Shown here one piece after another: positions 1 through 64,000 of a stretch of DNA of 64,000 nucleotides. A program made the position numbers and the translations under genes. The stretch covers positions 458,925 to 522,924 of the forward strand of contig DATETJ010000009.1 of the NCBI GenBank assembly GCA_035283685.1, in the 5' to 3' direction. The notes under the pieces are model-generated. The model made no database searches. It was not told where the DNA came from and saw only the letters and a program-made list of their open reading frames with translations. This DNA is from Candidatus Bathyarchaeia archaeon. Its GTDB lineage: Archaea; Thermoproteota; Bathyarchaeia; Bathyarchaeales; Bathyarchaeaceae. The number at the start of each line of letters is the position of its first letter. Position 1 is the first letter of the stretch.

Positions 1-196
1 GAGGCGGCTTCTTCTCCCTCAGATCCCTAAGAAACTGTTCAACTCTGTGCTTCTCTCCCTCAACCACTATTTCAACGTAGGCGTCGCCCCGGTTGCGCAC
101 GAAGCCATCCAGTTCATTCTCAACTGCAATTCGGTAGACGAAAGGTCGGAAGCCCACACCCTGAACGATGCCGCTTACTTTAATCTCAGCTCTCAA
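1..196 (-). CDS. hypF: Carbamoyltransferase HypF, N-terminal part (cut by window edge)
   Basis: Only the first ~65 codons are in the window; the rest lies to the left. The reverse-strand translation gives an acylphosphatase domain with the signature VQGVGFRPFVYRIA near residue 11-24, where the Arg is the usual catalytic residue, followed by GFVRNRGDAYVEIVVEG. This is the N-terminal domain of HypF, which converts carbamoyl phosphate to the carbamoyl-AMP used to make the CN ligands of [NiFe] hydrogenases. The best start is a TTG at 194-196 (Leu-Arg-Ala-Glu-Ile-Lys-Val); no in-frame ATG lies close upstream. It sits beside Hdr and Mvh genes, in keeping with hydrogenase assembly. A stand-alone acylphosphatase is possible, but RPFVYR is typical of HypF. 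Confidence 0.8.
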   Translation of the reverse strand, partial: MRAEIKVSGIVQGVGFRPFVYRIAVENELDGFVRNRGDAYVEIVVEGEKHRVEQFLRDLREKKPP

Positions 197-288
197 AACT
201 GGCTGTCTCCAGTTACCCTTCGCATGTTGCTACTTGATTGAAGAGACACAGACTTGACACAAAAACCTGCTTGTCGAAGCCAACCGAC

Positions 289-1200
289 TCAAATCTTGCT
301 GAGCAACACGTCAGTTGGAACAACGTTATTGTACATGCCTAGCTTCTCAGGCGACAAACCTAAAGCTAAGCCAAGAAGCTGCACGAAATGCAACACTGGA
401 ATGTTGTAGAATACCCCAGTTTTGTCTCTGATTTCGATTTGTCCGCGGTCGTACTGGAAGTGGCAGAAGCCGCACGGCGTTACTATCACGTCCGCGCCCA
501 CGTTCCTAACGTTTTCAAGCTTTTCCCGCGTCATGTCTAACGAAACATCCAAAGCTGCTGTCCTGACGCCTCCGCCTGCACCACAACACATCATTTTATC
601 CCGGTAGGGGATGCTTTTGGCGCCTAGCGCTTCAGCCATTTCATCGAGAAACTTGGGGCGTTCAACACTCTTCATATCACGATGTTTCGTGGGTTTCAGC
701 AGGTGGCAACCGTAGTGGACAGCAACGTTCAGAGGCAGCTTCCTTTGAACCATGCCCATCAGTTTCTCAGGTCCAAAGTCTCGGTACAATAACTCGGCAA
801 AGTGCCTCACCTGAATGTTGCCATGATATTCTCGTTGAACTTCCTTCAGAACATTGTTAACCTTGTCACGTTGCTCTGCATCACCTTTCAGAATGTCGTT
901 AGCCTCTTTCAACGTGCCATAACAGCCACTACATAATGTTACGATGTCGCAACTCATCGACTCAGCGATTGTCAAATTGCGCGCAGCCAACGCCAACCAC
1001 GTTGTCTTGTCAAATGACTTGAAAACCCCCGGCGCTGGGCAACAGGAGGCACCCTCCATGTCTCTCAGCTCCATGTCCAAGAGCGGAGCAACATTGCGCA
1101 TAGCCAATTCAATCCCGGGATACCGGTTGGGAATCATGCAACCAAGGAAGAACGCGTAGGGCTTAGACATGACCGTCGTAACCTCACTATTTCCATTCAT
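289..1200 (-). CDS. hdrB: CoB-CoM heterodisulfide reductase-type subunit B (HdrB)
   Basis: The 303-aa product is HdrB-like, the subunit that in methanogens holds two non-cubane [4Fe-4S] clusters reducing CoM-S-S-CoB. Both CCG domains are intact: GCMIPNR / ASCCPAPG / LCSGC in the first half and YGCH / MMCCGAGGG / PCGFC in the second. The length is normal for HdrB. It is downstream of hdrC with a 14-nt overlap, so the two are translationally coupled, and they diverge from the hdrA at 1935. No mcr gene is seen, so the disulfide substrate in this organism is unknown; another thiol-disulfide or electron carrier is possible. Confidence 0.9.
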   Translation of the reverse strand: MNGNSEVTTVMSKPYAFFLGCMIPNRYPGIELAMRNVAPLLDMELRDMEGASCCPAPGVFKSFDKTTWLALAARNLTIAESMSCDIVTLCSGCYGTLKEANDILKGDAEQRDKVNNVLKEVQREYHGNIQVRHFAELLYRDFGPEKLMGMVQRKLPLNVAVHYGCHLLKPTKHRDMKSVERPKFLDEMAEALGAKSIPYRDKMMCCGAGGGVRTAALDVSLDMTREKLENVRNVGADVIVTPCGFCHFQYDRGQIEIRDKTGVFYNIPVLHFVQLLGLALGLSPEKLGMYNNVVPTDVLLSKI

Positions 1201-1723
1201 AACCCGTTAGCTTATCAAAGCCTGTTTTCTTAACCAACGCCTGAACCTCAGCCAGTGCGTTGGTAAATGCATGGGTGGTTGGAGGCAACTCCGATAAACC
1301 AAAGCCTAATCTCGCTTTTCGATTCGCATCGTCAATTGGAACAGCATGACCACTTTTCAAAACAAGGCTTGCCACAAGCCTATGCCTGTCCAGCATATGA
1401 CCAGACTGAACCGCCAACGTGCGCATAGCTAATATGACATCAGTGGGATCAACACCACGCGGACAGCGCTCCAAGCACGTGTAGCATGTAGTGCAAAGCC
1501 ACAAGTCTTTGTCCGAAAGCACAGGCTCCCTAAAACCTAAGACCGCCCGTCTGATGAGCTGGCGTGTTCGAAAGGCTGTTCTACGGCCTGAGGGGCAACT
1601 GGCTGTACACGTGCCGCATTGAATGCACAAATTGATTTTCTCGCCCCCAGCTTTTGCCACCGCTTCAGAGAAACCCGGATCAAGTTCGTCTAGTCGAACA
1701 ACCTTTTTCTGCGGCTCTGTCAT
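1187..1723 (-). CDS. hdrC: Heterodisulfide reductase-type subunit C (HdrC)
   Basis: The 178-aa ferredoxin-like protein has two CxxCxxCxxxCP motifs: CIQCGTCTASCP and CTTCYTCLERCP. This is the HdrC pattern; the subunit passes electrons from the HdrA flavin to HdrB through two [4Fe-4S] clusters. The start ATG at 1723 is preceded by the divergent intergenic region (1724-1934) shared with hdrA. The C-terminal ~80 residues are helical and rich in charged residues, as in other HdrC proteins. First gene of an hdrC-hdrB pair. Confidence 0.9.
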   Translation of the reverse strand: MTEPQKKVVRLDELDPGFSEAVAKAGGEKINLCIQCGTCTASCPSGRRTAFRTRQLIRRAVLGFREPVLSDKDLWLCTTCYTCLERCPRGVDPTDVILAMRTLAVQSGHMLDRHRLVASLVLKSGHAVPIDDANRKARLGFGLSELPPTTHAFTNALAEVQALVKKTGFDKLTGYEWK

Positions 1724-1934
1724 GACGGTTAGCCTCTAATTTTTGTGGCACAAGGCTCGAATTTGAGAGAAGAGTTTTGTAATGTTTGAACCTAATAAAT
1801 CTTCTTTTACGTATGCGTTAAGCTTGCTTTAAGTCCTGCTCGTAAACGTGACTCTTAAAAGGCAGTTTTACAACTATGCTTGATTCTACACCAAGATCAG
1901 AATTACCTAGTATCCATGGAGTGTCCTTAATTTT

Positions 1935-4307
1935 ATGGAGCAGCATAAAGAAAAGAAAGTCAGCGTCTACATATGCCACTGTGGCGGAAACATAAGTGAC
2001 ACAGTCGATGTGGCAAAGGTCAAGGAAGCAGTAGCCAAGATACCGGGAGTGGAAATCGCCGAAACCTATGAATACGTGTGCAGTGATCCGGGCCAAGAAC
2101 TCATCGCCAAAAGCATCACCGAGAAAGGCGCGAACAGAGTAGTTGTAGCCGCCTGCACGCCCAAGATGCACCTAGACACCTTTAGGCAGAACATAAAGTC
2201 AGCTGGACTAAACCCATATTTCTTGGAAATGGCAAACATCCGGGAACAATGCAGCTGGGTTCACGGCGACAAAGAGACAGCGACAGCCAAGGCAATTGAC
2301 CTTGTGCGCGGAGCAGTTGAACGCGCCAAAAACCTTCAACCTCTAACCGTTAAGACAATGCCTGTGAACCGAGATGCTCTGGTTATTGGCGGCGGAGTTG
2401 CGGGCATCATGTCTTCAATTGAACTGGCTGACAAAGGCTTCAAGGTGTTCCTTGTTGAACGAAGTCCAAGCATCGGCGGACACATGGCGCAGTTGAGCAA
2501 GACCTTCCCAACGCTAGACTGTTCCCAGTGCATCCTCACGCCTAAGATGGTTTATGCTGCTCAGCATCCAAATATCAAAGTCATAACTATGGCTGAGACA
2601 ATGGCAATTGAGGGCACACCTGGCAACTACCGAGTCCTGATTACGAAGAAACCGCGTTATGTAGACACCGGCTGCACTGCCTGCGGCGAATGCGCCAAAA
2701 AATGTCCCATCAAGGTTCCAAGCGAGTTTGAGGCTGACACGCTTGAGCGAAAAGCGATTTATTCTCCGTTTAGGCAAGCTGTTCCCCGCACTTATGCGAT
2801 TGACAAGGAACACTGTTTATGGTTCACAAAGGGAGTTTGCCGAGTCTGCGAGAAATTCTGCAAGGCGCATGTGGTCAACTTCGACCAGAAGGAAGAGACG
2901 ATTGAACTTGACGTGGGCGCCATCGTGGCTGCCACAGGCTTTGAACAAATAGACCCATCCACAATAGAGGAGTATAGTTACGGGTTGCACCCAGACATCG
3001 TTACCAACATGCAGTTTGAACGTTTGATGCTGCAGGGATTACATAAGCCTTCGAACGGGAAACCGCCCAAAAAAGTCGCCTTCGTACTCTGTGTTGGCAG
3101 CCGCATGATAACCACGAATGGCAAAGGCGAGGAACACTGCTGCAAGATTGGCTGTATGGCAGCGATCAAGCAGGCGTTATTGCTTCAAAAGTCATTTCCA
3201 GACGCTGAACCATGGATATTCTACGTGGATATTCGGGCTGATGGCAAAGGATACGAAGAGTTCTACGCCAAAGCATTGGATCATCACGTGAAGTTCGTGC
3301 GGGGAAGAGTTGCAGAGGTTACGCCAGCTGGCGAAGACAAACTGCTGGTTAGGGCAGAGGACACCATGCTTGGCGAAGACTTGGAAGGCTTATTCGACCT
3401 AGTCGTATTAAGTGTGGCTGTCAACCCACATCCCACGGCGGCTGAGTTATCCAAGAAACTGGGCATTCAGTTAAGCGGAGACAGCTTCTATTCAGAACGA
3501 CACTTTAAGCTCAGACCCGTCGATAGCCATCGTGAAGGAGTTTTCCTAGCCGGTTGCGCCCTGAGCCCCAAAGACGTGCGGGAGACAACTCTTGAAGCTA
3601 TGGCAACAGCTTCCCGCGTGGCAACCTTTGTGGGCAAGGGCGAAATCTCGGTTTCACCTGAAGTTGCCTACATCATAGCTGAAAAATGCGACGGCTGCGG
3701 CGTTTGCATTAGGGTCTGTCCAGTTGGGGCTATAGCATCTGTTCCCGGCGGAGTGTCGATTAACCCGATTTCTTGCATTGGCTGCGGCTTGTGTGTGCCC
3801 CGCTGTCCCAAACAGGCTATGGATTTGTTGCACAGCACAGATGAACAGTTGATGGCGCAGATCAAAGGAGTAAGCGAAGGCGACACACATCCCAAACTCG
3901 TGGCGTTCATTGAAAAGAACACAGCCTACGGGTCAGCTGACCTCGCCGGTCAAACGCGGTCGAGTTACACGCCGAACGTCCGCGTCATAAGCGTGCCAAG
4001 TGTCGGACGAGTTGGCTTGAAACACATGATGCAAGCTTTTGCTTCTGGGGCTGATGGCGTAATATTTGTTGAGGGCGACGACAGCCTATTCAAGGAAGAC
4101 CAAGTCAGAGACTACCTAACACAGCTGAAGAAGGAACTGGCACAGTACGGGGTTGAACCGCTGAGGTTGATCTCAATAACCACCACGCTTCCGCAATACG
4201 ACAAAATCCTCAACATATTCGAAACCACAAACGCAAGAATCACAAAAATCGGATCACTCAAACCTGAAACAAGGACAAAGATTCAAGAAAAACTTTCAAC
4301 AGCTTAG
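1935..4307 (+). CDS. hdrA: HdrA, complete form with a decayed MvhD-like C-terminal domain
   Basis: The 790-aa product is a full HdrA, the FAD subunit that bifurcates electrons between ferredoxin and HdrBC. Order: N-terminal cluster domain (YICHCGGN, residues ~10-140), FAD Rossmann motif IGGGVAG (151-157), DCSQC-ILTPKM, an inserted ferredoxin (CTACGECAKKCP, ~247-258), CVGSR and CCKIGC, and a C-terminal two-cluster ferredoxin (CDGCGVCIRVCP and CIGCGLCVPRCP, ~580-640). Residues ~652-790 align with MvhD (ADLAG, FASGADGV) but all five MvhD cysteine positions are substituted: E660, T663, S689, G714 and F719 by my alignment. The tail therefore should not bind the [2Fe-2S] cluster. The gene is divergent from hdrC-hdrB and convergent with mvhA. 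Confidence 0.9.
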   Translation: MEQHKEKKVSVYICHCGGNISDTVDVAKVKEAVAKIPGVEIAETYEYVCSDPGQELIAKSITEKGANRVVVAACTPKMHLDTFRQNIKSAGLNPYFLEMANIREQCSWVHGDKETATAKAIDLVRGAVERAKNLQPLTVKTMPVNRDALVIGGGVAGIMSSIELADKGFKVFLVERSPSIGGHMAQLSKTFPTLDCSQCILTPKMVYAAQHPNIKVITMAETMAIEGTPGNYRVLITKKPRYVDTGCTACGECAKKCPIKVPSEFEADTLERKAIYSPFRQAVPRTYAIDKEHCLWFTKGVCRVCEKFCKAHVVNFDQKEETIELDVGAIVAATGFEQIDPSTIEEYSYGLHPDIVTNMQFERLMLQGLHKPSNGKPPKKVAFVLCVGSRMITTNGKGEEHCCKIGCMAAIKQALLLQKSFPDAEPWIFYVDIRADGKGYEEFYAKALDHHVKFVRGRVAEVTPAGEDKLLVRAEDTMLGEDLEGLFDLVVLSVAVNPHPTAAELSKKLGIQLSGDSFYSERHFKLRPVDSHREGVFLAGCALSPKDVRETTLEAMATASRVATFVGKGEISVSPEVAYIIAEKCDGCGVCIRVCPVGAIASVPGGVSINPISCIGCGLCVPRCPKQAMDLLHSTDEQLMAQIKGVSEGDTHPKLVAFIEKNTAYGSADLAGQTRSSYTPNVRVISVPSVGRVGLKHMMQAFASGADGVIFVEGDDSLFKEDQVRDYLTQLKKELAQYGVEPLRLISITTTLPQYDKILNIFETTNARITKIGSLKPETRTKIQEKLSTA

Positions 4308-4329
4308 GCTTGAAAAAAGAAAGAGAAGG

Positions 4330-5784
4330 TTAATGGTTAACCAGCGTGTCTATGACTCTTCCGTCTGCGTCTACTATGTCTAATCGAAGTGGCACTCTGC
4401 CTGACATGTCGTGGGTGGCGCAACTTAGGCACGGGTCGTAGGGTCGAATCACCATCTCAATTCTGTTAAGTATGCCTTGGTCGTATTTTCCGCCTTTGAT
4501 GAGATCTTTTGCCGCCTTCGTGATCGACATGTTGATTGCAGCGTTGTTTTGACCCGTTGCCACGATTAGGTTGCAGTCTTTCACGATGCCGTTTTCATCA
4601 GTCTCATAGTCGTGGATCAATGTGCCGCGTGAGGCTTCAACTACGCCTATGCCGCGACCTGCCCTCGGCTTGACTGGAACCCTTGTGTTCTCATCCGTGA
4701 TTTCAGGGTCTTCGAGAAGGTTAACAGTTCTTTCGGCGCATTCAACCAACTCAATCAGTCTTGCCCAGTGGTACAGCAGCGTTTGCTGCGCGGGTCTGCC
4801 AAACAGTTTTCTGAATTCGTCAAGTTCTTTCTGCGCCAACGGTGTAGCCATTCTGTCGCTGACGTTAATTCTCGCCAACGTGTTGACTCTGTACACTCCA
4901 ACAGGGTTGTCTGGATCCATGACAAGCTTGCCAGCTTTCTTGTAGTATGGGAATTTCAGGTAGGTCCAAGGCTCCACGTGCTCAGCTATGACATCTAGAT
5001 AGTTTTCTGGCGCATAATCTTCATGCGAGCCGTCGGGCTGCATCATCCTTAAGTTGCCTTCGGTGAAAGAATGCGTTCCCTCGGGTGTGACGAGTCCCAA
5101 GAATCCAGTTTTGATGACCGCCAGACTCTTGACCAAGTCCAGATATTTCGGAAATATATTCTCCTTTGCCAACTTCATGGTAAACAATGCAAAGTCGAGT
5201 ATTTCCTTAGCCATTGGAAGCGCTTTGTCTCTCTCCTCGGGTTTCAGTGGTTTTGTCCAGCCGCCTGGCACAGCAGCGACAGGGTGTATTCTTCTGCCAC
5301 TTATCATCTCGACCATCTGATGTGCCAAGTGATGATGATGGATCACCTTCTTTGCCAAGTCTGGATTCGCTTTTATGATTCCTAGGACATTTCGCGTTGT
5401 GTAGTCTGCGTCTGGACCCATAACGAAGTCTGGTCCTGAAAGGATGTAGAAGTGTAAGATGAAGTCCATAGTCTTGTCGCCAAGGTACGCTAGTTCACGC
5501 AGTTTTCTTCCAGCCGGCGGCGGGGTTACGCCAAATACTCCGTCTGTAGCCTTTGCTGAAGCTATGTGATGCGCCCAAGGGCAAACTCCGCAGATTCGAG
5601 TTGTGATGACCGGCAGTTCTTCCACTGGTCGACCAATGCAGAACATTTCAAATCCTCGCAGCTCCATCACGTGCATTCGAGCGTCGAGGACATTTCCGTT
5701 GTCGTCGAGTTGAATGACGACTTTGCCGTCGCCTTCGATTCGGGTTATGGGTTGAATAACTAATTCTTTTGTCATTTCAGTCAC
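4330..5784 (-). CDS. mvhA: F420-non-reducing [NiFe]-hydrogenase large subunit MvhA
   Basis: The 484-aa catalytic subunit binds the NiFe(CN)2CO centre. The two Ni-binding motifs are present: RICGVCPWAH (C65, C68) and DPCLSCATH (C452, C455). About 26 residues follow the final His, consistent with the C-terminal peptide removed by a maturation protease such as the one at 13040. Context and sequence place it in group 3c (Mvh), which supplies H2 electrons to HdrA through MvhD. It is second in an mvhG-mvhA pair with a 4-nt gap. No intact mvhD lies next to it; the nearest MvhD-like domain is the cysteine-less tail of the convergent hdrA. Confidence 0.93.
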   Translation of the reverse strand: MTEMTKELVIQPITRIEGDGKVVIQLDDNGNVLDARMHVMELRGFEMFCIGRPVEELPVITTRICGVCPWAHHIASAKATDGVFGVTPPPAGRKLRELAYLGDKTMDFILHFYILSGPDFVMGPDADYTTRNVLGIIKANPDLAKKVIHHHHLAHQMVEMISGRRIHPVAAVPGGWTKPLKPEERDKALPMAKEILDFALFTMKLAKENIFPKYLDLVKSLAVIKTGFLGLVTPEGTHSFTEGNLRMMQPDGSHEDYAPENYLDVIAEHVEPWTYLKFPYYKKAGKLVMDPDNPVGVYRVNTLARINVSDRMATPLAQKELDEFRKLFGRPAQQTLLYHWARLIELVECAERTVNLLEDPEITDENTRVPVKPRAGRGIGVVEASRGTLIHDYETDENGIVKDCNLIVATGQNNAAINMSITKAAKDLIKGGKYDQGILNRIEMVIRPYDPCLSCATHDMSGRVPLRLDIVDADGRVIDTLVNH

Positions 5785-5788
5785 CTCA

Positions 5789-6691
5789 TCACACTTTGCG
5801 TGGTCTTAGAACGTTGTGTCCTCCGACGAATCGATTGAAGGTTGCTAGGCGGTCAGGTATGACTTTGACATCCAAGCCAATGGTTGCCAACGCACCCATC
5901 ATGTCTACCATTTGGTTTGCACCGAATTTTAATGGTCCCATGCACCCTCGACATGGAAACATGCCGGCAATGCAACGTGGAACTTTCTCGTGACCTCCAC
6001 AGCCTGTTCTCGTGGCGGGTCCAAGGCACAGATAACCCTGCTCCAACAGACATCGTTCTCTGCTCGGCGGAGATTCCAAAGGACGCTTAATAGTTGCAAT
6101 AGCCTTTTTCTCACGCTTCAAAGGACAGTCCTCGCAAACCGCCTTCTCCGAGAGTTTGAACGGTTGGCCTGTCAACAGCGCAGTCACGGCATCAACGAAA
6201 ACGTCTGGAGAAGGCGCGCATCCAGGTATCATGAGGTCGACTTTTATCACCTCATCCACAGCGTACACTCGGTCGGTCCATGGTGTGATTTTGGCTGTTG
6301 GAAATTCTCCGGGTTCGGTGCTTCTCGTGGTTTTGTAGACTTTGTTGAACACTTCATCTTTGGTGTACATGTTGGCGAGGGCTGGCAGTCCCCCGAAACA
6401 AGCACATGAGCCGTAGGCTATGACTGTTTTACACCTGTTTCTAATCTCTTTAGCAACTTCTTTGTGTTCTTCAGTTCTGACGCCGCCTGTGATTATTCCA
6501 ATGTCAGCTTGTGGAAGCTCAAGTTTTTGGCCCTCACCGGTTTGACCATAGTATTTGTGGTCCATAAGAACGGGCATGTGAACAAACTCGAGTTTCGGCA
6601 GTACGTCTAAGAGAGCTTCGCCCACGTCGAGTATGCTGCATTCGCATCCTCCGCACATGTTGAGCCATTCTTCTAAGACTTTCACAGTCAT
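5789..6691 (-). CDS. mvhG: F420-non-reducing hydrogenase small subunit MvhG
   Basis: The product has the small-subunit pattern CGGCECSILDV near the N-terminus (C13, C16), AYGSCACFGGLP, PGCAPSPD and a cysteine-rich C-terminal part (CEDCPLKR, CLGPATRTGCG, CRGCMGP) for three FeS clusters. It carries electrons from the NiFe site of MvhA to MvhD. I place the start at the ATG at 6691 (MTVKVLEEW) because a strong GGAGAGAGG ribosome-binding site lies just upstream; an in-frame ATG at 6706 would put that site inside the gene. The resulting 300 aa fit the family. Confidence 0.9.
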   Translation of the reverse strand: MTVKVLEEWLNMCGGCECSILDVGEALLDVLPKLEFVHMPVLMDHKYYGQTGEGQKLELPQADIGIITGGVRTEEHKEVAKEIRNRCKTVIAYGSCACFGGLPALANMYTKDEVFNKVYKTTRSTEPGEFPTAKITPWTDRVYAVDEVIKVDLMIPGCAPSPDVFVDAVTALLTGQPFKLSEKAVCEDCPLKREKKAIATIKRPLESPPSRERCLLEQGYLCLGPATRTGCGGHEKVPRCIAGMFPCRGCMGPLKFGANQMVDMMGALATIGLDVKVIPDRLATFNRFVGGHNVLRPRKV

Positions 6692-6770
6692 TTTTCCTCT
6701 CTCCATGTTAAATCTGTAGAATACTAGAATGATAACGGATTTCCTTTTAATCTTTTTGATAATTATCTTC

Positions 6771-6779
6771 TATATATCG
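6771..6779 (-). promoter_or_regulatory. Putative TATA box for mvhG-mvhA
   Basis: On the minus strand this reads GATATATAG in an AT-rich stretch. A start of transcription ~26 nt downstream would fall near 6748, leaving a leader of ~55 nt to the mvhG start at 6691. The intergenic region 6707-6950 separates mvhG from the divergent gene at 6951. Confidence 0.4.
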
Positions 6780-6950
6780 GCGAAAAATAGGAAAACTCTT
6801 TCCCAATTCCGTGGTCACTCATCTGTCACATTTGCCTTATATGGGATGATTACTGTCGACGGTGTGTTCCGCTCAGTCAATCTTATTAGGGAAACAACGA
6901 ATATACCTAATTGAAAGACCATAGCGTCACCTAATGCAGAGTGTGGGCTG

Positions 6951-7268
6951 ATGACTAAAGTCAGTTGTAGAGAATGCTACTTCATCAAGGCAACGGGTGC
7001 AGATATAGATCATGTAGTTCGAGTGGTCAAGTCCGCTCTGGATGAGACCGGTGTTCCACCAAAGTATCACATAAACGTCTACAAAAATATTTATGCTTGC
7101 TGCGGGGTTTCAGGCAGCGGCGTCATTGTGGAGATTACGGGACCAGAGGAAGAAGGAATAAGAAGCCTAGACTTGAAGGTTGTTTCAAAAATCGTTGAGG
7201 TCTGTGAAAAAGAGGGTTTTGAACACCACACTTTCGAACCGCTAGATATCAGTCGGAATGGCGCTTAG
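6951..7268 (+). CDS. Hypothetical small cysteine-containing protein
   Basis: I do not recognise this 105-aa protein. It starts at an ATG and shows CRECYFIKATG near the N-terminus and YACCGVSGSG in the middle, so four to five cysteines could bind a metal or cluster. The rest looks like a small alpha/beta fold (VVRVVKSALDE, VIVEITGPEEEG, VSKIVEVCEKEG). It is divergent from mvhG-mvhA and convergent, with a 4-nt overlap, with the Lrp-type gene at 7265-7504. A role linked to the hydrogenase is only suggested by position. Confidence 0.7.
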   Translation: MTKVSCRECYFIKATGADIDHVVRVVKSALDETGVPPKYHINVYKNIYACCGVSGSGVIVEITGPEEEGIRSLDLKVVSKIVEVCEKEGFEHHTFEPLDISRNGA

Positions 7269-7504
7269 AATATTTCCTTTGCTACTATCATGCTTGAAGT
7301 TTCTGTTATTCCTTTGACCCTTCTTATTTTTTCAAAAATGAATCTGTCAAGTTCTTCAATGGTTCTGAATTTAACTTTGATTACGAGGTCATATGACCCG
7401 TAAGTGGCGTCAGCGACTTCGATCTGTTCCAGCTTTTTTATTTCTTCTATCACTTGGTCGTCCATTCCAACCTGCATCTTCATCATTATGTACGCTGAAA
7501 CCAA
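7265..7504 (-). CDS. Stand-alone Lrp/AsnC ligand-binding (RAM) domain protein
   Basis: The 79-aa product matches only the C-terminal regulatory (RAM) domain of Lrp/AsnC regulators: SAYIMMKMQVGMDDQVIEE, then ADATYGSYDLVIKV, then VKGITETSSMIV. There is no DNA-binding helix-turn-helix. Such single-domain proteins sense amino acids or pair with full-length Lrp partners. The start is probably TTG at 7504, with ATG alternatives a few codons inside. It is divergent from the winged-helix gene at 7627, with a shared AT-rich promoter region between them. Confidence 0.8.
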   Translation of the reverse strand: MVSAYIMMKMQVGMDDQVIEEIKKLEQIEVADATYGSYDLVIKVKFRTIEELDRFIFEKIRRVKGITETSSMIVAKEIF

Positions 7505-7574
7505 ATGTTATCACTAAGCGTTCAGCTATGCTTGTTTGAATGCTAATAAGGTTTTTGCAGACCTTATGATTATT

Positions 7575-7583
7575 TTTATATAC
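7575..7583 (+). promoter_or_regulatory. Putative TATA box for the winged-helix gene at 7627
   Basis: TTTTATATA lies ~45 nt upstream of the ATG at 7627, placing a transcription start near 7605 and leaving a ~20-nt leader that contains the GAGG ribosome-binding site at 7614-7617. Read on the other strand, the same segment (TATATAAAA) could drive the divergent Lrp-type gene. Confidence 0.45.
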
Positions 7584-7626
7584 AGCTTTACCCATGCACA
7601 TTAGTTTCTAGCAGAGGTTGCGAGAC

Positions 7627-7884
7627 ATGTCCGTTGATAAGCCAAGGATGTCACCAGAGAAGCAGAAAGAGATGCAGGAACGTGTCAAAGAGAGGAACCT
7701 CATTCTTGAAAAGATAAAGCATCATGGTCCATCAACCTTGGATGAACTCTCAAAGGTTACTAGCATAGAGAAAGAGAAACTATTGAAGCACGTCATCGCG
7801 ATGAGGCAGTTTGGAAAAATAGCCATCGCAGGCGAACGTGACAACCAACTCGTTTACGGCTTGCCCGAAGGAGAGCAAGCCTAG
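7627..7884 (+). CDS. Winged helix-turn-helix protein
   Basis: The ~85-aa basic protein has a winged-helix core: ILEKIKHHGPSTLDELSKVT, the recognition helix LLKHVIAMRQFGKI, then the wing IAIAGERDNQLVYGL. I use ATG 7627, nine bases after a GAGG ribosome-binding site, rather than the TTG at 7618. It is clearly paralogous to the C-terminal half of the gene at 13893-14231 (shared LxHxIAxRxxGxxxxAGE...Y pattern). With one copy beside the first Hdr/Mvh genes and one closing the large Hdr operon, regulation of Hdr genes is plausible but not shown. Confidence 0.75.
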   Translation: MSVDKPRMSPEKQKEMQERVKERNLILEKIKHHGPSTLDELSKVTSIEKEKLLKHVIAMRQFGKIAIAGERDNQLVYGLPEGEQA

Positions 7885-7905
7885 GTCACAGAGAGGAAAG
7901 AATCA

Positions 7906-7920
7906 TTTTTTTTTATTTTT
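7906..7920 (+). terminator. Oligo-T terminator after the winged-helix gene
   Basis: A run of nine T, one A and five T starts 22 nt after the stop codon at 7884. Archaeal transcription commonly ends at such oligo-T tracts. Confidence 0.55.
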
Positions 7921-7953
7921 TAGAGTTTACGAGAGAGCGAAGACGGCTGGTCT

Positions 7954-8421
7954 TTACACCAGCGGTTTCAGATCAGCGTCTTCAAGTTTGCGTGCCCGTG
8001 TCTTGATCCATTCTGTCACTTTTTCTTCTGTCATCTTCTCGTCGTGACTTTGTTCTTCTAGTTTCTCTTCAATGAGGGCTAGGAGTTTTTCTGGGTCGAC
8101 TGGTTTTATGATGTAGGCGTTTGCTCCTTTGTTTAGGGCTTCAGCTGCATTTTCGAGTGAGGGATACCCGGTGATAATGATTTTTACCATTTTTGGCAGG
8201 TCCTCGTGTATCAGGGTGAGCAGTTTTGTGCCTTCCATATCTGGTAGTTTGATGTCTAAGAGCGCAATGTTGTAGAAATTGGTTTTTGACTTCTGCATCG
8301 CTTCTCGTCCAGTTTCGGCTGTGTCGGTGTTGTAACCCTTGTACTGCAGAATGGCGCTTAGGGTTGCACGTATGCTTGCGTCGTCTTCCACTATAAGGAT
8401 GCTAGACTTACTCTCTGGCAA
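7954..8421 (-). CDS. Single-domain response regulator (CheY-like receiver)
   Basis: The 155-aa protein is a receiver domain with acidic pocket VEDD (residues 11-14), phospho-acceptor Asp56 in LLDIKLPD, the T/S position in IIITGYPS and the conserved Lys in YIIKPVD. A ~30-residue charged tail follows (EKMTEEKVTEWIKTRARKLE) with no recognised output domain. It overlaps the 3' end of the histidine kinase gene by 14 nt, so it is very likely that kinase's partner. The output could be protein-protein rather than DNA binding. Confidence 0.9.
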   Translation of the reverse strand: MPESKSSILIVEDDASIRATLSAILQYKGYNTDTAETGREAMQKSKTNFYNIALLDIKLPDMEGTKLLTLIHEDLPKMVKIIITGYPSLENAAEALNKGANAYIIKPVDPEKLLALIEEKLEEQSHDEKMTEEKVTEWIKTRARKLEDADLKPLV

Positions 8422-10966
8422 TTGCTGTCACCTCCATTTCATGTTGGACAGGCAGTTTAACCGTGAAAGTCGTTCCCTTACCCACCTGGCTCTCAACATC
8501 GATGCTGCCGGCGTGGCTTTCAACAAACTTCTTGCAGATCGCTAGACCCATGCCCATGCCCTTAGCCTTGGTTGTGAATAAAGGCTTGAAGATTTTATCC
8601 ATGTTTTCTTTTGGTATGCCTATGCCTGTGTCTCTGAAACTGACTTCAATAAAGTCCGCTGTTTTCTTGGTGGCGATAGTTAGTTTGCCTCCGTTTTCCA
8701 TCGCTTGCATTCCGTTCGTGATGAAGTTCAGGAAGACTCGTTTCATTTGATCTTCATCAACCTCTATCTCAGGAAGGAGACTCAGCTCTGTGCGGAGTTC
8801 CACGTTTCCAGATGCCCTGACTTGAGTGAGAGCCTCCTTGACTATTGTGTTGATGTCTGTCTTTTTGAGTGTGAGTTTTCTGACCGATGAGAAATCCTGC
8901 AAATCTCTTAGTATTTTGTCGGCGTAGTTTATTGAATCGCCGATGACCTGAAGCATTTCCTTTGTTTTTGATCCAACTGGATACGAGTGTTTGAGCTCAT
9001 ACTCATTTTTGAGGTAGTACGTTGCATTTTCTATTGATTGCAGAGGATTCCTAAGGTCATGTCCCACCATAGTGGCAAGTTCTCCGATAACAGCAAGCCT
9101 CTCAGACATCAGAAGTTGTTGTTCCATCCGTTTGTGTTCAGTAATGTCGCGGAAAAACCCCACCAACAAGTCTTGTTTTCCTATCTTCAGATGGGCACCA
9201 CCAATATTACAATAAATCACGCTTCCATCTTTCCTTAGAACAGGAATATCCATAGAAGGAGCTATTTTTCCTTCAGTCGCTTTTTTGAACTCTTGCATCA
9301 CATAGGGCAAATCTTTTTTTGGATGAATATCTGCCACTCCCCGCTTGAGCAGTTCCTTCTCGTCATACCCTGTTAACTTGCAAATTCTCGGGTTCACAAA
9401 AACAAATCTTGCAGTCTTTGGGTCGGCAACTACAATTCCTTCAGTTGAACCTTCAAAAATCGCCCTGTATCTATTTTCCAATTCTCTTATTTTCTCTTCG
9501 GCTTGCTTGCGCTCGGTGATGTCGCGCACAAGAGCGAGGACTTCATCTCTACTGCTGGGAACTATTCGAGCCTCATAATCATGTATGTTGCCGTTGGGTA
9601 ACGGAATTGGGAGCTGATACTCAAAGATTTGTGTTTTGTCCGTTTGCAATGCCTGCTTTATGTAGTGCATAGTCTTTTGAGCGAACTCCGACGGCATCAC
9701 CTCATGAATCTTTTTACCTAAAAATTCACTTGGAGGCAACGCCGAAGGGACATCTTTTGCGCCACTGACACCCAGAAAGGTGCCATCTTCACCGATTTGT
9801 AACATCAAATCCGGTATCGCGTTTACGATAGTCCTATTTTTAGCTTCACTTTTTCTTAATTCCCCGGTTCTCTCCTCCACGAGTTCCTCCAGATGCTCTG
9901 TGTTTTCCTGCAGTTTCTTTTCCATCTTTTTTCTTTCTGAGATGTCTTTGTACTGTACCACATTGCCTAGATTTTGGTTTTCAGATATTATTGAGGCACT
10001 AGAGATTGACACTGGAACCAGTGACCCATCTTTCTTCTGCCTAACGGAGTCATGGTAAACGTATCCTTCCCTGATGGCGGTCAGTTTCCTTGCTTCTTCC
10101 TTTAAGTCATCTGGCACTATTAGATCATCGAGCAATTGCCCTTTGGCTTCATCAGGGGAGTATCCGAAAAGCTCACTGAAACGAGGGTTAATGTCTAGAA
10201 CGCGGTCATCTAGATCGGAATAGACAGCGGCCTCAGGATTACTCATAAACAACCGTTCAAACTTCCTTTGACTCTCTCGAACAGCTTTTTCAGCCTCTTT
10301 GCGTTCAGTAATATCTCTTGCGATTGCCTGAACACCTGTTATCTTTCCGTCTTTTCTAAGCAAACTAACAAGGACTTCAGCTAAAAATGGAGTTCCATCC
10401 ATACGTTGTCCAACCGCTTCAAAAGGTTTGGGTACTTTTCCCATTAAAGCGGAGCTGAATATCGTTAAGTATTTTGGGATATCTCTCGTTCGCAAGAAGC
10501 CTAGTTTCCTAAAGTGTTTACCAATAATGTCATCCTTTGAACAGCCTAACATTCTCGTAGTTGCGGCATTGCATGATGTGACGATGCCTTTCATATCAAC
10601 AGTAACAATGGCGTCTGAAGCCAGCTCAACAATACTCCGATACATTTCCTCAGAGGTTCCTAACGCTCTTTCAGCCAGTTTGCGCCTTGTTAAGATTTTG
10701 GAGATGGCTATCCCAAAAATGATAAACATCGCCAGAATGATCGATCGAAAATAGATCTCCTCCCCGGGCACTTCAAATATTAGCTGATCCAAAAATGCTT
10801 TTTCACGGAAAACAAAAGTATCGATTGCCGCATCTATTGGGTAAGCCGAAAGCCCGGCAATAATGGAAAGAATGATTACTTCATGTTCGTCTTTGATTTT
10901 CGCTTCACGTTTCAATTGTGAGTGATATTCGGAGCTGATTGGTTTCGTGTTAATCAAAATTACCAT
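8408..10966 (-). CDS. Multi-PAS membrane-associated sensor histidine kinase
   Basis: The 852-aa kinase has two predicted membrane segments (~47-66 and ~75-90), four PAS domains (~105-225, 230-350, 370-490 and 495-615; three end in RDITE or KDISE), then HisKA with the phospho-acceptor His636 in MVGHDLRNPL and HATPase motifs NFITNGMQAM (N box), DTGIGIP (G1) and GMGMGLAI (G2). The PAS domains suggest redox, ligand or light sensing; no cofactor ligand is obvious. It is coupled to the response regulator downstream and starts 4 nt after the stop of the 144-aa gene upstream. Confidence 0.92.
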   Translation of the reverse strand: MVILINTKPISSEYHSQLKREAKIKDEHEVIILSIIAGLSAYPIDAAIDTFVFREKAFLDQLIFEVPGEEIYFRSIILAMFIIFGIAISKILTRRKLAERALGTSEEMYRSIVELASDAIVTVDMKGIVTSCNAATTRMLGCSKDDIIGKHFRKLGFLRTRDIPKYLTIFSSALMGKVPKPFEAVGQRMDGTPFLAEVLVSLLRKDGKITGVQAIARDITERKEAEKAVRESQRKFERLFMSNPEAAVYSDLDDRVLDINPRFSELFGYSPDEAKGQLLDDLIVPDDLKEEARKLTAIREGYVYHDSVRQKKDGSLVPVSISSASIISENQNLGNVVQYKDISERKKMEKKLQENTEHLEELVEERTGELRKSEAKNRTIVNAIPDLMLQIGEDGTFLGVSGAKDVPSALPPSEFLGKKIHEVMPSEFAQKTMHYIKQALQTDKTQIFEYQLPIPLPNGNIHDYEARIVPSSRDEVLALVRDITERKQAEEKIRELENRYRAIFEGSTEGIVVADPKTARFVFVNPRICKLTGYDEKELLKRGVADIHPKKDLPYVMQEFKKATEGKIAPSMDIPVLRKDGSVIYCNIGGAHLKIGKQDLLVGFFRDITEHKRMEQQLLMSERLAVIGELATMVGHDLRNPLQSIENATYYLKNEYELKHSYPVGSKTKEMLQVIGDSINYADKILRDLQDFSSVRKLTLKKTDINTIVKEALTQVRASGNVELRTELSLLPEIEVDEDQMKRVFLNFITNGMQAMENGGKLTIATKKTADFIEVSFRDTGIGIPKENMDKIFKPLFTTKAKGMGMGLAICKKFVESHAGSIDVESQVGKGTTFTVKLPVQHEMEVTAIARE

Positions 10967-10969
10967 CTC

Positions 10970-11404
10970 TCAAGCAAGGATTTTCTTTAACTCTCCTATG
11001 TAATCTGAAAACTCGTAACCTTCCCTTTCCTCAAATTTCAACTCAAGCTTAGAATACAAGTTCTCAAGAATCATTTTCTCAACAAGTGGCGCCCCCGAAA
11101 CCAGCAACTTCCTCAAACCAGCAGAAAAAGCCTCAGGCTTCTCAACAATCTCCTCTCTCCTCAAATGACACTTATTCTCCACAAAATTATAAATCACGTC
11201 CACACCTTCTTCTCGGAAAACCTGCCTCAATGAATCATCCACAGCAGCAAGCAACAAATCATCTAGACTTTCGGTTCTTTTGCTGACCTTTCCATCACGT
11301 CTCGTACTAGAGGATAGACCAAGGCTCTCAACCGTGCCAAACGGTCCAGTCATTCGAACAACTTCTGCCACTACTCGACTTTGTCCTACCAAATGTTCGC
11401 ACAA
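10970..11404 (-). CDS. Small NitrOD5-like protein of the kinase operon
   Basis: The 144-aa product has a C-terminal ~85-residue domain (SLDDLLLAAVDDSLRQVFREEG, then FVENKCHLRREEIVEKPEAFSAGLRKLLVSGAPLVEKMIL, then YEFSDYIGELK). It resembles, from memory, the small archaeal output domain named NitrOD5, often found near archaeal signalling genes. A TTG start at 11404 is used; internal starts are possible because the first ~45 residues are less conserved-looking. It lies 3 nt upstream of the kinase and probably belongs to the same mRNA. The 115-aa gene at 11517 shares the same pattern. Confidence 0.65.
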   Translation of the reverse strand: MCEHLVGQSRVVAEVVRMTGPFGTVESLGLSSSTRRDGKVSKRTESLDDLLLAAVDDSLRQVFREEGVDVIYNFVENKCHLRREEIVEKPEAFSAGLRKLLVSGAPLVEKMILENLYSKLELKFEEREGYEFSDYIGELKKILA

Positions 11405-11516
11405 CTCTCAGATTTAGCTTGTATGAAAGTGAAGTCTGAATCGTGAGTAACCGTTCACATTCGGAATCCGAGGCAAACCTAATACGCAAGCAGACACGCG
11501 ACCTGTCTGAAACATA

Positions 11517-11864
11517 TCAATTACTTCGTGAACGTTCTCGCTTTAAAGTTGAAACTGAAAGCCTGAACTTGATCTCATAGAGTTTATCTAGAAATGAAAA
11601 ATACTTTTCGACCTCCGCATTTTCCTGCCGCACTTGGGAGCATAAACATCTAGGACTAGCGGCTTGCAAAATCTGCGCTCTTTCTGAACCAAGCAACTGT
11701 TCTAAATAGGCATAAAAAGCCTCGAATCGCTTGCCAATATCGTCTCTATTCAAAAACACATGGCTTTCCACGAGTTTGCAAATCAACTCCCAAGCAAAAT
11801 CACCAAATACTTGCCTGAAAGTAACGTCCAAGATCTCCGACATCAACTCATCAAATTCTTTCAA
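11517..11864 (-). CDS. NitrOD5-like small protein, paralogue of the 10970 gene
   Basis: The 115-aa protein begins ELMSEILDVTFRQVFGDFAWELICKLVESHVFLNRDDI, which parallels the neighbour's VDDSLRQVFREEGVDVIYNFVENKCHLRREEI. It then follows the same layout: FEAFYAYLEQLLGSERAQIL, and a basic tail. It is on the same strand ~110 nt upstream of the 144-aa gene, so the pair is probably a duplication feeding the same signalling operon. Function unknown; the name rests on resemblance I cannot test here. Confidence 0.6.
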   Translation of the reverse strand: MKEFDELMSEILDVTFRQVFGDFAWELICKLVESHVFLNRDDIGKRFEAFYAYLEQLLGSERAQILQAASPRCLCSQVRQENAEVEKYFSFLDKLYEIKFRLSVSTLKRERSRSN

Positions 11865-12082
11865 CTCGCCTCACTCCTTTCGCAGCTCTCTAGTCTCAGT
11901 AGACTCAGACTCAGAACATAAACAAATATTCTTTGTGTTCTCAGTCGAATTTGGATTCCGAACACAAAAACCGAAATCTTTCTTTCAAACATCTAAGTGC
12001 TTTATGAAGCACAACGAACAATGCCGACACAAAATAAGCTAAAGCTGTTAGCAAAAACTGCGAACCTAAAAATTTATTTACA

Positions 12083-12934
12083 TTACTCCGAGAAGAAAAT
12101 GCGTTTCTTTGAAGCACCCCGAAAGTAAATTGGTATAGCCCTAACTATGTCCTGATCGACAATTATCCCAATAATCTTGCCTTTCTCTTCAATAGGAAGC
12201 CTCCGAATATTCTTCTTAACCATGACTTCTATTGCTTCGTCTAGGCTTGTTTGACTGTTAACCGTGACTATCGGAGTGGTCATAATGCCTTCCACAGTGA
12301 TTCTCTTTGGGTTTAACCCTCTGCTAAGAACCTTTTCAAGCAGATCGGCTTCAGTAACTATGCCCGCAGTTGGACCAAGCAGAACGTCTTCATCCTTTCT
12401 AACCAATAGTGAGCCAACCTTATGCTTAGCCATCAACTTCGCAGCTTCGCTCACCAACATACCCTGTTTAACATCGATAGCTGGACGCAGGATCTCCTTC
12501 ACCGTAACCTCTTCCGTATCGCTCATCCAGCCCTCGGACATGACGTAGTTCTCTTCGGCAAGCTTTGGTTTTCTCTTAACAAGGAGTTCAATGCGGTCAT
12601 TCTTGTTCGCCAAAGTCACAGGAGGCTTGATGTCGAAATAAAACTTTGAAACGGATTCTTTGACTATGCTCTGTGTCTCAACTTGGTCGCACGTCCTCAC
12701 GAGGTCGCTCACTGACCTGAAGGTTCTGCTGAAGCTTTCGGCAGCGCTGAACACGCTGAAAACTATCTCAGCCTCATTCTTTTCAATGGGGTTTATGAGC
12801 GTCACAATCACCCTGGAAATGGCAATGGTCTTGCCCGGCAACTTAGCCCATTTGAAAACGTAAGGAAAGTCTTGGATGCTTTCGAGGTTAGGCGTGCTCA
12901 CACGATACTGGGTTCCCTTAACAGTAAAACTCAT
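12083..12934 (-). CDS. Protein with an unknown N-terminal domain and two CBS domains
   Basis: The C-terminal half contains two CBS repeats: VKEILRPAIDVKQGMLVSEAAKLM with GSLLVRKDE, and VEGIMTTPIVTVNSQTSLDEAIEVM with IRRLPIEEKGKIIGIIVDQDI. CBS pairs bind adenine nucleotides and act as energy sensors. The N-terminal ~135 residues (MSFTVKGTQYRVSTPNLESI...) form an unrecognised domain that recalls a nucleic-acid-binding beta fold. I start at the ATG at 12934: the longer frame to 13015 would run through an apparent TATA box (12963-12975, minus strand). It is divergent from the hydrogenase protease gene. Confidence 0.8.
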   Translation of the reverse strand: MSFTVKGTQYRVSTPNLESIQDFPYVFKWAKLPGKTIAISRVIVTLINPIEKNEAEIVFSVFSAAESFSRTFRSVSDLVRTCDQVETQSIVKESVSKFYFDIKPPVTLANKNDRIELLVKRKPKLAEENYVMSEGWMSDTEEVTVKEILRPAIDVKQGMLVSEAAKLMAKHKVGSLLVRKDEDVLLGPTAGIVTEADLLEKVLSRGLNPKRITVEGIMTTPIVTVNSQTSLDEAIEVMVKKNIRRLPIEEKGKIIGIIVDQDIVRAIPIYFRGASKKRIFFSE

Positions 12935-12962
12935 ACGCACACCATAGATACGAGAACAATAT

Positions 12963-12975
12963 GCAAATATATGAT
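12963..12975 (-). promoter_or_regulatory. Putative TATA box for the CBS-domain gene
   Basis: On the minus strand ATCATATATTTGC lies 30-40 nt upstream of the ATG at 12934. This position supports the shorter start of the CBS gene and implies a very short leader. Confidence 0.4.
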
Positions 12976-13039
12976 TTACTAGTTTCCTACACACATAATC
13001 AACGAGTTCAAACAAGGAACAGTGTAGGAGTGTCTTGGT

Positions 13040-13561
13040 ATGTCTGAGGAAACCCTGCCAGAGTACGTCAAGAAACCTGTGCTCATTTTAGGTGTTGGCA
13101 ACTTGCTCTTCGGAGACGACGGTTTCGGTCCAGCCGTCGTTGACTACATGCTAAGAAACTGCAAGATTCCAGACGAAGTTTATGTCATGGATGTGGGAAT
13201 CGGAGCGGGCGACGTGCTATTCACCGTGGGCCTAAGCCCAAAGAAACCCAAGAAAATCATTGTTCTGGACGCAGTTGATGTAAAAAGAAAACCCGGAGAA
13301 ATATTCGAGTTGTCACTAGACGACTTGCCAGCGAACAAGATCACAGATTTCTCAATGCACCTATTTCCAGCCGCAAACCTCTTGAAGGAACTGAGGGATC
13401 AAATGGGCATCGACATCGTCATTCTAGCCTGTCAAGCAGAGCGAATACCAGACGATGTCAACCCTGGGCTCTCAGACTCTGTGAAGGAGGCTTTGCTAAG
13501 AGCAGCAGAGAAGGCGCTGGAGCTTGCCCAGACGACTCGTTCTGAGAGAAAAACTGATTAG
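13040..13561 (+). CDS. [NiFe]-hydrogenase maturation protease (HycI/HyaD family)
   Basis: The 173-aa protein carries the family motif LGVGNLLFGDDGFGPAVV, in which an acidic residue contacts Ni, then DVGIGAGDVLF and the conserved His in MHLFPAANLL. It is expected to remove the C-terminal peptide after the DPCxxCxxH motif of MvhA once Ni is inserted. Both MvhA copies in the window (4330 and 38000) have such a 25-26 residue tail. It is followed by a small zinc-binding gene on the same strand with a short gap. Confidence 0.9.
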   Translation: MSEETLPEYVKKPVLILGVGNLLFGDDGFGPAVVDYMLRNCKIPDEVYVMDVGIGAGDVLFTVGLSPKKPKKIIVLDAVDVKRKPGEIFELSLDDLPANKITDFSMHLFPAANLLKELRDQMGIDIVILACQAERIPDDVNPGLSDSVKEALLRAAEKALELAQTTRSERKTD

Positions 13562-13597
13562 CCCTAGCCATCTTCACGTTAATGAGAAGTGACGTGC

Positions 13598-13882
13598 ATG
13601 CGTAGATCATTAGCAACTGTGGATTACGAAGAGATGAAGGGCAAAAACTTCACAGAGATAAGAGTTGACGAAAAACTCTGCGAAGTGTGCGACAAACCAA
13701 TCAGGGCTGAAGAGAAGACGGTTAAGACTATTGAAATCACGGATTACGAACGCTACTCAAACCTGCTAACCCGTCAAAAAGCCCACGATCGTGTGGAAGT
13801 TGACCTAGAAGAGAACAAAATCTACGTTTACCACCACGACTACCCAGGCGAAATCCACCCGAGCTGCATAGAAAAACTGTAA
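13598..13882 (+). CDS. Small CxxC/HxxC putative zinc-binding protein
   Basis: The ~94-aa product shows CEVCDKPI near residue 27 and IHPSC near the C-terminus, a likely zinc site. Between them is a charged region (VEVDLEENKIYVYHHDYPGE). I prefer ATG 13598, just after the SD-like GAAGTGA; a GTG lies 9 nt upstream. It follows the hydrogenase protease by ~36 nt and may share its mRNA, so a maturation role is possible. I do not recognise the family. Confidence 0.65.
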   Translation: MRRSLATVDYEEMKGKNFTEIRVDEKLCEVCDKPIRAEEKTVKTIEITDYERYSNLLTRQKAHDRVEVDLEENKIYVYHHDYPGEIHPSCIEKL

Positions 13883-13894
13883 AAAAATTTTTCT
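13881..13894. terminator. A7/T5 tract between convergent genes
   Basis: Around the end of the zinc-binding gene the sequence runs from an A-run straight into a T-run. It could end transcription from both sides, the plus-strand gene at 13882 and the large minus-strand operon ending at 13893. Confidence 0.4.
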
Positions 13895-14231
13895 AACCAG
13901 TCTTGTAGAGGTATCCGCCCTCTTTCTCGCCAGCCTCAGAAACCGCACCAATCTTTCTCAACGCAATAATATGCCTAAGCACTTCCTTCGGACCGATTTT
14001 TGTGGCTTCTGAGATTTCCTTTATGGTTAATGACCCTGTTTCCTTTATCTCGCCAAGAATTTGTTGACGTTCAATCTCATCTTTCATTATCTTTGCAGAC
14101 GTAACCTTGTACTTTTGCTCATCTACTTTTGGCCCAACCTGCGATATCCCGAGAACCCATCTAAGTCGTTCAGTCCTGAAGGCTTCAATGGCTGCATCGG
14201 TCTTTTTGGCAAGTTTCTTCTTTTCACTCAA
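13893..14231 (-). CDS. Winged helix-turn-helix regulator closing the Hdr operon
   Basis: The 112-aa protein is lysine-rich at the N-terminus (MSEKKKLAKKTD). It ends in a winged helix: ILGEIKETGSLTIKEISEATKIG, LRHIIALRKIGAVSEAGEKEGGYLY. This half is paralogous to the protein at 7627. It lies ~20 nt after the last hdrA of the 16-kb Hdr operon and is probably co-transcribed, so it may be an autoregulator of that operon. The target is unknown. Confidence 0.8.
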   Translation of the reverse strand: MSEKKKLAKKTDAAIEAFRTERLRWVLGISQVGPKVDEQKYKVTSAKIMKDEIERQQILGEIKETGSLTIKEISEATKIGPKEVLRHIIALRKIGAVSEAGEKEGGYLYKTG

Positions 14232-14251
14232 GCTTAGTTACCCTCCTAACG

Positions 14252-16252
14252 CTACTCCGCTAACAACGCGTTTATCATGGCAGCTATCTGCTCTAATGTA
14301 AAATGCTTTACATATATTGCTTTAGGCGGACACGTAGCAGCACAAGCACCACAACCCTTACACAAAGCCTCGTTCACAAATGCGCGCTTCTTCACCTCTT
14401 CCCCCTCCTTGTGCTCTACAATCGTGATAGCTTTGAATGTACACGGCTCCACGCACATGGCACATCCGTCACACTTGTCCAGTTCCACATAGGCAACAAC
14501 TGGCTCTAATTCAACCTTACCTTTGGCTAAAGGCACAGACGCTCTTGCTGCCGCAGCGCTTCCCATAGCTGCACTGTCAGTTATGTCCTTAGGACCCTGT
14601 GCGGTGCCAGCTAAGAAAATGCCGTCCGTAGGCGTGTCCAGCGGTCTGAGCTTGGCATGAGCCTCTGTAAAGAAGCCTTCAACGCCTTTGGCGATCTTAA
14701 GTAACCCCTGCACTTCAAGAGCCTCTGCCCGCGGAACCATACTCACGTTCAGCACCACATAGTCTGCAGGGATAGAGATTGTCTCATTACTAGTAAGCAT
14801 GTCCTGAACTGTAACCACGGTGGAACCGAGTTCATTGGACACCACTGGAGGCGCTTCGGGTCTGTACCTCATGAAAACTACGCCGGCTTCTCCAGCCTTT
14901 CGATAAAAGTCTTCATGTCCCTTTCCAAAAGTTCGAATGTCTCGGTAAAGGTAGTAAACCCTTGCCTTAGGATACTTCTCCTTTATTTCAAGAGCGTTAT
15001 TCAGCCCAGTCATGCAGCAAGCTCGGGAACAGTATCGGTTGAGCTGTCGATCCTTATCAATCGGCAGATAGATTCCTGGCTCCTGTCGCCCGCCCACACA
15101 GGAAATGAATACTACAGTCTCTGGCGGGGCTCCACTTCGGAGTAGCTGCCCTCTTGTCGGACCGTTTTGGTTGAGAAGTCTTTCCAATTGCCCGGTTGTT
15201 ATGACGTTGTCATAGGCTTTGTAGCCAAATTCACCCTTTGAAGGCTCATACAAATCGTGCCCAATAGCCACAATGATTGTACCCACATCAACTTCTGACT
15301 CAGTCGGCTGCTGGTTCAGGTCTATGGCACCCTTGTCGCATGTCTCCACACACTTTCCACATTTATTGCAGTTGACATGATCAACGGTGTATCTGTGAGG
15401 CACAGCGTCGGGAAATGGAAGGTATATGGCTTTGCGTTTGCCAAGGCCGAAGTCGAAATCGTTCGAGACCTCAACGGGACAGACAGCTACGCACTTGCCG
15501 CAGGCGTCGCATTTTTCGTTGACGTGCCGTGGGTTTGTGAAGATTTTCGCCTTGAAGTTTCCTATGTACCCATCAACGGCGGTCAGCTTTGAACTTGTCA
15601 GTACCGTGATTTTGGGATTGGGCACAACCGCTCCAATCAACGGTTTCAAAAGGTCCAGCGCATAGTCACCGGTTGGATACACTTTGTTCAACTGCGTCAT
15701 TCTGCCGCCAAGAACGGGTTCCTTCTCCACAAGGTAGACTTCGAACCCTCTCTCAGCCAAGTCAAGGGCTGACCTCAAACCCGCAATGCCTGCGCCTACG
15801 ACTAGGGCTCTAACAGTGACCTCAACTATTCTCTTCTGCAAAGGTTCTAACAGCGCAGCTCGAGCCACAGACATACGAATAAGGTCTTTAGCCTTTTTTG
15901 TAGCTTTCTGTGGCTCCTCGGGGTGAACCCACGAACAGTGCTCTCGAATATTCGTCATGTCAAAGAGGTATGGATTCAGTCCACCTTCTTCTACAACCCT
16001 TCTAAACGTGAGCTCATGCATACGAGGCGAACAAGAAGCCACTATGACCCGGGTAAGTCCATGCTCCTTTATGTCATTCCTAATCATTGCTTGAGCCGGG
16101 GCTGAACACATGTACATGTAGTGCTTTGCAAGAGCAACATTGGGCAGTGATGAAGCGTATTTGGCTACGTCTTCGACGTCCACGGTTGCCGAAATGTTGA
16201 CGCCGCAATGGCATATGTACACGCCAATTTTAGGTTCATCTGCGCCAGACAT
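14252..16252 (-). CDS. hdrA: HdrA, long form with inserted ferredoxin
   Basis: The 666-aa HdrA has the N-terminal cluster domain (YICHCGVN; CSAPAQAM; HCSWVH), FAD motif VVGAGIAGL (~152), an inserted ferredoxin (CDACGKCVAVCP and CNKCGKCVETC), CVGG...YCSRACC, and a C-terminal 2x[4Fe-4S] domain (CDGCAMCVEPC, CKGCGACAATCP). In this copy the usual DCSxC cluster motif after the FAD region is replaced by TGDYALDLLKPL, so one cluster may be missing. It lies 13 nt after the short HdrA upstream, making a short-plus-long pair, and is the last Hdr gene of the operon. Confidence 0.9.
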   Translation of the reverse strand: MSGADEPKIGVYICHCGVNISATVDVEDVAKYASSLPNVALAKHYMYMCSAPAQAMIRNDIKEHGLTRVIVASCSPRMHELTFRRVVEEGGLNPYLFDMTNIREHCSWVHPEEPQKATKKAKDLIRMSVARAALLEPLQKRIVEVTVRALVVGAGIAGLRSALDLAERGFEVYLVEKEPVLGGRMTQLNKVYPTGDYALDLLKPLIGAVVPNPKITVLTSSKLTAVDGYIGNFKAKIFTNPRHVNEKCDACGKCVAVCPVEVSNDFDFGLGKRKAIYLPFPDAVPHRYTVDHVNCNKCGKCVETCDKGAIDLNQQPTESEVDVGTIIVAIGHDLYEPSKGEFGYKAYDNVITTGQLERLLNQNGPTRGQLLRSGAPPETVVFISCVGGRQEPGIYLPIDKDRQLNRYCSRACCMTGLNNALEIKEKYPKARVYYLYRDIRTFGKGHEDFYRKAGEAGVVFMRYRPEAPPVVSNELGSTVVTVQDMLTSNETISIPADYVVLNVSMVPRAEALEVQGLLKIAKGVEGFFTEAHAKLRPLDTPTDGIFLAGTAQGPKDITDSAAMGSAAAARASVPLAKGKVELEPVVAYVELDKCDGCAMCVEPCTFKAITIVEHKEGEEVKKRAFVNEALCKGCGACAATCPPKAIYVKHFTLEQIAAMINALLAE

Positions 16253-16265
16253 GAGCTTGCCTCCT

Positions 16266-17543
16266 TTACTCCTTGAGAACCATTGAAGCCTTCATTGCCG
16301 CTGCACTAGCTTGAGTCACAGAGTCTGGAATGTCTTTAGGACCCTCAGCTACGCCAGCTATGAATATGCCATCCATACTCGTTGTTACCGGATCGATTTT
16401 TGGATTGGCACTCATGAAGAAGCTGTCGTCGCTTCTTTGGAGCTGAAGAATTTTCTCAAATTCGTTTGTCGCGGCTGGAACGATGCCCGTTGACAGAATA
16501 ACCATGTCAACCTCCTCGTTCAGAAGTTCTCCGGATTCAATGTTTTCCGCGCGTATGAACAAGTTGTTGTTCAGTGGGTTTTCTGTGACTTCTGCCACTC
16601 TTCCTTTGACGTACTTTACGTTGAATTCGGTTTTGGCTCTTTGATAGAATTCTTCAAACGCCTTTCCGAAGGCTCGAATGTCCATGTAATAGATGGTCAC
16701 GTCTACGCCTGGAACATGCTCCTTGACCAGCTCAGCCTCTTTGGTGGCGTACATGCAACACACTCTCGAACAATAGAGGTTCCCAGACTTCTCATCTCGA
16801 GAACCCACACACTGAATAAAAGCAACCTTCTTTGGTATTTTTCCATCAGACGGCCTAACCACGTGTCCTCCTGTTGGTCCCGAAGCGCTCAAGAGACGCT
16901 CCAAAGCCAAACCTGTAATCACGTTGTCATAAAGACCGAACCCATATTCCTCTTTCTTTGTGGCGTCAAATAGATTGAAACCTGTCGTGACAATAATGGC
17001 TCCAACCGTGATTTCCATCTCTTCTGGTTTCTGCTGCAAATTGATGGCACTGGCCATACAGACATTCTGGCACAGCTCACACTCAAGGCAGTGCTCCTTG
17101 TCAATAGTGTATATGAGCGGAACAGCTTGAGGAAAAGGAACATAAATGGCGTTTCTAACGCCCATCCTCTCGTCGAATTCATTGGGAATCTCAACAGGGC
17201 AAAGTTGAGCACACGCCCCACATCCTGTACACTTCTTTTCGTCCACGTATCTTGGCTTCTTAAGAATCTTAACCTTGAACCCTTTTCCTTCACGGCGAAT
17301 CTCTTTGACTTCAGAATAAGTGAGCAACTTTATGTTGGGATGCCTTCCAGCGTCCACCATCTTAGGCGTCATGATGCAGGCCGCGCAGTCAAGCGTTGGG
17401 AAGGTCTTGTCTAACTGCGCCATTCTGCCTCCTATGCTTGGATTTTTCTCCACAACGTAGACCACAAAACCTTGGTCTGCCAAGTCCACCGCGGCTTGAA
17501 TCCCGGCGATGCCGGCGCCCACTACTAATCCAGCCCTACTCAT
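16266..17543 (-). CDS. hdrA: Short HdrA (FAD plus inserted ferredoxin only)
   Basis: The 425-aa protein starts directly at the FAD motif (LVVGAGIAGIQAA) and lacks the N-terminal cluster domain and the C-terminal ferredoxin of full HdrA. It has DCAACIMTPKM, the inserted ferredoxin CTGCGACAQLCP with CLECELCQNVC, and CVGSRD...YCSRVCC. It pairs with the long HdrA at 14252. The same short-long arrangement occurs twice more in this operon and is fused into one protein at 32172, which argues that each pair works as one unit. Overlaps the upstream mvhD by 4 nt. Confidence 0.9.
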   Translation of the reverse strand: MSRAGLVVGAGIAGIQAAVDLADQGFVVYVVEKNPSIGGRMAQLDKTFPTLDCAACIMTPKMVDAGRHPNIKLLTYSEVKEIRREGKGFKVKILKKPRYVDEKKCTGCGACAQLCPVEIPNEFDERMGVRNAIYVPFPQAVPLIYTIDKEHCLECELCQNVCMASAINLQQKPEEMEITVGAIIVTTGFNLFDATKKEEYGFGLYDNVITGLALERLLSASGPTGGHVVRPSDGKIPKKVAFIQCVGSRDEKSGNLYCSRVCCMYATKEAELVKEHVPGVDVTIYYMDIRAFGKAFEEFYQRAKTEFNVKYVKGRVAEVTENPLNNNLFIRAENIESGELLNEEVDMVILSTGIVPAATNEFEKILQLQRSDDSFFMSANPKIDPVTTSMDGIFIAGVAEGPKDIPDSVTQASAAAMKASMVLKE

Positions 17544-17977
17544 GTGGACAAAGGCTCCTGAACCTCTCTTCTCAACGGGCTTGGCCCCAGTTTTCTAACT
17601 CCCTCAATCATCTCTTTCACAATTCTGGCGAACTTGCCTCCTTCAGAGGCGGAAACCCACTCCAAACGAAGTCTTTGGGGCTCTATGCCTATCTGTGCCA
17701 AGACTTCCTTGAGAAACTTGATCCTCTTCTCGCACGCATAGTTTCCAGTTATGTAGTGACAGTCACCCGGGTGACATCCTGTTATGAGAACGCCGTCTAT
17801 GCCCTGTCGAAACGCCTCCAGAACATGAAGGGGATCGATTCTCCCACTGCACATTGTACGGATAATCCTTATGTTTGTTGGATAGGACATCCTGCCCACG
17901 CCAGCCAAATCTGCACCTGCATAGCTGCACCAGTTACATAGGAATCCGAGGATGCGAGGCTCAAACTTCTCTGTCAC
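17540..17977 (-). CDS. mvhD: MvhD-type [2Fe-2S] electron-transfer subunit
   Basis: MvhD links an electron donor to HdrA. The five expected cysteines are present: FLCNWCSYAGADLAG, MCSGR and GCHPGDCHY. I use a GTG start at 17977, one base after the TGA of the hdrA upstream and preceded by a strong GGGAGGGA site; this gives 145 aa, the family length. The longer frame to 18010 would overlap hdrA by 32 nt. It lies between two HdrA pairs, with no hydrogenase gene nearby. Confidence 0.9.
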   Translation of the reverse strand: MTEKFEPRILGFLCNWCSYAGADLAGVGRMSYPTNIRIIRTMCSGRIDPLHVLEAFRQGIDGVLITGCHPGDCHYITGNYACEKRIKFLKEVLAQIGIEPQRLRLEWVSASEGGKFARIVKEMIEGVRKLGPSPLRREVQEPLST

Positions 17978-17978
17978 T

Positions 17979-19742
17979 TCATATCCCTCCCTTTCGTTCT
18001 TTTTCGGCAAGGGCTACGGAAGGACTGGTAGGCTCCATCAAGAAGGCCGTTTTCACTTCAGCCATTATCTGATCGTCAGTGAAGTGCCTCATTGATATGG
18101 CTCGGCGCAAGCAAGCAGCAGCGCAAACGCCACATCCCTTGCAGAGCGCGTCTACCACAGTTGATTTTCCCTCTTCGATTCTGTGCGCACCGTACGGACA
18201 GAGCTTCTCACACATGCGGCAGCCCACGCATCGATCTGTGTCCACCACTGCCGTTATGGCTTCGGTTCTGACTTTTCTGTTCGCCATCGGAGCCGCGGCT
18301 CTGGATGAAACCGCATAAGCCTGCGATACGCTTTCTCCGATGTCCTTTGGACCGTGAGCCGTGCCGCAGACGTATATTCCGTCTGTTGCGAAGTCAACAG
18401 GCCTTAGTTTGACGTGAGCTTCAAGGAAGAACTCGTCTTGTCCCAAGGGCACCTTAAGTATTTTTTGCAGTTCTTTGGCGCTCTCGTGCTGTACAAGAGG
18501 TGTGGAGAGCACAACCAAGTCGCAGTCGAGTTCCTTTTTTTCGCCCAATAGCGCATGATAAACGCTCACTCTTAGTCTGTTGTCGGGTAGAGGCATCACT
18601 TCGGGGGGTCTCTCCTTGACGTAGTTTATGAATTTGATGTCGGTTTCTCTGGCCCTTCGGTTGTGTTCTTCGTAGTCTTTTCCATAAGTTTGCATATCCT
18701 GATAAATAATGTAAACCTCAGAGTCGGGGTACCATTGTTTTATGATGCCAGCGTTCTTGACGGCAACCATGCAGCATATTCTTGAGCAATAGGCCCTTGG
18801 CGGCTTCTCCTCTCTAGAACCCACACACTGAATCATGGCGACTCTCTGCGGCTTAAAGTATCGGTCCATAGCCGCCTTGCCACTTTGAAAAACCTTCTCC
18901 AAGTCCACTTGCGTTAAAAGGCGGTCATATTCGTCATAGCCATAGTAGCCTGTGGGTTTGAATTCAGTAGCACCTGTGGCAACGATGACTGTGCCAACTT
19001 TGAACTTGCTTTCCTCACCGTTTCTAGAGGCGGTTACTTCAAAGTTGCCAATGTATCCTTCAACATCTTTTATTTTTGTGGAGGTCAGTATTTGGACGTT
19101 CTTGTTTCTTGTTACAGCATTTATGGAAGCTTCCAAAACCTTTGAAGCATCTTCATCTGTTGGATACAACTTGTAGATTTTCCTTAACATACCGCCCAGT
19201 TCAGGTTCAGTTTCCACCAAATACACTTTGAAACCTTGATTCGCCAAGCATTGAGCCGAAGTGATGCCTGAGATGCCTCCGCCTATCACCAAAGCTGAGG
19301 GATCAACTGGCAACTCGGACTCTTGTTGAGGCTTGAGAAAAGAAGCCCTAGCCACAGACATCCGAACTATGTCCTTAGCCTTTTCAGTTGCTTTCTCTGG
19401 CTCACGCATGTGAACCCATGAACAGTGTTCACGAATATTGGCTAACTCGAATAGGTATGGGTTGACGCCCGCGTCAATGCATGCCCCACGAAACAATGGC
19501 TCATGAGTTCGCGGGGTGCATGAGGCAACAACAACGCGGTTCAACTTGTGTTCCTTAATCGCTGCCTTAATCTTGTCTATTCCTTCAGCTGAACACGTGT
19601 AGATGTTGTCTTCAGCGTATGCCACGTTGGGCAAGGATTTGGCGTATTTTGTAACCTGGGGAACATTAACCACGCCCCCTATGTTAATGCCGCATTGACA
19701 GATGAAAACCCCGATTCTCGGTTCTTCTTCTTGCTCGGCCAT
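17979..19742 (-). CDS. hdrA: Long HdrA without the inserted ferredoxin
   Basis: The 587-aa HdrA has the N-terminal cluster domain (FICQCGIN, YTCSAEG, SCTPRTHEPLFR, HCSWVHM), FAD motif VIGGGISG, CVGSREEK...YCSRICC and a C-terminal ferredoxin (CVGCRMCEKLCP; CKGCGVCAAACL). It lacks the ~70-residue inserted ferredoxin that the short HdrA upstream (19745) carries, so the two complement each other. They are 2 nt apart and probably form one flavoprotein complex. The second C-terminal cluster has Leu where Pro usually follows the last Cys, a mild change. Confidence 0.9.
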   Translation of the reverse strand: MAEQEEEPRIGVFICQCGINIGGVVNVPQVTKYAKSLPNVAYAEDNIYTCSAEGIDKIKAAIKEHKLNRVVVASCTPRTHEPLFRGACIDAGVNPYLFELANIREHCSWVHMREPEKATEKAKDIVRMSVARASFLKPQQESELPVDPSALVIGGGISGITSAQCLANQGFKVYLVETEPELGGMLRKIYKLYPTDEDASKVLEASINAVTRNKNVQILTSTKIKDVEGYIGNFEVTASRNGEESKFKVGTVIVATGATEFKPTGYYGYDEYDRLLTQVDLEKVFQSGKAAMDRYFKPQRVAMIQCVGSREEKPPRAYCSRICCMVAVKNAGIIKQWYPDSEVYIIYQDMQTYGKDYEEHNRRARETDIKFINYVKERPPEVMPLPDNRLRVSVYHALLGEKKELDCDLVVLSTPLVQHESAKELQKILKVPLGQDEFFLEAHVKLRPVDFATDGIYVCGTAHGPKDIGESVSQAYAVSSRAAAPMANRKVRTEAITAVVDTDRCVGCRMCEKLCPYGAHRIEEGKSTVVDALCKGCGVCAAACLRRAISMRHFTDDQIMAEVKTAFLMEPTSPSVALAEKERKGGI

Positions 19743-19744
19743 GC

Positions 19745-21064
19745 TCAGTTTCTTCCTTCAATGCGTTGCAGCTGAGCAATCGCTAAGGCTTCGGCTGCTC
19801 TTGCCGCCGCTGCGCTTGCCTGTGCCACCGAGTCAGGGATGTCCTTTGGAGATTGACAATACCCACACACGTATATTCCTGGGACAGCGGAATCTACGGG
19901 GGCGAGCAGCGGATGGACAACCTTGAAGAAGCCGCAGTCGTCAAGTTCGAGTCCCATGATTTCAGCCAGTTTTTTGTTGCCTTTTCTCGGAAGCAAAGCT
20001 GGGCACAAGACGACCAAATCTACATCGTTGAGTGATTTGATCTCCCTAGTGAGTGTGTCATCGTACCATATCGCAAGGTTCTTTGTATCGAGTGCTTCCC
20101 GGATTTCGCCCGGTCGACTTCTTATATATTTGACACCATACTCCTCTCGTGCTCTGTTAACGAATTCTTGGAAGCCTTTTCCAAAGGCTCTCATTTCATT
20201 ATAGAAAATGTAAACGTCAACGTCTGGGGCGTGTTCTCTAATAATTAGCGCCTCTTTTGTGGCGTACATGCAGCAAACACTCGAACAGAACGGTGCACCA
20301 AATTTTCTGGTTCTAGAACCCACACACTGAATGAACGCTATCTTTTTGGGTATGCAACCGTCAGCAGGCCTCAAGAGATGACCGCCCACTGGACCAGACG
20401 CGCAGACCCAACGCTCGAACTCCAACGCGGTCAACACGTTTTTGTGCTTCTTGTAACCGTATTCGACTATCTCCGACGGGTCGTATTGATCGAACCCCGT
20501 GGCAACAATTATAGCACCAACGTTCAACTCAACGTCTGATGGTTGTTGAGAAAAGTCAACTGCTCCTGCCCTGCACACCTTCGCGCAAAGCTTGCAGTCG
20601 ATGCAATTTTCTCTGTCGACTGTCATACATCTGGGCACGGCTTGAGGCATCGGCATGTAGATTGCCTTTCGCATGCCCAAGTTCATGTCAAACTCGCTGG
20701 GAACCTCGACGGGACAGTGCTCAGCGCAAGAGGCGCAGCCAGTGCATTTTGTTTCGTCAACGTATCTGGGCTTTTTCAGGATTTTCACGTGAAAATTGCC
20801 GACTGATCCCTTGACTTCCTTGAGTTCACTGAAGGTGAGCAACTTGATGTTTGGGTGACGGAAGCATTCCATCATCTTGGGCGCTAGGATACAGATTGAA
20901 CAGTCCATTGTTGGAAAAGTCTTGTCCAACTGAGCCATTCTTCCGCCAATTGTAGGCGTCTCCTCCAAAAGGTAAACTTGGAACCCTCGCCCAGCGAGAT
21001 CAAGTGAGGACTGTATCCCGGCGATTCCGCCGCCTATGACTAAGACTGAGGGCTTTTCACTCAT
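19745..21064 (-). CDS. hdrA: Short HdrA (FAD plus inserted ferredoxin)
   Basis: The 439-aa protein begins at VLVIGGGIAGIQSS and has DCSICILAPKM, inserted ferredoxin CTGCASCAEHCP with CIDCKLCAKVC, and CVGSRTRK...FCSSVCC. The N- and C-terminal cluster domains of full HdrA are absent. It overlaps the MvhD-HdrD fusion upstream by 4 nt and sits 2 nt before the long HdrA at 17979. This order (fusion, short, long, MvhD) suggests a complete electron-transfer complex encoded by 17540-22686. Confidence 0.9.
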   Translation of the reverse strand: MSEKPSVLVIGGGIAGIQSSLDLAGRGFQVYLLEETPTIGGRMAQLDKTFPTMDCSICILAPKMMECFRHPNIKLLTFSELKEVKGSVGNFHVKILKKPRYVDETKCTGCASCAEHCPVEVPSEFDMNLGMRKAIYMPMPQAVPRCMTVDRENCIDCKLCAKVCRAGAVDFSQQPSDVELNVGAIIVATGFDQYDPSEIVEYGYKKHKNVLTALEFERWVCASGPVGGHLLRPADGCIPKKIAFIQCVGSRTRKFGAPFCSSVCCMYATKEALIIREHAPDVDVYIFYNEMRAFGKGFQEFVNRAREEYGVKYIRSRPGEIREALDTKNLAIWYDDTLTREIKSLNDVDLVVLCPALLPRKGNKKLAEIMGLELDDCGFFKVVHPLLAPVDSAVPGIYVCGYCQSPKDIPDSVAQASAAAARAAEALAIAQLQRIEGRN

Positions 21065-22686
21065 TTCTTAACCATCTCCATTGACGTGGGCATTAGATTC
21101 ATTGCCTTGGCGACTAGGACGGAGAGATCTATGGTTTCTATGTCCACTTCTTTTCTGTCCACGGGCAGTTTCTCGCTTAGGGCGCAGTTCAAGTGGATCT
21201 GGCATTTTGGACACGCTGTGACCAGCATATCGGCCTTGGTGTTCTTCGCCTCGGTCAGTCTCTCTATCTGCATCTGTTTTGAATGTCTGCCGCAGCCCAT
21301 CCAAGTGCTCACACCGCAGCAGATGGCGTTTTCTCGGTTTCTCTCCATCTCAACAAGTTCGATGCCTGGAATACGTGTTAGAACTTTGCGAGGAGAATCA
21401 TATACGCCCATGTGTCTGCCAAGCCTACACGGGTCCTGATAAGATACTTTTTTGTCCAGCTTCACAGCAAACTTAATCCTGTCCTTGTCAATTAAGTCGG
21501 CGAGAAATTCAGATGCGTGCAAGACCTCGAATTTTTGCGTGCCCAAGAATTCTGTGTAACCCTGTTTGAGTGTTCTGTAGCATTCTGGGCAGGTTGTCAC
21601 AACTGTGGATACGCCGCTCTTTGTGATGTCAGCCGCATTTATCTTGGCTAACTGGGCAAAGCTGGCCAAGTCGCCTGCAAATGATAGGTCGTGTCCGCAG
21701 CATTTCTCGTTCTCTAAGACCACTGGTTTTATTCCCACTGCGTTCATGACCTTCATCATGCTTTGGGCGATTTCGATGTTCCGTACGCCGATGTCGTCGA
21801 AGATGGCGTTGAAGTAAGGTAGGCAGCCGACGTAGTACAGAATGTCTCCTGTCTTGGCAATTTCTGCTTCTTGGGGAATCCAGCCAAGGCGATTCTGTTT
21901 TGTTTTGGGGTTTGCCATTAATCTTGACAGAGAATGCAAGACTCCTTCATGGGAGCATTTGCCAAAAATGCCTTTGGTGGCTGCTTTCGCCCTGCAGCTG
22001 CGAATGAGTTCGTCGTACTCTATGTCTAATGGGCAGCGTTGGCGGCAGAGATAGCATGTCAGGCAGGACCATAAGCCTTTGTCTGTCAGCACCGTGTCTT
22101 CGAGGCCCATCAATGCTTTTTCTACTGCCAAACGCGGAGAATAGGCGGGGTCGAGCCGCGTTATTGGGCAGCTGCTTGAGCATTTGCCGCATTCTTGGCA
22201 ATAGAGCGCTTTTGTTCTCTTTAGGAGATCATGGACCGATTCGACTTCATTGGGCTGCAGAGGGACAAGATGGGCTTCTTTGCCGATCTGGCTTGGTCCC
22301 TTGCTTCTTAATTTTTCAGTGAAATCCTTGATTACGGATGCAAATTTTTCTCCTTCAGCTGCAGAAATCCATTCCAATCGAAGTCGGTCAGAGCCAATTC
22401 CAAGCAGGTCTAACAATTTCTTAGTTTTGTCAATTCTCTTCTCAGCATGCTGGTTTCCAGACCTGTAATGACAGTCGCCTGGATGGCAGCCCGCGACTAA
22501 AACTCCGTCTGCGCCGTTCTCGAAAGCGTTCAGTATGAAGACTGGTTCTACTCTGCCGCTACACATAACTCGGATTATTCTGATATTTGTTGGGTAGGAT
22601 AGTCGGCTGGTTCCAGCTAGGTCGGCGCCTGCGTAGCCACACCAGTTACAGAGAAATCCAACGATTTTGGGGTTGTACTCTGGCAC
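21061..22686 (-). CDS. MvhD-HdrD (HdrC+HdrB-like) three-part fusion
   Basis: The 541-aa protein joins three modules. Residues ~1-145 are a complete MvhD (LCNWCGYAGADLAG, MCSGR, GCHPGDCHY). Residues ~160-225 are an HdrC-like ferredoxin (CQECGKCSSSCP, CLTCYLCRQRCP). Residues ~275-520 are two CCG domains (YVGC...KCCGHD...CPEC; DPCRLGRH...CCGVST...CPKC). HdrC fused to HdrB is the HdrD layout; adding MvhD makes a single chain carrying electrons from donor side to disulfide site, bypassing separate HdrC and HdrB. GTG start at 22686 after GGAGGAATT. The second CCG domain resembles those of Fe-S oxidoreductases such as GlpC or LutA, so the substrate is uncertain. Confidence 0.88.
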   Translation of the reverse strand: MPEYNPKIVGFLCNWCGYAGADLAGTSRLSYPTNIRIIRVMCSGRVEPVFILNAFENGADGVLVAGCHPGDCHYRSGNQHAEKRIDKTKKLLDLLGIGSDRLRLEWISAAEGEKFASVIKDFTEKLRSKGPSQIGKEAHLVPLQPNEVESVHDLLKRTKALYCQECGKCSSSCPITRLDPAYSPRLAVEKALMGLEDTVLTDKGLWSCLTCYLCRQRCPLDIEYDELIRSCRAKAATKGIFGKCSHEGVLHSLSRLMANPKTKQNRLGWIPQEAEIAKTGDILYYVGCLPYFNAIFDDIGVRNIEIAQSMMKVMNAVGIKPVVLENEKCCGHDLSFAGDLASFAQLAKINAADITKSGVSTVVTTCPECYRTLKQGYTEFLGTQKFEVLHASEFLADLIDKDRIKFAVKLDKKVSYQDPCRLGRHMGVYDSPRKVLTRIPGIELVEMERNRENAICCGVSTWMGCGRHSKQMQIERLTEAKNTKADMLVTACPKCQIHLNCALSEKLPVDRKEVDIETIDLSVLVAKAMNLMPTSMEMVKK

Positions 22687-22708
22687 CAGTCAATTCCTCC
22701 TGATCCTT

Positions 22709-24622
22709 CTAGCCTATTGCAGCCTCCACCATGGCGTTGACCTGTCCCTCAGTGAAGTGCTTCATGGTAATGGCTCCTGTCGGGCATGTGACTGAACACG
22801 TTCCGCATCCTTTGCAGGAGATTTCGTTTATTCTGGCGCTCACAACCCGAGGAGCGACTTCCACGAGTTCGATGGCCTTGAACTCGCAAACTTCCTCACA
22901 TCTGCCGCATCCACGGCACAAGTCGGGGTTGACCCAGGCTGTAATGGCTTCGGTTCTCATCTTTTTGTTGGCCATGAGTATTGCGGCTCGAGCGGCTGCT
23001 GCCTTGGCGGAAACTATGGACTCGGGAACATCCTTTGGCCCCGTTGCCGCTCCAGCCAAGAAAATGCCATCCATCTGAGTGTCAACTGGCCTAAGCTTCA
23101 GGTGAGCCTCCATCAAGAAGCCGTCTTGGCTCAATGGTATTTTCAGGGTTCGCGCCAGTATGACGGAGTCCTTATGTGGGATAAGCGGTGTTGACAACAC
23201 TACCCAGTCGCTGATAAGCTTTACCTCGTGAGCTGCAAGCATGTCGTAAACGGCAACCAGCAACTTCTTATCGGGAGTTTCTGAGATCTCTGGTCCTGCT
23301 TCTTCAATGAACTTTATGAATTTGACTTCGAGGTCTCTTGCCTTTGAGTAGAAGTCTTCGTATTCCTTGTAAACTCGGAGGTCGCTGTACAATATGATGA
23401 CATCGGTCTTAGGCGACATTTCCTTGATTAGTATAGCGTTCTTGATAGCATTCATGCAACAGATTCGGGAGCAGTAGGGCCAGCCCTCCTCCTTCCTCGC
23501 CTTGAGAATCTTTCTCAATATGCGCGAGGTGTCAGACATGGCGAAGGCTTCGAGTTCGTAAGCCCTGATTTCGCCCTTCCTTGAGCCGACACACTGTATC
23601 ATTACTACTCGTTCGGGATTCTCAATTGCCCCTTTGCTGAGTAGCTGATCCATTTCTAATTGTGTTACAACTCTATCATAAAGTCCATATTGGTAGAGAC
23701 CTTCAGGCGGTCGATAGTTTAAGGCGCCGCAGGCAACAATAATTGTGCCCACTTCGAACCCGAAGTTCTCTCCGTTTCGAGCCGCTGTAACTTTGAAGTT
23801 TCCAACGTAACCCTTGACATCAGTTACTGTTGTTGAAGTCAACAGCTGAACATTCTTGTGAGTTTTCGCGGCTTCACGGGTTGGATTCAGAATATCTGAC
23901 GTGTTCTGCATGGTAGGATAAAGCTGGTGTAACCTTCGTAGGTTGCCGCCAAGTTCGGGTTCTTTTTCAACCAAATAAACCTTGAAGCCTTGATCTGCTA
24001 GGCTGAGCGTCGCAGTTAACCCTGCTATGCCACCGCCGATGACGAGGCATGAGTCCTTTATGTCTATCTCCGGCTCTTCCTGAGGGAGTAGCCAAGCCGC
24101 CCTTGCGACAGCCATCCGAACAATGTCTTTAGCCTTTTCTGTTGCTGCTTCCGGTTCGTGAGCGTGAACCCAGCTGCACTGCTCGCGGATGTTGGCCATC
24201 TCGAAAAGATACTTGTTCAATCCTGCTTCAACGCAGGCCGATCTGAATAACGGTTCATGTGTCCTAGGCGTGCATGACGCTACAATAACTCGGTTTAGAT
24301 TGTGAATCTTTACTGCTTCTTTTATTTTGGCTAACCCTGCCTCTGAGCACGTATAGATGTTGTCTTCGCTGTAAGCCACGTTCGGCAACGTTCTGGCGTA
24401 GTCCACAACGGCTGGAACGTTGACCACACCGCCAATGTTAATGCCACAGTGACAAACGAAAACTCCGATTCTCGGCTCTTCTCCCTCTTTCCAGGCTTTT
24501 GGCACAGGCTTAAAAGGCGTAGGCAGCCGCCTAGGTGGCTCGGGAACAAGAACTGGTTTCTTTGCAGTGCGCTTTCTAGGTTTGGCAGCTCGTTTTCGTT
24601 CGCGCCGACTCGTTTGTGACAT
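22709..24622 (-). CDS. hdrA: Long HdrA with a basic N-terminal extension
   Basis: The 637-aa HdrA has the usual N-terminal cluster domain (FVCHCGIN), FAD motif VIGGGIAGL, PYCSRICC and C-terminal ferredoxin (CRGCGRCEEVC; CKGCGTCSVTCP), and lacks the inserted ferredoxin. Two oddities stand out. The first ~50 residues are a Lys/Arg/Pro-rich tail (RRERKRAAKPRKRTAKK...) seen in no other HdrA here. There is also a ~30-residue insertion between CVGSRKGEIRA and PYCSRICC, shared only with the HdrA at 25506. Unlike the other long HdrAs it has no short partner directly upstream; it follows two MvhD genes. Confidence 0.88.
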   Translation of the reverse strand: MSQTSRRERKRAAKPRKRTAKKPVLVPEPPRRLPTPFKPVPKAWKEGEEPRIGVFVCHCGINIGGVVNVPAVVDYARTLPNVAYSEDNIYTCSEAGLAKIKEAVKIHNLNRVIVASCTPRTHEPLFRSACVEAGLNKYLFEMANIREQCSWVHAHEPEAATEKAKDIVRMAVARAAWLLPQEEPEIDIKDSCLVIGGGIAGLTATLSLADQGFKVYLVEKEPELGGNLRRLHQLYPTMQNTSDILNPTREAAKTHKNVQLLTSTTVTDVKGYVGNFKVTAARNGENFGFEVGTIIVACGALNYRPPEGLYQYGLYDRVVTQLEMDQLLSKGAIENPERVVMIQCVGSRKGEIRAYELEAFAMSDTSRILRKILKARKEEGWPYCSRICCMNAIKNAILIKEMSPKTDVIILYSDLRVYKEYEDFYSKARDLEVKFIKFIEEAGPEISETPDKKLLVAVYDMLAAHEVKLISDWVVLSTPLIPHKDSVILARTLKIPLSQDGFLMEAHLKLRPVDTQMDGIFLAGAATGPKDVPESIVSAKAAAARAAILMANKKMRTEAITAWVNPDLCRGCGRCEEVCEFKAIELVEVAPRVVSARINEISCKGCGTCSVTCPTGAITMKHFTEGQVNAMVEAAIG

Positions 24623-24626
24623 GTTT

Positions 24627-25076
24627 CTACCTCGGCTTGAACGGGTTCGGACCTATCTTCTTGAGTTCCTCGGTCATTTCCCGAACGACTCTGGCGAACT
24701 TCTCTCCCTCGCCGCTTGAAACCCACTCCAGACGCAGGCGATCAACTTCGATGCCCATGTCTTCCATCATTACTCGAAGGGCTTCAGCGCGTCGTTCTGT
24801 TTTCAAGTTTCCGTCAGTGTAGTGGCAGTCTCCCGGATGGCAACCTGCTATGAGCACGCCATCGATACCCTTGGACAACGCGTCCATAACCAAAGCTGGA
24901 TGAACCATGCCTGAGCACATGACACGTATTATCCGTATGTTGGTGGGGTATGAGATTCGAGCCGTGCCAGCCAGGTCAGCGCCGGCATAAGAGCACCAGT
25001 TGCAGCAGAAAGCCAGAATTAGAGGCTCGAACTCCGATTCGGCTTCTGTCATACAAGTTCCCAGCTTATCATTCAT
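24627..25076 (-). CDS. mvhD: MvhD-type subunit, second of a tandem pair
   Basis: The 149-aa protein has all MvhD cysteines (FCCNWCSYAGADLAG, MCSGM, GCHPGDCHY). It overlaps the other mvhD at 25073 as ATGA. Two adjacent MvhDs followed by the HdrA at 22709 suggest each serves a different HdrA: this one with 22709, its neighbour with 25506/27291. The start at 25076 is set by the overlap; an internal ATG (MTEAESEFEP) nine codons in would give the more usual length. Confidence 0.88.
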   Translation of the reverse strand: MNDKLGTCMTEAESEFEPLILAFCCNWCSYAGADLAGTARISYPTNIRIIRVMCSGMVHPALVMDALSKGIDGVLIAGCHPGDCHYTDGNLKTERRAEALRVMMEDMGIEVDRLRLEWVSSGEGEKFARVVREMTEELKKIGPNPFKPR

Positions 25077-25504
25077 GCTTTTCTTAACGGATTCGGACCG
25101 AGTTGTTTGATTCTCTGCGTCGTGTCTCGAATAAGAGCCGCGAATTTTTCACCTTCACCCGCAGAAATCCATTCCAATCTTAGCCTTTCTGCTTCAATTC
25201 CCAGGTGACCAAGCGCATCTTTAAGAAATGCGAATCGCCTTTCCATCATGTAGTTTCCTTGAACATAATGACAGTCGCCTGGATGACAACCAGTTATGAG
25301 CACGCCATCAGCTCCCCATCTGAACGCTGAGAGAATGAATGTTGGGTCCAGTCGCCCGCTGCACATAACACGGATGATTTTCACATTGGTGGGATATTCG
25401 AAGCGGCTCGTCCCGGCCAAGTCTGCGCCAGCATAAGAGCACCAGTTGCAGCAGAAGGCCAAGATCACAGGTTCGAATTCTTCCTCAACTTTCACTTCTT
25501 CCAT
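25073..25504 (-). CDS. mvhD: MvhD-type subunit, first of a tandem pair
   Basis: The 143-aa protein has the five cysteines (FCCNWCSYAGADLAG, MCSGR, GCHPGDCHY). Its first codons follow the stop of the long HdrA at 25506 with a 1-nt gap, so it is tightly coupled to it. It is close in sequence to the MvhD at 24627 (shared LAFCCNWCSYAGADLAG), consistent with tandem duplication. It presumably passes electrons to HdrA from a donor not encoded in this operon. Confidence 0.9.
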   Translation of the reverse strand: MEEVKVEEEFEPVILAFCCNWCSYAGADLAGTSRFEYPTNVKIIRVMCSGRLDPTFILSAFRWGADGVLITGCHPGDCHYVQGNYMMERRFAFLKDALGHLGIEAERLRLEWISAGEGEKFAALIRDTTQRIKQLGPNPLRKA

Positions 25505-25505
25505 C

Positions 25506-27287
25506 CTATGCTTCCTCCGTCAAAGCAGCCTTCACCTGCGCTAAAACTTGATCATCCGTATAGTGCTGCATCGTGATTGCCCTTCTAGGACACTCAGCCG
25601 CGCACGCGCCACATCCGCGGCAAAGGGCGGCTATTGTGTGAGACTTTCCTTCCTCCAAGTAATGGGCACTATATGTACAGATTTCTTCGCAGAGCCCGCA
25701 GCCAATACACTGTTCCTCGTCTACAACTGAGGTCAATGCTTCCGTTCTCATTTTCTTGTTAGCCATGAGCGTACCAGCTCGGGCGGCTGCTGCCTTGGCT
25801 GAGACCACGGATTCTGGAACATCTTTTGGACCTGAAGCCGTACCTGCTAAGAATATCCCATCTGTCTGAGTGTCAACTGGCCTAAGCTTTAGGTGAGCCT
25901 CCATCAAGAAGCCGTCTTGGCTTATTGGGATTTTGAGCAGTCTTGCGAGAATGACCTCTTCTTTGCGCGGTATCAAAGGCGTTGAGAGCACAATCCAGTC
26001 GCAGGGCAGGTGAATTTCCTGGCCTGACAATGCATCGTAAGCTGAAACAGTTAGTCGTCCATCTGATTCCTGCTTTATCTCTGGTGTCACTTCCTCGATG
26101 TGTTTAACGAATTTTACTTGGTGCTCTCGAGCCATTGAATAGAAGTCTTCGTATTCCTTGTATACTCTGACGTCTCCGTAGAGTATTATGACGTCTGTCT
26201 CAGGAAACCTCTCCTTTATGAGTATGGCGTTTTTGATGGCGTTCATGCAGCAAATCTTTGAGCAATACGGCCACCCTTCCTCCTTCTTGGCTTTGAGAAT
26301 CTTCGCCAACAATCGTGCTGTGTCGGATTTTGGAAAGCCAGCAAGATCCATCGCGCGTATTTCGCCCTTTCTAGCTCCCACGCACTGGATCATGACGACT
26401 CTTTCAGGCGGTTTCTCTATCTTTCCGCTTCCCAGTAGCTCATCCATTTCCAACTGTGTCACAATGTTTGGGTGAGTGCCGTACTGATAGAGTCCTTTTG
26501 GAGGCGTGTAGCTGGATGCGCCGCAGGTAACAATTATGGTTCCAACATCAATTTCTCTCTTGTCACCGCCATTTTTGGCGAGTGCGGTCTTAAAACTGCC
26601 CACATAACCCTTGGCATCTGTCACTGTGGTTGAAGTCAAAGTTTCTATGTTCTTGTGTTCGTTCACTGCCTTTATGATTGGCTCTAGAATTTCAGACGTG
26701 TCCTGCATAGTTGGATACAGCTTGTGCAGTCTTCGCAGGTTGCCGCCAAGTTCGGGTTCTTTTTCAACCAAGTAAACCTTGAAACCTTGTTCAGCAAGTG
26801 TCAAAGCAGCTATCATTCCCGCGATGCCACCGCCAATGACCAGAGATGAGTCCTTAATTTCCAACTCTGGTTCATCTTGGGAACTGAGCCACGCAGCTCT
26901 TGCCACTGCCATCCGTACTATGTCTTTTGCCTTTTTCGTTGCTTTTTCCGGTTGATGTTTGTGAACCCAGCTGCAATGTTCACGGATGTTCGCCATCTCA
27001 AAGAGATACTTGTTCAATCCCGCCTCTTCACACGCTGACCTGAACAGTGGTTCATGGGTTCTAGGAGTGCAGGACGCAACGATGACCCGATTGAGTTTGT
27101 GCTCGTTTATGGCTTTCTTTATGGAGGCTAATCCTGCTTCAGAGCACGTGTAGATGTTGTCTTCAGCGTAGGCAACATTTTGAAGAGTCCTTGCATATTT
27201 CGTAACCTCTGGGACTTTTACGACACCGCCTATGTTAACGCCGCATTGGCAGATGAATACTCCAATCCGTGGCTCCTCTTCTGCCAT
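25506..27287 (-). CDS. hdrA: Long HdrA without the inserted ferredoxin
   Basis: The 593-aa HdrA has FICQCGVN, YTCSEAG, HCSWVHK, FAD motif VIGGGIAGM, PYCSKICC and a C-terminal ferredoxin (CIGCGLCEEIC; CRGCGACAAECP). It contains the same ~30-residue insertion (ARKGEIRAMDLAGFPKSDT...) as the HdrA at 22709, showing a recent common origin. It is 3 nt after the short HdrA at 27291 and 1 nt before mvhD. With hdrC, hdrB, short hdrA and mvhD it makes the first complete set of the operon. Confidence 0.9.
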   Translation of the reverse strand: MAEEEPRIGVFICQCGVNIGGVVKVPEVTKYARTLQNVAYAEDNIYTCSEAGLASIKKAINEHKLNRVIVASCTPRTHEPLFRSACEEAGLNKYLFEMANIREHCSWVHKHQPEKATKKAKDIVRMAVARAAWLSSQDEPELEIKDSSLVIGGGIAGMIAALTLAEQGFKVYLVEKEPELGGNLRRLHKLYPTMQDTSEILEPIIKAVNEHKNIETLTSTTVTDAKGYVGSFKTALAKNGGDKREIDVGTIIVTCGASSYTPPKGLYQYGTHPNIVTQLEMDELLGSGKIEKPPERVVMIQCVGARKGEIRAMDLAGFPKSDTARLLAKILKAKKEEGWPYCSKICCMNAIKNAILIKERFPETDVIILYGDVRVYKEYEDFYSMAREHQVKFVKHIEEVTPEIKQESDGRLTVSAYDALSGQEIHLPCDWIVLSTPLIPRKEEVILARLLKIPISQDGFLMEAHLKLRPVDTQTDGIFLAGTASGPKDVPESVVSAKAAAARAGTLMANKKMRTEALTSVVDEEQCIGCGLCEEICTYSAHYLEEGKSHTIAALCRGCGACAAECPRRAITMQHYTDDQVLAQVKAALTEEA

Positions 27288-27290
27288 AAA

Positions 27291-28586
27291 CTACACTCTC
27301 TTCTCCAAGACTTCAGCCACTCTAGATGCTGTCGCACTGCCCTGCATGATGGAGTCTGGGATGTCCCCGGTCTTTGGTCCAAGAGCGTAACCGCACACAA
27401 AGATTCCCGGAACGGTGGTGTCCACCGGACTTGTCAGAATATTTGCAGCTTGGAAGAACCCAGACGGGTCAACAGCTGTGCCCAAGACTTTGGCAAGCTC
27501 CTTTGCGTCAGCCCGTGGTACAAGAGCTGGACAGAGCACAACCAAATCAAAAATTGCATTCTCTATTCGACCCGCAACCGTGTCCTCATACCATATCTTA
27601 AGATCCTTGGTGCTCGGGTCTTCCATGATTTCGCCTGGGCTGCTCCGTATGAATCTCACTCCATATTCACTCTTTGCTCTATTGACGAACTCTTGAAAGC
27701 CTTTGCCAAACGCTCTGAGGTCAATGTAGAATATGCTAACAGTTGAATGAGGCTCGTGTTCTCTTATGAGAACCGCGTCTTTGACCGAGTATTTGCAACA
27801 TATGCTGGAACAGTAGCTGGTTCCAAATCTTCTATCTCTGGAGCCAACGCACTGTATGAAAGCAATTTTTCTAGGGATTTTTCCATCAGAAGGCCTTATC
27901 AAATGCCCGCCAGTTGGTCCTGAGGCGCAAAGTAAACGCTCCAGTTCCAGCGCCGTGACAACGTTTCTGTAGCGTCCGTACCCATATGTTGGAATTTGAG
28001 CCGAGTCAAAAAGGTCGAAGCCAGTAGCCACAACAATCGCGCCGACGTTTAAGTCAACTTCTTCAGGCTGTTGCTTAAGGTCAACCGCGCCTGCTGTGCA
28101 CATTTTTTGGCAGAGTCCACAATCGATGCAGTTGACTTTGTCAATCGTCATAGCCCTGGGCACTGCTTGTGGAAATGGCATGTAGATGGCTTTGCGTAGA
28201 CCTAGTTGCTCGTCGAATTCGTTTGGTACTTCAACGGGACAGTGATCAGCGCATGTTCCACAGCCAGTGCATTTCGTTTCGTCTACGTACCGTGGCTTTC
28301 TGAGAACTGTGACAACAAAGTCTCCTACGGAGCCTTTAACGGCTTTCATTTCAGAGTATGTCAGTAGTTGAACGTTGTGATGATGGGAGCATTCTATCAT
28401 TTTGGGTGCCAGAATGCACATTGAGCAGTCCATAGTCGGAAATGTCTTGTCCAACTGAGCCATTCTGCCGCCGATGCTAGGCGACTTCTCCAACAAGTAA
28501 ACCTTGTACCCTCTACTCGCCATGTCTAATGAAGCTTGTATGCCAGATATTCCGCCGCCTATAACCATAACGGCTATCTCTGTCAT
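27291..28586 (-). CDS. hdrA: Short HdrA (FAD plus inserted ferredoxin)
   Basis: The 431-aa protein starts at VMVIGGGISGIQAS and contains DCSMCILAPKM, inserted ferredoxin CTGCGTCADHCP with CIDCGLCQKMC, and CVGSRDRR...YCSSICC. It lacks both outer cluster domains. It follows hdrB by 13 nt and precedes the long HdrA by 3 nt. Similarity in layout to the N-terminal half of the fusion at 32172 supports joint function with its long partner. Confidence 0.9.
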   Translation of the reverse strand: MTEIAVMVIGGGISGIQASLDMASRGYKVYLLEKSPSIGGRMAQLDKTFPTMDCSMCILAPKMIECSHHHNVQLLTYSEMKAVKGSVGDFVVTVLRKPRYVDETKCTGCGTCADHCPVEVPNEFDEQLGLRKAIYMPFPQAVPRAMTIDKVNCIDCGLCQKMCTAGAVDLKQQPEEVDLNVGAIVVATGFDLFDSAQIPTYGYGRYRNVVTALELERLLCASGPTGGHLIRPSDGKIPRKIAFIQCVGSRDRRFGTSYCSSICCKYSVKDAVLIREHEPHSTVSIFYIDLRAFGKGFQEFVNRAKSEYGVRFIRSSPGEIMEDPSTKDLKIWYEDTVAGRIENAIFDLVVLCPALVPRADAKELAKVLGTAVDPSGFFQAANILTSPVDTTVPGIFVCGYALGPKTGDIPDSIMQGSATASRVAEVLEKRV

Positions 28587-28599
28587 CTTTTTTCCTCCT

Positions 28600-29478
28600 T
28601 CAAAATCTCTCCTTGAATAGATCAGTTATCGGAATCCTGTGCGCTCTTACTTCCCAGTCTTCAAGTTTCATGCCCATGCCCATTCTCAACAATTCAATGA
28701 AATGAACAACCGGCAAATTGTATTCCTCATTGAAGTGCCTCTTGATCTCTAACTGCCCCAAGTCAAGCTGTAAGAAGCAGAATGGGCAAACCGTGACTAC
28801 AGCCTGCGCTTCGGCGTCTCGGAGAGCCATGAGCTTTTGCCGCGATATCTGTCGGGCCAAGTCATCGTTTATGTCTCTTAAAGGACCTCCGCAACACATT
28901 TCCTTGCGTTCGTAGGGAATTGACTCAGCACCGGTGGCTTTGACAAGCGCGTCTAATTCGTTGAACCCTCTTAAAAGCTCAAAGTGTATACGTTTGGGCT
29001 TGGTCAAGTGGCATCCTGGCTGGGCTCCAACCTTCAATCCGTTGATGGGCTCTTTAATGGCGTTCTTGACCTTGCCGATTCCCAAGTCTCCATGGAGAAC
29101 ATCAACGAGATTCTTGACATCAACCTTTCCTTTGTACTCTTTGCCTACTTCCGAGAGGATTTGGTTCGTCTGATCTTTGAGCTTAGGGTTTCTCTTTAGC
29201 ATGGTATTCACCATCAACAATGATTCATAGCAGTCATTGCAAAGAGTCATGATGTCCAGACCCATTTCTTCAGCTATGCAAAGGTCGCGTGCAGCCAACG
29301 CCACCCAGCTTGAATAGTCAACTGACTGTACGCTGAAAGGGGCACAACAGTTTGCTCCTTTCATGTCAACTAGCTCTATTCCTAATTCGGGCATAACTTT
29401 TCTAACTGAAACCTCGTAGCTGGGTTCTCTTGCGGGTATGAGGCAGCCCAAGAAAAACGCGTACTTCATTTTTCCCAC
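28600..29478 (-). CDS. hdrB: Heterodisulfide reductase-type subunit B (HdrB)
   Basis: The 292-aa protein has two CCG domains: LGCLIPAR / ANCCAPF / LCNDC, and PGCHLTKP / MCCGGP / VCPFC. It provides the site where two-electron disulfide-type reduction is expected. It is the second gene of the long operon, 5 nt after hdrC, and 13 nt before the first short HdrA. It is as long as the HdrB at 36148 and resembles it more than the one at 289 (shared VCPFC, and EEYNLPVVHF against ETYGMPVLHY). Confidence 0.9.
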   Translation of the reverse strand: MGKMKYAFFLGCLIPAREPSYEVSVRKVMPELGIELVDMKGANCCAPFSVQSVDYSSWVALAARDLCIAEEMGLDIMTLCNDCYESLLMVNTMLKRNPKLKDQTNQILSEVGKEYKGKVDVKNLVDVLHGDLGIGKVKNAIKEPINGLKVGAQPGCHLTKPKRIHFELLRGFNELDALVKATGAESIPYERKEMCCGGPLRDINDDLARQISRQKLMALRDAEAQAVVTVCPFCFLQLDLGQLEIKRHFNEEYNLPVVHFIELLRMGMGMKLEDWEVRAHRIPITDLFKERF

Positions 29479-29483
29479 GTTTC

Positions 29484-29972
29484 CTATCTTGACTTGACGA
29501 TTTTCTCCATTCCCGTTCTCTTCAGAATCTTCTGCACTTCGTCCAATCCATCGTTCGTGATTTTGCCCAAACCGAGGCTTTCTCTTTTATCTGAAACAGA
29601 TCGCACAGGATTGATAACGCGCGTTGTTTCGTAGAGGCTTTTGGCCTGCGCGAAGACCCCTGGCGGCACGTTGCCATCGCTGACGGCCAAATTCCTTATG
29701 GCAAACATCACTTCGCCTACATCCCCGCCTTGAGGACAACGGTCGAGACATGTGAAACATGACAAGCAATACCATGGCAGTTGAGTTGGCAGAACCTCCT
29801 TTTTGAAGCCCAAAATGATCATTTCCATTAGACGTCGGGGGTTGTGCTCACTGGTCAGTCTTGCCACTGGGCAGCTGCTGGAGCATCTTCCGCACTGAAT
29901 ACATAGAAGAATGCCCTTACCGCGTGGAGTGTTCGCTACTTTTCCCATGAAACCGAAGTCAAGCTCGCTCAA
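29484..29972 (-). CDS. hdrC: Heterodisulfide reductase-type subunit C (HdrC), first gene of the 16-kb operon
   Basis: The 162-aa ferredoxin-like subunit has CIQCGRCSSSCP and CLSCFTCLDRCP. It starts at TTG 29972, eight bases after AGGAGAG, a good ribosome-binding site; the next in-frame ATG is eight codons in. From here to 13893 the genes run without a gap larger than ~25 nt, so this gene heads a single long transcription unit. The upstream ~215 bp (29973-30188) should hold its promoter; CATATT at 30029-30034 region (minus strand) is a weak TATA candidate. Confidence 0.9.
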   Translation of the reverse strand: MSELDFGFMGKVANTPRGKGILLCIQCGRCSSSCPVARLTSEHNPRRLMEMIILGFKKEVLPTQLPWYCLSCFTCLDRCPQGGDVGEVMFAIRNLAVSDGNVPPGVFAQAKSLYETTRVINPVRSVSDKRESLGLGKITNDGLDEVQKILKRTGMEKIVKSR

Positions 29973-30188
29973 GCAAACTCTCTCCTGACTATACTCGAGG
30001 TTAGGAAAATATGCACGTGTGAGTGGAGCCTAATATGTTTTTGTGCAGTTTATGCCAATTTTAGCGTAAAAGGAATAATTCAGCGCCATTTTGAGCAGTT
30101 CGTGAAATCTATTTCCTCTGGATCCAAAATTGTAAAATTGGTATTTCCTATTATAAGAATGGATAAAAATGCCTAGGCGTTACGAAAT

Positions 30189-31220
30189 CTAGTCCCTTGT
30201 ATAACATATTTTGCTTGGTTTTTCAAGCGCCTTGTTTATAGCGATCACGGCGATGCTTGCGCCATGGTCTGAGATTCTATCTAGCTCTAAGACGACTGTT
30301 CTCAAAATTGGGTTTTCTGGAAGCTCTTTCAGTAGTCGCTCATGTTCGCTTCTGATATCCCTCGCCATCTCTAAGAGATTGTTGGACAGTTCGATGTCTC
30401 CGGTGAAGACGCAGTCCATGGCTTTCAGGAACAGGTTGTGCGCTAACTCTCCCATGCTTGCTATCCTAGCCATCAAGTTTTTACTCGCTTTCTCTTTGCC
30501 AAGAGTGTGAAGATCACGTGCCATTCTCGCAATGGACTCGGCGCGATCCGCAATCAATTCCAGGTACCTTGTGATTAACCCGTAATACAGGATTTGAGAA
30601 GGATCGTCTAATCCAATCTTGTCCCCTATCACTCGGTCACGTTGAGCTGAGAGCATCAGCCTCAAAGCGAGCCAGTACATCATGTCAGCTTCATCTTCTC
30701 GTCGAATTGCATCCTCTGCCAAATCCCGATTGGATTCAGTCAACGCCTGTAACGCCTCAGTGTGAATGGTTGAAGCAATAACGGACAACCTGCGCAGAAG
30801 CATATCTATCTTGAATCTTGTAGGCTCTATGGAACATTGAAGGTCTATTTGCTGTGGTGTCTCTTGAACTATGCCTAGCCCCATGAGTCTGTGCGTAATC
30901 CCGCGGACTTCGTCGATCTGCGCTCTGCTTATTCGCGTTGAAGAAACTATCCTCAGGACGTCTCGCCCGAGAATGTAACTCCCCACGATCAGTCTCTCCA
31001 AGAGTCCAGGCTCATTGCAGAGGTCAGAGTTAATCGTGTATTCTTCTGATTGCTTCTTGCGCTCGACCATACTGCTTGGCACAAGTTTTAGCGAGCCATC
31101 TTTTTCCGGAAGCAGCATGACGAGGTCGCCTTGCTTCAGGCCAGATTCTCTTACCCAGTTCTTAGGTAGAGATACGCTAAATGTGGAGTAACCGACCCGC
31201 TGAACTTTTCTGCTTTCCAT
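30189..31220 (-). CDS. AbrB-PhoU domain regulator
   Basis: The 343-aa protein begins with a SpoVT/AbrB DNA-binding swapped-hairpin domain (KVQRVGYSTFSVSLPKNWVRESGLKQGD). It continues with ~250 residues of PhoU-type helical repeats (EDEADMMYWLALRLM, DRAESIARMARDLH, ELDRISDHGASIAVIAI). Archaeal members of this architecture are annotated as phosphate-uptake regulators. No phosphate transporter genes are near. It is divergent from the ribbon-helix-helix gene at 31333, whose operon carries Hdr and hydrogenase, so the pair may share control. Confidence 0.85.
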   Translation of the reverse strand: MESRKVQRVGYSTFSVSLPKNWVRESGLKQGDLVMLLPEKDGSLKLVPSSMVERKKQSEEYTINSDLCNEPGLLERLIVGSYILGRDVLRIVSSTRISRAQIDEVRGITHRLMGLGIVQETPQQIDLQCSIEPTRFKIDMLLRRLSVIASTIHTEALQALTESNRDLAEDAIRREDEADMMYWLALRLMLSAQRDRVIGDKIGLDDPSQILYYGLITRYLELIADRAESIARMARDLHTLGKEKASKNLMARIASMGELAHNLFLKAMDCVFTGDIELSNNLLEMARDIRSEHERLLKELPENPILRTVVLELDRISDHGASIAVIAINKALEKPSKICYTRD

Positions 31221-31270
31221 TCTAGATACTCTACTTACTTGTAAATAGATGTAAATTAATTATTTGCGAA

Positions 31271-31280
31271 GTATATATAT
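31271..31280 (+). promoter_or_regulatory. TATA box of the RHH-Hdr-Mvh operon
   Basis: GTATATATAT lies ~55-60 nt upstream of the ATG at 31333. Transcription would start near 31300, leaving a leader with the AGAGGA ribosome-binding site. This position also argues against the upstream TTG start at 31264. Confidence 0.55.
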
Positions 31281-31332
31281 GTTATGTTTGAGTTACAGAT
31301 ACCATAAGAAAGATCCCAGAAGAGGAAATCAC

Positions 31333-32139
31333 ATGCCAGAATGGGCAACTATAAGCCTCCGAGAAGAACTGATTGAGGAAATCAGAAAAATCCTTAAGAG
31401 AACCGGAAGGTACCGAAGTATTTCAGAGTTTGTTGCCGAATCAATTCGGCTGCGCTTGGAAGAACTCGGTAGCAAGGACGAACCAGACTTTGAGAAAGAA
31501 CTACTTGCAGAAACTGTTTCACATAAACAATCTTTCCCGATAGCCCCTATTTCGTTGACAGTGCCAGTAGCGCATGGGACAAGAGACCACATCAACGTTC
31601 AGCTACAACGGTCCGATCAGATCTGGTGGGTTCTAGTAAGGCTTTTTGGAGATCTCGTTCGAAAAGACACTAAGGTTGACGCGCAAATCACACGAGAACT
31701 CCGAAATTGTCGAACCCTTATCAATTTTGTCCGTTCACACACGTGCCCTGAATGTGACATAGAGCTGGCAAATGAGCGCTTGCCAGATCTACAAAACAGT
31801 CTGGAGAAAGTTAAGCGCGATCTTATGGCGACAGCCATCTGCGTTTGTAACGACTACGCACGAGATTGGATAAGTGAACTTGACAAGGCCGAGAGGGGAG
31901 AACTTGGAGAGATTCCAACTGTTGGACCCAGATTTGTGCCTGGGTTGCCGAAGAGCAACAGTATTGGGTGGACAAGGATCACGTTGTCTAAAGCCGTTCC
32001 CCGAGAAAGAGTAGATCAAATCGCTAGAATGCTCAATGTGATGGTCAAGCCCGAGAACAGCCTGCATTTCGTTGTTCGGGGCGAGAAAAGAACGGTCAGA
32101 AGAGCCATTGAAATGTTGTATCAGCTCCAATCAAGCTGA
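31333..32139 (+). CDS. Ribbon-helix-helix (CopG-type) regulator with an unknown C-terminal domain
   Basis: The 268-aa protein opens with a ribbon-helix-helix fold: WATISLREELIEEIRKILKRTGRYRSISEFVAESIRLRLEEL, residues 3-45. The remaining ~220 residues are unrecognised; they include a CPECD pair near residue 138 and an ACT-like end (WTRITLSKAVPRERVDQIARM ... HFVVRGEKRTVRRAIEML). It is 32 nt upstream of the HdrA fusion on the same strand and so heads the Hdr-Mvh operon. A metabolite- or redox-responsive repressor of that operon is a fair inference. Start ATG 31333 follows AGAGGA. Confidence 0.8.
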   Translation: MPEWATISLREELIEEIRKILKRTGRYRSISEFVAESIRLRLEELGSKDEPDFEKELLAETVSHKQSFPIAPISLTVPVAHGTRDHINVQLQRSDQIWWVLVRLFGDLVRKDTKVDAQITRELRNCRTLINFVRSHTCPECDIELANERLPDLQNSLEKVKRDLMATAICVCNDYARDWISELDKAERGELGEIPTVGPRFVPGLPKSNSIGWTRITLSKAVPRERVDQIARMLNVMVKPENSLHFVVRGEKRTVRRAIEMLYQLQSS

Positions 32140-32171
32140 ACCTAGGTAAACCTTTACTGAGAGGGCGAAAA

Positions 32172-35100
32172 ATGAGCAACAAGGTCGGCGCAACACTCGT
32201 CGTGGGCGGCGGCATCGCTGGAATACAAGCTGCGCTTGATTTAGCAGACGCTGGATTCAAAGTTTACGTGCTAGACGAGTCTCCAAGTATCGGAGGGACG
32301 ATGGCGCAGCTGGACAAGACTTTTCCAACAAACGACTGTTCAATGTGTATTCTTGCGCCTAAACTTGTAGGCGTGGGAAGACATCCAAACATCCAGTTGA
32401 TCACCAACGCAAGGTTGGAAGAACTTAGCGGTCAAGCTGGAAACTTTCAAGTTAAAGTAACTAGAAAACCGAGATATGTGAATGAGGAAACCTGCAACGG
32501 TTGCGGCATTTGCGCCCAGCACTGCCCCGTTGAAGTTCCCAACGAATTCGACGAGAAACTGAACATTCGAAAGGCGATTTACGTTCCATTCCCGCAAGCA
32601 GTTCCTTTGAAATACGCAATTGATGAGGAAAACTGCATCAAATGTGAACTGTGCAGAAACGTTTGCAGAGCTGGAGCCGTGGACTTCGATCAGAAACCAG
32701 AGGTTTTAACCCTTAACGTTGGAGCTGTTATTCTCGCACCTGGCTTTGAGGAATTTGACCCTCGACTAAAAAGCATGTATGGTTATGGACGATATGCCAA
32801 CGTCGTTTCCAGCATTGAGTTTGAACGAATCTTGAGCGCATCTGGACCATACGGTGGAAGGGTCGTTCGACCCTCTGACGGAAAAATTCCATGGAGAATA
32901 GCTTTCGTACAGTGTGTGGGTTCACGCGATGCCCTAGTTGGAAACAACTACTGCTCCTCCGCCTGCTGCATGTACGCAATCAAAGAATCGGTCATAGCTA
33001 GGGAACACTCTCCAGGCGTTAGCTGCACTATCTTTTTCATGGATATGCGGGCATTTGGAAAGGAATTTGACTCTTACTACAACCGAGCTGTGGACGAATA
33101 CAAGGTCAGATTCGTACGATCAAGAGTTTCAAGCGTACACGAGATTCCGGAGACACAGAACCTTATAGTAAGACACGTGGATGATGAGACTCCAAAGGAC
33201 GAGGAATTCGACCTTGTCGTATTATCCGTGGGCATGAGACCGCCAAAACGAGCGCAAGAACTGGCTAAGATTGCTGACATAGAATTAAACAAGTACAATT
33301 TCTGCGAAACAAAGCCGTTTTCACCGGTGGAAACATCGCAGCCAGGAATATACGTTTGCGGCGCGTTTGCTGCTCCAAAGGACATTCCTGAAAGCGTGGC
33401 TCAAGCAAGTGGAGCGGCTGCTAAAGCAGGCAGTATCATAGCGACGGAGCGAGGCAAATTCGCAACCGGAAAAGTGTATCCACCTGAAAGAGACGTCTCC
33501 GGCGAGGAACCTCGCATCGGAGTGTTCGTTTGCCACTGTGGCATCAACATTGGCGGCGTGGTAAACGTTCCAGCCGTTGTGGACTACGCCAGAACGCTGC
33601 CGAATGTCATGTACGCAGAGCATAACCTTTACACCTGTTCGCAGGATACTCAAAAGGGAATTAGGGAAAAGATCAAGGAACATGAACTCAACCGAGTTAT
33701 TGTAGCGTCATGCACGCCTAGGACACATGAACCGCTCTTTAGAGAAACTGTTCGCGAAGCTGGGCTGAACATCTATCTTTTTGAAATGGCAAACATCAGG
33801 GACCAATGTTCTTGGGTGCACATGCATGAACCCAAAGAGGCTACTGTCAAGGCTAAGGACTTGGTGAGGGCGGCTGTGGCCAAAGCTCGGCTATTGAAGC
33901 CCCTGAAAAAGCCTGTTATCAACGTGGCTCAATCTGCTTTGGTCATAGGCGGCGGCTTGTCCGGAATGGTTGCTTCGCTAGAGTTGGCGAATCAGGGCTT
34001 CGATGTTCACCTAGTGGAAAGAAAAAGAGCGCTCGGTGGACACGCGCGTGAGATTTACTATTTACTTGATCCACAAGATCCACAGAAGCAACTCGAATCA
34101 ATAATCAGGGAAGTTGAGAGCGACAACAAGATTCACGTTCACCTGAACTCGGACATAGAGGACATTGAAGGGTACATTGGAAATTTCAAGACCACGATAG
34201 ACAATGGTGGCGAAAAGAAAGAGATTGAACATGGCGTCGTGATTGTGGCGACAGGCGCAGCAGAGTACAAGCCAAATGAGTATCTCTACGGAACTGACCA
34301 AAGAGTGCTGACGCAACATGAATTAGAAAAGAAACTTGCCAAGGGCGATTTAAACGCAAGAACGGTAGCCATGATACAGTGCGTGGGCTCAAGAAATCCT
34401 GAGCGCCCCAACTGTTCACGAATATGTTGCGGTCAAGCGGTCAAAAATGCTTTGAAAGTCAAAGAACTCAGCCCTGATACTGACGTTTACGTTTTGTACA
34501 AGGATATGCGGACCTTTGGGTTCATGGAGGACTATTATCGAGAAGCATCTGACAAAGGCGTCATTTTCATCCGCTACGACGATGAACACAAACCCAATGT
34601 AACTAAGAAAGAGGGAAAACTGACTGTAGCAGCTTGGGAGCCTGTTCTTAAAGAATGGGTTCCAATAGAACCTGACCTCCTGATCTTAAGCGTGGCCACT
34701 GTTCCGCAGCCTGACAACAAGCATTTGGCTGAAATGTTGAAGGTGCCCTTGTCAAAAGATGGATTCTTCCTAGAAGCGCACATGAAACTGCGCCCAGTTG
34801 ATTTCGCAACCGATGGCGTGTTTCTTTGCGGCATGGCGCATTCGCCGAAGTTTATCGATGAGAGCATTGCCCAAGCTTGTGCAGCAGCAGCTAGGGCTGC
34901 AACCGTGCTTTCGAAGAGCACCTTAGAGATGGAGGGAAGCATAGCGAACGTTGACGAGAATCTCTGCAGCGGGTGCAAAATCTGCGAGTCTTTGTGTGTC
35001 TACAACGCCATTGAAATGAGGATGAACAGCGAGAAACCGGTTGCCAAAGTTATTGAGGCGCTGTGCAAGGGCTGCGGCGTTTGCGGTTCATCGTGTCCTA

Positions 35101-35189
35101 CCAAGGCGATTACGCTTGGACACTTTACAAACGAGCAGATTCTGGCGCAGGTCAAGGCAGTATTAGTGGAGGAGTCGAAGCATGACTGA
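32172..35189 (+). CDS. hdrA: HdrA-HdrA fusion (short HdrA joined to long HdrA)
   Basis: The 1005-aa protein joins two HdrA modules. Residues ~1-425 match the short HdrA (VVGGGIAGIQAA, DCSMCILAPKL, CNGCGICAQHCP, CIKCELCRNVC, CSSACC). After a linker (~426-447), the rest matches the long HdrA without inserted ferredoxin (FVCHCGIN, VIGGGLSG, NCSRICC, CSGCKICESLC, CKGCGVCGSSCP). It thus carries two FAD sites. The same two modules are separate, adjacent genes three times in the minus-strand operon, so the fusion is evidence that short and long HdrA work together. It is followed by mvhD with an 8-nt overlap. Confidence 0.92.
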   Translation: MSNKVGATLVVGGGIAGIQAALDLADAGFKVYVLDESPSIGGTMAQLDKTFPTNDCSMCILAPKLVGVGRHPNIQLITNARLEELSGQAGNFQVKVTRKPRYVNEETCNGCGICAQHCPVEVPNEFDEKLNIRKAIYVPFPQAVPLKYAIDEENCIKCELCRNVCRAGAVDFDQKPEVLTLNVGAVILAPGFEEFDPRLKSMYGYGRYANVVSSIEFERILSASGPYGGRVVRPSDGKIPWRIAFVQCVGSRDALVGNNYCSSACCMYAIKESVIAREHSPGVSCTIFFMDMRAFGKEFDSYYNRAVDEYKVRFVRSRVSSVHEIPETQNLIVRHVDDETPKDEEFDLVVLSVGMRPPKRAQELAKIADIELNKYNFCETKPFSPVETSQPGIYVCGAFAAPKDIPESVAQASGAAAKAGSIIATERGKFATGKVYPPERDVSGEEPRIGVFVCHCGINIGGVVNVPAVVDYARTLPNVMYAEHNLYTCSQDTQKGIREKIKEHELNRVIVASCTPRTHEPLFRETVREAGLNIYLFEMANIRDQCSWVHMHEPKEATVKAKDLVRAAVAKARLLKPLKKPVINVAQSALVIGGGLSGMVASLELANQGFDVHLVERKRALGGHAREIYYLLDPQDPQKQLESIIREVESDNKIHVHLNSDIEDIEGYIGNFKTTIDNGGEKKEIEHGVVIVATGAAEYKPNEYLYGTDQRVLTQHELEKKLAKGDLNARTVAMIQCVGSRNPERPNCSRICCGQAVKNALKVKELSPDTDVYVLYKDMRTFGFMEDYYREASDKGVIFIRYDDEHKPNVTKKEGKLTVAAWEPVLKEWVPIEPDLLILSVATVPQPDNKHLAEMLKVPLSKDGFFLEAHMKLRPVDFATDGVFLCGMAHSPKFIDESIAQACAAAARAATVLSKSTLEMEGSIANVDENLCSGCKICESLCVYNAIEMRMNSEKPVAKVIEALCKGCGVCGSSCPTKAITLGHFTNEQILAQVKAVLVEESKHD

Positions 35190-35619
35190 GGACGGGTTTG
35201 AGCCAAAAATCATAGGATTCCTATGCGTCTGGTGTGCCTACGCCGGCGCGGATTTGGCTGGAGTCAGCAGAATTCAATACCCGCCCAACGTGAGGATTGT
35301 TAGGTTGATGTGCAGCGGACGAATTGACCCAGCGTTTGTTTTTGAGGCGTTTAAAGATGGCGCTGACGGCGTTTTAGTTGCTGGTTGCCATGTGCCGTCT
35401 GATTGTCACTATCTTTCCGGCAACTTTAAGGCTTTGAGAAGAGTGTTTCTCACAAAGAAGGTTTTGGAGCAGTTCGGCATTGAGCCTGAACGGCTGAGGG
35501 TGGAATGGGTTTCTGCCTCTGAGGGAGACAAATTCGCTATGGTTATAAAGCAAATGGTAGAGGAAATTCGAAAGCTTGGACCAAATCCATTAAAAAATGG
35601 AGGAATAAGTCATGAGTGA
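35182..35619 (+). CDS. mvhD: MvhD subunit of the Hdr-Mvh operon
   Basis: The 145-aa protein has FLCVWCAYAGADLAG, MCSGR and GCHVPSDCHY. The last motif has one extra residue compared with GCHPGDCHY in the other copies, which changes the spacing between the last two cysteines. The gene overlaps the HdrA fusion by 8 nt and hdrC by 8 nt. Being in an operon with MvhG and MvhA, it is the MvhD most likely to connect the hydrogenase with HdrA. Confidence 0.9.
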   Translation: MTEDGFEPKIIGFLCVWCAYAGADLAGVSRIQYPPNVRIVRLMCSGRIDPAFVFEAFKDGADGVLVAGCHVPSDCHYLSGNFKALRRVFLTKKVLEQFGIEPERLRVEWVSASEGDKFAMVIKQMVEEIRKLGPNPLKNGGISHE

Positions 35620-36151
35620 AAAGAAAGAAGCTGAAGCCAAACAGACATTGAGAATCTCCGACATTGACATGAAATTCAAGAGAGAGGTTCAGAAGATTCA
35701 CGGCGGCGAACGCATGATGATGTGTTTCCAATGCGGGACATGCACGGCTGACTGTCCAATCGCTAGATTCAGCGACACGTACCGACCGAGAAAACTGTTA
35801 CGAATGGCTCAGTTGGGACTAAAAGACAGGGTTCTCTCCAGTGACCAGCTATGGCTCTGTGCAGCATGCTACACGTGCGTTGATCATTGTCCACAGGATG
35901 TGGAAATATCCAGCGTTATCAGGGCTTTGAGAAACATGGCGGTGCAAGAGGGACATATGCCATTCGTGTTCAAGGAACTTGCAGGAGCCATCTTGGAGTC
36001 TGGTCTAGCCTACAAGATTCCTGAATTAAGACTGAGAAGAAGACAAGAAGTGGGGTTGCCGCCCTTACCTAAAGCCAGCGTAGACAGCGTAGCGAAGCTC
36101 ATCAATCAAACGGGTTTCCAAAAGTTAATCGAAAAAGGAGGAAGTAAATGA
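35612..36151 (+). CDS. hdrC: Heterodisulfide reductase-type subunit C (HdrC)
   Basis: The 179-aa protein has CFQCGTCTADCP and CAACYTCVDHCP, the two [4Fe-4S] motifs of HdrC. It overlaps mvhD by 8 nt and hdrB by 4 nt (ATGA type), so it is translationally coupled on both sides. It carries electrons from the HdrA fusion to HdrB. Confidence 0.92.
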   Translation: MSEKKEAEAKQTLRISDIDMKFKREVQKIHGGERMMMCFQCGTCTADCPIARFSDTYRPRKLLRMAQLGLKDRVLSSDQLWLCAACYTCVDHCPQDVEISSVIRALRNMAVQEGHMPFVFKELAGAILESGLAYKIPELRLRRRQEVGLPPLPKASVDSVAKLINQTGFQKLIEKGGSK

Positions 36152-37026
36152 TGGCAAACAAAAAGTACCTGTTGTTCCTCGGATGCGCCATCCCATACAG
36201 AGTCTTAAGCTACGAAGTCTCATCGAGGAAAGTGGCTGCCAAACTTGGTTTAGAACTGGTTGAGATGCCTGACTACAACTGTTGTGGACTTCCACTTGAT
36301 CCCGCAAGCCACGATGTTATGTTGACTCTTGCAGCGCGAAACCTTTGCATCGCCGAACAGCAAGGACTGCCTATCATGACATTGTGTCCAGGATGCGCTG
36401 GCACGCTACGCAAAGTGAACAGACTGCTCAAAGAAGATAAGCACGAGAGAGAAAGAATCAACGGTTTCCTCAAGGAAGTTGGGCTTCAATTTAAGGGAAC
36501 AATCGAAGTCAAACACTTGATGCAGGTTCTAGCCGAAGACGTTGGGTTGGAGAAGATCAAGGAAACCGTTCAAAAGCCCTTGACCAAGCTTGCGGTTGCA
36601 GAGCACAATGGGTGTCACGTTGTGCGTCCTCAGAAGTACATAGGCTTTGATGATCCGGAAGATCCCAAGATTCTCAAGAGCTTAATTGAAGTGACTGGTG
36701 CCAAATGCCTCGATTATATGGATGAGACCGAGTGTTGTGGAGCGCCTGTGATTGGCGTCAACGATAAGATTCCTCTTTCGTTGGCTAGAGACAAACTGTC
36801 TCACATGAAAGCAGTCAGCGCTCAGGCGGTCATCACAGTTTGTCCGTTCTGTCACATGATGTTCGACACGAATCAGAGTCGGATTGAGAGAATGTTTAAC
36901 GAAACGTATGGCATGCCTGTCTTGCACTATTCTCAGCTTCTTGGTTTGGCTATGGGTTTCACTCCTGACGAGCTGGCGCTCAAAGATTTGCGGGTTGACG
37001 CTTCAAAAGTCGTGAGTCTAGCATGA
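36148..37026 (+). CDS. hdrB: Heterodisulfide reductase-type subunit B (HdrB)
   Basis: The 292-aa protein has both CCG domains: LGCAIPYR / YNCCGLP / LCPGC and NGCHVVRP / ECCGAP / VCPFC. The start is one of two consecutive ATG codons after GGAGGAAGT. It overlaps mvhG by 4 nt. It completes the HdrABC set of this operon; the disulfide or other acceptor is unknown without methanogenesis genes in view. Confidence 0.92.
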   Translation: MMANKKYLLFLGCAIPYRVLSYEVSSRKVAAKLGLELVEMPDYNCCGLPLDPASHDVMLTLAARNLCIAEQQGLPIMTLCPGCAGTLRKVNRLLKEDKHERERINGFLKEVGLQFKGTIEVKHLMQVLAEDVGLEKIKETVQKPLTKLAVAEHNGCHVVRPQKYIGFDDPEDPKILKSLIEVTGAKCLDYMDETECCGAPVIGVNDKIPLSLARDKLSHMKAVSAQAVITVCPFCHMMFDTNQSRIERMFNETYGMPVLHYSQLLGLAMGFTPDELALKDLRVDASKVVSLA

Positions 37027-38003
37027 GCACACAGCCAAAGCTGAAGTTTGCTTTCTATTGGGCGGCGAGTTGCGGCGGCTGCGAAATAGCAGTGCTCGAC
37101 GTAGACGAGGCAATACTGGATGTTGTAGCATTAGCGGACATAGTGTTCTGGCCTGTTGCCATTGACATCAAGTACAAGGATGTCGAAGCCATGCCAGATA
37201 AGAGCATAGATGTGTGCTTCTTCAACGGCGCGGTCAGAAACGAAGAGCAGGAGTATTTGGCGAAGCTGTTGCGTGGCAAAGCCAAAGTGTTGGTTGCGTT
37301 TGGTTCATGTGCTCACTTGGGTGGAGTTCCCGGATTAGCCAACGTATCTGACAAAAAAGAGATCTTCACAACTGTCTACCTCAACAATCCATCTACCTGC
37401 AACCCGGAGGGAGTTGTGCCGCAGACCAGATTCAAGGTTCCAGAAGGAGAGTTGAAATTGCCAGAGTTTCACGACACTGTCAAAGCGCTGAATCAAGTTG
37501 TAGATGTCGACTACTATCTGCCAGGCTGTCCACCCACACCAAAGAGAATTGTGGAAGCAGTCTTAGCCATAGCTAAGGGTCAGCTACCGCCAAAGGGCAC
37601 AGTATTAGGACCTTTGAAATCTGTCTGTGATGAATGCCCGAGGAAGAAAGAGGACAAGAAGATTCATCACATCTACCGGGTTTACGAGATTACGCCTGAG
37701 CTAGAAAAATGCCTTCTAGAGCAGGGAATAATCTGTATGGGGCCTGCAACTAGAGGCGGCTGCGATGCTCAGTGCATAAGCGCTAACATGCCGTGTACAG
37801 GTTGCGGGGGACCATGTCCGAAAGTGGCTGAGCAGGGCGCTGCTATGATTAGTGCTTTAGCCTCTATACTAGGGGTGGAAGAGGAGAAGAACAAGGAGTT
37901 TAATCCCGATAAGCTGATTGCCCAAGTTAAGGACCCGTTGGGCACGTTTTACAGGTACGCTTTACCAGCATCAATTTTGCAGAGGAAGGTGATGAAGAAG
38001 TGA
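37023..38003 (+). CDS. mvhG: F420-non-reducing hydrogenase small subunit MvhG
   Basis: The 326-aa protein has SCGGCEIAVLDV at the N-terminus, AFGSCAHLGGVP, LPGCPPTP and a C-terminal cluster region (CDECPRKK, CMGPATRGGCDAQC, CTGCGGPCP), as expected for three FeS clusters. It is coupled by overlaps to hdrB upstream and mvhA downstream. It differs from the MvhG at 5789 in length and in its C-terminal tail, so the two hydrogenases are not a recent duplication. Confidence 0.92.
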   Translation: MSTQPKLKFAFYWAASCGGCEIAVLDVDEAILDVVALADIVFWPVAIDIKYKDVEAMPDKSIDVCFFNGAVRNEEQEYLAKLLRGKAKVLVAFGSCAHLGGVPGLANVSDKKEIFTTVYLNNPSTCNPEGVVPQTRFKVPEGELKLPEFHDTVKALNQVVDVDYYLPGCPPTPKRIVEAVLAIAKGQLPPKGTVLGPLKSVCDECPRKKEDKKIHHIYRVYEITPELEKCLLEQGIICMGPATRGGCDAQCISANMPCTGCGGPCPKVAEQGAAMISALASILGVEEEKNKEFNPDKLIAQVKDPLGTFYRYALPASILQRKVMKK

Positions 38004-39454
38004 AGGAGATAAGTATTGACCCCATTACTAGGCTTGAGGGGCACGGAAGGATTCAGATCTTCTTGAATGACCAAGGAGACGTAGCAAATGCTTACCTGCA
38101 GATACCAGAGTTACGAGGCTTTGAGCGGTTCTGCGTAGGTAGAAAAGCCGAGGATTTGCCGCTTATTACGCCTCGCATATGTGGCGTCTGCCCAGTTGCC
38201 CATCACATGGCTTCTACCAAGACCCTAGATGCAGCTTTTCATGTTGACCCGCCTCCAGCAGCAAAGAAACTGCGGGAGCTCATGTACAGTGGCTACTACG
38301 TCTATGACCACACGTTGCACTTCTATTTCTTGGGTGGGCCTGACTTCGTGGTGGGTCCAACTGCTCCTGCTGCAGAACGAAACATTCTCGGCGTGATAAA
38401 CAAAGTCGGCTTGGACGTTGCTAAAGAAGTGATTAAGCATAGAGCGTTTGGACAGAAGATTACTGCAATGATCGGTGGCAAGGCTACCCATCCTGTCTGT
38501 GGGTTGCCAGGCGGCATGTCAAAACCGTTGTCGGAGGAAGAGCGCCAACAGATTGAGAAGATGGGTGAATCCTCCGTTAAGTTTGCCCAGTTCACTTTGC
38601 AGGTGTTTAACGATGTTGTTTTGAAGAATAAGCAGTATGTCGATGTCATACTCAGCGACGCGTACAAGCATCGCACTTACTATATGGGTCAAGTGGACCA
38701 GAACAATAAGGTGAATTTTTACGACGGCAAGATTCGGGTAGTTAACCCGGAGGGCAGAGAATTCGCTAAGTGGGCGCCAGCTGACTACTTGAGTAATGTT
38801 GAAGAGCATGTGGAACCGTGGACTTACGTTAAACTGCCCTATCTCAAGAGAATCGGGTGGAAAGGCTTGGTTGACGGACCGGGCAGCGGCATCTACAGGG
38901 TTGGACCACTCGGACGATTGAACGCTTCAGAAGGCATGGCAACACCGCTTGCGCAGGAAGAATTCAAACGCATGTACGAAACCTTAGGCGGCAAACCAGT
39001 TCACTCAACACTTGCATTCCACTGGGCGCGGCTCGTAGAGCTCCTGTACGCGGCTGAACGAACACTGGAATTAAGCCGAGACAAAGAAGTGACAAGCAAA
39101 GACATACGCGGCAAGCCTGGGGAACCCGGCGAGGGCGTCGGCATAGTTGAGGCTCCACGCGGAACCTTGATTCACCACTACACGCTCGATGATGAAGGCT
39201 TAGTTAAGAAGGTAAACTTGATAGTTGCAACGGTTAACAATGCTCCAGCCATTTGCATGTCGATTAGAGACGCGGCGAAAGGCTTGATCAAAGGCGGCGT
39301 AGTCAACGACGGCTTGCTCAACATGGTGGAGATGGCTTTCAGAGCATATGACCCATGCTTCGGATGTGCCACACACTACGCAGTTGGACAGATGCCACTA
39401 GAAGTCAAAATCTACGACCACGACAAAAACCTGCTCAAAACAATACAAAGGTAA
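38000..39454 (+). CDS. mvhA: F420-non-reducing [NiFe]-hydrogenase large subunit MvhA
   Basis: The 484-aa catalytic subunit has RICGVCPVAH (C61, C64) and DPCFGCATH (C453, C456), then a 25-residue tail likely removed by the protease at 13040. GTG start overlaps the mvhG stop. It is the last gene of the seven-gene operon RHH-HdrA-MvhD-HdrC-HdrB-MvhG-MvhA, which can encode a full hydrogenase-Hdr bifurcating complex. It equals the copy at 4330 in length but differs in many internal segments. Confidence 0.93.
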   Translation: MKEISIDPITRLEGHGRIQIFLNDQGDVANAYLQIPELRGFERFCVGRKAEDLPLITPRICGVCPVAHHMASTKTLDAAFHVDPPPAAKKLRELMYSGYYVYDHTLHFYFLGGPDFVVGPTAPAAERNILGVINKVGLDVAKEVIKHRAFGQKITAMIGGKATHPVCGLPGGMSKPLSEEERQQIEKMGESSVKFAQFTLQVFNDVVLKNKQYVDVILSDAYKHRTYYMGQVDQNNKVNFYDGKIRVVNPEGREFAKWAPADYLSNVEEHVEPWTYVKLPYLKRIGWKGLVDGPGSGIYRVGPLGRLNASEGMATPLAQEEFKRMYETLGGKPVHSTLAFHWARLVELLYAAERTLELSRDKEVTSKDIRGKPGEPGEGVGIVEAPRGTLIHHYTLDDEGLVKKVNLIVATVNNAPAICMSIRDAAKGLIKGGVVNDGLLNMVEMAFRAYDPCFGCATHYAVGQMPLEVKIYDHDKNLLKTIQR

Positions 39455-39764
39455 CCATCTCAGTAAAACGCATGTGCCCCTTTCATTCAACAACGCTGAG
39501 GAATTATTGAGGATTCTTAAGGACAGAAAAAACGGAAAATTCAAAGCTGAATTTCCTGAGGCTGCGCCAGTTAGACTTTTCCGACTTTTTCCAGATGTTT
39601 CTTCTTCTTTTTGATGTTCTTTTTCCTCAAAGCTTTCATAAATTTCCCTCTGTCTAAACTAATATGCAGATGTTCTTTCTAGCGTTTTAGATTTTGCTTT
39701 CGAGCAAACTGGGAAGATATCACAGTTGGACACAGGAAGATGACACCATGACTCTCGGTATTCC
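39455..39764. other. Intergenic region between mvhA and hppA
   Basis: About 310 bases with no convincing gene. It includes T-rich tracts near 39590-39625 (TTTCTTCTTCTTTTTG and TTCTTTTTCC) that could terminate the Hdr-Mvh transcript. The promoter of the pyrophosphatase gene follows at 39765. Confidence 0.4.
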
Positions 39765-39795
39765 ACGCTAACATGGTACGTTTATAAGTTAGCGT
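39765..39795 (+). promoter_or_regulatory. hppA promoter: TATA element inside an 8-bp inverted repeat
   Basis: ACGCTAAC (39765-39772) and GTTAGCGT (39788-39795) are perfect inverted repeats around a 15-nt centre ending in TTTATAA (39781-39787), a good TATA box. Transcription would start near 39810, giving a ~55-nt leader. A regulator bound to the inverted repeat would block TBP access, so this is a candidate operator. Confidence 0.5.
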
Positions 39796-39867
39796 CTATA
39801 ATTGCTGTAAGACCAATTTCATTGGAATCATGAATCCAATCTTTAGGGAGAAGGTGCGCGGTGGCAA

Positions 39868-41880
39868 TTGGACCTCACATGGCTTGCGTTGTCAATCGGA
39901 GTCCTTGCCATGTTGGTCGTGGTTTACTTATCATGGTCCATACTGAAGGAACCGCGTGGACCACGACAACTCGAAAAATACGCTGACTTTATCGAAGAAG
40001 GCGCTAAAGCCTTCATAAAACGGCAATACACAACTATAGGAATTTTCGCCGCTGTCTCGCTCATTCCCATCACGGTTATTTTCAGAGACTTGAGAGTGGG
40101 AGTTGCATTTGCCTTTGGGGCGTTCCTGTCCTTGTTGGCGGCATACATTGGTCTGCGCGTAGCCGTCAAAGCTAACATTAGAACCGCCAACGCTGCCAGA
40201 ACATCATCTGCAAAGGCTTTTACTATTGCTTTTCGAGGAGGGGCGGTGATGGGTCTCTCAGTTGTGGGACTTAGCCTCATAGGTGTCAGCCTCCTTTTCC
40301 AGTTCTATCAAGACCCAGCGTTGATCGTGGGCTTTGGGTTCGGCGCCAGCCTTGCCGCCCTATTCGCGCAGTTGGGCGGAGGCATATTCACCAAAGGCGC
40401 TGACATAGGCGCTGATCTAGTTGGCAAGATTGAGCAGCGGATTCCCGAAGATGACCCGCGCAACCCAGCGGTAATTGCGGATCTTGTGGGAGATAATGTG
40501 GGTGACTGTGCGGGTCGAGGCAGCGATCTGTTCGAATCCATAAGTGACGACTACATAACAGCCATGATTTTGGGAGCAACTTTGCTCATACCATTAGGTT
40601 ACGGCATTAACGCCTTCATGTTTCCGCTCATGCTCGGAGCCACAGGCGTAATAGCCACAATAGTCGGAGTGTTCGTCATAAGAGGATACAAGAAAACAAA
40701 GCCCATCATGTCATTCAACGTGGGCCTGCTAACTTCGTCGGCTGTAAGTATAATTGGCGCATTCCTCGCATCAACAATCCTCCTAAACAACCTAACCATA
40801 TTCTATGCTGCTGTAAGCGGACTGGCAGCCAGCCTTGCAGTGGGAATAGCAGTGCAGTATTACATAGGCATAAACAGCAAACCAGTCAAGAACGTAGCTG
40901 AATCTTCGGAACGGGGAGCAGCCATTAACATTTTAACTGGCTTATCCTACGCGCTTCAAAGCCCCATCCTGCCCTTCATATCAGTCTTGACAGCCATCTT
41001 GTTCTCGTATTTCATAACAGACGGCTCAATGCCTCCACTCTACGGCATAGTAGCCGCCAACATAGGCACTGACCTAGCCATAGGCATAATCATGTCCAGC
41101 GACGCCTTCGGTCCAATAAGCGACAACGCACTGGGCATATCAGAAATGGCTCAGTCACGTCCATCGGACGGCGGCTCACTCGAAGAACTGGACACCACTG
41201 GAAACACAACCAAAGCGTACACTAAAGCGTTTGCCACGGCGTCAGGCACGGTTTCAACAGTGGTCATATTCCTTGCATACGCCGAGAACGTCAGACTTTA
41301 TGAAATGAGCCTAGGACTCCTAAACCCTATCATAATCGTTGGACTTCTACTCGGCGCGATGCTTCCGTTCCTGTTCTCTTCGCTAGCCATCGGAGCCACT
41401 GGGAAAACAGCTTACCTAATGGTGGATGAAGTCAGACGACAACTTCGCGAAAACCCAAGCATCATTGAAGGAAAAGCTAAGCCCGACTACGCTCGATGCG
41501 TGGATATAGGTACAAAAAACGCTTTGAAACAGATGATTGCGCCTGGACTGCTGGCAGTCGCCTCCCCAATAATAGTAGGGTTCGCGTTTGGATCGTGGGG
41601 AAAATACGCTTTGGGCGCCATGCTGCTCGGCGCATTGGCCACTTCTGCTCTGCTGTCTCCGTTCTTCACCTTTGGCGGAGGCATTTGGGACAACGCCAAG
41701 AAACTGATCGAACAGAAATTCTGGATGAAGGGCACGCCGACACACGCAGCCGCTGTGACAGGAGACACAGTCGGTGACCCGTTAAAAGACGTTGCAGGTC
41801 CATCGCTCAACATATTCATGAAGCTGACAAACATGACAGCGCTGCTAATCGTGCCAGTGCTGCTTACGCTGTACCCGTAA
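39868..41880 (+). CDS. hppA: Membrane-bound H+-translocating pyrophosphatase
   Basis: The 670-aa protein is very hydrophobic with ~16 predicted membrane helices. It has the pyrophosphatase motifs GGGIFTKGADIGADLVGKIE and DDPRNPAVIADLVGDNVGDCAG. GNTTKAYTKA has Lys where K+-dependent enzymes have Ala, which marks the K+-independent H+-pumping type. It couples PPi hydrolysis to proton export. A TTG start at 39868 is used because no ATG fits and a stop lies eight codons upstream; AGGGAGAAGGTG lies 11 or more bases upstream. It is convergent with egsA with a 5-nt gap. Confidence 0.93.
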   Translation: MDLTWLALSIGVLAMLVVVYLSWSILKEPRGPRQLEKYADFIEEGAKAFIKRQYTTIGIFAAVSLIPITVIFRDLRVGVAFAFGAFLSLLAAYIGLRVAVKANIRTANAARTSSAKAFTIAFRGGAVMGLSVVGLSLIGVSLLFQFYQDPALIVGFGFGASLAALFAQLGGGIFTKGADIGADLVGKIEQRIPEDDPRNPAVIADLVGDNVGDCAGRGSDLFESISDDYITAMILGATLLIPLGYGINAFMFPLMLGATGVIATIVGVFVIRGYKKTKPIMSFNVGLLTSSAVSIIGAFLASTILLNNLTIFYAAVSGLAASLAVGIAVQYYIGINSKPVKNVAESSERGAAINILTGLSYALQSPILPFISVLTAILFSYFITDGSMPPLYGIVAANIGTDLAIGIIMSSDAFGPISDNALGISEMAQSRPSDGGSLEELDTTGNTTKAYTKAFATASGTVSTVVIFLAYAENVRLYEMSLGLLNPIIIVGLLLGAMLPFLFSSLAIGATGKTAYLMVDEVRRQLRENPSIIEGKAKPDYARCVDIGTKNALKQMIAPGLLAVASPIIVGFAFGSWGKYALGAMLLGALATSALLSPFFTFGGGIWDNAKKLIEQKFWMKGTPTHAAAVTGDTVGDPLKDVAGPSLNIFMKLTNMTALLIVPVLLTLYP

Positions 41881-41885
41881 GGCTG

Positions 41886-42944
41886 TCAAATCACGCCCGT
41901 TGTCTTGGCTAAGCTCTTAGCAGTTTCAGGTGTCAAAGTGCGTTCATCAAGAATAGTGTAACGATCAGGACGAATTTCAGCCGCACGAATCAAGGATTCC
42001 ACAATGTGGTCGGGTTCAACACCTAATTCCTCTGCGGTTGTGGGCGCCTCCACACGCTTCAACGTGTCTCTTACCTGTCTCCAGTTGATGTTGTGCAGCC
42101 GCGCCATCATAATCGTGCCCACACCACACTGTTCACCGTGCAGAGCAGGTTTAGGCGCCACTTGATCCAGCGCGTGACCGAACAAATGCTCTGAACCGCT
42201 GCAGGGACGACTGCTGCCAGCTATGCTCATGGCTACGCCGCAGCTGATCAACGCCTCAAGCAGTACACGCAAACCTTCTTCCATGTTGGTTTTCAGTAGG
42301 CGAGCGTTCTTGATCATGAGTCGAGCACTCATCGAGGCGAGGTCAGCGGCGTACTCGCCATAATACTCATCTTTGACTTCGTGGGCAAGTCTCCAGTCGC
42401 GTACTGATGTGAGTTTTGATATGACGTCGGCGCATCCGCTCGCCGTAAAGCGATAAGATGAGTTGATGATGATGTTTGTGTCGGCTACGATAGCCATGGG
42501 CGACTGCGCCATCAACGAATACGGTTTATCCAGTCCTTTCAGCGACACAAGCGGACTAGCGATGCCGTCATGCGAGGCTGTTGTGGGCACGCTTATGAAT
42601 GGAGTTTCCTTGTGTGACGCGCTGATTTTTGCCACGTCGATTTTTGTGCCGCCGCCTATGCCCAGAACCACTTGAGGTTTTAACTCTTCAATCTTGTCTT
42701 CGACAAAGACAATGTCTTTGATGTTGCAGGAGGTGACCACGAGATGGTCGATTTTTAGTCCTGCGTCCTTAAGCATGTCCATGACTTTGCGTCCAGCAAC
42801 TTCCATGGTTTTTGGACCCATAACGATCATGGCGGATTTGGAGAAGCCCAGCCGCTTACATATTGGGCCAATCTGGTCGAGTGTGCCGTTTCCAACGACG
42901 ACTTCGCGGGGCAACTGCATGCGGTGTAGGTTTAGGACCATCAT
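41886..42944 (-). CDS. egsA: sn-Glycerol-1-phosphate dehydrogenase
   Basis: The 352-aa NAD(P)-dependent enzyme reduces dihydroxyacetone phosphate to sn-glycerol-1-phosphate, the first step of archaeal membrane lipid synthesis. Seen motifs: LGIGGGTKIDVAKISA (nucleotide binding), VPTTASHDGIASP, and metal-site residues in SGCADVISK, SEHLFGHALD and LHGEQCGVG. The length is normal. It is one of the clearest signs that the window is archaeal. Convergent with hppA; no other lipid genes nearby. Confidence 0.95.
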   Translation of the reverse strand: MMVLNLHRMQLPREVVVGNGTLDQIGPICKRLGFSKSAMIVMGPKTMEVAGRKVMDMLKDAGLKIDHLVVTSCNIKDIVFVEDKIEELKPQVVLGIGGGTKIDVAKISASHKETPFISVPTTASHDGIASPLVSLKGLDKPYSLMAQSPMAIVADTNIIINSSYRFTASGCADVISKLTSVRDWRLAHEVKDEYYGEYAADLASMSARLMIKNARLLKTNMEEGLRVLLEALISCGVAMSIAGSSRPCSGSEHLFGHALDQVAPKPALHGEQCGVGTIMMARLHNINWRQVRDTLKRVEAPTTAEELGVEPDHIVESLIRAAEIRPDRYTILDERTLTPETAKSLAKTTGVI

Positions 42945-43074
42945 GGACCACGGTTGTTACCGTTTTGAACCCTCCTAAATCTGATGTTAGAGGCTCTTAA
43001 ATCAGTCGGTAAAACGGCGCAGCTCCATGAACAGACAAAAAGAAAGAGACAATGGGATGATGGTTGTCTGCTGA

Positions 43075-43215
43075 TTAAGCGGGTTTTTCGGCTTTGATCT
43101 TGGCGTTCACAGAGTCAACGAGAACAGCGATCTTGTAGGCTACGTAGGCTAAGAGTACGGTGACAGCTATTTGGGCAAAGTCTTCAACGAGTCTGACGAA
43201 GTCGCTTAAAGCCAT
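43075..43215 (-). CDS. 46-aa membrane microprotein downstream of the beta-propeller gene
   Basis: This short frame encodes a 46-aa peptide: MALSDFVRLVEDFAQ, a hydrophobic helix IAVTVLLAYVAYKIAVLV, then a charged end (NAKIKAEKPA). A ribosome-binding site AAGGAG (43228-43233) lies 12 nt before the ATG and overlaps the stop codon of the beta-propeller gene (43234), which points to translation from the same mRNA. No family recognised. It may be a small partner of the membrane-anchored beta-propeller. Confidence 0.6.
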   Translation of the reverse strand: MALSDFVRLVEDFAQIAVTVLLAYVAYKIAVLVDSVNAKIKAEKPA

Positions 43216-43233
43216 GTTGCCCCTGTGCTCCTT

Positions 43234-45156
43234 TTATGCGCCTAAGGCTATTTCGCCGATTGGGCTGAGGTCAGTTAGGGAGTTCATTTCGATTTTCATC
43301 TCTGAAACTGTGTAGAGGACGTTGTCTATGTAAAGTGAGCGCTGTATTGAGTAGGGCGACTGATAATAGTATCCGCTTTTGAGTAGATCCGAGTTGTCGC
43401 TCAGGTGGGTTATTGTGCCTTTGAGTTCTAGTCCTTGTTCGAGGGAGATGTTGAAGACGTAGGCTCCGTCCCACACGAAGTCGCCGTAAGCCCATGGTGG
43501 AAGTTCGCCGGGGTACTTTGACGGGTCGATTTCTGCCACAGTGACGGGTATGACGAGCAGGTTTTTCTCTCTGTCGAATAGGAAGGCTTTGTGGTCTCGC
43601 AGAATTGGCGAGTCTGTGCCTCTGTCTCCTATTTCGTATTTGGCGACTTCTCTCGGCGTTGAAACATCACTGACGTCGAAGAGGCTGATTTTTATTCCTT
43701 GGTACCATGCGAAGTTGCCGCCTTCGCCTTCAATGGTTTCTTTGCCTATGCCTATTATGTGGGTTTCGTCGTAGGGGTGCAGGTAGTCGGAGTAGCCGGT
43801 GATTTTGAGTTGACCGAGAACTTGTGGGCTGGTTGGGTTGCTGAGGTCTATGACGAAGAGTGGGTCAATTTTCTTGAAGGTGACTAGGTAGCATCGGTTG
43901 CCCATGAAGCGGGCGGAGTAGATGGTTTCGCCCGGCGCCAAGTCTTCAAGCGCTCCAACCGTGTCTAGTTCCATGTCTAGGATGTACACGTTGTTTCGTG
44001 ATGCGGATTCGCCTCTTGCCCATACTTGGCCTTCTGTGGTGGCTATTCGGAAGTAGCCGTTGTGTTCGTCCATGCTGAACTGGTTGAGCACGTAGCCGGG
44101 CACCTCGCCGCTTGCTTGGTAGTCTATTTCTCCTTCGTCTATGCGTATTCGATGGATTTTTGTGGCTTCACCCTGGTTTTGGTAGGAGGAGTAGGTTACG
44201 TAGATGTTGCCCGGGGAAACGTACATGGTGCTTGCCCATCCCAGCAGGAAAGTCTTGTGCGTGGGTTCTTGCTGATCGTTGAGAATGTTCACGGCGAACA
44301 CGTTGAGGTAGTTGCTGAAGCTGTCTGTGACGTTTGAGTAGTAGATCTCAGTTGCGGGGATTTCTTCGGTTCGGTCTGGGTAAGTTATTGTTGGGACCGT
44401 GACTTCGTTTTCTGTTATGTAGATTGGTTGGTTGGCCAAGACGTAGACGTAGTTGCCTATCATGCGGCTGTTGAGGTAGCTGCCTTCTACTGAGATGTTT
44501 CGGGTCAACGTTGGATTTGCCCTGTCGCCTATGTCGTAGACTTTAATCGTAGTCTTCTGTGTGTATGGGTAGTAGAAGCCGGGCTCAATCATTGTTCTGT
44601 ACTCGTTGTAGTAGCTTGTGTCTTCGAACATGGCGAGTTTGTCATCGTTTATGAAGATGCCTCTTATGCCACCGTTAGACCTGATGCGGGAGAGGATTTC
44701 GATGTTTTCAGGCGGGTAAGCCTTCAATATGACTATGCTTTGGTTTGAGATGACGTAAATGTATGTGCCATCAGTCTTGACTATGTCGGCTTCGTCCACG
44801 CCTGCAACTTGAACATTCGTTGTTGAGTATTGAGGAAGCATGGATGAGTCCTCGCTTTTCGCTTGCATTGTTGTCGAACCGAAGAAATTCCACTGTTGCC
44901 TCGAACCTTCAAGGTAATATTGGCTCTGATACTGCGTGCTTGCAGCGACAAAGTCTCTGAGCTCCTCATAAGAAGTGAACGAGTTCAGCCGAGCTTCAGA
45001 TTGGATAGGATAGTCTGGAACAACTGCTGCAATAACTGCCAAAGACATGATAATTGACGCAACCATCAAAGCATGAATCTTAGTGTCATTCATCACATGT
45101 AACACTCCATCTTTCAAACCAGTAATATAGCCTAAGGGAGACTTAATGCCATGCAC
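43234..45156 (-). CDS. Secreted or membrane-anchored beta-propeller domain protein
   Basis: The 640-aa protein has an N-terminal membrane anchor (~30-46, VASIIMSLAVIAAVVPDYP) and then the signature TNVQVAGVDEADIVKTDGTYIYVIS of the archaeal/bacterial Beta_propel family. Repeats of the type VIDLSNPTSPQVLGQLKITGYSDYLHP follow. It is exported and probably binds protein or sugar at the cell surface; no enzyme activity is known to me. The start is uncertain: ATG 45156 or ATG 45093 (MNDTKIHALM). A TATA-like GGCTATATTAC lies near 45123, favouring the shorter form. Confidence 0.88.
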   Translation of the reverse strand: MHGIKSPLGYITGLKDGVLHVMNDTKIHALMVASIIMSLAVIAAVVPDYPIQSEARLNSFTSYEELRDFVAASTQYQSQYYLEGSRQQWNFFGSTTMQAKSEDSSMLPQYSTTNVQVAGVDEADIVKTDGTYIYVISNQSIVILKAYPPENIEILSRIRSNGGIRGIFINDDKLAMFEDTSYYNEYRTMIEPGFYYPYTQKTTIKVYDIGDRANPTLTRNISVEGSYLNSRMIGNYVYVLANQPIYITENEVTVPTITYPDRTEEIPATEIYYSNVTDSFSNYLNVFAVNILNDQQEPTHKTFLLGWASTMYVSPGNIYVTYSSYQNQGEATKIHRIRIDEGEIDYQASGEVPGYVLNQFSMDEHNGYFRIATTEGQVWARGESASRNNVYILDMELDTVGALEDLAPGETIYSARFMGNRCYLVTFKKIDPLFVIDLSNPTSPQVLGQLKITGYSDYLHPYDETHIIGIGKETIEGEGGNFAWYQGIKISLFDVSDVSTPREVAKYEIGDRGTDSPILRDHKAFLFDREKNLLVIPVTVAEIDPSKYPGELPPWAYGDFVWDGAYVFNISLEQGLELKGTITHLSDNSDLLKSGYYYQSPYSIQRSLYIDNVLYTVSEMKIEMNSLTDLSPIGEIALGA

Positions 45157-45509
45157 TAGAACACCATGTACTAAAAACAGAACGCTACTGTGTTCATAAG
45201 TTGATGAATATGCAAGACTATGGTGTTTTGCTTCTTGCTTCGCTTTAAGCAGTTTCGTCTATTCTGTGCGCGCACGTGTTGTGTTCGCACGCGTAATATA
45301 CCACTTGTAGCTGTCCTAGGCTGGGTGGGCAGCGGCAAACCGCTTAACGGTCTGATGGAATCTGGTGATGAACCTCGATTCCAGCATGAAAGCCAAGCTG
45401 GTTTGAAATCAACAGCTGCAGGGTCTAGCATTTTGGCGTAAACAATGCACGAGCAGATCAAAAACATTCTTTAGGCATTTGAGCTTGTTGACCCACTTGG
45501 GATAATTGT
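45157..45509. other. Intergenic region between two minus-strand genes
   Basis: About 350 bases without a gene I can support. It contains the 10-bp palindrome GTGCGCGCAC (45266-45275) next to GTGTTCGCACGCG, forming a GC-rich dyad in an otherwise ordinary stretch, and a GTATATTAC (minus strand, ~45294-45302) that could be a TATA box for the beta-propeller gene with a long leader. Confidence 0.35.
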
Positions 45510-47633
45510 TCATTGAAGCCCCTTTGCAAGATCTTGCATTTCCGCAATCGTGTAATGATATATTCCATAACTCTTACATCTTTCTATTGCCTTACGGCTG
45601 AAGGCTCTTGCAACAAAGAAACCAAAAACGTCTTTTCCCCGCAACCTTTTCTCTTCTTCAACAACTGTCCTAAATTCATCAACCAGACCAATCCCACACG
45701 GTCGTTTGTGATTCTTGGCTGTGAAGATAGCGATGGCTTCTTCCTTTTCAGATTTAAGATGCAATACCAAGTCTTTTTCCCTAGTGCCTTCCCTATCTCT
45801 GAGTCGTGGGAAAACCGTTTCGAATTGTTTCAAAGGAGCTATTTTCTTCCAAAGACCTTTGACAGCTGCGGAATACAGATCCTGTTCCAACGACAAACCT
45901 TTGATGTAGCTTGTTTTGCCTTGTATTCTCTGCGCCGCGATCGGAGATGCTAGGTCTGTTAGAAGCGGCTTGAACATCGCTGTGCCTTCACATAAGAGCT
46001 CGACCAGCTCCGGATATTCCATATATTTCAGTAGCCCAGGAACTCTCTCTTCGTACACTCGAATCAACCGGTAAGCAACATCAGCGATTTTTATAGATTC
46101 ACTTTGGGAAAGAGACAAGTAATGTTTTAGCTCGGAAACAATAGATGACGTAGTTTCTACGACGTTTGACATTAATTCGTCATTAAGTAATGATTTACAT
46201 TGATTATTGATGGTCTTCAGCTTCTTCTCTATTTCCTTAAGATCGGATTTCTTGATGGAGCCGGGGTCTTCAGACAAGCTGAGTAAGACTTCTACCAGCT
46301 CCTTGTGGATCTCAGCCCCAGCAAGGTCTTCGAAACGATACTTTGCGGCTATACCTTTCAGTCTGAGAATGTCCTGACGACGATGGGCCTTGCTTAACGG
46401 TATGTAGTCACAGATTTCAGCAAGGAATGAATAGTAGCGGCCTATTTCAGCCTCTTTATGTCTCAGCAAATTCTTGGAAATCTTGTGCAGAATCTGAGAC
46501 TTGATTCTAAAATCGGATGTCTTGAGAGACATGTAGTACAACATAGTATCATCTAATTCCCCTGTATAACCCTCGTCAATGTGGAGTTTTCTAAGCCTTC
46601 TTTGGGAGGATCTCCCATTGTCGTTTCGCCTCAAAAGAGATGATATGCTCTTGATCTCTTCAAGTTCGTCTTTCATGTTGAATTCTATCGCAAGTTTTTC
46701 TGCTGTGTCAGCATGCCTCAAAGCCGATGCGTCATCGTTTAACAGGGCATAGTGGCACATCAAATGCTTATGATATTCAAAAAGATCCCATGCATAAGCA
46801 ATACAGCCGAATACGTCCCTCTTTCGTAATGCATATGCAAAAAAATCGTAGAGTGCACATCGATAACTGCTTGGTTCGACCTCAGCCAGAACACGGAAAT
46901 AATCTGCCAAAGCGCGACTTGCCTCCGCTTCGAGGTTGATTTTCCTCAGCATCAAACTTTCTCTAAGGAGATATTCTCTAGCCTTTTGAGAGGAATCAGA
47001 ATTGAGAGCCTTGTATCTCAAACTCAAAGCTTCATAAAATTCTGAGCCCCTTTCGCTACCTTTAGATTTTAGACATCGCGACAATTTAAGTAATTTCGCA
47101 ATCGCTTTCCCTATCCTGCCCCTATGAATATCTTCATAAGCTCTCAGCTTCAGCAAAGAGATGTCCAGAATCTCCTTTTCAACCTTGCTTTTCCCTTTCT
47201 TCCGCTGCCGTGACCAGAACCGCCCAAGCGCTGAGAAATGCTCGCTTTGGCTACATTGATTGCATTTCGGATATTCTCCAAAAAGGACTTGGTGAAAATC
47301 CTGACACACAGCTGATATCGTATTCGCCGCGGTCATCGTCTGCCACTCAATCTCAGAGTGATTTCTCGATTTCTTGATTTTCCTGACGACTTTGGCGTCA
47401 AGGTTAAATGATGGAAACAGTAGTTTGAAAGAGGCATAAAAAAAGGCTGTCGGAAGGTAACACCCAACATGCCCGTGAAGTAGCATAGATCCTAACACGT
47501 CAACGTCGTCGTCCGTAGGAGGCTTCGCTTGAAGATTAACACGCGCATTGTGATCATCAATTATGCGATTCAGGACCTTATGAGACAAGATTTCGAACTC
47601 GAGGGTACCTACCATTGCTGTCAGTTCTTGCAT
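45510..47633 (-). CDS. 707-aa helical protein with a possible nuclease-like C-terminal domain
   Basis: I do not recognise a full-length family. Residues ~130-560 look like helical TPR-type repeats (ALSLRYKALNSDSSQKAREYLLRESLML..., ADTAEKLAIEFNMKDELEEI). An N-terminal CNQC pair lies near 120. The last ~125 residues resemble an Mrr-like restriction-endonuclease fold: Glu in GLSLEQDLY, Asp in EKDLVLHL, then EEAIAIFTAKNH, LVDEFRTVVEE and FGFFVARAFSRKAIERCKSYGIYHYT. In that fold an E/QxK motif is expected where this has TAK, so the site may be altered or inactive. It is divergent from the helicase-Argonaute operon and could be its effector or regulator. Confidence 0.6.
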   Translation of the reverse strand: MQELTAMVGTLEFEILSHKVLNRIIDDHNARVNLQAKPPTDDDVDVLGSMLLHGHVGCYLPTAFFYASFKLLFPSFNLDAKVVRKIKKSRNHSEIEWQTMTAANTISAVCQDFHQVLFGEYPKCNQCSQSEHFSALGRFWSRQRKKGKSKVEKEILDISLLKLRAYEDIHRGRIGKAIAKLLKLSRCLKSKGSERGSEFYEALSLRYKALNSDSSQKAREYLLRESLMLRKINLEAEASRALADYFRVLAEVEPSSYRCALYDFFAYALRKRDVFGCIAYAWDLFEYHKHLMCHYALLNDDASALRHADTAEKLAIEFNMKDELEEIKSISSLLRRNDNGRSSQRRLRKLHIDEGYTGELDDTMLYYMSLKTSDFRIKSQILHKISKNLLRHKEAEIGRYYSFLAEICDYIPLSKAHRRQDILRLKGIAAKYRFEDLAGAEIHKELVEVLLSLSEDPGSIKKSDLKEIEKKLKTINNQCKSLLNDELMSNVVETTSSIVSELKHYLSLSQSESIKIADVAYRLIRVYEERVPGLLKYMEYPELVELLCEGTAMFKPLLTDLASPIAAQRIQGKTSYIKGLSLEQDLYSAAVKGLWKKIAPLKQFETVFPRLRDREGTREKDLVLHLKSEKEEAIAIFTAKNHKRPCGIGLVDEFRTVVEEEKRLRGKDVFGFFVARAFSRKAIERCKSYGIYHYTIAEMQDLAKGLQ

Positions 47634-47960
47634 AATTCGACCTTCTCTATCAGTCGGATTTGTAAAACGCTACTTGAATAGTTTTTCTACAGTTGCATCT
47701 AAATATCTGAAGCATCCACTGGCAACGAGACTCACCTTGTGCTCTTCAAGGACTTGGGTTATCTATTGCAGCTGATGTGAGATGGAGGCTAAGACTCACG
47801 ACCATGGCACGACCGAAAGGCAAAACTCAGCCCAGAGGTGATTTTTCAATCAAGCGACTGCGAAAATCATAAACTCAATTCGCTTGCACGAAACGAGCGC
47901 AACTGAAATAAGCACAAATCAAGGATACCGTTTGTAATCTAGCGCAGAGGGAAAACTGGC
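47634..47960. other. Divergent intergenic region of the Argonaute locus
   Basis: About 330 bases between the 707-aa gene and helicase 1. It must hold promoters for both sides. A tiny frame ATGGCACGACCG... at 47802-47870 would give a 22-aa basic peptide (MARPKGKTQPRGDFSIKRLR...), possibly a gene remnant; I do not call it. GAGGGAAAA at 47946-47954 serves as ribosome-binding site for helicase 1. Confidence 0.35.
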
Positions 47961-49673
47961 TTGGGCAATAATCAAAATCTTAACCTTAGCCTACAGTCGG
48001 TTCTTGAACGGTATCAGAAAGTGGAGCATCGGGAGTATCAAGTAGCCTGTATAAAGGGTGCGGTTGAAAGCATCAACAACGGCGCAGATGTAGTAATTGA
48101 TCTACCGACAGGGGCAGGTAAAACACTGGTGTATGCTCCTATCGTTGCTGACGTATCAGATAATGGGAGGAGTGCACTTGTTTTAACAGCAACGAAACAA
48201 GCACAGAGGCGTGTGAATTCTGAGATAAGACAGTTTCAGAGAAAATCGCAGCCAGTTCTCATCTATGGGATTCAGGAGTATGACTGCCCCGTTTTAGATT
48301 CAAAAGCTCAGAATTGGTGCTGTGGAGAGCTTAAGGAGGAACTCTGCAAACCAAAGGGTGTAGACTGCGCCGTAATCCAATCCGAAAAAAATTATAAAAC
48401 CTCCAATCTGGTTGTCACGAATTTCTCAAAGTTTCTTTTGGCGTCAGCAAATAGGAAGTACGACATTATAGTTTTGGACGATTCCCACAGCTTTGAAAAT
48501 ACGAAGGAACAAGCATATCAGATCATCATACACTATGCGCCTGTTAGAATTTTCTATGAGGAAGGGATACAACAGCCATCACTCTCCGTCATGGTTCAGG
48601 GTTTCCTGAACCTTTTTAGCGAAATCTTCGAACGATGCGTGAATCCAGAAGACAAGGAAGGAATCATAACTATAGAGTACATAAAGCGTTTAGCAGAACT
48701 TGTCAACAGCAAGAATGAAGAACAACTTAAGCAAGAGATCATGAGGCTTTCAGAACCCAAGCGTTCAATGTGTTGGAGCATCTACTATTTCATACGAAGA
48801 TGTAAGGAATCAAGCAAATACCAGTTCTATGTCAGAAAGGATTTTTATGATCCTCAAGATTGGGATTCGAGCGAACTAATCTCAAGAAGGGACGACATAG
48901 TTGAGTATATTATTCGTAACCGTTTCAATGACAGCAGAGTGATCTTTGTTACGGCGACACCCGGCGATGTGAATCTGCACGCTAATTCCTGCACTCTGAG
49001 AGACTACGATAGCATTAGACTTGAAATTGCACCTCCAAAGGACTCTCATTATCCAGAGATCGATAACTGGTTTCGAAAACTCGCAATTATAATAGTCGAC
49101 AATATAGGCGACACTAGGCAACAGAGTTACTTTGAAAAAGCCATTGGTCTGACGACGGACATACTCGAGAACCGAAAAGAGAGGGCACTCGTGCTCTTTA
49201 AGAACTACAGGGACCAGAGATCGGCCTATAATATCCTCTCGAAGAAATTTCCTTCGGACAAGCTTTTTTTCATAGACGTTTCACTGCAGGATAGTGATGT
49301 AATTGAAGAGATAGCTAGCAAGAAGAAAATATCATTGGCTTCTGCTTCTTCGACCTTGTGGGAGGGAATCAACATCAAGAAGTTAGGTCTGGCTATCATA
49401 ATCTCACCTCCATTCATTCGTCCGCACGTAGGCCATGCACTGAACTATCCATACTTCGAACGGAGAATGTTGATTCGGCTTCAACAAGGCATAGGCAGAA
49501 TCATCAGAAGCCCTGCAGACTTTGGAGTCGCGGTATTAACAGACAACCGCTTCAAAAGATACATTAATAGACGCATGTTCAATCAGAAATTGCGTGAGCG
49601 AGTTGAGTTTCTGAAATCGGACAAAGTTGTCTCTAGAATCAACGATTTGTTCTCTCAATGGGGGGCATCGTAA
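47961..49673 (+). CDS. XPD/DinG-like superfamily 2 helicase (helicase 1 of the Argonaute operon)
   Basis: The 570-aa protein has Walker A PTGAGKT (49-55), motif II VLDDSHSFEN with DDSH (173-176) in place of DEAH, VTATPGD (motif III), motif V SASSTLWEGINI and motif VI LQQGIGRIIRSPADFG...LTDNR. Motifs V and VI are typical of the XPD/Rad3/DinG branch. Cysteines C109, C120, C121, C129 and C136 lie between motifs Ia and II, where XPD has its FeS domain, so a cluster is plausible. TTG start after GAGGGAAAA. Its stop (TAA) abuts the Argonaute ATG, so the two are coupled. Confidence 0.85.
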   Translation: MGNNQNLNLSLQSVLERYQKVEHREYQVACIKGAVESINNGADVVIDLPTGAGKTLVYAPIVADVSDNGRSALVLTATKQAQRRVNSEIRQFQRKSQPVLIYGIQEYDCPVLDSKAQNWCCGELKEELCKPKGVDCAVIQSEKNYKTSNLVVTNFSKFLLASANRKYDIIVLDDSHSFENTKEQAYQIIIHYAPVRIFYEEGIQQPSLSVMVQGFLNLFSEIFERCVNPEDKEGIITIEYIKRLAELVNSKNEEQLKQEIMRLSEPKRSMCWSIYYFIRRCKESSKYQFYVRKDFYDPQDWDSSELISRRDDIVEYIIRNRFNDSRVIFVTATPGDVNLHANSCTLRDYDSIRLEIAPPKDSHYPEIDNWFRKLAIIIVDNIGDTRQQSYFEKAIGLTTDILENRKERALVLFKNYRDQRSAYNILSKKFPSDKLFFIDVSLQDSDVIEEIASKKKISLASASSTLWEGINIKKLGLAIIISPPFIRPHVGHALNYPYFERRMLIRLQQGIGRIIRSPADFGVAVLTDNRFKRYINRRMFNQKLRERVEFLKSDKVVSRINDLFSQWGAS

Positions 49674-51956
49674 ATGTATCATGCAAATCTGTTTCCGTTG
49701 ACAAGGCACGAGCCTCTTCCAGTATGTTGGTACACGCCCAGCATTGACCCCAAACCAATTAACAAGCCACAGCAGTATCAGATCCTCGGTATTGTTGCGA
49801 AGCAAATCCTGTATCGGGAAAGAAAGCCTTCTGTCTCAAGCGGACAGCAAATTATGTCGTTGTCTCCTATCTCCAAACTTACTGGACACGTTGCCGAGAT
49901 TCCTGAAGTTGGTAGGTTTAACGTCACGCTAGTCGACGCTGGCAGTTCTTCTGTGGGATTGGATCAGTTCGATCAATACCGACTTTTGGTGAATAGACTC
50001 GCAGACATAGCTCTCACAATGCTTTCCTCTGAATATTACAAGTTTCACCCGGAAGCTCCTTACATACTCCGCGACGAACCCTACTTTGATGCAGATCTTA
50101 TAGAGAAGACCGGTATTATAGATTCGAAAAAGTACTATCGAGGGCTTCATGAATTCAATAATTTGCCTGTCTTTGTACTCAACCGTGAAACTGAACTGAG
50201 ATCTCATAAGAACTTGCTCAACGAAATCAAGAGTCTAATGAAGTATTACGAATTGACAAGAAAGACCAATGCGGATTTCTACAATCCACCGAAGGAATTC
50301 GTCGATTACGTGAATTTCCTGCTGAGGGGTAAAGTTGCCGAGGTCATTAGTTATCCAGGGCCAAGTGTTAAGGAAATCAAGGAGGTAACCTGGCAGCACC
50401 GTGCATGCGACATAACACCAGGTTCTACAGCGTCTCATGTCGAATACTTGCGCGATACCTATGGCGTCCAAGAACTTGATCCAAAGCAGCCCTTAGTTGT
50501 ATACGAAATCGGACTGGACACGAAGCGAATACAGTACCATGTTCCAGAAGTGTTGTCAATTGGACACACATTCAGTGATCTGGAGAAGCGAATACCTCGT
50601 TGGCAGAGAACGCAGGTTTGGGGAGTGATCCATCCCGACTGCAAGAACCAGCTGCAAAAGATTTATGGGGTTCTGCTTGAAGTGGATCGAATGCTTCGAA
50701 CATACCTTCCTGAGATCTATCCAAAACTCGTGGAGATCTCAACCGAAGCGATGGATGTGACCTCACTTGTTTCCAAGCCAGCTGAGTTGAAACTCAAGTT
50801 TGGAAATAAGGATATGTTGATAAAGACACCGTATGACGTAAACTTCTATCATAGTTATACAGACAAGAAGCTCTCATTCGCAAGACCAATCGAAAACATT
50901 CGTGCACTAGTCTGCGGACCTGATAGGTCGCAGAAGATCAAGGTCTTCTTGACCGCGCTTGCAAAGGAATTCAAACTCAGGAACAATTCTGAGTTGAGTT
51001 TTGACTATGGGACACTGGATTTTGACAGAACTGATTACTCTGGTTATGACGCAGTGATCACTATAGGAAGCGACACAGGCGAAGGAGATGAAAAATACGA
51101 CAGATGCAAGGAGATACTCCAGAATTCATTAGGAATAATCCATCAACATGTTACTGAAGAACATGCGAATGAAGACTCTGTAATGGCGTTGGTTATGGAG
51201 ATTAACCTTAAGTTCGGAGGTGACCCTTGGCTACTTCCTGACCAAGAAAACATTCCATGCACGGTGGGAATCCATAGTTACTCCAATCCATACTCTGGAA
51301 AACAAGCTATATTCGCTTTAGCACTTGACGGCAGAGGCGCGTTGCTGAAGCAGTTCGACCCAGTACAACCAACGGACTTCGAAAACCTAGCTCAAGAACT
51401 ACTGGGCTTAAATGAAGACTACGGTCGGATTCTCTACGTTCTTTCATATGATCGATTCAATATTTTTGAGAAGCTAGAAGGCATTTTAGGAAGCACGGGC
51501 AAGAAAGTTGAATACTGCATCGCAGAGATAGACGATCAAGATTACGTTCGATTCTTTGAAACATGGCTGCCTAGAAAAGCGCCTAGGTTTGGCAAGATTG
51601 TTTCTGTACGTGAAAGACCACCAATCGAAGCCTATGAAAGCGCTCCCCAAGGCGTTGCATTGAAGTCTGATGATGACACCTTTTTCCTGCTTACAGGTAA
51701 GACAATAGAGAAAGATGCAACCAAGCGTGGGTGCCCGATGCCAATCAGACTTCTAATCAAGAAAAGGAAAGGCAAGACATGGGAAAGTTCCGATATTGTG
51801 AATCACGTATTCGCTTTGTCTATGATGGGACGAGCAAGCGGACACATGACTAGATTACCATCTCCGCTCTATTACCTTCAGTCTTATGCTTACTACTGGA
51901 ACAGATTTGGTGTCCCAAAAGATGAAAAAATCAGGCAACGAATCTTCTTCATATAA
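49674..51956 (+). CDS. Long prokaryotic Argonaute with altered catalytic site
   Basis: The 760-aa protein has the full Argonaute layout. PAZ: RGLHEFNNLPVFVLNR (~156), then SHVEYLRDTYG...PLVVYE...VPEVLSI (~254-296). MID (~405-520) keeps the guide 5'-phosphate set Y475, K479, Q491 and K513 (YDRCK; HQHV; NLKFGGDPW). PIWI (~525-760): CTVGIHSY has His534 where the first catalytic Asp stands; YDRFNIFE gives Asp593; the fourth position falls at N710/H711, and the C-terminus RIFFI is hydrophobic as in other Argonautes. Slicer activity is therefore probably lost while guide binding should remain. It lies between two XPD-like helicases in one operon, recalling DdmE, which acts with a helicase against plasmids. 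Confidence 0.9.
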   Translation: MYHANLFPLTRHEPLPVCWYTPSIDPKPINKPQQYQILGIVAKQILYRERKPSVSSGQQIMSLSPISKLTGHVAEIPEVGRFNVTLVDAGSSSVGLDQFDQYRLLVNRLADIALTMLSSEYYKFHPEAPYILRDEPYFDADLIEKTGIIDSKKYYRGLHEFNNLPVFVLNRETELRSHKNLLNEIKSLMKYYELTRKTNADFYNPPKEFVDYVNFLLRGKVAEVISYPGPSVKEIKEVTWQHRACDITPGSTASHVEYLRDTYGVQELDPKQPLVVYEIGLDTKRIQYHVPEVLSIGHTFSDLEKRIPRWQRTQVWGVIHPDCKNQLQKIYGVLLEVDRMLRTYLPEIYPKLVEISTEAMDVTSLVSKPAELKLKFGNKDMLIKTPYDVNFYHSYTDKKLSFARPIENIRALVCGPDRSQKIKVFLTALAKEFKLRNNSELSFDYGTLDFDRTDYSGYDAVITIGSDTGEGDEKYDRCKEILQNSLGIIHQHVTEEHANEDSVMALVMEINLKFGGDPWLLPDQENIPCTVGIHSYSNPYSGKQAIFALALDGRGALLKQFDPVQPTDFENLAQELLGLNEDYGRILYVLSYDRFNIFEKLEGILGSTGKKVEYCIAEIDDQDYVRFFETWLPRKAPRFGKIVSVRERPPIEAYESAPQGVALKSDDDTFFLLTGKTIEKDATKRGCPMPIRLLIKKRKGKTWESSDIVNHVFALSMMGRASGHMTRLPSPLYYLQSYAYYWNRFGVPKDEKIRQRIFFI

Positions 51957-53319
51957 ACTATCGACTATTCGACTTCCTCCATTTAGAAGTTGGTTACAAG
52001 CACTTCAGGTTTATTCGAAAAAATGTCAGAAGCATGGCTCTTTTTTGCACTCTCAAAAGGAGCTTCTTAAACAAATTCATTACGCAATTACCCGCCCTGA
52101 ATTCAAAGTTGTTACTTTCACAGCACCTCCAGCATCTGGAAAGACACATGTAATCGCCCTCTGTGCATCTTATTTCCATGATCATGACATATCAACGTGT
52201 ATTGTAACTCCTAACAACGAACTCAGATTCGAATTTCAGAAAGAGCTAGCCGAAGTCAATTGCAGATCAGAAGAGTCTCCGCCAGTAATCAATGTTGGCG
52301 CCTATGTCAAGAAGAGGCATGACTATGAATTTGCGTTTATTGATGAAGCTCACAACCTACGATCCGCGATCGAGTTGGACAGAGACATCGTCAAGTCCAT
52401 TCACTTGGAAAAAGGAGAACCGCTTTACGAGGCTATCGTATCCTCTCTGGAAAAAGGTGAAGGTTATACCACAAAAGAACTAAGTGCTGAAAGTGCCCAT
52501 GATATACTCGAGGGGATGATTGAAAGCAAGTATAAAAGTAGTGTTACGCAAATTCTGAAAACCTTATCTCAATGGCGTGGTTTCTGCATTGTTTGTGATA
52601 CTACTTGTGACCTGAAGTTTCTGCTTGCTGACCCTGACAGAAGAGGACTTGTACCCAAGGGAAAATTATTTCTTTTTTCTGCGACTCTTTTGGATCCGAA
52701 GGAACTTCAGTTCTACTGTAATATCCCAAATGAAATGGTTCAAAATATAGGCGACAGCCAGAACGACTTCGTACCGAAAAAGAATGTTGCATATCGTTAC
52801 ATCTCATGCAATTCGAATGGTGAGAAGAAGAATCTAGTAGTATTCTTGCTGAAAAATACAAGACTGCGAACCTTGATTCTTGTTAACAGCAATTCGATGT
52901 GTCTCAAATGGGACAAAGCACTCTCACGGAAACTGGGAAACAGAGTCATGACGATAGGGTCAGGTCTTCATTACACAGAGAGGCTTAATGTCTATAGGAA
53001 ATTCGTGTGTCACCCAAATCCCATTCTGCTGACTTCTTCCAACGTTTACTGGGAAGGGATATCGATTAAGGATCTGAGACTCCTGATAATTCCTAACCCT
53101 CCGTTTCCCCAGCCGAGTCTTCTGGAGATAGCTGAAGGAAAGCACACTCAGTATAGCAAGATAGCCAAGAGGCGGCTCATTCAAGGTATGGGCAGGGTGG
53201 GGAGATCACCTCAAGAGAATGGAATATGCCTTCTCTTATTTCGTTCACGAAATCTGGCGAGTCATATCAAGGCTACTACAAAATATAAAGCGATACATCT
53301 GATCACCGATTTGGGCTGA
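51922..53319 (+). CDS. XPD/DinG-like superfamily 2 helicase (helicase 2 of the Argonaute operon)
   Basis: The 465-aa protein has Walker A APPASGKT (68-75), DEAH box FIDEAHNLRS (141-144), motif III LFSATLLDP, motif V SSNVYWEGISI and motif VI LIQGMGRVGRSPQENG. It is distinct from helicase 1: it has a normal DEAH box and no cysteine group for an FeS cluster. I use ATG 51922, overlapping the Argonaute stop by 35 nt; a GTG at 51910 and an ATG at 51886 are alternatives. The first element copy of the three-copy family begins 23 nt after its stop. Confidence 0.85.
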   Translation: MKKSGNESSSYKLSTIRLPPFRSWLQALQVYSKKCQKHGSFLHSQKELLKQIHYAITRPEFKVVTFTAPPASGKTHVIALCASYFHDHDISTCIVTPNNELRFEFQKELAEVNCRSEESPPVINVGAYVKKRHDYEFAFIDEAHNLRSAIELDRDIVKSIHLEKGEPLYEAIVSSLEKGEGYTTKELSAESAHDILEGMIESKYKSSVTQILKTLSQWRGFCIVCDTTCDLKFLLADPDRRGLVPKGKLFLFSATLLDPKELQFYCNIPNEMVQNIGDSQNDFVPKKNVAYRYISCNSNGEKKNLVVFLLKNTRLRTLILVNSNSMCLKWDKALSRKLGNRVMTIGSGLHYTERLNVYRKFVCHPNPILLTSSNVYWEGISIKDLRLLIIPNPPFPQPSLLEIAEGKHTQYSKIAKRRLIQGMGRVGRSPQENGICLLLFRSRNLASHIKATTKYKAIHLITDLG

Positions 53320-53341
53320 GTGCAACTTAAGAGGGATTCTG

Positions 53342-53647
53342 GTAGAAGTCAACAGACACGCAGCGCAGACTACTTCTAAACAAAAAACCACTCGGTATTA
53401 TTACTTGTTCTAAGCGGAAGTTAATAACATCTGAAACAGAAACCCCCACAAACAGCCTGCGCCTGCGTGTCCAACTGCAACTGTCCAAGCTACTGCCCGC
53501 AGCCACAATATTCGGGGCGTTGATGTCACTAGGAACATACTGATGACGACATCCATACAGCCACAGCCGCAAAACTAGCTCCAACATGGCAGAAGACGAC
53601 CTTAAGGGTCAGTTGCCTTCTTCTTTCACACAGCCCTTCCCGCAAAC
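53342..53647 (+). repeat. Three-copy intergenic element, copy 1
   Basis: This begins GTAGAAGTCAACAGACACG and contains the core block TTCTAAGCGGAAGTTAATAA. It ends with a hairpin of GAAG/CTTC outside GACC/GGGTC (about 53591-53619) and a pyrimidine tract. It is 306 bp long and lies 23 nt after helicase 2 on the same strand. Compared with copies 2 and 3 the 5' hairpin arm differs (AGAAGT against AGTAGT) but still pairs with downstream ACTTCT. It shares CAACTGTCCAAGC and GGGCGTTGATGTCACT with copy 3. Confidence 0.75.
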
Positions 53648-53717
53648 TATAGTTCAATGCTAGAAAAACAAAGCAGCGACAAGGCTTTTAACACTGCACA
53701 AGCTTTCTGTATATCGT

Positions 53718-54233
53718 ATGCCTTTTACTCCATTCCACCTAGGTCCCGCATCCATCCTTGCCCTAACCCTATTATCCTACGTGTATCTGCCAGCCCTCCT
53801 ACTAGGAAGCATCGCACCCGACATAGAACCCATGATCATACTATATTTCAACTTGCCCTACCCTCTCCACGGCTTCCTACACACCCTAATCGGAGGCACA
53901 CTACTAGCACTGCTACTCACAACACTCACGTTCATACTGCGGAAACCCATAGAAAACATAATGTCTCTTCTAAAGCTAAGCCAAAAACAATCATTTCAAA
54001 GAATCCTAGCTGGCGCATTGATCGGCATCTACTCACACATCCTACTAGACGCCTACCTCTACACCGACATCCAACCCTTCTACCCACTAGACCAGAACCC
54101 ACTCCTCAACCCAAGCACGTTCCGATACTTCGAAATCTACACAATCTGCACAATCAGCTTCATCATAGCCGTAGCCATGTACGGCTTATACCTGTGGAAA
54201 AAACACAACCCGCCGAGCCAGACAAAGAATTGA
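53718..54233 (+). CDS. YdjM/DUF457-type membrane metal-dependent hydrolase
   Basis: The 171-aa protein has four predicted membrane helices and the conserved His/Asp motifs of the YdjM family: PFHLGP (N-terminus), SIAPDIEP, HGFLHT and YSHILLDA. These residues likely bind metal at the membrane face; substrates are unknown. A TATA-like CTTTTAAC ends ~25 nt before the ATG, so the mRNA is probably leaderless. Between the Argonaute operon's 3' element and a toxin-antitoxin pair. Confidence 0.85.
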   Translation: MPFTPFHLGPASILALTLLSYVYLPALLLGSIAPDIEPMIILYFNLPYPLHGFLHTLIGGTLLALLLTTLTFILRKPIENIMSLLKLSQKQSFQRILAGALIGIYSHILLDAYLYTDIQPFYPLDQNPLLNPSTFRYFEIYTICTISFIIAVAMYGLYLWKKHNPPSQTKN

Positions 54234-54455
54234 CACCTTAGGTTATGCCGCAAGATTCTATTTTCGGAAAACCGAAATACATTTCGGAAAACAATACCAG
54301 CCTAGCAAAACCTTCAACCTCAAGAACTCAAAGAGAACCTGCGGTTTGCCGAGGACCTTTTAACCAAAGCCAAGTCAATCGTGATGCGGTAGCCCGCCAA
54401 CAAAGAAACCCTATCACAACGTATTTATGTATGCATTTGGTATCATTTGTATACG

Positions 54456-54785
54456 GTGAACCCTTTGACACTCAAGCCACTGGCAGTAAGGATACCTGAA
54501 GAGATTGAGAAAGAAATTCTAGAAGCAGTTGACCGCATGAAACTCGACAAAGCCACAGTGGTTAGAACACTCCTCGAAATGGGAATCGAGGAATGGAGAA
54601 AACAAACTGCTCTAGAACTGTTACGAAACGGAAAAGTAACGTTTGCCAAAGCCGCAGAAATGGCCAAACTCTCACTCTGGGAACTCGCTGACCTAGTGAA
54701 ACAACGCAACGTAGAATGGGTCAGGTACACACCTGAAGAGATCGAAAAAGAACTAAAAGAAGCCACTGTGGCGGACTCCGAGTGA
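54456..54785 (+). CDS. UPF0175 family antitoxin
   Basis: The ~109-aa protein has an N-terminal Arc-like region (AVRIPEEIEKEILEAVDRMKLDKATVVRTLLEMG) and the UPF0175 helix-turn-helix pattern ALELLRNGKVTFAKAAEMAKLSLWELADLVKQRNV. In archaea this family is paired with PIN toxins. A TATA-like TATTTATG at 54422-54429 puts transcription start near 54450, so GTG 54456 is preferred over TTG 54447. It overlaps the toxin gene by 4 nt (GTGA). Confidence 0.85.
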   Translation: MNPLTLKPLAVRIPEEIEKEILEAVDRMKLDKATVVRTLLEMGIEEWRKQTALELLRNGKVTFAKAAEMAKLSLWELADLVKQRNVEWVRYTPEEIEKELKEATVADSE

Positions 54786-55336
54786 AGCCACTCGTCTTCA
54801 ACGCCACACCATTAATCTACATAACCAAAGTCGGACTAGCAAAGATCCTCGAACAATTAAAAGATGAAAAACTAACTTCACCACACGTCAAAAGAGAAGT
54901 CGTAGACAAAGGAAAGCGCAAAGGTATTCCAGACGCCATCATTCTGGACAAAATGTTCACTGACCACGTTTTCAAAGTTACCGAAGTCAAGAACAAGAGA
55001 CTCCTCGCAAGTCTACTGGAGACAAAAGGGCTCCACATAACCGATGCAGAAGTCCTAGTCATTGCACGAGAACAAAACGGCATAGCAGTTATCGACGATG
55101 AGGTAGCAAGAAAAACCGCACGGATATTCGCAATATCGTATGTAGGCACACCTTGTATCCTGATGAGAGCTGTCTGTCACGGGCTGATTACAAAAGAAAG
55201 AGCAAAACAAGCCATAAACGAAATGACCCTCCAAGGCTGGAGATGCAGCCTAGAAAGCTACTCAAAAATAATGGAAGCCCTAGAAAGATGCGACAAGCGG
55301 CAAGGAAGAACACGAATCGAAAAACCAAAGAAATAA
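54782..55336 (+). CDS. PIN-domain toxin (DUF3368-like)
   Basis: The 184-aa protein shows the PIN layout: VFNATPLIYITKVG at the N-terminus, HITDAEVLVIAREQNG with acidic residues in the middle, and AVIDDEVARKTAR for the C-terminal acidic pair. In this subfamily the first acidic position is often Asn, as here. It is predicted to cut RNA and is neutralised by the UPF0175 protein it overlaps. The C-terminal ~30 residues are basic. Confidence 0.85.
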   Translation: MKPLVFNATPLIYITKVGLAKILEQLKDEKLTSPHVKREVVDKGKRKGIPDAIILDKMFTDHVFKVTEVKNKRLLASLLETKGLHITDAEVLVIAREQNGIAVIDDEVARKTARIFAISYVGTPCILMRAVCHGLITKERAKQAINEMTLQGWRCSLESYSKIMEALERCDKRQGRTRIEKPKK

Positions 55337-55394
55337 CTCCTAGCCACTTAACAAAGGAGTTGATCAAAGCAAGAACGTCAAAGAGGACAAAGCC

Positions 55395-55805
55395 ATGGAA
55401 ACAGCCATCAAGAAAATCAGGAAAAAAGGCTTCGGCGTTATGAAAGGAGTAACCCCGTTCACTACCAAAGACGAGCTAACTGCACATGCAATAGACCCAG
55501 CAAAAACCGACCATGATAAGTACAAAGTTATCTTCGAAAACAACCGCGTACGAGTCTACGACTACAAAGACGAACCCGGCGACAAAACAAAACTCCACCA
55601 CCACAAAGACTTCCTACTATACGCGCTCAGCCCATTCAAACGAAAAATGACCTTCACCAACGGCAAAACCACAACACGAGAACTCAAGCAAGGCGAAACA
55701 CTGTGGTCAGACGAACAAGCACACATCGGAGAAAACATCGGAGACACAAACACACACGTCCTTATCATCGAACTAAAAGAACCCCCACCCAAACACAAGA
55801 AGTAG
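55395..55805 (+). CDS. Cupin-like protein
   Basis: The 136-aa protein has a single cupin barrel: VIFENNRVRVYDYKDEPGDKTKLHHHKDFLLYAL, with the metal-binding HHH, and a second motif GETLWSDEQAHIGENIGDTNTHVLIIELK. Such proteins often bind a metal, but no enzyme function can be assigned. The first ~45 residues before VIFENN may not be translated if ATG 55440 is the start. It ends in tandem TAG stops, which overlap the beginning of element copy 2. Confidence 0.75.
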   Translation: METAIKKIRKKGFGVMKGVTPFTTKDELTAHAIDPAKTDHDKYKVIFENNRVRVYDYKDEPGDKTKLHHHKDFLLYALSPFKRKMTFTNGKTTTRELKQGETLWSDEQAHIGENIGDTNTHVLIIELKEPPPKHKK

Positions 55806-56250
55806 TAGTCAACGTACACGCCGCACAGACAACTACTTCTGAACCTAAAGCGCCTCGGTATTATTACTCATTCTAAGCGGAAGTTAATAACATCTGAAAC
55901 AAAACCCGCCCACCCAGAGCAACATCAGATGTTAGTGTTTCTGAGACAACTTCAACACTAACACGCCCCAAAGGTCAACAGCCCCAAAAACTACTTCCAA
56001 CATAGTAAGAAGGCGCTAAGCGATTGTCTCCTTCTTATTTTGAAATCTCTCTTCCCACAAAACCGGCAACATACGCAAACGTCACGATTAACAACATTGA
56101 AAGTACCATTAAAACACCAGCAAACAGAGCCTAAGACACCATTCAGAACCCGCAACAAACCCTAAACCACAACCTGAAAAACCCGACTTTCACCGCAAGA
56201 AAAATTTTCAGCACTCATACTAACCATCTACACCACACCCAACAGCCTCA
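55800..56250 (+). repeat. Three-copy intergenic element, copy 2 (about 450 bp)
   Basis: This starts at the stop codon of the cupin gene (AAGTAGTAGTCAACGTACACG) and carries TTCTAAGCGGAAGTTAATAA. It has a hairpin AGAAGG...CCTTCT at about 56009-56034, then further blocks shared with copy 3: CAACATACGCAAAC, ACACCAT-CAGAA, and AAAATTTT--GCAC-CATACTAACC near 56201-56225. Same orientation as the gene it follows. No conserved reading frame links the copies. Confidence 0.75.
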
Positions 56251-56275
56251 AACTCATGAATTCACATCACACAGA

Positions 56276-56325
56276 ATAACGCTAAGTAACCCTACGTCAC
56301 GCTAAGTAACGCTAAAGCACACTAA
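56276..56325. repeat. Short degenerate tandem repeat before the 16S 3' end
   Basis: AACGCTAAGTAAC, then CACGCTAAGTAAC, then ACGCTAAAG and ACACTAAAC follow one another within ~50 bp. With element copy 2 it fills the gap between the cupin gene and the 16S rRNA gene. Confidence 0.5.
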
Positions 56326-56427
56326 ACTATCAAATTGACGAACCAAACGAAGAACACGATAATGAATAATGGTGGGCTTGAACCAACCTTTCCCCAACCC
56401 AATCACACAGCCAAAAGCTGATTACAT

Positions 56428-57925
<1,498 letters not shown>

Positions 57926-58210
57926 TTGTTGTTTGGATGATTTTTCGGCACTTTGTTTGGGAGTACTGTTCTGTTTTCCCATAACTTTGCCGCATTTGGC
58001 TAGACTGGAATTGGGGAAAGATTTGTTCAAGCCCTTTTTTGACCCGAGAGAGTCTGTGCTTTTTTCGGGTCTACATTTTTTGTGTCCGTATCTGGAGGTC
58101 AACCGTTATGGTCATCCTTAGGCGTTACGCGCCGTTTTGTCGTGGTTGACGCCGCCTTTTTTAGTTACGGACGGCTTTGTAGCCAATTTATTCTTGAGGC
58201 GGTTTCGTTT
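57926..58210 (-). other. 16S rRNA leader region
   Basis: About 285 bases between the putative TATA box at 58211 and the mature 16S 5' end. No gene is supported here. It should contain the pre-rRNA leader and processing signals. A short complement (GTTTGG near 57931 and CCAAAC near 56343) across the 16S gene exists but is too short to call a processing stem. Confidence 0.4.
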
Positions 58211-58218
58211 GATATAAG
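58211..58218 (-). promoter_or_regulatory. Putative TATA box of the 16S rRNA gene
   Basis: On the minus strand CCTTATATC lies at the 3' edge of element copy 3. Transcription would start near 58187, giving a ~260-nt leader. It is the only good TATA match upstream of the 16S gene in this stretch. Confidence 0.45.
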
Positions 58219-58221
58219 GGT

Positions 58222-58840
58222 TGCTGTGTGGTGATCTGGGTGAGGGTTAGTATGGGTGCAGAAAAATTTTTTCAAGGTGGAAGTTGGGCTTTTCTGTGTG
58301 TTTTTGTGGGTTTGTTTTAGTTTCTGTATGGTGTTTCTGGCGCTGTTTACTTTTGGTTTGTGGTGCGCTTCAACATAGTTTAGCGTGAAGTTTAATGTTG
58401 GCATGCGTGGTGTTTGCGTATGTTGACGGGACTCTGCGGGAAAAGAAATTTCAAAAGAAGAAGGAAACAATCGCTTAGCGCCTTCTTCTACAATTGGTGC
58501 GGTTGGGTTTAGCAGGCTGAAAGCTGTGTGGACATCGTCATAGGAGTGTTCCCGAGTGACATCAACGCCCGGTATGGTTTTGTTGGCTTGGACAGTTGCA
58601 GGCTGAACATGGAAGCGCAGACTGTTTGTGGTCGTTGAAAAGGGGCTGTGGCTGTTTTGAAGTTGTTGTTGACGTTGAAGGGTTTACCACAACAACTACT
58701 TGAATGTTGGACGTGATTATGTGAGAGCGGTTTCTGTTTCAGATGTTATTAAATTCCGCTTAGAACGAGTAATAACACCGAAGGGGGGTTCTGCTTTAGA
58801 AGTAGTTGTCTGCGCCGCGTGTACGTTGACTACTACTTCT
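58222..58840 (-). repeat. Three-copy intergenic element, copy 3 (about 620 bp)
   Basis: Read on the minus strand it begins AAGTAGTAGTCAACGTACACG, 50 nt after the methyltransferase stop. It contains TTCTAAGCGGAATTTAATAAC, CAACTGTCCAAGCC, GGGCGTTGATGTCACT, the hairpin AGAAGGCGCTAAGCG...CCTTCT (58464-58491 region), CAACATACGCAAAC and GCACCCATACTAACC. It is the longest copy and ends just before the 16S promoter. With copy 2 it forms a long imperfect inverted repeat around the 16S gene. Confidence 0.75.
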
Positions 58841-58889
58841 ATGGTGTGTGTGCGTCGGTGCGTGGCTGAATAGAAGAGGGTTGACAATG

Positions 58890-59708
58890 TTATGGTTTTT
58901 GACGTACTATTTGGAGGTGTCCTGCGAAGTTTACTAGTGACGTGTTTGTGCAGTGGGCGAGTTCCATCTTGAGTAGTTTGTTGCGGATTTTTGGGTCTGC
59001 TTCGAGTTTTTGTAGGATTTGCTGGTCGACTTGGTGCATGAAGACTGGTGCGCCGATGATTTCGATGACGGTTAGTCCTGCTATTGTGAAGTATTCTGTT
59101 AGTTCTTGATAAGTGAGGTTGTGTTGTGGGAAGTCGCAGTCGTATGATATGTTTGTTTTGAGCAGTTGTTCTGCTTCGTTTATTTTGCCTGCTTGGATTA
59201 GTTCGGGTACGCGTCTGAATTTGGTGTCCAAGCTTGCGATTACGTAGGCGCCTTTTTTGGCAACTCTGGCTAGTTCTTTTATGGCTTGGGCTGGTTTCAT
59301 GCAGAGCGAAACTGCGTCATATTGAGAGAAGACATAATCAAAGTGGGCAGTTTGGAATTCTTTCATGTTGGTGATGTCAGACTTTACGAATGTGGCGTTG
59401 TGGTTTGTTTTGAGTTTGGCGAAGCGTTTTGCTGCTTCGTCTAGCATTCCTTGTGAGATGTCGGCTATTACGATGTTTTTGTAGCCTAGTTCTACTAGCT
59501 TTTGTGCCCAGTAGCCGTCTCCGCCGCCTGCGTCTAGTATCGTGATGGATTTGCGTTTTGGCAAATATTTGGTTAGGAAGTGCCATGTGATGTCGTCGGC
59601 GAAGCTCATGGCAGCCCGTGCAGTGTCATATCTCGTTGGCGCAAAGGCATTAGAAGAATAACCCTTCGCATACTTGTCGAAGATCTCTTCAACACTAGTC
59701 TTCGGCAT
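58890..59708 (-). CDS. Class I SAM-dependent methyltransferase
   Basis: The ~272-aa protein has the Rossmann methyltransferase motifs: ITILDAGGGDGYWAQKL (motif I), IVIADISQGMLDEA (motif II), FVKSDITNM, FDYVFSQYDAV and ELARVAKKGAYVIAS. The acceptor cannot be predicted; the C-terminus (APVFMHQVDQQIL...) resembles methyltransferases of the UbiE/COQ5 group. I start at ATG 59708 (MPKTSVEEIFDKYAKGY); the frame extends 31 codons further, but a TATA-like CATATTTTCC lies just upstream of the chosen start. Confidence 0.85.
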   Translation of the reverse strand: MPKTSVEEIFDKYAKGYSSNAFAPTRYDTARAAMSFADDITWHFLTKYLPKRKSITILDAGGGDGYWAQKLVELGYKNIVIADISQGMLDEAAKRFAKLKTNHNATFVKSDITNMKEFQTAHFDYVFSQYDAVSLCMKPAQAIKELARVAKKGAYVIASLDTKFRRVPELIQAGKINEAEQLLKTNISYDCDFPQHNLTYQELTEYFTIAGLTVIEIIGAPVFMHQVDQQILQKLEADPKIRNKLLKMELAHCTNTSLVNFAGHLQIVRQKP

Positions 59709-59742
59709 ATCGGTCACATCGGGAAAATATGTTTGGTTGGCT

Positions 59743-59784
59743 CTTAAGTGATGTGAACACTGTTGAGGAGCCTTAAGTGATGTG
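59743..59784. repeat. Direct repeat CTTAAGTGATGTG upstream of the methyltransferase
   Basis: The 13-mer occurs at 59743-59755 and again at 59772-59784, 29 bp apart, in the promoter region of the methyltransferase gene. The spacing of nearly three helical turns fits a two-site operator. Confidence 0.4.
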
Positions 59785-59801
59785 CGCAAGAGAATAGGCA
59801 A

Positions 59802-60567
59802 AGAAATGAAGTCAAATACTATCCCAACGAAATCAACAAAGAATGTTCCCTAGTTAAAGAAATGCACGTTTTAGAGGGCTCAAGGCAAGACTACTATCGC
59901 TCGCAGGCTTCCATTACCGCAGCTACAAAGTAGCAGGCATCTGCAAGATCTTCTCTCTTAAACGCGGCGAAGAACTCTGCGGAGTAGTTGTCTATTCTTA
60001 TCTGCCTGCAGCATGCTTTGGACGAAGAATGGTCCTGCCAAGAATGAGCATGCGAGAGCTGAATGAGAAACTCAGCATTATCAGCCGAGTAGTAGTTCAT
60101 CCTAGGTATAGGACAATCGGACTAGTCACAAACTCGCCCGAGAGACCCTAGCGCATGCTGGCACACCATACGTGGAAACAGTAGCCGTCATGGCCAAGTA
60201 CAATCCCTTCTTCGAGAGAGCAGGCATGCGCAAAATAGCTGAAAGCAAACCGGTCAGAGAGACTCTAAGAATCATAGAAGTGCTCAATAAACTAAGTTTC
60301 AACGCCACCTATTTATGCAGCCCAAAATACGTGCTGAGGAAACTCGCCAATCTGAACACCCAAGAGCTAAGCATGCTCAAGACAACCTTCTTGGAAAACA
60401 AGCATCCACGCTTCATGAAGGAATTCAGCTTCCACGATTCTTGCGGCAGAAGCAAGTTCTACAGAAGGGCGGTTGAAAACGCAGACCTTGAAAAACTCTC
60501 TAAACTGACTGGCATCTGCGGTATGCTACTTCAGAAAAAAGTCTATCTCTTCTGGTGTTCCGAATAG
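59802..60567 (+). pseudogene. Frameshifted GNAT-type acetyltransferase
   Basis: Joining three reading frames gives one protein: VKYYPNEINKECSLVKEMHVLEGSRQDYYR, then FHYRSYKVAGICKIFSLKRGEELCGVVVYSY..., with RVVVHPRYRTIGL (acetyl-CoA binding motif A), then LARETLAHAGTPYVETVAVMAKYNPFFERAGM. The breaks near 59899-59903 and 60124-60131 each look like loss of one base. The product resembles the acetyltransferase domain found with an ABC-type ATPase in archaea (COG2401), but no ATPase part and no start codon are present here. Real decay or two sequencing indels are both possible. Confidence 0.75.
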
Positions 60568-60621
60568 AGTTTCGCGCGCGCTAAAATTCTCATTTAGAGC
60601 GTACGCGCACACCTTGCACAG

Positions 60622-61188
60622 TTAAATAGGGTTATCCACAAATTTCTTGCAGATGTCGCAATACCAGCGGTCAAACGTTTCTCCCCGTTTGCCCTGCACA
60701 GGCCTCTTCTTTTTCCCCGGGTGCTTCAGGTTCTCGCACACTTGCGGAGGCAGATTAGAGAGCTTTCCAGCACGTTCCTCAAAAGCCTCTATTGCTGATT
60801 TGGTCTTTTGAACAAGCTCGTCTAACTCCTTTAGCTGTGCCTCGGAGGCTTGAATTCTTTCTATGTACTCGCTTGTTTCTTTGATTAAGGCTAAACCCTC
60901 CCATGTCTTTATTTGAGTTCTAATTCGCTCTCTCTTTTCATCGAGAGCGTCTTTGTCACTTTTGAGTTCGCTATATCCGGGAATTCTTGTTTGCAGATTA
61001 CCTAAAAGTCGCTTTTCAATATCGTCCAAGCCCAGTTGAAGTTTTTCTGTCCTCTCCTTGTCACCTTTTGATTGTATAATCAGGTTCTTGGCTTTTTGAG
61101 TAAGCTCTATATCACGCAATATTTCTTTATTCTCAAGTTCACTGATGGTTTTGGAAACTTTCGAAACTAGAGCGTTGTTTTCATTCAA
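60622..61188 (-). CDS. Coiled-coil protein with a C-terminal zinc-ribbon-like motif
   Basis: The 188-aa protein has a long predicted coiled coil over residues ~1-140 (KISELENKEILRDIELTQKAKNL..., ASEAQLKELDELVQKTKSAIEAFEERAG). A C-terminal region follows with VCENLKHPGKKKRP and RWYCDICKKFV, where one Cys-His and one CxxC could bind zinc. A ribosome-binding site GGAG precedes ATG 61188. No family recognised; the layout suggests a nucleic-acid- or protein-binding adaptor. Confidence 0.65.
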   Translation of the reverse strand: MNENNALVSKVSKTISELENKEILRDIELTQKAKNLIIQSKGDKERTEKLQLGLDDIEKRLLGNLQTRIPGYSELKSDKDALDEKRERIRTQIKTWEGLALIKETSEYIERIQASEAQLKELDELVQKTKSAIEAFEERAGKLSNLPPQVCENLKHPGKKKRPVQGKRGETFDRWYCDICKKFVDNPI

Positions 61189-61426
61189 AGGTAACTCCCC
61201 AGTTTCTCCGCAATCCTACCGACGTTAGTAGATTGTTTTCTCTATATATGCGTGTTACTAGCACACAGCTTGATCAGAGAATCTTCCCGTTACCTTAAAG
61301 AAACGGGGGTGCAAACTGCTTTAGGATGCGACTAATCATCATGGGTTGTGGCGAGTAGCTGCGCCACCAGAAGTGGTCACTGCCGAAGAGCCGATTGCTT
61401 TAATATTTCTTGGGTAATCTACAGTT

Positions 61427-61729
61427 GTGGTTTGTGTTTTGGGCACTCTCGGAACGAATGATTTTGAGGAACGCCGTCATTTCGCATATACCGAATATTG
61501 CAGGTTCAAAGACGATTTCTTTGATTTTCTTGGATACGTACCTTTGGTCAAGAAGAACCTCACTGTGTTCTCACCCAAACTGTCATCGTTGATTACTGAT
61601 GTTTGTGAGCAAATCCTCGATTGTCTTGAGACCTGGGTAGCTGCTCCTCGGGAAACTGTCAAACATCTTGGTATGTCTACAACTCTCTTAAACATGACAA
61701 ATACAAAGCCAAAGAAAGCGCAAACTTGA
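61427..61729 (+). CDS. Hypothetical protein, possibly a truncated gene
   Basis: The 100-aa frame (GTG start) has a protein-like composition: TNDFEERRHFAYTEYCRFKDDFFDFLGYVPLVKKNLTVFSPKLSSLITDVCEQILDCLETWV. The part VFSPKLSSLI...V recalls larger archaeal hypothetical proteins, so this may be the N-terminal remnant of a longer gene. No clear ribosome-binding site. Function unknown. Confidence 0.45.
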   Translation: MVCVLGTLGTNDFEERRHFAYTEYCRFKDDFFDFLGYVPLVKKNLTVFSPKLSSLITDVCEQILDCLETWVAAPRETVKHLGMSTTLLNMTNTKPKKAQT

Positions 61730-62067
61730 GAGCGGCACTCCATTGCCTAGCTGCCCTATATAGACTAGTGACCTATAATCACAAACCAGATTCGAGTCCA
61801 TTGTTGTTCTCGATGACCAAGGTGTCTAGGTTTTCAGCGACAGGATAGCACGGTCGAGCACATCATTTGAACTCTAGGCGTGTCGCGGAAACGCGCACGC
61901 TATATTTACCAGACCGCCTTCCGCTTCTTTGTTGTTGATTACTTTCGTTCTTGTCTCCCTGCTTTCTCCCCTCTTTTGCGGAACCAACGTTAAATGCGGT
62001 GAAGCCTAAGGGCTTGCTTTTGCTGTCTTAGGAGCTGTGTTTGTTGGGCGAGTTTGCTATTGGCTAG
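61730..62067. other. Intergenic stretch with no supported gene
   Basis: About 340 bases. It includes GATTCGAGTCC near 61789, which looks like a tRNA T-loop but lacks a pairing stem. I see no complete gene, repeat or clear promoter. Confidence 0.4.
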
Positions 62068-62202
62068 TTATGCGCTGGCGAATGTGCTAAGGAAATCAAC
62101 GGCATATGCTACACGTGCCAGAAATGTGGGGTGCATTACTGCTTCACCTGCGCTTACTACACGAGTTGGAAATGCCCCAAATGCGGAGAAAGACTAACAT
62201 GA
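62068..62202 (+). pseudogene. Zinc-finger ORF without a start codon
   Basis: After a TAG at 62065-62067 this frame reads LCAGECAKEINGICYTCQKCGVHYCFTCAYYTSWKCPKCGERLT and a stop. It has ten cysteines in CxxC pairs, typical of a zinc ribbon or treble-clef finger. No ATG, GTG or TTG precedes the cysteine core in frame, so it is either a 5'-truncated gene or uses an odd start. Its TGA overlaps the ATG of the next gene (ATGA), as in translationally coupled operons. Confidence 0.5.
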
Positions 62203-62432
62203 ACCCATACCCCGAACACCACATCGTAAGAATCAGGCGCAAAGTGACGAGATCCCGCTACCTCAACAAGGCCGTTTACAAGTGCAGTCGCTACGAACTA
62301 ACCATACCCGCCAAATACAAAGATTTGGTTGAAGCCTTCATGAACAAAGACCTACAAGTCGAAGCAAAACAAGAAGATAACACGTTGATCATAAGGGCTA
62401 AGCCTGCAGAAAGATTTGGAGAAAACTTGTAG
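62199..62432 (+). CDS. Small basic hypothetical protein
   Basis: The 77-aa protein (MNPYPEHHIVRIRRKVTRSRYLNKAVYKCSRYELTIP...) has a Lys/Arg-rich N-terminal half and a beta-rich end (LQVEAKQEDNTLIIRAK). I use ATG 62199, which overlaps the stop of the zinc-finger frame; a longer frame from 62106 would overlap that finger. Similar short proteins with TIPAKYKDLVEAF occur in archaea as SpoVT/AbrB-like or hypothetical proteins, but I cannot assign one. Confidence 0.55.
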   Translation: MNPYPEHHIVRIRRKVTRSRYLNKAVYKCSRYELTIPAKYKDLVEAFMNKDLQVEAKQEDNTLIIRAKPAERFGENL

Positions 62433-62449
62433 GTTCTCAACGAGTGGTT

Positions 62450-62581
62450 GTGTTCGTGGTTTACAGAACATCTATGGATGGCAGGTGGCACTGCAGTTGG
62501 TGCTACTTCACGCATGAAGACTACAGGGTTGTTATTGACCATGAGAACAACGAACACGGAGGAAAAAAGGTTCTCAAATGA
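62450..62581 (+). CDS. Candidate 35-43-aa zinc-finger peptide
   Basis: From GTG 62450 (or ATG 62474) the frame encodes VFVVYRTSMDGRWHCSWCYFTHEDYRVVIDHENNEHGGKKVLK. CSWC with the later His residues (THED; DHENNEH) fits a small C2H2 zinc finger. It follows the 77-aa gene by 17 nt. The evidence is composition and motif only. Confidence 0.35.
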   Translation: MFVVYRTSMDGRWHCSWCYFTHEDYRVVIDHENNEHGGKKVLK

Positions 62582-62732
62582 GCGCGCAAACAACCTAATC
62601 ATAGAAGCAAAACCAACAGAATGAAGGGCGAAACGATTAACGCGTGTGCATGGATAGTGGATGGCGCGCGCTTCACAGGCTGCATGTCTTTTAAATCTTA
62701 GAAGACTACAGTTGAGTTTGTGGTGTAGTGCG

Positions 62733-63548
62733 ATGAAAGCAATATTTGTTGGAATTTTCGTTTTGTTGAGTTTGGTTCTCACTGTGCCTAGGGTTAATGC
62801 GCAACCGTATTTCGCAGTTTATCCTACTGAAGGCAATGTTAATACAGATATATTTCTACAAATAAGAGGGTTACCTGGTACTGGTTTCTACGAGGTTTAC
62901 TATCTCTATATTTTCTGGGATGATATTTTGCTTGGAACATTCCCTGACAATTCTCAAACTTACAATCATTACTTTGACACTCATTTTTCCCCACCGAACA
63001 GCGGAAGTTATTCTGCACTAGGAAACCATACCGTCTACTTCGAAGTTTGGAATGCTGGTAGAGGCACGATGTTTATCAATGCAACATTTGACTTCACAAT
63101 TACAGAGTATCTTCCTTGCCCTGAATATCTTGCTATGAATGCTACGTACTATGAGCTACTTGGCAACTACACCAATCTTTTAGCCAACTACAATTCGCTG
63201 TTTGTCAATTATACTGCCTTACTAGCTGATTACAATTCATTATCGACAAACTACAATAATCTCTTCAAAAGCTATGATTCCTTGGCAAAACACTATAGTT
63301 CTCTCAATTCTACTTATGATGAGCTGACAGACAACTATGGCGGTTTACAAGCAAGCTACGATTCTCTGAAAACAAACTTTGATAGATTGGAGTCAGACTA
63401 TAATTCGCTGAAATCAAACAACAGCAACCTGACAACAAGTTATGATGCTCTAGTCGGTGAACTGGTTTCCACTAGGAACTTGAGCTACATATTCATTACA
63501 ACAACGTTGATATTCGTAGCTACAACTGTCTTCTTTGCGGCTAGATAA
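62733..63548 (+). CDS. Heptad-repeat surface protein with signal peptide and C-terminal anchor
   Basis: The 271-aa protein has a signal peptide (~1-23, IFVGIFVLLSLVLTVPRVNA), a beta-rich domain (24-128), fourteen 7-residue repeats of the form [NSD]-Y-x-x-L-x-x (about 145-242), and a C-terminal membrane helix (251-270). The repeats predict an extended coiled-coil stalk displaying the N-terminal domain outside the cell. Many N-x-S/T sequons suggest N-glycosylation. Start ATG 62733; a TATA-like CTTTTAAATC lies ~45 nt upstream. Likely an S-layer-associated or adhesion protein. Confidence 0.85.
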   Translation: MKAIFVGIFVLLSLVLTVPRVNAQPYFAVYPTEGNVNTDIFLQIRGLPGTGFYEVYYLYIFWDDILLGTFPDNSQTYNHYFDTHFSPPNSGSYSALGNHTVYFEVWNAGRGTMFINATFDFTITEYLPCPEYLAMNATYYELLGNYTNLLANYNSLFVNYTALLADYNSLSTNYNNLFKSYDSLAKHYSSLNSTYDELTDNYGGLQASYDSLKTNFDRLESDYNSLKSNNSNLTTSYDALVGELVSTRNLSYIFITTTLIFVATTVFFAAR

Positions 63549-63714
63549 CCCGGGGCGAAAGCCGCCTAGAATCGAACACACCTTTCTTTCTGTTCACAAT
63601 ATGAATACCCAGCGCCAACAGAAAAAGACAAGCGATGAAATAAGCCCGAGTCTGCAAGAACCTTTAGGGCTCACGCTGGATGTAAAGAGAACGTAAGTGA
63701 GAAAGCCGTTACGT

Positions 63715-63972
63715 TTAGGGGACACTTGGTGTTGGTGTCTGGAGTTGAAGGTCTGCTCCACATTCTAGGCAGTATTTTGAATCAGAGGGAACTCGTTTCT
63801 TACACTGTGGACAAATGGCCAGAACCATTGGCGTATGCGGATGTCTTTCACCTACGCCTTTGATTATTTCATCTCTGTCTATTTCCAACCCTGTTTTCCT
63901 GACACTGAAAACAGTTTCATTGACTACGATAGCAACGACACCGCCAAAAAACAGAAATATGTACAACAACAT
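63715..63972 (-). CDS. Zinc-ribbon protein with N-terminal membrane segment
   Basis: The 85-aa protein begins with a hydrophobic helix (LLYIFLFFGGVVAIVV) and ends in a zinc ribbon (ICPQCKKRVPSDSKYCLECGADL). The two CxxC pairs bind zinc. Such small membrane zinc ribbons are common in archaea, with unknown roles. The ATG at 63972 is 28 nt from the window edge; an upstream extension cannot be excluded. Confidence 0.75.
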   Translation of the reverse strand: MLLYIFLFFGGVVAIVVNETVFSVRKTGLEIDRDEIIKGVGERHPHTPMVLAICPQCKKRVPSDSKYCLECGADLQLQTPTPSVP

Positions 63973-64000
63973 GTTAGTTGGGCTTTCACCTTGGGTGAAA

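Follow-up and report, generated by a model that had tools for sequence, protein, structure and literature searches.

A helicase-Argonaute-helicase operon in an uncultured archaeon

What might an Argonaute do when its gene is packed into one operon between those of two helicases? The question is raised by the 64,000-nt window analysed here, the whole stretch of DNA taken from a bathyarchaeal genome of 2.28 Mb (98% complete, 12 contigs); the window also carries a 16S rRNA gene (56428-57926, minus strand) that fits the archaeal model. The four open reading frames described in an earlier note are present, and three of them form the tight plus-strand operon that it reported (H1, Argonaute or Ago, and H2; together, the trio), with a stop-to-start junction and a 35-nt overlap. 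The features are as follows.

45510-47633, minus strand: gene of a 707-aa protein, from the list of open reading frames; divergent from the trio and outside the conserved cassette
47961-49673, plus strand: H1, putative iron-sulphur XPD/DinG-type SF2 helicase, 570 aa, TTG start
49674-51956, plus strand: Argonaute, long N-PAZ-MID-PIWI, 760 aa, predicted to be catalytically dead
51922-53319, plus strand: H2, compact SF2 helicase with a predicted XPD/DinG/CasDinG fold, 465 aa from its second ATG

The Ago ATG abuts the H1 stop codon, and with the second ATG (51922) taken as the H2 start, Ago and H2 overlap by 35 nt; the H2 reading frame opens at 51886 and encodes 477 aa when counted from the first ATG (51886-53319, plus strand). 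At two of the other loci described below (G086 and SubAcS15, contig L011), the H2 genes start at the position aligned with 51922, and the overlap with Ago is also 35 nt.

Two further elements lie downstream. A UPF0175/DUF3368 pair (54447-55336), which adjoins the cassette, resembles a PIN-type toxin-antitoxin module. In addition, the genome contains at least 41 matches to a dispersed repeat of 80-90 bp, mostly at 81-100% identity, and three copies of the repeat fall inside the 5.5 kb immediately downstream of H2 (53360-53450, plus strand; 55832-55910, plus strand; 58729-58818, minus strand); it matches no Rfam family at the gathering threshold, and its RNA fold shows nothing unusual (z = +0.87).

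Conservation of the trio

Of the 257 genomes searched in the archaeal class to which the window belongs, 5 have Ago, the window's own included; identities to the window copy are 53-57% in two of the others and 36% in the other two. A scan of GTDB contigs adds a sixth trio locus, in the 'Thaumarchaeota' MAG SubAcS15-15. All six loci have H1, Ago and H2 in identical order and orientation, down to ~30% identity; outside the window (G085, G086, G099, G188 and SubAcS15), H1 and Ago either abut or share no more than 4 nt, and the start of H2 lies inside Ago or up to 6 nt beyond its end. Moreover, when the 257 genomes are searched with an H2 profile, full-length H2 turns up in exactly the five genomes that have Ago and in no others, a coincidence whose chance, ignoring genome relatedness, is 1/C(257,5) = 1e-10. 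Because the gene order is kept in six of six loci and H2 and Ago occupy the same five of 257 genomes, the arrangement is far beyond chance. The possibility that no other genome would have the same neighbours is thereby set aside for the trio, which has five further loci; of the four genes that had been expected to co-occur, H1, Ago and H2 do so (6/6 loci) and the 707-aa gene does not.

The H2 profile has a single further match, in G141 (L079 7043-7558): 172 aa from the C-terminal part of an H1-like helicase, standing alone and possibly left over from a related system. At G086 (L006 6493-6580), H1 homology runs upstream of the first ATG/GTG/TTG, and the gene either has a start codon of a rarer type or is damaged. 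Other Thermoproteota Argonautes were considered as similar systems and rejected, as no relatives of H1 or H2 were found alongside them at six loci, two of which lie on short contigs.

An Argonaute predicted to bind guides and to have lost cleavage

The PADLOC pAgo models match Ago (6.6e-22), while its sole Pfam match is a weak one to classical Piwi (PF02171, 2.3e-4), and none of the pPIWI_RE Pfam models matches at E<=0.1. A PDB search with the single sequence returns nothing; a profile retrieves eukaryotic PIWI proteins as its best matches (1.6e-6), with the PAZ region matched weakly. An AlphaFold model of moderate confidence (pLDDT 74, alignment of 7 sequences) is nearest, over its full length, to silkworm Siwi and Asgard HrAgo1 (TM ~0.6), a likeness that would indicate a fold neighbourhood rather than phylogeny, because eukaryotic PIWI and AGO proteins dominate the PDB.

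In particular, K479, Q491 and K513 are invariant in all seven Ago relatives and have a spacing similar to that of the guide-phosphate residues of HrAgo1 (F512/K516/N528/K555; PMC11217426), so that a K-Q-K pocket for the guide 5′ phosphate is predicted to be kept. All six trio Argonautes have H, N or Y in place of the first catalytic Asp and have lost the C-terminal H/D position, and these proteins are predicted to be catalytically dead; at the third catalytic position the alignment is ambiguous. The long pAgos of the distant relative G578 and of three other genomes of the phylum (G442, G451 and G393) retain GxD, RDG and the C-terminal H/D. By its architecture (long N-PAZ-MID-PIWI, 760 aa, full-length structural match) and the loss of the DEDX tetrad, the two features on which this assignment is based, Ago is a candidate member of the long-B pAgos, its nearest structures being eukaryotic PIWI proteins and HrAgo1.

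Two distinct helicases, separate from the host XPD

Pfam DEAD/ResIII and Helicase_C_2 domains are detected in the helicases. H1 matches Helicase_C_2 (2.6e-17), its best PADLOC profile is typeIV_DinG (1.9e-33), and its profile matches both XPD and DinG (archaeal XPD, 3e-25). Four cysteines (C109/C121/C129/C136) are invariant, the G578 helicase included, which is consistent with an iron-sulphur cluster. Motif II of H1 reads DDSH in all six trio loci, not DEAH, and its ATPase activity could therefore be altered; the G578 helicase has DESH. H2 matches Helicase_C_2 as well (3.6e-10) and has intact motifs (Walker A GKT, DEAH and QGxGRxxR) without the iron-sulphur cysteines found in H1, and its model (pLDDT 73) is nearest to XPD, DinG, Hna and CasDinG. 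In the C-terminal helicase domain, the two are weakly similar to each other. H1 (570 aa) and H2 (477 aa) match helicase models, Pfam and PADLOC ones included, with no credible nuclease domain in either, and across the six loci no nuclease is recognised in the conserved core of H1, Ago and H2.

The earlier note had asked whether the helicases cluster with unlinked housekeeping XPD/DinG genes. Each host has one ordinary XPD, encoded elsewhere in the genome; the seven host XPDs form their own clade (support 100/99), separate from H1 and from H2, whose own clade has a support of 100/100. A housekeeping identity for either helicase is accordingly rejected. H1 and the G578 helicase group together with weak support (60/59).

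Inheritance as a unit

In each of the Ago, H1 and H2 trees, G085 and G188 form a pair, and the window falls with SubAcS15, G086 and G099; the arrangement of these latter four is slightly different in the Ago tree, where its support is modest. Pairwise identities and trees of the three genes agree on the main split. G085, G086 and G099 are members of a single genus, and in the XPD tree they cluster together (support 100/99). Since the trio gene trees are broadly concordant with each other and discordant with the host XPD tree, the three genes appear to have been transferred horizontally together, a behaviour expected of defence modules. A plasmid or viral home for the cassette was considered and rejected: Ago has no match in the plasmid or IMG/VR searches, H1 has none in the plasmid search, and H2 has one weak partial helicase match.

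Variable neighbours and the 707-aa protein

The genes that flank the trio differ from site to site, and an all-against-all comparison of the flanks of the six loci finds no protein besides the trio common to any two. G085 has a Shedu SduA gene (L008 1029-2333; 434 aa; SduA_C 5e-27) on the same strand after H2; G188 has a Schlafen AlbA_2 gene; SubAcS15 has Vsr together with a C5-methylase, the latter named from reading of the sequence; G099 has large restriction-type helicases, also named from reading of the sequence; and the genes listed near the G086 trio are not recognisable nucleases. Judged by these predicted functions, the surroundings of the trio are of the defence type.

At the window locus, the 707-aa protein had been put forward as a fourth component, the effector, with a nuclease-like C-terminus. 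The divergent minus-strand reading frame is indeed there; its nuclease-like character comes down to the C-terminal 148 residues, which reach E = 0.055 against Mrr_cat, short of the family cut-off, and the family searches, Pfam and PADLOC among them, give the protein no match. Elsewhere in the class, its C-terminus aligns, marginally, with two small proteins only (G166 and G171), and its relatives are too few for an alignment. The two small proteins have a D...QVK pattern in which the window protein has T for Q; a degenerate Mrr-like C-terminal domain is thus possible, and, because of this replacement, nuclease activity is doubtful. No counterpart is found beside any of the five other trio loci, so the protein is unsupported as a conserved part. 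Being also near absent from the class, it was rejected as a component of the cassette, and the proposed effector role is not supported either.

A distant relative with one helicase

G578 (L015 5719-10550) encodes an Ago with GLD, RDG and HAD, followed by one XPD/DinG helicase of the iron-sulphur type and by an unknown protein of 283 aa, and type I restriction genes lie near the Ago-helicase pair. It is possibly a second Ago-helicase system, in which the Ago looks catalytic. An order of events in which one helicase came first and the second was added later stays a conjecture, because the H1-G578 grouping is weak and the tree leaves the branching of the G578 Ago among other long pAgos unresolved. 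This catalytic-looking pair with one helicase is a natural comparison for the trio.

Relation to known systems

Helicases in pAgo operons have been reported in general (PMC6299218), and guides paired with DinG-family helicases have two precedents, type IV-A CRISPR with CasDinG (PMC10450177) and the pPIWI-RE triad (PMC3702460). The cassette reads as closest in logic to these two. It shares with the pPIWI-RE/DinG/REase triad (Burroughs 2013, PMC3702460) a PIWI-family protein, a tight three-gene operon, an iron-sulphur DinG-clade helicase (H1, by its four invariant Cys and Helicase_C_2) and a patchy, horizontally spread distribution. However, the triad is described as bacterial with a strict REase-DinG-PIWI order (PMC3702460), whereas the trio is archaeal, ordered helicase-Ago-helicase, and has two helicases, a PAZ-containing long Ago and no REase; indeed, no gene besides the trio is common to the six loci. 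The Ago also lacks any pPIWI-RE Pfam match, being classical Piwi by Pfam and nearest eukaryotic PIWI and HrAgo1 by profile and fold. Type IV-A has Csf1/Csf2/Csf3/Csf5 genes beside DinG; the comparison of the trio loci with one another shows no shared protein besides the trio. Like type IV-A, the cassette would use a guide for targeting and a DinG/XPD-family helicase as its motor, without a recognised nuclease; typeIV_DinG is the best PADLOC profile of H1, and CasDinG is among the structures matched by the H2 model. Its targeting module is an Argonaute, and it has two helicases, not one. Because the conserved core has no recognisable nuclease, the cassette is probably more like type IV-A than like the pPIWI-RE triad.

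The parallel with DdmDE, drawn in the earlier note, holds in part: both systems encode a catalytically dead Argonaute with an SF2 helicase (the first Asp and the C-terminal H/D position of the tetrad are lost in six of six trio Agos), but DdmD is a single helicase-nuclease protein, whereas the trio has two helicases, both XPD/DinG-like, with a nuclease domain detected in neither. Asgard HrAgo1 (PMC11217426), among the closest solved structures, is likewise an archaeal full-length Ago with a helicase gene alongside; unlike the trio Ago, predicted to be dead, it is catalytically active, and its neighbours are an RNase III gene and a helicase described as being of the HEDxD/H type. APAP, the haloarchaeal pAgo-PLD system (PMC11442185), is an archaeal Ago operon with a helicase gene near some copies, but it pairs a catalytic Ago with a PLD-family partner. 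A literature search, whose reach excluded most subscription papers and bioRxiv preprints, did not find the helicase-Ago-helicase cassette, and within that literature the claim that no described system has this gene set is borne out for the trio.

Proposed mechanism and alternatives

The reading that we prefer, at a probability of roughly 0.5, is that the three genes H1-Ago-H2 form a guided defence cassette that is carried by uncultured archaea, moves horizontally and acts by helicase-driven interference. It builds on the gene order, co-occurrence and co-inheritance of the trio, the lost catalytic residues, the intact helicase motifs, the defence-type neighbours and a conserved core in which no nuclease is recognised, all of it sequence- and model-based evidence from six loci. 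From these we infer the guide binding, target type, recruitment, unwinding and defence phenotype of the following scheme. Ago would bind a 5′-phosphorylated small guide, find complementary nucleic acid of an invader and, unable to cut, hold the site. Two motors would then be recruited and would unwind the flanking duplex, namely the iron-sulphur H1, expected to move 5′-3′ on DNA and RNA/DNA hybrids, and H2, the smaller of the two, which may block the element's transcription or replication, or expose it to cellular nucleases.

The main rival keeps the unwinding by dead Ago and helicases and assigns cutting to a separate, site-variable nuclease in trans, as in a DdmDE-like system. Shedu SduA at G085, Vsr at L011, the restriction-type proteins at G099 and the possible Mrr-like domain in the window would be candidates; however, no flanking protein is common to two loci, defence islands gather such genes anyway, and the listed G086 neighbours include no recognisable nuclease, which leaves this explanation rather unlikely. 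Two lesser ones are improbable. The helicases may serve guide production or loading by splitting duplex or R-loop precursors, with the dead Ago silencing by binding alone: next to HrAgo1, whose fold matches closely, lie genes for a helicase and an RNase III that have been suggested to generate guides (PMC11217426), and DinG-like helicases act on RNA/DNA hybrids (PMC3702460), but the conserved core has no nuclease for guide trimming, and two different dedicated helicases seem beyond the needs of loading. Least probable is a role outside defence, in which Ago and two XPD-like helicases help repair or replication by processing R-loops, as suggested for Pseudomonas stutzeri PIWI-RE (PMC10991935). 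XPD/DinG helicases do act in repair, and deletion of PsPIWI-RE affects cell division (PMC10991935); against this stand the highly patchy occurrence (5/257), the joint transfer of the three genes, the XPD that each host keeps of its own and the defence-type neighbours.

Within the preferred reading of a guided defence cassette, a stronger version is offered tentatively: an inactive, PIWI-like archaeal Ago and two dedicated helicases may confer immunity alone, as a nuclease-free system that would be to Argonautes what type IV-A is to CRISPR, and that may have arisen from a still catalytic Ago with a single helicase such as that of G578. If so, Argonautes would, like CRISPR, include a branch of guided immunity that relies on helicases only and does not cut, and a PIWI/HrAgo1-like Argonaute would have a non-slicing, partner-recruiting role in archaea. 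The cassette is small, and it offers a direct test of motor recruitment by an inactive Argonaute.

Follow-up and report, generated by a model that had tools for sequence, protein, structure and literature searches.

Catalytically dead Argonautes often have a nuclease or a toxic effector as their partner, and prokaryotic Argonaute (pAgo) operons with helicase-containing proteins are known in general. In pPIWI-RE operons a guide-binding PIWI protein and a DinG helicase are found with a REase (PMC3702460; Burroughs 2013). Type IV-A CRISPR systems achieve interference without a nuclease, through DinG (PMC11519345, PMC12714560). The Asgard Argonaute HrAgo1 has RNA-guided slicing activity (PMC11217426). 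For Bathyarchaeia, the open-licence literature searched mentions Argonautes only in passing, in noting a pPIWI gene carried by a provirus (PMC11705971). No published description of a Hel1-Ago-Hel2 operon, or of a dead PIWI-like Argonaute, in Bathyarchaeia was found there.

Here we describe such an operon in a 64,000-nucleotide stretch of a bathyarchaeial genome (the window). A gene for a long Argonaute lies between the genes for two helicases, Hel1 and Hel2 (Table 1). This arrangement points to a system for defence or gene silencing, which would block its targets by unwinding them and not by cutting them.

Table 1. Coordinates of the operon genes and of the Argonaute domains and key residues, in window positions
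Feature	Position	Strand	Basis or remark
Hel1, DinG/XPD-like SF2 helicase, 570 aa	47961..49673	+	Pfam, PADLOC and PDB matches
Argonaute, N-PAZ-MID-PIWI, predicted slicer-dead, 760 aa	49674..51956	+	Pfam, PADLOC, Foldseek
PAZ core, residues about 235-298	50376..50567	+	Pfam and PDB profile matches
MID domain, residues about 405-520	50886..51233	+	AlphaFold2 model and PDB profile alignment
Y475 to K479, putative 5'-phosphate pocket	51096..51110	+	K479 invariant, Y475 variable
Q491, putative 5'-phosphate pocket	51144..51146	+	invariant, 7/7
K513, putative 5'-phosphate pocket	51210..51212	+	invariant, 7/7
PIWI domain, residues about 521-760	51234..51953	+	AlphaFold2 model and EfPiwi alignment
H534 (codon CAT), first catalytic Asp position	51273..51275	+	column is Asp in P0002 and EfPiwi
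D593, second catalytic Asp position	51450..51452	+	kept in 4/6 members
Q736, fourth catalytic position	51879..51881	+	Q/Q/R/Q/K/K in the family, Asp746 in P0002
Hel2, DinG-like SF2 helicase without Cys cluster	51922..53319	+	Pfam and PADLOC matches

The Argonaute frame is intact over its 760 codons and encodes a real long Argonaute with PAZ, MID and PIWI domains. It is matched by the PADLOC pAgo model (6.6e-22). The Pfam Piwi domain is recognized in all six members of the family described below (best 9.2e-10) and the Pfam PAZ domain in four of them (best 2.4e-5). A single-sequence PDB search with P0001 gave no match; the structures of relatives were reached by profiles, and the PAZ stretch of the family profile matches the PAZ of PIWI structures. 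Foldseek comparison of the AlphaFold2 models with Argonautes gave E values of 1.6e-24 for the full-length protein and 3.7e-15 for MID-PIWI. The models were built from six sequences only, the full-length one is middling (pLDDT 70.6, pTM 0.43), and they were used for the fold alone. Because the superposition of MID-PIWI is imprecise (TM 0.41-0.46), residues were mapped by sequence columns together with predicted secondary structure.

Five relatives of the window Argonaute were identified, four of them in the class of the window genome (L002, L004, L005 and L007) and one at L003. They are either 53-57% or 34% identical to it (range 34-57%). Within the class, 5 of 257 genomes carry the gene; 398 genomes drawn from across the phylum yielded no further close family members, and no relatives were found in the viral contigs scanned. 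The L003 contig is titled Thaumarchaeota, and its Argonaute is the sister of the window protein (100/98), within the Bathyarchaeia family. This placement may reflect gene transfer or a mislabelled genome. In addition, a genome from the order of the window genome (G066, L028) encodes a very divergent Piwi-domain protein of 499 aa with a 255-aa neighbour upstream.

A preliminary description of the window had proposed that the first catalytic Asp of the PIWI domain is replaced by His534 (VGIHSY). The codon is confirmed, and the residue aligns with the catalytic Asp of EfPiwi (VVGID) and with D550 (VIGLD) of P0002, a long Argonaute whose genome belongs to the same phylum but to a different class. 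This column reads H/N/H/N/Y/Y in the six members (window first). His534 is not a sequencing error, since the catalytic Asp is lost across the whole family. The codons at this position are CAY, AAY and TAY, each one first-base step from GAY, and they are compatible with repeated drift once the constraint was gone. The fourth catalytic position is occupied by Q736, the residue after YYL in P-x-P-L-Y-Y-L-Q, which aligns with the His of EfPiwi NYAHKLA. The first and fourth columns are non-acidic in every member and both are Asp in P0002. The DEDX tetrad of catalytically active long-A pAgos is absent from all six proteins.

Two further elements of the proposed active site fared differently. Asp593 is present and directly follows a strand in the AlphaFold2 model, as expected of the second Asp; however, it is replaced, by I and by W, in the two members that diverge most. 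The spacing of about 117 residues from Asp593 to N710/H711 had been taken as a match to active enzymes and proves to be a coincidence. Neither residue is conserved (columns N/K/K/N/H/H and H/S/F/H/Y/T), and both lie one helix too early to be the fourth catalytic residue. Judged by these columns, the slicer site is incomplete in every member of the family. Slicing is very unlikely in the family because the first and fourth catalytic columns are non-acidic, and we predict with high confidence that neither the window Argonaute nor its relatives slice.

A guide pocket for a 5' phosphate had been proposed from Y475, K479, Q491 and K513. K479, Q491 and K513, together with T494, do not vary among the six members or in P0002. 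The pocket residues follow the canonical motif order with similar spacing in the family and P0002, and the window protein fits the MID type that receives 5'-phosphate guides (YK..Q..K). The exception is Y475, whose column reads Y/H/Y/Y/M/I in the family and Y in P0002. Because this residue is not conserved, the affinity of the pocket may differ between members. The C-terminal carboxylate of known pAgos and PIWIs helps bind the guide phosphate. In all family members the C-terminus falls in the same alignment column and the last residue is hydrophobic. The invariant pocket residues and this shared C-terminal column make it likely that the window Argonaute binds a guide.

Hel1 matches Pfam Helicase_C_2 (2.6e-17), the PADLOC model typeIV_DinG (1.9e-33) and XPD in the PDB (2.3e-6). 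Four Cys of the FeS-cluster type (YDC, NWC, ELC, VDC) lie within 48276-48368, are invariant in all seven aligned homologues, and their placement matches that in the DinG/XPD FeS domain. Relatives of Hel1 keep Walker A, DDSH and motifs III and VI; the L007 copy ends at the edge of its stretch, and its Walker A is outside the aligned part. Hel2 matches the same two models, Helicase_C_2 at 3.6e-10 and typeIV_DinG at 5.5e-14, and keeps Walker A, DEAH and motif VI. A QGxGRxxR motif is conserved in both helicases.

The gene order Hel1-Ago-Hel2 is the same in all six loci. The Argonaute gene begins directly after the Hel1 stop. If Hel2 starts at the position given in Table 1, it overlaps the Argonaute gene by 35 nt, an arrangement also seen at L002 and L003; the longest Hel2 frame runs from 51886. 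This adjacency and overlap suggest coupled translation. In an all-against-all BLAST of the flanking frames of the six loci these three are the only common genes, and no recurrent nuclease was detected.

The operon resembles the pPIWI-RE triad in having three genes, a PIWI protein and a DinG-family helicase. It differs in its gene order, its archaeal host and the presence of a second helicase in place of the REase. The REase gene that comes first in pPIWI-RE operons is absent, the genes shared with the Argonaute across the six loci being the two helicases alone. Membership in pPIWI-RE was rejected, as none of the six Argonautes has a pPIWI-RE Pfam match at E values up to 1. Short and SiAgo-like pAgo systems combine a protein of MID and PIWI alone with the gene of a toxic or membrane effector; assignment to them is excluded by the length of 760 aa with a PAZ domain, by the tree (84/89) and by the absence of a shared effector gene. 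With the inactive long pAgos (RsAgo type, long-B) the family shares a PIWI domain predicted to be inactive and a 5'-phosphate pocket. It differs from them in its PIWI-like affinity, judged from a tree without long-B sequences, and in its dedicated two-helicase operon.

The likeness to type IV-A CRISPR-Cas with CasDinG (Csf4) is one of proposed function: guide-directed recognition, no nuclease, and a DinG-family helicase as the likely effector. The best PADLOC model of both Hel1 and Hel2 is a type IV-associated DinG. However, the guide carrier here would be an Argonaute instead of Cas5/6/7/8, and there are two helicases. CasDinG has no Cys cluster, whereas Hel1 has one, and the cas_csf4 model reaches an E value of only 0.0017, far below its cut-off. 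Beyond Hel1, Ago and Hel2 the six loci have no genes in common, and so none for a Csf/Cas5-7-8 complex.

The sequence affinities of the Argonaute point toward PIWI proteins. Searched against solved structures, the family profile finds those of the PIWI clade first, with EfPiwi at E 5.4e-7 over both the PAZ and the MID-PIWI parts, and HrAgo1 is absent from its matches. Eukaryotic PIWI proteins are thus the best solved-structure matches of the family, PAZ included. The family differs from them and from HrAgo1 in being archaeal, predicted to be catalytically dead and encoded in a helicase operon. P0002 (L035 9718-12036) is approximately 21-23% identical to the window family, and its catalytic Asp residues are apparently intact. 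Its best solved match is a eukaryotic PIWI (2.3e-28), far above HrAgo1 (8.4e-12); it matches CpAgo at 2.8e-10. In a MID-PIWI tree the window family (100/100) joins P0002 and EfPiwi at 89/87, apart from the MjAgo/TtdAgo-type and short pAgos (short: 84/89). The tree is small, has long branches and one eukaryotic sequence, and leaves out AGO, HrAgo1 and long-B, and the grouping is suggestive only. The family appears to belong to PIWI-like archaeal Argonautes outside Asgard archaea, and such proteins bear on the origin of eukaryotic PIWI proteins.

Directly downstream of P0002 is a DinG-like helicase that shares the Cys pattern of Hel1, and there is no Hel2 at this locus. Because this Cys-cluster helicase is closest to Hel1, the link between Argonaute and Hel1 may be older than the loss of slicing. 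P0002 and its helicase (L035:9718-13701, G578:C6) lie beside restriction-type genes, in a genome that is 68% complete and on a contig that may be contaminated.

Since the operon has no nuclease and two helicases are always present, guided binding followed by helicase action is the simplest reading. The preliminary description had likewise expected binding without slicing, with the helicases or another protein doing the work. The two non-acidic columns, the Lys/Gln/Lys pocket and the helicases in 6/6 loci, all read from sequence, support this. The Argonaute would load a short 5'-phosphorylated guide, pair with a complementary target and stay bound to it. The target would most likely be an R-loop or transcribed DNA of an invading element. 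Hel1 (FeS type, presumably 5'-3') and Hel2 would be recruited to the bound site and would unwind the opened DNA or translocate along it. Transcription and replication of the target would be blocked and the DNA left uncut, as with CasDinG in type IV-A CRISPR.

A three-protein, nuclease-free, guide-directed system is the best explanation of the operon, and we give it an even chance of being correct. The action of recruited helicases as effectors at the target may be right or wrong with about equal probability, and an outcome free of any nuclease falls somewhat short of that. More tentatively still, the operon could be to Argonautes what type IV-A is to CRISPR, a system of immunity or silencing that works without a nuclease. 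It would then be built on a PIWI-like archaeal Argonaute whose slicing ancestor was already tied to a Cys-cluster DinG-type helicase, and its two helicases would block the target by unwinding. If so, a dead Argonaute with two DinG/XPD-type helicases alone would represent a distinct strategy that converged with type IV-A CRISPR. It could also provide a compact guide-programmed silencing tool that leaves DNA uncut.

An unlikely alternative, although the strongest, is a split restriction system similar to pPIWI-RE. In it the target, marked by the dead Argonaute and opened by the helicases, would be degraded by an unlinked nuclease of the host. The union of PIWI and DinG with a REase in pPIWI-RE operons (PMC3702460) provides a precedent; however, no nuclease gene is common to the six loci. 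Slightly less probable is an upstream role in which the helicases serve guide production or loading by unwinding duplexes or R-loops, and the Argonaute by itself blocks the target as a roadblock. A passage in PMC10991935 cites dead RsAgo as able to act by binding alone, and HrAgo1 is also flanked by a DExD/H helicase, which has been compared with Dicer (PMC11217426). However, accounts of DinG-family helicases mostly concern DNA and R-loops, and it would be unusual for loading to involve two helicases.

A chromosomal role, in R-loop resolution, replication-transcription conflict or gene regulation instead of defence, is improbable. R-loops are a substrate of DinG-like helicases, and deletion of piwi-re affects cell division (PMC10991935), but the patchy presence of the gene in the class and the defence-type neighbours at some loci (Vsr, SLFN-AlbA_2, the PIN-like PDC-S70) argue against such a role. 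Slicing through an altered active site, with H534 and D593 or other residues, is extremely improbable, for although D593 is kept in four members, it is gone in two, and the first and fourth positions are H/N/Y and Q/R/K family-wide.

The flanks of individual loci carry several other genes. At L003 the neighbours include a Vsr endonuclease and a frame resembling a cytosine methylase, and at L009 an SLFN-AlbA_2 protein. The stretch L008:87-5469, beside the operon, may be a separate defence cassette: it encodes a DEAD/ResIII-Helicase_C_2 protein of 885 aa, a possible GIY-YIG protein and an unknown protein of 546 aa. In the window, a PIN-like protein of the PADLOC candidate defence family PDC-S70 (7.5e-19) is encoded just downstream of the operon at 54782-55336. 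Farther along, the 295-aa product of 62661-63548 has a coiled coil resembling a leucine zipper and matches HALZ at 9.3e-11, a match that is probably composition-driven.
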